From Bacteroidota bacterium (GTDB lineage Bacteria > Bacteroidota > Bacteroidia > Bacteroidales > VadinHA17), in assembly GCA_016868515.1 (NCBI GenBank), contig VGGM01000011.1, positions 1 to 12,562 of the forward strand: DNA of 12,562 nt, in the 5' to 3' direction. The position numbers were made by a program, and so were the translations under genes. Shown in pieces: positions 1 through 12,562 of this stretch. Each line of letters starts with the position of its first letter. The first letter of the stretch is position 1. The notes beneath the pieces were generated by a model. It made no database searches and had not been told where the DNA came from. It worked only from the letters and a program-made list of their open reading frames with translations.

Positions 1-683
1 CAGTCGCCCAGAATCACAACCCTGCTCTTGTTGTCAATGGTATAGGTCATGGGAAGGTGCCTGTGTCCGAAAATGAAGTAATCTACCTCCCTTTTAGCGG
101 TAACGCTCCTCGCAAATCTCAGCAGGTCTTCCTTTTCCTCGCCCAGGAACGCTATATGCTCACCCTTGCCGAGCCTGCTTCCGAGTGACCAGCGGTGACC
201 TATGCCCATTCCAATGCGGGGGTGCAGTGCCGACCATGCCGTGCGTACGGCACGGTTCCTGAACAGCCACAACAACAGTTTGTATCCCTTTTCGGTGGAA
301 CCAAGGCCCTCTCCATGTGCCAGAAGAAACCTGCGCCCTCCGAAATCCCTCTCCATCACCCCGTTATGAATAGTAATTCCACATTCGGCGGTAAGGTAAT
401 CGCCAACCCACATATCGTGGTTCCCGGTAAAGAAATAGACCGGAACGCCCGAATCGGTTATTGCCGAAACAGAGCCCAGGAAGCGGGTGAACCCTTTGGG
501 AACAACGTGGCGGTACTCCCACCAGAAGTCGAAAATATCGCCAAGCAGATAAATGCCTGCTGCTTCAGAAGCAACCGATTCAAGCCACTTCACCACTCGC
601 CTTTCCCTTTCTGCCGGGTCGCCGCCAACCTTCAGCCCGAGATGAAAGTCGGATGCAAAGAATATTTTCCCGCTTTTATCCAT
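1..683 (-). CDS. lpxH: LpxH-like UDP-2,3-diacylglucosamine diphosphatase family metallophosphoesterase (3' end cut by window edge)
   Basis: Reading leftward from the ATG at 683-681 gives 227 codons with no stop before the window ends; the family is usually about 240-260 residues, so only the C-terminus is missing. Calcineurin-type metal-binding blocks are all visible: DFH (D12, H14), GDIFDFW (D49), GNHDMW (N88, H89, D90), AHGE (H123) and GHRH (H207, H209). In LpxH this fold removes UMP from UDP-2,3-diacylglucosamine to give lipid X in lipid A synthesis, on the cytoplasmic face of the inner membrane. Caveat: classical LpxH has Arg in the third block (GNRD) where this protein has His, as in LpxH2/LpxG-like relatives, so the family is secure but the substrate is inferred. 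It starts 8 bp after the stop of the upstream thioredoxin-like lipoprotein gene and is probably the third gene of that operon. I see no Shine-Dalgarno sequence. Confidence 0.8.
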   Translation of the reverse strand, partial: MDKSGKIFFASDFHLGLKVGGDPAERERRVVKWLESVASEAAGIYLLGDIFDFWWEYRHVVPKGFTRFLGSVSAITDSGVPVYFFTGNHDMWVGDYLTAECGITIHNGVMERDFGGRRFLLAHGEGLGSTEKGYKLLLWLFRNRAVRTAWSALHPRIGMGIGHRWSLGSRLGKGEHIAFLGEEKEDLLRFARSVTAKREVDYFIFGHRHLPMTYTIDNKSRVVILGD

Positions 684-691
684 TGGTTGGT

Positions 692-1855
692 TCAGCGTCC
701 GAAAATCTGTTCCAGTTTGATGGCAAGGGTTCTGCCGAAAATGTTGGTGGCTACAATATCACCTCCGGGGTTATAAAGATAGTTTGCCGGCAGGGCCTGC
801 ACGTTGTAGAAATATGCATACTTCAGCTTAGCCGGATCGTCTTCTCTTACACTTATCCACGGAAGTTCGTCGAATGAGATGGCATTCTTCCATCGTAAAG
901 TGTCGGTGTCGATATTTATCTGGTATATCTCAAACCCACGGTTCCTGTACTGACTGTATAGTTCCTTTAGCTGAACATTGTTCTGGATACAGTCGGCCGA
1001 ACCTGTCGACCAGAAAGTAAGCAGCACATGTTTTCCCTTTAGCGACGAGAGTGAAACTCTTTTTCCGGCCGGAGTTAGGAGGTTCGGGTCGAGTTCAACA
1101 GGTTCCATGCTCTCGGCCACAAGCTGTAACTGGCGGTTCTGAAAACGGTTGAGTTCCCTGTTAAAATCTTCTGAGAGCGCTTTTACCTGCAGTGATGAGG
1201 GGTACCTTACAGAGAGACTGTCGGTAACCAGTTTCATAAGCTGCAGGTCGCGATCGGTGTAGAGGACATAGGTATTGTCGTTGAATCTCTGGTATAGAGC
1301 CAGAATCGAAACCATTGAGTTAAGGTTACTTAGAATGAAGTTGATGCTGTGATTCCGCTGTTCGGTGACAGTTTCGGTTATAAGGCGGTCGACCGAATCG
1401 GCCATGGCCTTCATGGCAGGCTTTGAAGCAAATGAATCGTAGGTTGTGACAAGTGAATTCAACCGCCTGCGTGTCTCTTCAAGTTTGTTTTCAAGATCCC
1501 TTATCATTACCGATTCGGGCGAGCCTTCAACCGAGAAATTTTCGGTAAGTCTATCGCCCGTAAAATCCAGTGTTATCTTGTCACCAGGATGAATCAGGAG
1601 GGTAACGAAGTCAGACCCGGAATAACCCACCTGGTAATACTCCGTTTGCGGGGCCTCAATCCTGAACCTGAATTTACCACCTGCCCTGAACTTTACTGTG
1701 TCAACCGCAACGACGCTTCCAATTTCTACCCGGGAAATCTGGATATTCTTCTCTTTCGGATTTTCAACCACACCGCTTATTACTGCGGTCTCCTTCCTGT
1801 TGCACGAAAGGATTGAAGAGATTATCAGAACCGGAATAAGAGACTTTCTGAGCAT
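692..1855 (-). CDS. Thioredoxin-fold (TlpA/ResA-like) lipoprotein with degenerate active site (SADC in place of CxxC)
   Basis: This 387-residue protein begins with a lipoprotein signal: a basic start, a hydrophobic core and the lipobox ILSC with Cys18, so it should be a lipid-anchored envelope protein. Residues about 20-120 form a beta-rich region resembling DUF4369; about 120-250 look helical; about 255-387 are a TlpA/ResA-like thioredoxin fold, with FW at 281-282, GFEIYQ at 307-312 and the cis-proline region at ALP (P356). At the active site, where relatives read WCxxC, it has G-S-A-D-C at 285-289. The buried Cys289 is kept and the nucleophilic N-terminal Cys is Ser286, so normal dithiol-disulfide exchange is not expected. 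It may act as a binding or monothiol partner. It lies 19 bp downstream of a paralogue of identical length with a normal CPPC site and 8 bp upstream of the lpxH-like gene. The specific partner is unknown. Confidence 0.85.
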   Translation of the reverse strand: MLRKSLIPVLIISSILSCNRKETAVISGVVENPKEKNIQISRVEIGSVVAVDTVKFRAGGKFRFRIEAPQTEYYQVGYSGSDFVTLLIHPGDKITLDFTGDRLTENFSVEGSPESVMIRDLENKLEETRRRLNSLVTTYDSFASKPAMKAMADSVDRLITETVTEQRNHSINFILSNLNSMVSILALYQRFNDNTYVLYTDRDLQLMKLVTDSLSVRYPSSLQVKALSEDFNRELNRFQNRQLQLVAESMEPVELDPNLLTPAGKRVSLSSLKGKHVLLTFWSTGSADCIQNNVQLKELYSQYRNRGFEIYQINIDTDTLRWKNAISFDELPWISVREDDPAKLKYAYFYNVQALPANYLYNPGGDIVATNIFGRTLAIKLEQIFGR

Positions 1856-1874
1856 GCCGGTACAGAATTGAATT

Positions 1875-3038
1875 CTAGTTCATAATATTTTCAAGTACCT
1901 CAAGCAGTGCCTCGCCGCGGAGATTTGACGCTATGATCTTTCCCTCCCTGTCGAGAAGCAGGTTAAACGGTATGCTTTCAATACGGTAGAGCGGTACCAC
2001 TACCGAATTCCAGAACATAACATCGCTTACGTGAATCCACCTTCCAAGCTTGTCATCTTCAATTCCCTTCAGCCATTCATCCCTGCTCTTGTCGAGGCTT
2101 ACCTGGTATATTTCGAATCCCTTTGCGTTGTACTTATCGTAAGCTTTGACCAGGTAGGGGCTCTCCTGCCTGCAGGGCGGACACCATGCTGCCCAGAAGT
2201 CGAGCAGTACCACCCTGCCCCTTGTTGAGGAGAGCTTTATTGTATCACCTTTGGGCGAGGGAAGAGCGATTTCTGGAGGAACCGCACCTTCGGTAAACTG
2301 AGATCCCCCTTCAGTCTGTTCCGACATCATCAGCTTCAGTTCGGCTACCTGGTCGTGAAAATAGATTACAGGTTCTGATTCGGGGTATAGCGAGAAGAGA
2401 ATTGAATCAACTTTCAGGAAGTAATCGAAATTCTCACTGGGGTGCAGTATGGGCGCTCCGGGTGTAAGCTGTTGGTAAAGAGCCAGCAGGGTGGCCAGCG
2501 ATGTGGGGTTCTCATCGATGTAATTACGTGTGTAGGCCTCCATATCGCTGATAATGGTCATGGCTCTTGAGTCGAGATCCTGAAGAATAGTGTCGAGCCC
2601 CGGGTTTTCAACATTGGCCATGTATATGTTCTGGAGCTCTTCAAGCCTTCCAACCGCAGCAAGAAGCTCTGTGTTGTAGCGAATCAGCAATTCGGTTCCT
2701 GCTGCCCCTGATGCTTCGGCCGGGCGGTTCAGTGAATCATAATGAGCTGTTATTTTGAGGTGTTCACCCGGATCGATGAGCACAGTAAGAAAACTGGTAT
2801 TGGTGGCTTTGAGCAGGTAGAACACCGGGCTGCCGGCTTTTCTGCGGAATTTAAACTCTCCGTCCTGGCTTAGTTTAAATGAATCGATGGTAACTATGGC
2901 ATCTTTCTTCAGTTCATCGAGGAGAATATAGGAATCGGACGGAGCGTTCTCAAGTTTACCCGATACTGTGTGATAGTTTCCGGTGCATCCCGATGAAATC
3001 ACCAGTACTCCGGCCAGTATGATTAAAAGATTCTTCAT
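1875..3038 (-). CDS. Thioredoxin-fold (TlpA/ResA-like) lipoprotein with intact WCPPC active site
   Basis: I place the start at the ATG at 3038-3036. From there the protein opens with a hydrophobic signal and the lipobox SSGC (Cys18). An in-frame ATG at 3182 would add 48 residues with no recognisable signal, bury the lipoprotein signal internally, and lie upstream of the likely promoter at 3072-3079. The chosen form is 387 residues, exactly the length of the downstream gene. Domains: DUF4369-like beta region about 22-120, helical middle about 115-245, thioredoxin fold about 252-387. The redox site is WCPPC with Cys286 and Cys289, followed by the cis-proline at IP (P357). The likely role is a lipid-anchored thiol-disulfide oxidoreductase facing the periplasm; substrate unknown. 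It is the first gene of a leftward three-gene operon, diverging from the glycogen operon. Confidence is high for family and moderate for function. Confidence 0.88.
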   Translation of the reverse strand: MKNLLIILAGVLVISSGCTGNYHTVSGKLENAPSDSYILLDELKKDAIVTIDSFKLSQDGEFKFRRKAGSPVFYLLKATNTSFLTVLIDPGEHLKITAHYDSLNRPAEASGAAGTELLIRYNTELLAAVGRLEELQNIYMANVENPGLDTILQDLDSRAMTIISDMEAYTRNYIDENPTSLATLLALYQQLTPGAPILHPSENFDYFLKVDSILFSLYPESEPVIYFHDQVAELKLMMSEQTEGGSQFTEGAVPPEIALPSPKGDTIKLSSTRGRVVLLDFWAAWCPPCRQESPYLVKAYDKYNAKGFEIYQVSLDKSRDEWLKGIEDDKLGRWIHVSDVMFWNSVVVPLYRIESIPFNLLLDREGKIIASNLRGEALLEVLENIMN

Positions 3039-3071
3039 TTTTGCCTGAATTATTAGATTATGAATGAAGTG

Positions 3072-3079
3072 CAAATATA
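3072..3079 (-). promoter_or_regulatory. Candidate Bacteroidota-type -7 element (TATATTTG) for the leftward lipoprotein operon
   Basis: On the minus strand this reads TATATTTG, an exact match to the TAnnTTTG -7 box of Bacteroidota housekeeping promoters. Transcription would begin near 3065 and leave a leader of roughly 25-30 nt before the ATG at 3038, which supports that start over the upstream ATG at 3182. No good TTG/TTTG -33 match is seen at the expected distance upstream, so the call rests on the -7 box and its position. Confidence 0.4.
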
Positions 3080-3183
3080 TGTTTTTTTGTGTGACAGGGG
3101 CCGTATTACTGATTTTCGTGCATGAGTTGACGAACAATTTGCCACTGTCAGGGTTAAATTTTAGTGAATTTTTGCCTTTCACT

Positions 3184-3213
3184 TGGAAAATCGCCTGAAA
3201 AGACTTAATTTTT
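3184..3213 (+). promoter_or_regulatory. Candidate promoter for the rightward glycogen operon (TTG, 19 bp, TAATTTTT)
   Basis: TTG at 3184-3186 is followed after 19 bp by TAATTTTT at 3206-3213, which differs from the TAnnTTTG consensus only at the last base. Start of transcription would fall near 3220, giving a leader of about 25 nt before the ATG at 3247. The region is AT-rich, so chance matches are likely and the call is tentative. I found no convincing long palindromic operator between the two divergent operons. Confidence 0.25.
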
Positions 3214-3246
3214 TGAACTATATAAATTCTATAATCAGTCGTTTCT

Positions 3247-5190
3247 ATGGGTTATGTTAAATTCGATAAGTCTCAAGTAGTCAATCTTGAATACTCTTTA
3301 TCGCGTGAAATTGTAAGGACAAACAGGGCCGGTTCGTACTCGTCTACCACCATTGTAGGATGTAATACCCGGAAGTATCACGGCCTTCTGGTATGTCCGG
3401 TGAAGGAATTCGGCAATGAGAGGCATGTTTTATTGTCGGCGCTCGACCTCACCGTACTGCAGAATGACAAGTCATTCAACGTTGGCGTAAGGAAGTACAA
3501 GGGAGAGTACTACAATCCGAAGGGACATAAATACATAGAGGATTTCAACATTGAATACATCCCGATGATGACCTTCAGGGTTGGTGGTGTACTGCTGAGG
3601 CAGGAGAGGCTGCTTGTGCACTACGAGGAGCAACTTCTGTACCGGTATACGATTCTCGAGGCGGCAGAGCCACTCACTCTTCAGATAAGGCCTTTCCTTG
3701 CTTACCGCAATATTCACGGCCTTACCAGGGCCAATATGTCGGCCAATACACGTGTTGGATATATTATGAACGGGATAAACATATGCCTCTATGAGGGGTT
3801 TCCGACACTGCACATGCAGCTCTCGGCGAAAAATGAATTTGTTCCGGTTCCCGACTGGTATCTTGGCATTGAATATGCCGAGGAGCAGAAGCGTGGGTAT
3901 GATTATACCGAGGACCTTTTCAATCCGGGTTTCTTCGAGGTGAAGGCAAAGCAGGGCGATGTGATAATGTTCTCGGCATCAACGAAGGAGGAAAATCCGC
4001 CCGGATTAAAAACAAAGTTCACCGCCACAATAAAGAGAAAGGTTCCCCGAAACAGTTTTGAGCATTGTCTTGAGAACGCTGCACAACAGTTTATAGAGAA
4101 GCACGACGACTCCACCCTTATAATTGCCGGTTACCCCTGGTTCGGAGCCTGGGGCAGAGATACCTTCATTTCGTTACCCGGTGTTGCGCTGGGGCGTAAA
4201 CGTGAGGGGTTCTTTGAGGATGTTCTCGATACCCAGGTTGCAAGGATGAGGGACGGCCTCTTTCCCAATATGGGTGACGCCGGCAATCCTGCCTTCAATT
4301 CGGTTGATGCCCCGCTCTGGTTTTTCTGGTCGCTACAGCAGTATGAACTTCAAACTGGCATAAATCCGTGGAAACGGTATGGAGCTGCCGCGCGGTCGGT
4401 TATTGACGGATACCGCCAGGGAACCCATTTTAATATCCATATGCGCGATAACGGGCTTATTTATGCATCGGCCAACGGGAAGGCTCTTACATGGATGGAT
4501 GCCGTTGTACATGGTGTTCCGGTTACCCCCAGGAATGGTTACCCGGTTGAGATCAACGCACTGTGGTACAATGCAGTATGCTACCTTATTGACATGGCGG
4601 CTAGGGCAGGTGACAAAAAGCCCGGTAAGGAGCTGAAAGAACTGCCAGAGCTTATTAAGAAATCATTTTTTGAGATAATATGGGATGAAAAAACAGGTTT
4701 GCCGGCCGACTACGTAAGCGACGAACATGGAAAGGAGATGTCGTTGCGTCCCAATATGATAATTACCACCTCACTTCCATTTTCCTTGCTCACATCCGGG
4801 CAGATGAAAGGTATTCTCGACAAGGTTGCGGCCGAGCTCCTTACGCCGCGCGGACTGAGAACCCTTTCACCACGGCATGAGAAATACTGCGGTAGTTACA
4901 GGGGGAACCAGGAGGAGCGCGACAGTGCCTATCACCAGGGAACCGTGTGGCCATGGCTTCTGGGGCCCTTCTGCGACGGATGGCTGAGGGTGCATGGCAA
5001 ATCGGGTGCTGAAAAGGTAAGAAAACTTATTTACGGTTTTGAAGAGGTGATGACAGAGCATGGTGTCACAACAATATCGGAGATCTACGACGGCGACCCG
5101 CCGCATCAGGCGGGTGGCGCTATATCACAGGCCTGGAGTGTGGCCGAGGTGCTTAGAATACTGAAACTCATAAACACCAAGTATCAATAA
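3247..5190 (+). CDS. Glycogen debranching enzyme, amylo-alpha-1,6-glucosidase (GH133-type)
   Basis: This 647-residue cytoplasmic enzyme should hydrolyse the alpha-1,6-linked glucose left at branch points of limit dextrin. Residues about 1-250 resemble the GDE_N beta domain, with GSYSSTTIVGCNTRKYHGLL near the N-terminus. About 270-640 are the GDE_C (alpha/alpha)6 barrel: GAWGRDTF (R304, D305), TWMDA (D418), YHQGTVWPW (562-570) and SEIYDGD (E612). D418 and E612 lie where the acid/base pair of such barrels is expected; that assignment is inference. Unlike the eukaryotic bifunctional debrancher it has no GH13-like 4-alpha-glucanotransferase domain, so a transferase must come from elsewhere, perhaps the GH57 gene two genes on. 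The ATG at 3247 is the only plausible start, since an in-frame TAA lies at 3232-3234. It is the first gene of a four-gene operon, 13 bp before the GT4 gene. Confidence 0.92.
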   Translation: MGYVKFDKSQVVNLEYSLSREIVRTNRAGSYSSTTIVGCNTRKYHGLLVCPVKEFGNERHVLLSALDLTVLQNDKSFNVGVRKYKGEYYNPKGHKYIEDFNIEYIPMMTFRVGGVLLRQERLLVHYEEQLLYRYTILEAAEPLTLQIRPFLAYRNIHGLTRANMSANTRVGYIMNGINICLYEGFPTLHMQLSAKNEFVPVPDWYLGIEYAEEQKRGYDYTEDLFNPGFFEVKAKQGDVIMFSASTKEENPPGLKTKFTATIKRKVPRNSFEHCLENAAQQFIEKHDDSTLIIAGYPWFGAWGRDTFISLPGVALGRKREGFFEDVLDTQVARMRDGLFPNMGDAGNPAFNSVDAPLWFFWSLQQYELQTGINPWKRYGAAARSVIDGYRQGTHFNIHMRDNGLIYASANGKALTWMDAVVHGVPVTPRNGYPVEINALWYNAVCYLIDMAARAGDKKPGKELKELPELIKKSFFEIIWDEKTGLPADYVSDEHGKEMSLRPNMIITTSLPFSLLTSGQMKGILDKVAAELLTPRGLRTLSPRHEKYCGSYRGNQEERDSAYHQGTVWPWLLGPFCDGWLRVHGKSGAEKVRKLIYGFEEVMTEHGVTTISEIYDGDPPHQAGGAISQAWSVAEVLRILKLINTKYQ

Positions 5191-5203
5191 AACCGGCGGA
5201 AAT

Positions 5204-6496
5204 ATGAGAGTTCTGATGTTCGGATGGGAGTTTCCCCCGCATATCTCGGGAGGGTTGGGAACGGCAAGCTACGGTCTTACGAAGGGGATGGCCTCACTTG
5301 GCAACGTGAATGTGATATTTGTGGTGCCGAAGGCCTGGGGCGATGAAGACCAGTCGGTAGTGAAGCTTGTGGGAGCCAATACTGTTCCGGTTGCCTACAA
5401 AACCATTCATTATGCAGGGGGTAAGAAGAGTTTTGAGAAGATTGAGGTTGACTCAAGGATTATTCCATATACCGACCCTGAGGAGTTCTGGGCCTATACA
5501 CGCGGTGAAATTGATTCGAGGAAAATTGTCGTCTCAACCGATGAGAAGGGTAGAATTGAGTTCTCGGGCAAGTATGGATCCGGCCTGCTCGAGGAGATAC
5601 GCAAGTATGCCATTGTAGCTTCTGTAATCGCGCATGAGAATGAGTTCGACGTAATACATGCGCACGATTGGCTGGCTTATCCGGCCGGAATTGAAGCTGC
5701 CAGGGCCTCAGGCAAACCTCTGGTCATACATGTCCATGCCACTGACTTCGACCGCAGCGGCGGCAATGTCAATCCCGATGTCTACGCCATTGAGAAGAGC
5801 GGCATGGATTTCGCCTCAAGAATAATAACGGTAAGTAACCTTACCCGCGATATTGTTATCAACAGGTACAATATCGACCCCGATAAGGTTGTTACGGTAT
5901 ACAATGCCGTTGATCCGGTGGAGATTGCCGACAACCATCTGATCAGCAGGGGCTTTGACGAAAAGGTTGTTACTTTCCTCGGCCGTATCACATTACAGAA
6001 GGGGCCCGAATATTTCATTGAGGCCGCTCACAGGGTTCTTAAGGTAATGAATAATGTCCGCTTCGTAATGGCCGGTTCGGGCGACATGATGGACAGAATG
6101 ATTCGCAGGGCAGCTGCCCTGAGGATTACCGACCGGTTTCATTTTACCGGGTTCCTGCGCGGTAACGATGTATTCCGCATGCTGGCCATGAGCGATGTTT
6201 ATATAATGCCATCGGTATCGGAACCATTCGGCATTTCGCCGCTCGAGGCCATGCAGTCGAATGTACCTGTCATCATCAGCAAGCAGTCGGGTGTGGCTGA
6301 AATCCTTACCCATGCGGTAAAGGTTGATTTCTGGGATATAGATGCCATGGCCGATGCCATTTACGGAATTCTGAACTACCCGGCTTTGTCGAGAATGTTC
6401 ATACGCAATGGCAGGGAGGAAGTTATTGCTCTCAAGTGGGAGAATTCAGCCAGGCAGGTAAGAACGGTTTACAGAGAGGTACTTGCACGTAATTAG
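5204..6496 (+). CDS. GT4-family glycosyltransferase of the glycogen/alpha-glucan operon
   Basis: This 430-residue soluble GT-B enzyme opens with FGWEFPPHISGGLGTAS, whose G16-G17-L18-G19 loop matches the donor-binding glycine loop of GT4 and starch-synthase-like enzymes. HAHDW lies at 152-156. The C-terminal half has the nucleotide-sugar-binding strand FLGRITLQKG and the E-x7-E pair E340/E348 in EPFGISPLE. No signal peptide or membrane helix is seen. In Bacteroides, GT4 genes of this kind sit beside GH57 and GH133 genes, which suggests alpha-glucan synthesis or elongation. Donor (ADP-, UDP- or GDP-glucose) and acceptor cannot be told from sequence, and a priming or maltosyl-transfer role is equally possible. 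It lies 13 bp after the debranching gene and 22 bp before the GH57 gene; a purine-rich GGCGGA lies shortly before its ATG. Confidence 0.88.
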   Translation: MRVLMFGWEFPPHISGGLGTASYGLTKGMASLGNVNVIFVVPKAWGDEDQSVVKLVGANTVPVAYKTIHYAGGKKSFEKIEVDSRIIPYTDPEEFWAYTRGEIDSRKIVVSTDEKGRIEFSGKYGSGLLEEIRKYAIVASVIAHENEFDVIHAHDWLAYPAGIEAARASGKPLVIHVHATDFDRSGGNVNPDVYAIEKSGMDFASRIITVSNLTRDIVINRYNIDPDKVVTVYNAVDPVEIADNHLISRGFDEKVVTFLGRITLQKGPEYFIEAAHRVLKVMNNVRFVMAGSGDMMDRMIRRAAALRITDRFHFTGFLRGNDVFRMLAMSDVYIMPSVSEPFGISPLEAMQSNVPVIISKQSGVAEILTHAVKVDFWDIDAMADAIYGILNYPALSRMFIRNGREEVIALKWENSARQVRTVYREVLARN

Positions 6497-6518
6497 ATGA
6501 CAAATAAAGATTTATTAT

Positions 6519-7985
6519 ATGAAACATGTTTCCAGGAAAGCCGTATGTCTTCACTTTGAGGTTCACCAGCCCTTCAGGCTTAAAAGCTACAGGTTCTTTG
6601 ACCTGGGGCATGATCATTATTATTATGATGATTACGCCAATGAGTCGATAATGCAGCGGATTGCCGCGAGGTGTTACATTCCTGCCAATAAGATTCTTCT
6701 CGATCTTATCAGAAAGCACAAGGGTAAGTTCAAGGTTGCATTCTCAATAAGCGGACTTGCTCTCGACCAGTTCAGTCTATACACTCCCGAGGTTATTGAT
6801 TCCTTCAGGCAGCTTGCTGCCACCGGATCCGTTGAGTTTCTTGCCGAAACCAACTCACACTCGCTGGCTTCGCTCAAAAGCCGCGAGGAGTTTGAGAAGC
6901 AGGTTAACCAGCACACACAAAAGATGAAGGACCTGCTTGGTGTGGAACCTACTGCGATCAGGAACACAGAGATGATCTATTCCGACCAGATAGGGGCATG
7001 GATGGCCGATATGGGATTCAGGGTGACACTGACCGAGGGAGCCAAGCATGTTCTTGGGTGGAAAAGTCCGAACTTCGTTTACTGTAACAGTATTAATCCC
7101 CGGCTGAAAGTACTTCTAAGGAACTTTGTACTGAGCGATGATATTGCCTTCAGGTTTTCGAACAGGGACTGGTGCGAGTGGCCACTGACGGCCTCGAAGT
7201 ATGCAGGATGGATAAGCCAGCTGGCATCGTCGGGCGAGGTGGTTAATATTTTCATTGACTACGAGACCTTTGGCGAGCATCACCGCAGCGAGTCGGGGAT
7301 AATGGATTTCCTGGCCCATTTTCCCGGAGCTGTGTTAAAGAGCACTCCGTTTGTATTCATGACACCAACTGAGGTCGCCGACCACTTTCAGCCCATTGCA
7401 CCGGTTCAGGTTCCCTCACCCATATCGTGGGCCGACGAGGAGAGAGACCTGACAGCCTGGCTGGGCAACGAGCTTCAGACCGCGGCATTTGAAAAGCTAT
7501 ATGACCTTTCGGAAAGGATAAACACCTGCGCCGGTGAGGAACTGAAGAAGGATTGGGTATATTTGCAGTCGAGTGACCATTTTTATTACATGTGCACCAA
7601 GTTCTTTTCCGACGGGGCCGTGCATGCCTACTTTAATCCCTATGAGACTCCCTACGACGCATTTATGAATTACATGAACATTCTGAGCGACTTCGAGCTC
7701 AGGATCAACAGGGAGGCACCGTGCAGCGAGGAGTTTAATATTGCCCGCAGGATGAAGGAAGCCGCAAGGGATAAGGATTTTTTAATTGAGAACCTTCAGC
7801 GCGAGCTTGACCAGCTGCGGAAAAAGGTACGGAAGCCTGTACCGGCAAAGAAGAAGCCGGTGGCAAAGAAGGCTGCTGTGGCAAAAAAGGTGCCGGCAAA
7901 GAAAGCAGCGGCAGCGAAGAAGGTGCCGGCGCTGAAGAAGGCGGCGGTAAAGCGGACTGCCGGAAAGCAGGTGAACAAGAAGTAG
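6519..7985 (+). CDS. GH57 alpha-amylase / 4-alpha-glucanotransferase-like enzyme with Lys/Ala-rich C-terminal tail
   Basis: This 488-residue protein has the GH57 motifs: VHQPFR near the N-terminus, AETNSHSLAS in the second block, RNTEMIYSD with the likely nucleophile E151, and FIDYETFGEHH with the likely acid/base D247. The first His of the usual HxHQP is Glu here. No signal peptide is seen, so it should act on cytoplasmic glycogen or maltodextrin. The Glu-Asp distance of 96 residues is close to that of Thermococcus litoralis 4-alpha-glucanotransferase (E123/D214) and unlike GH57 branching enzymes or AmyC, where the gap is about 165-170. This favours transferase or amylase activity over branching. 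Residues about 415-440 form a probable short coiled coil (NLQRELDQLRKKV), followed by a 47-residue basic tail. It starts 22 bp after the GT4 gene and ends 27 bp before the fusion gene. Family confidence is high; exact activity is uncertain. Confidence 0.9.
   Translation: MKHVSRKAVCLHFEVHQPFRLKSYRFFDLGHDHYYYDDYANESIMQRIAARCYIPANKILLDLIRKHKGKFKVAFSISGLALDQFSLYTPEVIDSFRQLAATGSVEFLAETNSHSLASLKSREEFEKQVNQHTQKMKDLLGVEPTAIRNTEMIYSDQIGAWMADMGFRVTLTEGAKHVLGWKSPNFVYCNSINPRLKVLLRNFVLSDDIAFRFSNRDWCEWPLTASKYAGWISQLASSGEVVNIFIDYETFGEHHRSESGIMDFLAHFPGAVLKSTPFVFMTPTEVADHFQPIAPVQVPSPISWADEERDLTAWLGNELQTAAFEKLYDLSERINTCAGEELKKDWVYLQSSDHFYYMCTKFFSDGAVHAYFNPYETPYDAFMNYMNILSDFELRINREAPCSEEFNIARRMKEAARDKDFLIENLQRELDQLRKKVRKPVPAKKKPVAKKAAVAKKVPAKKAAAAKKVPALKKAAVKRTAGKQVNKK
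7842..7982 (+). repeat. Lys/Ala-rich low-complexity tail coding region with an 11-residue repeat
   Basis: This encodes residues 442-488 of the GH57 protein. The tail has 17 Lys, 1 Arg and 14 Ala in 47 residues and no acidic residue, built from AKK and KKVPA units. The KKVPA unit recurs at residues 456-460 and 467-471, and the 11-base string AAGGTGCCGGC recurs at 7887-7897 and 7920-7930, a 33-bp period that keeps frame. Such tails resemble those of histone H1-like bacterial proteins and may bind nucleic acid, membranes or acidic proteins. The role on a glucan enzyme is unknown. Confidence 0.85.
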
Positions 7986-8012
7986 TATTTTTACATAACA
8001 TAACGACAGATA

Positions 8013-11000
8013 ATGAAGCCTGATTTTCTTTTTGAAACAAGTTGGGAGGTTTGCAACAAGGTTGGCGGAATACATACCGTTGTATCGACCAAGGCCCTTA
8101 ATATTGTTAACGAGCTTGGCAACAACTATATTCTTATCGGCCCAGATGTGTGGCGCGAGGATGTAAGAAACCCTGAGTTCATTCCCGATGAATCGCTTTT
8201 TGTTCCCTGGAAGGGAGTGGCTGCCGGCGAGGGGCTAAGGGTTAAGACCGGGAGGTGGAACATTGCAGGCCGGCCTATTGTAATTCTTCTTGATTTTACA
8301 CCTTACTTCGGGCAGCAGAATGAGATATTCGCGAAATTCTGGGAGACATATAAACTGGACAGTATTTCAGGTCAGTGGGATTATGTTGAACCGGCTTTGT
8401 TCGGATATGCAGCCGGCAAGCTTATTGCCAGTTTCACCTCGTTTTACCGCGACAGTCAGGCTGTTGTGGCCCAGTTCCACGAGTGGATGACGGGAACCGG
8501 GGTGTTATATCTGAAGGAACATGCACCCTGGGTTGCCACATCGTTCACTACACATGCTACAGTACTGGGCAGGTCAGTTGCAGGGAACGGCAGGCCTCTT
8601 TATAGCAATATGAAGCAGTACATTCCGGCCCAGATGGCACGTGAATTCAATGTTGCTGCCAAACAGTCGCTCGAAAAACTCAGTGCAGCCGAGGCCGATG
8701 TTTTCACCACAGTAAGCGGTATTACTTCGAAAGAGTGTGCCCATTTTCTTGGCAAGGAGGTTAATTATGTGACACCCAATGGCTTCGAGGATTCCTTCGT
8801 GCCTTCCGATAAGGAGTTTGAGGGCAAAAGACAGGCTGCACGCAAGAAACTGCTCGATGCAGCGGCTGCTGTTCTGGGGCACGAGCCGTCGAAAAATGCA
8901 CTGCTGGTTGCCAACAGCGGCAGGTACGAATTCCGCAATAAGGGTATTGATATCTTAATTGATGCGCTCGGAAGCCTTAACCGCGACAAGGGAATTAGCC
9001 GCGAGATAATTGCCTTTATCCTTATGCCTGCTTATCACTCAGGTCCCAGGTCTGACATTGCAGCAGCTCTTGCCGACAGGTCGGTTCAGAATACAGGCGA
9101 TAAATTCCTGACACACGGACTTCATTTCCTCGGTTCCGACCCCGTACTCGGAAGGCTGGCTCAGAATCATATTGGAAATGAGCAGGGTTCAAAAGTTAAG
9201 GTCATTTTCGTACCATCGTATCTCAATGGTGATGACGGAATTTTCAACATGGCCTACTATGACCTGCTGATTGGTTTTGACCTTACGGTATTTCCGTCAT
9301 ACTATGAACCATGGGGATACACTCCGCTGGAAAGCCTTATGTTCTCCATACCTACTATTACCACTAACCTGGCCGGGTTCGGTCTTTGGGTTAAAACCTA
9401 CTTCTCCGAGCCGGGTAACGGCATAGCCGTAGTTGAGCGGAGCGACGAAAATGAGTCGGGGGTTGTTGAGGAGATGTGCAGTTTCATTGCCGGTTTCTCA
9501 TCACTGTCGGCGGCCGGGGTGGCTGAAGCCAGGAAGAAGGCGCATGAGATATCCAGAATCGCCATGTGGGACACCCTCGTGCACCATTACTTTGATGCAT
9601 ATTCCTTCGCTCTGCTTTCGAGCGAGTTGCGCAGGTCGGAACCACGCGAATTTGCGATTGTGCTCGGGGCGCAGGCCGGTGAGAGCAGGAAGCCTCACCA
9701 GGTACCGGTATGGAAGGATATTTTTGTCCAGTCAGATGTTCCTGCCAGGATGGCCTGTCTGAAGGAACTGGCATGCAATCTATGGTGGTCGTGGAACAAT
9801 GATGCCGAGAGTATGTTCAGGCGTATGGACCCCACATTATGGGACACCTGCGGCCATAATCCGAGGCTTCTGATTGAAAAGATCGATTACAAGCGGCTGC
9901 AGGTGCTGGCTGATGATGAGCAGTTCATTGGCGAGATGGATACGATATACCGGCGGTTCAGGGAGTACATTGACAAGCCTGTCGATACCTCACGACCGCT
10001 TGTTGCCTACTTCAGTATGGAGTTCGGATTGCACCACTGTCTGAAAATCTATTCCGGCGGTCTCGGCATACTTGCCGGCGATTACCTGAAGGAGGCAAGC
10101 GATTCCAATATACCCCTGGTGGCAATAGGTCTGCTTTACCGCTACGGCTACTTCCGCCAGAAGCTTGGCCCTAAGGGTGAGCAGATAGCCATTTACGAGG
10201 CCGAGGACTTTTCACACCTGCCCATCTGCCCCGTTAAGGATGAAAAGGATAACCATTTATCGGTGAGCCTTGTATGGCCAGGGCGCACAGTTGTTGCCAG
10301 AATATGGGAGGCCAGGGTTGGCAAGGTAAGACTCTACCTTCTCGATACCGATCATGATGAGAACAGCCAGGAAGACAGGTCAATAACTCATCACCTTTAC
10401 GGAGGCGACAATGAAAACAGGCTGAAACAGGAGCTTATTCTTGGAATAGGTGGCATCAGGGCTCTGAATCTGATGGGAATCAGGCCTGATGTTTTCCACA
10501 GTAATGAGGGTCACTCGGCGTTTATAGGAATAGAACGGCTGTTCCACCTGATTAATGACAATCATCTGAGGTTCCAGGAAGCCATCGAGGTAGTAAGGTC
10601 GACCACCCTGTTTACAACACATACCCCTGTTCCGGCAGGTCATGATGCTTTTGAGGAGGATATGCTGAGGAGGTATATTTCACATTACCACTCGCGGCTC
10701 AATATTTCATGGGACGAACTCATGGCTCTTGGGAGGTGTGAGTCGGAAACCGAACGCAAGTTCAACATGAGCTACCTTGCAACAAGGCTTTCACAGGAGG
10801 TAAACGGAGTAAGCAAGCTGCACGGCGAGGTGTCGAGGGGTATGTTCAACAAGCTTTGGCCGGGGTATCTTAAGGAGGAACTCTTCGTGGGGCACGTTAC
10901 CAATGGTGTTCACCATCCTACCTGGCTTGCTCCTGAATGGCGCGATGTTTATGAGGAACTTACGGGAGAGAGGTACTTCGACCAGACTGACCGCAGTTTG

Positions 11001-12236
11001 TGGGAGCGTATTTACACCCTCGACGACAAGAGGGTGTATGATATCAGGAAAACACTTAAGTCATCACTTTTCAAGGAGATACGCAGCCAGTTACAGACCG
11101 AGATGCTTGAGCGGCATGTGAGTCCGAGGAAACTCCTGAACATCAGCACCCACCTTGATGAGAATGTGCTCACCATCGGATTCGCAAGGAGGTTTGCCAC
11201 CTACAAGAGGGCTCATCTTCTCTTCACCGACCTCGACAGGCTCGATGCCATTGTGAACAATCCCGACAAACCGGTGCAGTTCATATATGCGGGTAAGGCA
11301 CACCCCCATGACGGCGGCGGACAGGACCTTATCCACCGCATAAACGAGATATCGCAGATGCCAAGGTTCGCGGGCAAGGTCCTTTTCCTCGAGAACTACA
11401 ATATGGAGCTTGCAAAGCTGCTGGTGAGGGGGGTCGACATATGGCTCAATACGCCCACGCGGCCACTCGAGGCTTCAGGAACCAGTGGTGAAAAGGCCGT
11501 AATGAACGGTACTATCCATTTCAGTGTGCTCGACGGATGGTGGGTTGAGGGATACCGTGCATTCGCCGGCTGGGCTCTGCCGCAAAAGAGAACATTTGCC
11601 AACCAGGCACTGCAGGACGATATCGATGCCGAGACGATATACAATATGCTTCAGTATGAGATCATTCCTGCTTATTATTCGTTCAACGAGAACAGGGTGC
11701 CTGTTGAGTGGGTAAGTCTGGTGAAGAACACAATGGTTAAGATTGCTCCCGAGTTTACCATGAAGCGTATGATTGATGACTATTCGGAGAAGTATTATAT
11801 GCCACTCTGGAAGAGAAGCAGGATAGTTATTACCGATGACTTTGCCCTTGCAAGGAACCTGGCCGCATGGAAACAGCACATGTCAAATGAATGGGACAAC
11901 ATTCACGTTCTGTCGTACAGTTTTGAGAAGCCCGATGGTAATATTTACAGATCGGGTAAAAAATATTCTGCCGAGGTGGTACTCGATGTCAAGAACATCC
12001 CTGCCGAGTCGGTTGGGGTGGAGTATGTAATAACCCGTATGCAGGTTAGCGGTGAGTTTGAGTTTGTAGCCAGGGGCGAGTTTAAGGCTGTAAGCGTTAA
12101 GAACAGCAAGTGCTACTACAAGGCTGAGCTTACACCCGAGAAGGCCGGCTCATTCTTCTATGGCATCCGCATATATCCGAAGCATGCTGCACTGCCACAT
12201 CGGCAGGATTTCCCGCTGCTGCGGTGGATTGACTGA
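8013..12236 (+). CDS. glgP: Bifunctional fusion: eukaryotic-type glycogen synthase (GT3) + alpha-glucan phosphorylase (GT35)
   Basis: This one 1407-residue frame joins two enzymes. Residues 1-550 match eukaryotic-type glycogen synthase (GT3): WEVCNKVGGIHTV (11-23, donor loop), FHEWMTG, FTTHATVLGR, TPNGF, and SYYEPWGYTPLE with the E-x7-E pair E432/E440. About 575-1407 match the DUF3417-containing alpha-glucan phosphorylase family: NLWWSWN near the start, YSGGLG (680-685), NEGHSAF (831-837), THTPVPAGHD (869-878), HVTNGVH (961-967), FARRFATYKR (1057-1066), the PLP lysine K1161 in SGTSGEKAVMNG, and a C-terminal beta domain ending IRIYPKH...LLRWID. GT3 should extend alpha-1,4 chains from a nucleotide sugar; GT35 should release glucose-1-phosphate. 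All motifs look intact, with no frameshift between halves. The symbol applies only to the phosphorylase half. It is the last gene of the operon, 27 bp after GH57. Family calls are near certain; both activities in one protein are inferred. Confidence 0.93.
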   Translation: MKPDFLFETSWEVCNKVGGIHTVVSTKALNIVNELGNNYILIGPDVWREDVRNPEFIPDESLFVPWKGVAAGEGLRVKTGRWNIAGRPIVILLDFTPYFGQQNEIFAKFWETYKLDSISGQWDYVEPALFGYAAGKLIASFTSFYRDSQAVVAQFHEWMTGTGVLYLKEHAPWVATSFTTHATVLGRSVAGNGRPLYSNMKQYIPAQMAREFNVAAKQSLEKLSAAEADVFTTVSGITSKECAHFLGKEVNYVTPNGFEDSFVPSDKEFEGKRQAARKKLLDAAAAVLGHEPSKNALLVANSGRYEFRNKGIDILIDALGSLNRDKGISREIIAFILMPAYHSGPRSDIAAALADRSVQNTGDKFLTHGLHFLGSDPVLGRLAQNHIGNEQGSKVKVIFVPSYLNGDDGIFNMAYYDLLIGFDLTVFPSYYEPWGYTPLESLMFSIPTITTNLAGFGLWVKTYFSEPGNGIAVVERSDENESGVVEEMCSFIAGFSSLSAAGVAEARKKAHEISRIAMWDTLVHHYFDAYSFALLSSELRRSEPREFAIVLGAQAGESRKPHQVPVWKDIFVQSDVPARMACLKELACNLWWSWNNDAESMFRRMDPTLWDTCGHNPRLLIEKIDYKRLQVLADDEQFIGEMDTIYRRFREYIDKPVDTSRPLVAYFSMEFGLHHCLKIYSGGLGILAGDYLKEASDSNIPLVAIGLLYRYGYFRQKLGPKGEQIAIYEAEDFSHLPICPVKDEKDNHLSVSLVWPGRTVVARIWEARVGKVRLYLLDTDHDENSQEDRSITHHLYGGDNENRLKQELILGIGGIRALNLMGIRPDVFHSNEGHSAFIGIERLFHLINDNHLRFQEAIEVVRSTTLFTTHTPVPAGHDAFEEDMLRRYISHYHSRLNISWDELMALGRCESETERKFNMSYLATRLSQEVNGVSKLHGEVSRGMFNKLWPGYLKEELFVGHVTNGVHHPTWLAPEWRDVYEELTGERYFDQTDRSLWERIYTLDDKRVYDIRKTLKSSLFKEIRSQLQTEMLERHVSPRKLLNISTHLDENVLTIGFARRFATYKRAHLLFTDLDRLDAIVNNPDKPVQFIYAGKAHPHDGGGQDLIHRINEISQMPRFAGKVLFLENYNMELAKLLVRGVDIWLNTPTRPLEASGTSGEKAVMNGTIHFSVLDGWWVEGYRAFAGWALPQKRTFANQALQDDIDAETIYNMLQYEIIPAYYSFNENRVPVEWVSLVKNTMVKIAPEFTMKRMIDDYSEKYYMPLWKRSRIVITDDFALARNLAAWKQHMSNEWDNIHVLSYSFEKPDGNIYRSGKKYSAEVVLDVKNIPAESVGVEYVITRMQVSGEFEFVARGEFKAVSVKNSKCYYKAELTPEKAGSFFYGIRIYPKHAALPHRQDFPLLRWID

Positions 12237-12562
12237 AAGTATTAGCCACCCATAACCTCTCCGGCCCAGAGTTTATTCAGGAAATGGCGCCGCTGAGGAT
12301 GAGTTGCCATGCTCCCCGGAGAAAGGCACTCTCATAACTGATATCCATAAAGGTCTTCTCTCTTTTTAGCATGATAATTAGAAGTATGGCATTAATAAAA
12401 CATGATATTGTAAAGTGAAAATATGTATATTTCTCCATTTCCCGCAGCTCTTTCTATTTTGTACAGAGCGCTGGAATCCGGTCATGAACGAATAATATTC
12501 TGCATATCTGGTACAGAACCGCACCCAGTGGGAGCTACTCAGCAATCATTTTTTCTATCTCA
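12237..12562. other. Downstream region of the glycogen operon with no convincing gene
   Basis: These 326 bp hold no recognisable gene, RNA or mobile element. A weak nested inverted repeat is present: TCTCCGG at 12258-12264 pairs with CCGGAGA at 12316-12322, and inside it ATGGC at 12284-12288 pairs with GCCAT at 12306-12310. No T-tract follows directly, so it is not a standard intrinsic terminator, though it sits 22 bp after the operon's last stop. The rest is AT-rich. A 53-codon minus-strand frame (12438-12277) is too short and unsupported to call. Confidence 0.4.

Follow-up and report, generated by a model that had tools for sequence, protein, structure and literature searches.

A fused GT3 glycogen synthase/GT35 alpha-glucan phosphorylase common among sampled Bacteroidales genomes

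Introduction

Glycogen synthase and glycogen phosphorylase are, in textbook accounts of glycogen control, separate and oppositely regulated proteins. In Bacteroides finegoldii and Parabacteroides distasonis, homologues of both halves of the protein studied here occur in the same order and on the same strand as tandem genes 38 and 73 bp apart, giving two polypeptides instead of one. The glycogen phosphorylase of Segatella copri (PDB 9l6i, 20yr), a relative of the GT35 half, was solved as a stand-alone enzyme with no GT3 half attached. Compared with eukaryotic glycogen synthase (yeast Gsy2p and human GYS1), our GT3 half has fewer residues at q342-366 and no arginine cluster, and it is joined to a phosphorylase. 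The long eukaryote-like enzymes of other Bacteroidota (L003-L015 and L023) also belong to family GT3, whereas they are unfused, show 27-31% identity to our GT3 half, and retain both the insert and the greater part of the arginine cluster.

The entry KEGG K16153, defined in a table of PMC8307300 as "glycogen phosphorylase/synthase [EC 2.4.1.1 2.4.1.11]", unites the same pair of activities, and we found no difference from it. Additionally, JGI names such as "glycogen phosphorylase/synthase" and "phosphorylase/glycogen(starch) synthase" occur among the homologues. From these names, we infer that K16153 was built on exactly these fused proteins. The fusion is already catalogued in a public database. 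The original prediction knew of no biochemical study of the fusion, and our searches of open-access papers likewise found none.

Results and Discussion

Domain organization of the fused protein

The window, which is the whole analyzed stretch of 12,562 nucleotides, comes from a genome that is a fragmented bin, 78% complete. It encodes a protein of 1407 aa that starts with ATG and has zero internal stops in the frame translation (Table 1). From the N- to the C-terminus, the protein begins with a GT3 glycogen synthase (aa 1 to approximately 543), which a loose linker joins to a complete DUF3417/GT35 alpha-glucan phosphorylase (aa approximately 565 to 1406). Both domains expected of a K16153 protein lie in one open frame. 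Pfam matches were obtained for Glycogen_syn (PF05693, 310.6 bits against a curated cut-off of 27), DUF3417 (114.9 bits), and Phosphorylase (PF00343, 113.9 bits).

Table 1. Coordinates of the fused gene, its parts, and the upstream operon genes in the window
Feature	Position	Strand	Basis or landmarks
GH133 amylo-alpha-1,6-glucosidase (glycogen debranching), first operon gene	3247..5190	+	GDE_C, GDE_N; synteny
GT4 glycosyltransferase, starch/glycogen-synthase-like	5204..6496	+	Domain profiles; synteny
GH57 glycoside hydrolase/glucanotransferase, Lys/Ala-rich C-terminal tail	6519..7985	+	Pfam; synteny
Fused GT3 glycogen synthase/GT35 alpha-glucan phosphorylase	8013..12236	+	ORF, domain profiles, full-length homologues
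GT3 glycogen synthase half, aa 1-543	8013..9641	+	VGGI loop aa 17-20, H181, R187, R304, K310, E432, E440
Loose linker, aa 547-573	9651..9731	+	pLDDT below 50
GT35 alpha-glucan phosphorylase half, aa 565-1407	9705..12233	+	H870, N964, R1060, K1065, E1153, PLP lysine K1161
DUF3417 domain, aa 576-677, N-terminal part of phosphorylase subfamily	9738..10043	+	Pfam

The homologue search scored 7997 candidates, 6673 of them with E<=1e-3; among the best 120 of these 6673, 119 covered the query completely (100%) and the remaining one covered 94% of it. Both halves were in a single frame at all 80 kept named loci, two of which (L047 and L063) are without the C-terminal end; these are the best 80 of 590 loci encoding a relative, ordered by how closely they resemble the fused query, and thus no measure of frequency. 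The cultured species Perlabentimonas gracilis (L073) is among the carriers of the fusion. Because the best homologues and the 80 named loci carry both halves full-length or in one frame, the fusion of GT3 and GT35 is genuine and not an assembly accident. Across the order, 233 full-length fused genes, 231 of them without any stop, rule out an assembly artefact or hidden stop, and five single-contig genomes (G525, G586, G605, G615, and G702) carry the fusion. Apart from the fragmented state of the bin, nothing specific speaks for an artefact or missed stop, to which we give a negligible probability. The original prediction of one unbroken frame with both enzymes was therefore borne out.

The GT3 half is well above the family cut-off, and its E-x7-E pair (E432/E440), R304, and K310 align with the yeast and human enzymes; we take R304/K310 to be donor-binding and E432/E440 to be the catalytic pair. 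The arginine cluster of the regulatory helix and the tetramer-forming insert, which are features of the G6P-regulated eukaryotic enzyme, were degraded and missing, respectively. Positions 500/501/503/507/509 were R or K in 8, 13, 13, 14, and 12 of 14 eukaryote-like GT3s and in 12, 19, 20, 97, and 53 of 118 fused rows, and the stretch q340-367 had a median of 28 residues in fused rows vs 79 in eukaryote-like GT3s. The synthase half lacks both of these elements, which are associated with regulation in eukaryotes; another regulatory site may exist. The half had been described as "eukaryotic-type", of which the assignment to GT3 stands and the type is too loose, as this is a shortened form with the low identity to the long Bacteroidota enzymes given above.

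The GT35 half matched the NCBIfam alpha-glucan family phosphorylase TIGR02094 with 833.2 bits (cut-off 191.7) over positions 1-600 of the 600-position profile and residues 664-1264 of the protein. The full profile together with DUF3417 at the N-terminus places it in the TIGR02094 subfamily. K1161, R1060, K1065, E1153, and H870 were all present; K1161 is the PLP lysine, and the others are phosphate-site residues. Additionally, the S. copri structure 9l6i aligns across the whole GT35 half, with 47-48% identity over the modelled part.

The linker sequence is poorly conserved among fused proteins, and the q536-q565 interval measured 25-30 residues in 58 aligned fused proteins. A structure model of residues 1-1010 (pTM 0.77) had a low-confidence linker at aa 547-573 (pLDDT below 50). 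Judged by pLDDT and pTM, the predicted model does not speak for a rigid contact between the halves and would be compatible with one. In the linker DNA, where an internal restart could yield a separate phosphorylase, we saw by eye no in-frame ATG before M580, only TTG (L539) and GTG (V550).

Conservation of the catalytic residues

Residues were counted in the 104 distinct sequences among the 118 fused rows. R304, K310, E432, and E440 were conserved in 103 of 104, the exception being L173, in which they are deleted, and H870 and N964 also in 103 of 104. R1060, K1065, E1153, and K1161 were found in 102 of 104, with the missing cells in L063 and L215, which are cut by contig ends. The same catalytic residues occurred in all 38 split rows. 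In four pairs with dS below 1.6, none of which includes the window, dN/dS was 0.05-0.13 for the GT3 half and 0.03-0.11 for the GT35 half, and both halves look to be under purifying selection. E432, E440, K1161, and the VGGI loop lie where the original prediction had placed them, and its view of intact catalytic motifs in both halves agrees with the near-invariant residues of the relatives. Its further view that neither half appears to be a dead regulator holds for the 1407-aa protein and fails in one genus (g206, genomes G426 and G538), where only a truncated GT3 remnant is left, which has lost the catalytic C-domain, has an altered TTHATxLGR motif, and is still fused to GT35.

Gene neighbourhood

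The single-strand order GH133-GT4-GH57-fusion, in which the fused gene comes last, was seen at 49 of the 52 named loci whose upstream sequence extends for 5.5 kb or more. In addition, among the unnamed loci, GH57 was found directly upstream at 26 of the 32 fused ones that have 1.5 kb of upstream sequence, and at none of nine split ones (eight with about 1.5 kb and one with 0.3 kb upstream).

Distribution and phylogeny in the order

We sampled 393 genomes of the order, of which 352 had a match. Both halves were in one frame in 257 of the 352, tandem unfused GT3 and GT35 genes were found in 66, and GT35-only genes in 12. The genome G637 is among the undecided, its gene (L248) beginning at a contig end, and its place in the tree does not count as a GT3 loss; L260 and L261 are fused genes that each contain a single in-frame TGA. 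Among the sampled genomes of the order, the fused state is thus more common than any other; the expectation of similar genes in other Bacteroidota was right, and the fusion is no rarity. Contrary to the textbook separation, most sampled genomes of the order make synthase and phosphorylase as a single chain.

All trees were built with FastTree from rows that include 14 duplicate pairs. In the first trees, all fused rows formed one clade for either half, with the split genes as its sister clade, and one fusion event probably explains the fused genes. With more rows, the GT3 tree placed the fused L262 (G423) inside the fused clade (0.93) and the GT35 tree placed it next to the split clade (0.98); because of this difference, an alternative polarity is possible, in which a fused gene broke apart again in the split clade. 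Within the fused clade of the GT3 tree, every row has its halves in one frame apart from two genes that carry one in-frame TGA. The GT35 tree had the GT35-only family f127 at the base of its fused clade, and for this family GT3 may have been added late to an operon that started with GT35 alone.

In several lineages, the synthase half was missing from otherwise complete operons that retained the phosphorylase. At least three independent losses of the GT3 half are clear on the phosphorylase tree, with f85 as a possible fourth; the sampled genomes of the order held no clear reverse case of phosphorylase loss with the synthase kept. The order therefore offers natural experiments in the fused, tandem, synthase-less, and truncated-synthase states, which make it testable how glycogen direction is set without the known allosteric site and whether cycling is deliberate.

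Possible function

The protein is probably an active bifunctional glycogen enzyme whose net direction would follow substrate supply (probability about 0.6). The N-terminal GT3 head would transfer glucose from a nucleotide-glucose, most likely UDP-glucose, onto the non-reducing ends of glycogen, and the C-terminal GT35 head would use phosphate to release glucose-1-phosphate from the same ends. The flexible linker may hold both heads on one glycogen particle at 1:1 stoichiometry, and the debranching enzyme, GH57, and GT4 of the same operon would accompany the two-headed enzyme. Because the eukaryotic arginine cluster is gone, net direction would probably be set by the supply of nucleotide-glucose, phosphate, and glucose-1-phosphate together with transcription, so that the enzyme could also cycle glycogen. 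Neither the covalent joining nor even the GT3 half is required in every genome, since 66 have tandem genes and 12 have GT35 only.

It is rather doubtful that the halves lack functional coupling, that is, that neighbouring genes were joined once, which secured equal expression, and each half was selected on its own. The poorly conserved, predicted loose linker and the sister lineages managing with tandem genes would fit such an origin, but the fused state was retained in the 233 full-length cases, the GT3-tree fused clade has just the two unjoined rows, and several genomes lost the entire GT3 half instead of splitting. We also consider it unlikely that one head is mainly a helper of the other, for example a phosphorylase that trims or primes chains on behalf of the synthase, or a synthase domain that serves the phosphorylase as a glucan-binding anchor. 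The truncated half of g206, which stays joined to GT35, and the repeated loss of GT3 are consistent with this idea; the essentially invariant GT3 catalytic residues in the other fused rows examined and the low dN/dS of this half argue against it.

A stronger form of the cycling proposal, to which we assign a similarly low probability, is a built-in device in which both heads act simultaneously on the same chain ends and convert nucleotide-glucose and phosphate to NDP and glucose-1-phosphate. If so, Bacteroidales would burn off or buffer surplus sugar without a regulatory switch, and the lineages in which the synthase head repeatedly disappeared from otherwise complete operons would be those that abandoned storage or cycling yet still consume alpha-glucan.

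The donor of the preferred bifunctional enzyme was approached through 36 genomes, hand-chosen from the fused genomes plus G000. None of the 36 had glgC (TIGR02091) above the cut-off, three had galU (TIGR01099) above it, and none matched PF01704, a profile that was silent in all 14 controls too, which makes this zero uninformative. In Prevotella bryantii, glycogen is described as made via UDP-glucose (Lou 1997a as cited in PMC4432691).

Architecture and conservation of the fused gene

The window comprises the entire contig C11 (12,562 bases), which belongs to a fragmented genome bin of 2.25 Mb with 78% completeness. The original prediction of a GT3 glycogen synthase and a GT35 phosphorylase in one unbroken frame was confirmed; no stop was found inside the frame, and its coordinates and residues E432, E440, and K1161 were correct.

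Features of the window (residue numbers refer to the fusion protein)
Feature	Position	Strand	Basis or remark
Two adjoining DUF4369/TlpA-like thioredoxin-fold proteins	692-3182	-	
GH57 protein	6519-7985	+	
GT3-GT35 fusion	8013-12236	+	1407 aa
GT3 (PF05693)	residues 8-341 and a second stretch in frame part 9111-9617	+	Pfam match
DUF3417	residues 576-677	+	profile match
TIGR02094 alpha-glucan phosphorylase	residues 664-1264, whole profile covered	+	profile match

The catalytic motifs of both halves, originally described as looking intact, were nearly invariant among the 118 aligned fused rows, which represent 104 distinct sequences because 14 genomes were entered twice. In the GT3 half, R304, K310, E432, and E440 were present in 103 of 104 distinct sequences, the exception (locus L173) being a deletion that is accompanied by changes at G18, E157, and R187. 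In the GT35 half, H870 and N964 were found in 103, and R1060, K1065, E1153, and K1161 in 102 of 104, the remaining sequences being cut by contig ends. All of these residues were kept in 38/38 rows of separate genes. One fused row (L136) carried Y in place of W434. Among 22 fused genes compared, only four pairs, none including the window, had dS <1.6; their dN/dS values in the GT3 half were 0.13, 0.06, 0.05, and 0.07, and those in the GT35 half were 0.11, 0.04, 0.03, and 0.03. Judging from these sequences, both halves look alive.

Distribution of the fusion

A protein search yielded 6673 homologues (E<=1e-3) among 7997 scored candidates, and 119 of the best 120 covered 100% of the query (94% in the other one). 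At least 590 stretches in the genome collection encode a relative; both halves lay on one frame in all of the best 80, two of which (L047 and L063) lack the C-terminal end, a proportion that does not measure frequency since these loci were ranked by similarity to a fused query. Frequency was estimated in 393 genomes of the same order, of which 352 had a match and 41 had none. The 352 matches, including G238 and G351, were classified by hand and the lists recounted by script.

Classes of GT3 and GT35 genes in 352 genomes of the order
Class	Genomes	Remark
Fused, full length	233	G578 and G691 each broken by a single TGA in frame
Incomplete, but fused over the junction	22	mostly at contig ends
Fused, GT3 half truncated	2	
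Tandem separate genes	66	DNA checked in 41; others judged by where matches and stops lie
GT3 distant from GT35 or on another contig	7	
GT35 plus a long GT3 of another kind elsewhere	3	
GT35 only	12	
Unclassed	7	six fragments and G637 (gene starts at contig end)

In a phylum sample of 395 genomes, a GT3 match was found in 21, comprising one fused gene (the window's own), four cases of separate adjacent genes from the same order, 13 long unfused genes with 27-31% identity to the window GT3, and three weak matches below the cut-off. Comparable fused genes do occur in other Bacteroidota, as originally supposed; within this phylum sample none was seen outside the order.

A contig labelled Candidatus Heimdallarchaeota (L052) carried a fused gene 56-63% identical to that of the window and is probably misplaced. 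The open frame that holds one fused gene (G429:C77:53920-58146) spans 1891 aa, approximately 480 residues above the usual length. L260 (G691) and L261 (G578) are each interrupted by a single in-frame TGA, which falls in the GT35 half of one gene and in the GT3 half of the other and may reflect sequencing error or a young pseudogene.

Origin of the fusion and absence of the GT3 half

FastTree trees of the two halves (173 and 184 rows), rooted with unfused relatives, placed all fused rows in one clade (support 0.92 and 0.96) with the tandem genes as its sister clade (0.95 and 1.0). On the simplest reading of these trees, tandem genes were joined once. When rows were added, the fused clade held in the GT3 tree (0.93), and the two rows labelled as split inside it were fused genes broken by one TGA. 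In the larger GT35 tree, the fused L262, next to which lies GH57 as is usual for the fused operon, and the GT35-only L154 grouped with the split clade (0.98).

GT35-only genes fell inside the fused clade of the GT35 tree at three clear places: L246 next to fused L250 (0.998), L247 next to fused L249 (0.992), and L156 paired with L163 in a group with fused members (0.97). A possible fourth is L154, placed next to fused L262 (0.994). Upstream DNA was examined in 11 of the 12 GT35-only genomes, all except G489, in which the phosphorylase has just 35% identity. GT3 was found upstream in 0/11, and GH57 lay directly upstream in 8/11 (L154, L156, L163, L246, L255, L268, L271, and L272), indicating that the operon is in place and the GT3 half is missing. 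In genus g206, the frame is open through both halves in G426 (L173 472-3942) and G538 (L257 564-4127), and their GT3 half has a deleted C-terminal catalytic domain and an altered TTHATxLGR motif; a third genome, G632 (L206), has an intact GT3 half. No clear reverse case, with GT3 kept and GT35 lost, was found, with GT3 fragments in G547, G579, and G642 left out. Three genomes of family f127 (G465, G567, and G658) combine a GT35-only gene with a long GT3 of eukaryote-like type at another place in the genome, a pattern that would fit replacement of the synthase.

Regulation, proposed mechanism, and glucose donor

In eukaryotic glycogen synthase, an arginine helix mediates glucose-6-phosphate control and an insert provides tetramer contacts. 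In other Bacteroidota, 14 eukaryote-like GT3s keep both the arginine-rich helix and, at residues 340-367 in fusion-protein numbering, a stretch of approximately 79 residues. The arginine cluster was mostly gone in the fused rows (R/K at 500, 501, 503, 507, and 509 in 12, 19, 20, 97, and 53 of 118), and the stretch was 28 residues long. Because it is also short in the split clade (median 30), the loss was not caused by fusion.

GT3 enzymes transfer glucose from a nucleotide-glucose to a glucan, releasing NDP, and GT35 enzymes use phosphate to shorten a glucan, releasing glucose-1-phosphate. In the fusion, one flexible chain would hold both heads, each of which could reach the same chain ends. 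Since the eukaryotic allosteric site is absent, the net direction would be set by substrate levels and expression. The donor is likely UDP-glucose, as glycogen of Prevotella bryantii is reported to be made by this route (Lou 1997a, as cited in PMC4432691), Bacteroidetes lack GlgC according to a review (PMC10395257), and glgC above the cut-off was found in 0/36 chosen genomes; however, galU above the cut-off in only 3/36 counts against it. A bolder reading, in which the fusion would be a built-in cycling device with both heads running at once, takes its ground from simultaneous glycogen synthesis and breakdown in several microbes, suspected to be energy spilling in PMC4432691, which is not evidence for it. 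The same paper lists energy spilling for P. bryantii, giving its mechanism as not determined.

The architecture itself is already known, because KEGG K16153 is a glycogen phosphorylase/synthase with both EC numbers (a table in PMC8307300). In the sections consulted of a 2024 Chemical Reviews article (PMC11046441), a tree places Bacteroidetes GT3 inside DPANN archaea, and no mention of a GT3-GT35 fusion was found there. Consistent with the original statement, no biochemical work on the fusion was found in the open-access literature, and neither its enzymology nor the evolutionary pattern described here was found in print.

Operon and neighbouring genes

Of the 52 named loci whose upstream flank is 5.5 kb or longer, 49 had GH133, GT4, GH57, and fusion in this order on one strand; none of the three neighbours was found in the other 3. 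Among the other 28 of the 80 loci, with shorter flanks, 13 had part or all of this order and 15 had none. GH57 was upstream in 26 of 32 unnamed fused loci with a 1.5 kb flank and absent in 6, some of these loci being from the same genomes as named ones. It adjoined 0/9 split loci (8 with approximately 1.5 kb upstream and one with 0.3 kb). Tandem genes were spaced by 38 bp in Bacteroides finegoldii and 73 bp in Parabacteroides distasonis. Additionally, a branching-enzyme-like frame (684 aa) with a CBM48 match was located on a different contig of the window's bin, and CBM48 matches were found in 29 of 36 chosen genomes.

The GH57 protein of the window has a C-terminal Lys/Ala/Pro-rich tail of approximately 55 residues (KKVRKPVPAKKKPVAKKAAVAKKVPAKK...), similar to histone H1-like tails. 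Of the two thioredoxin-fold proteins, one contains WCPPC and the other GSADC at the same place.
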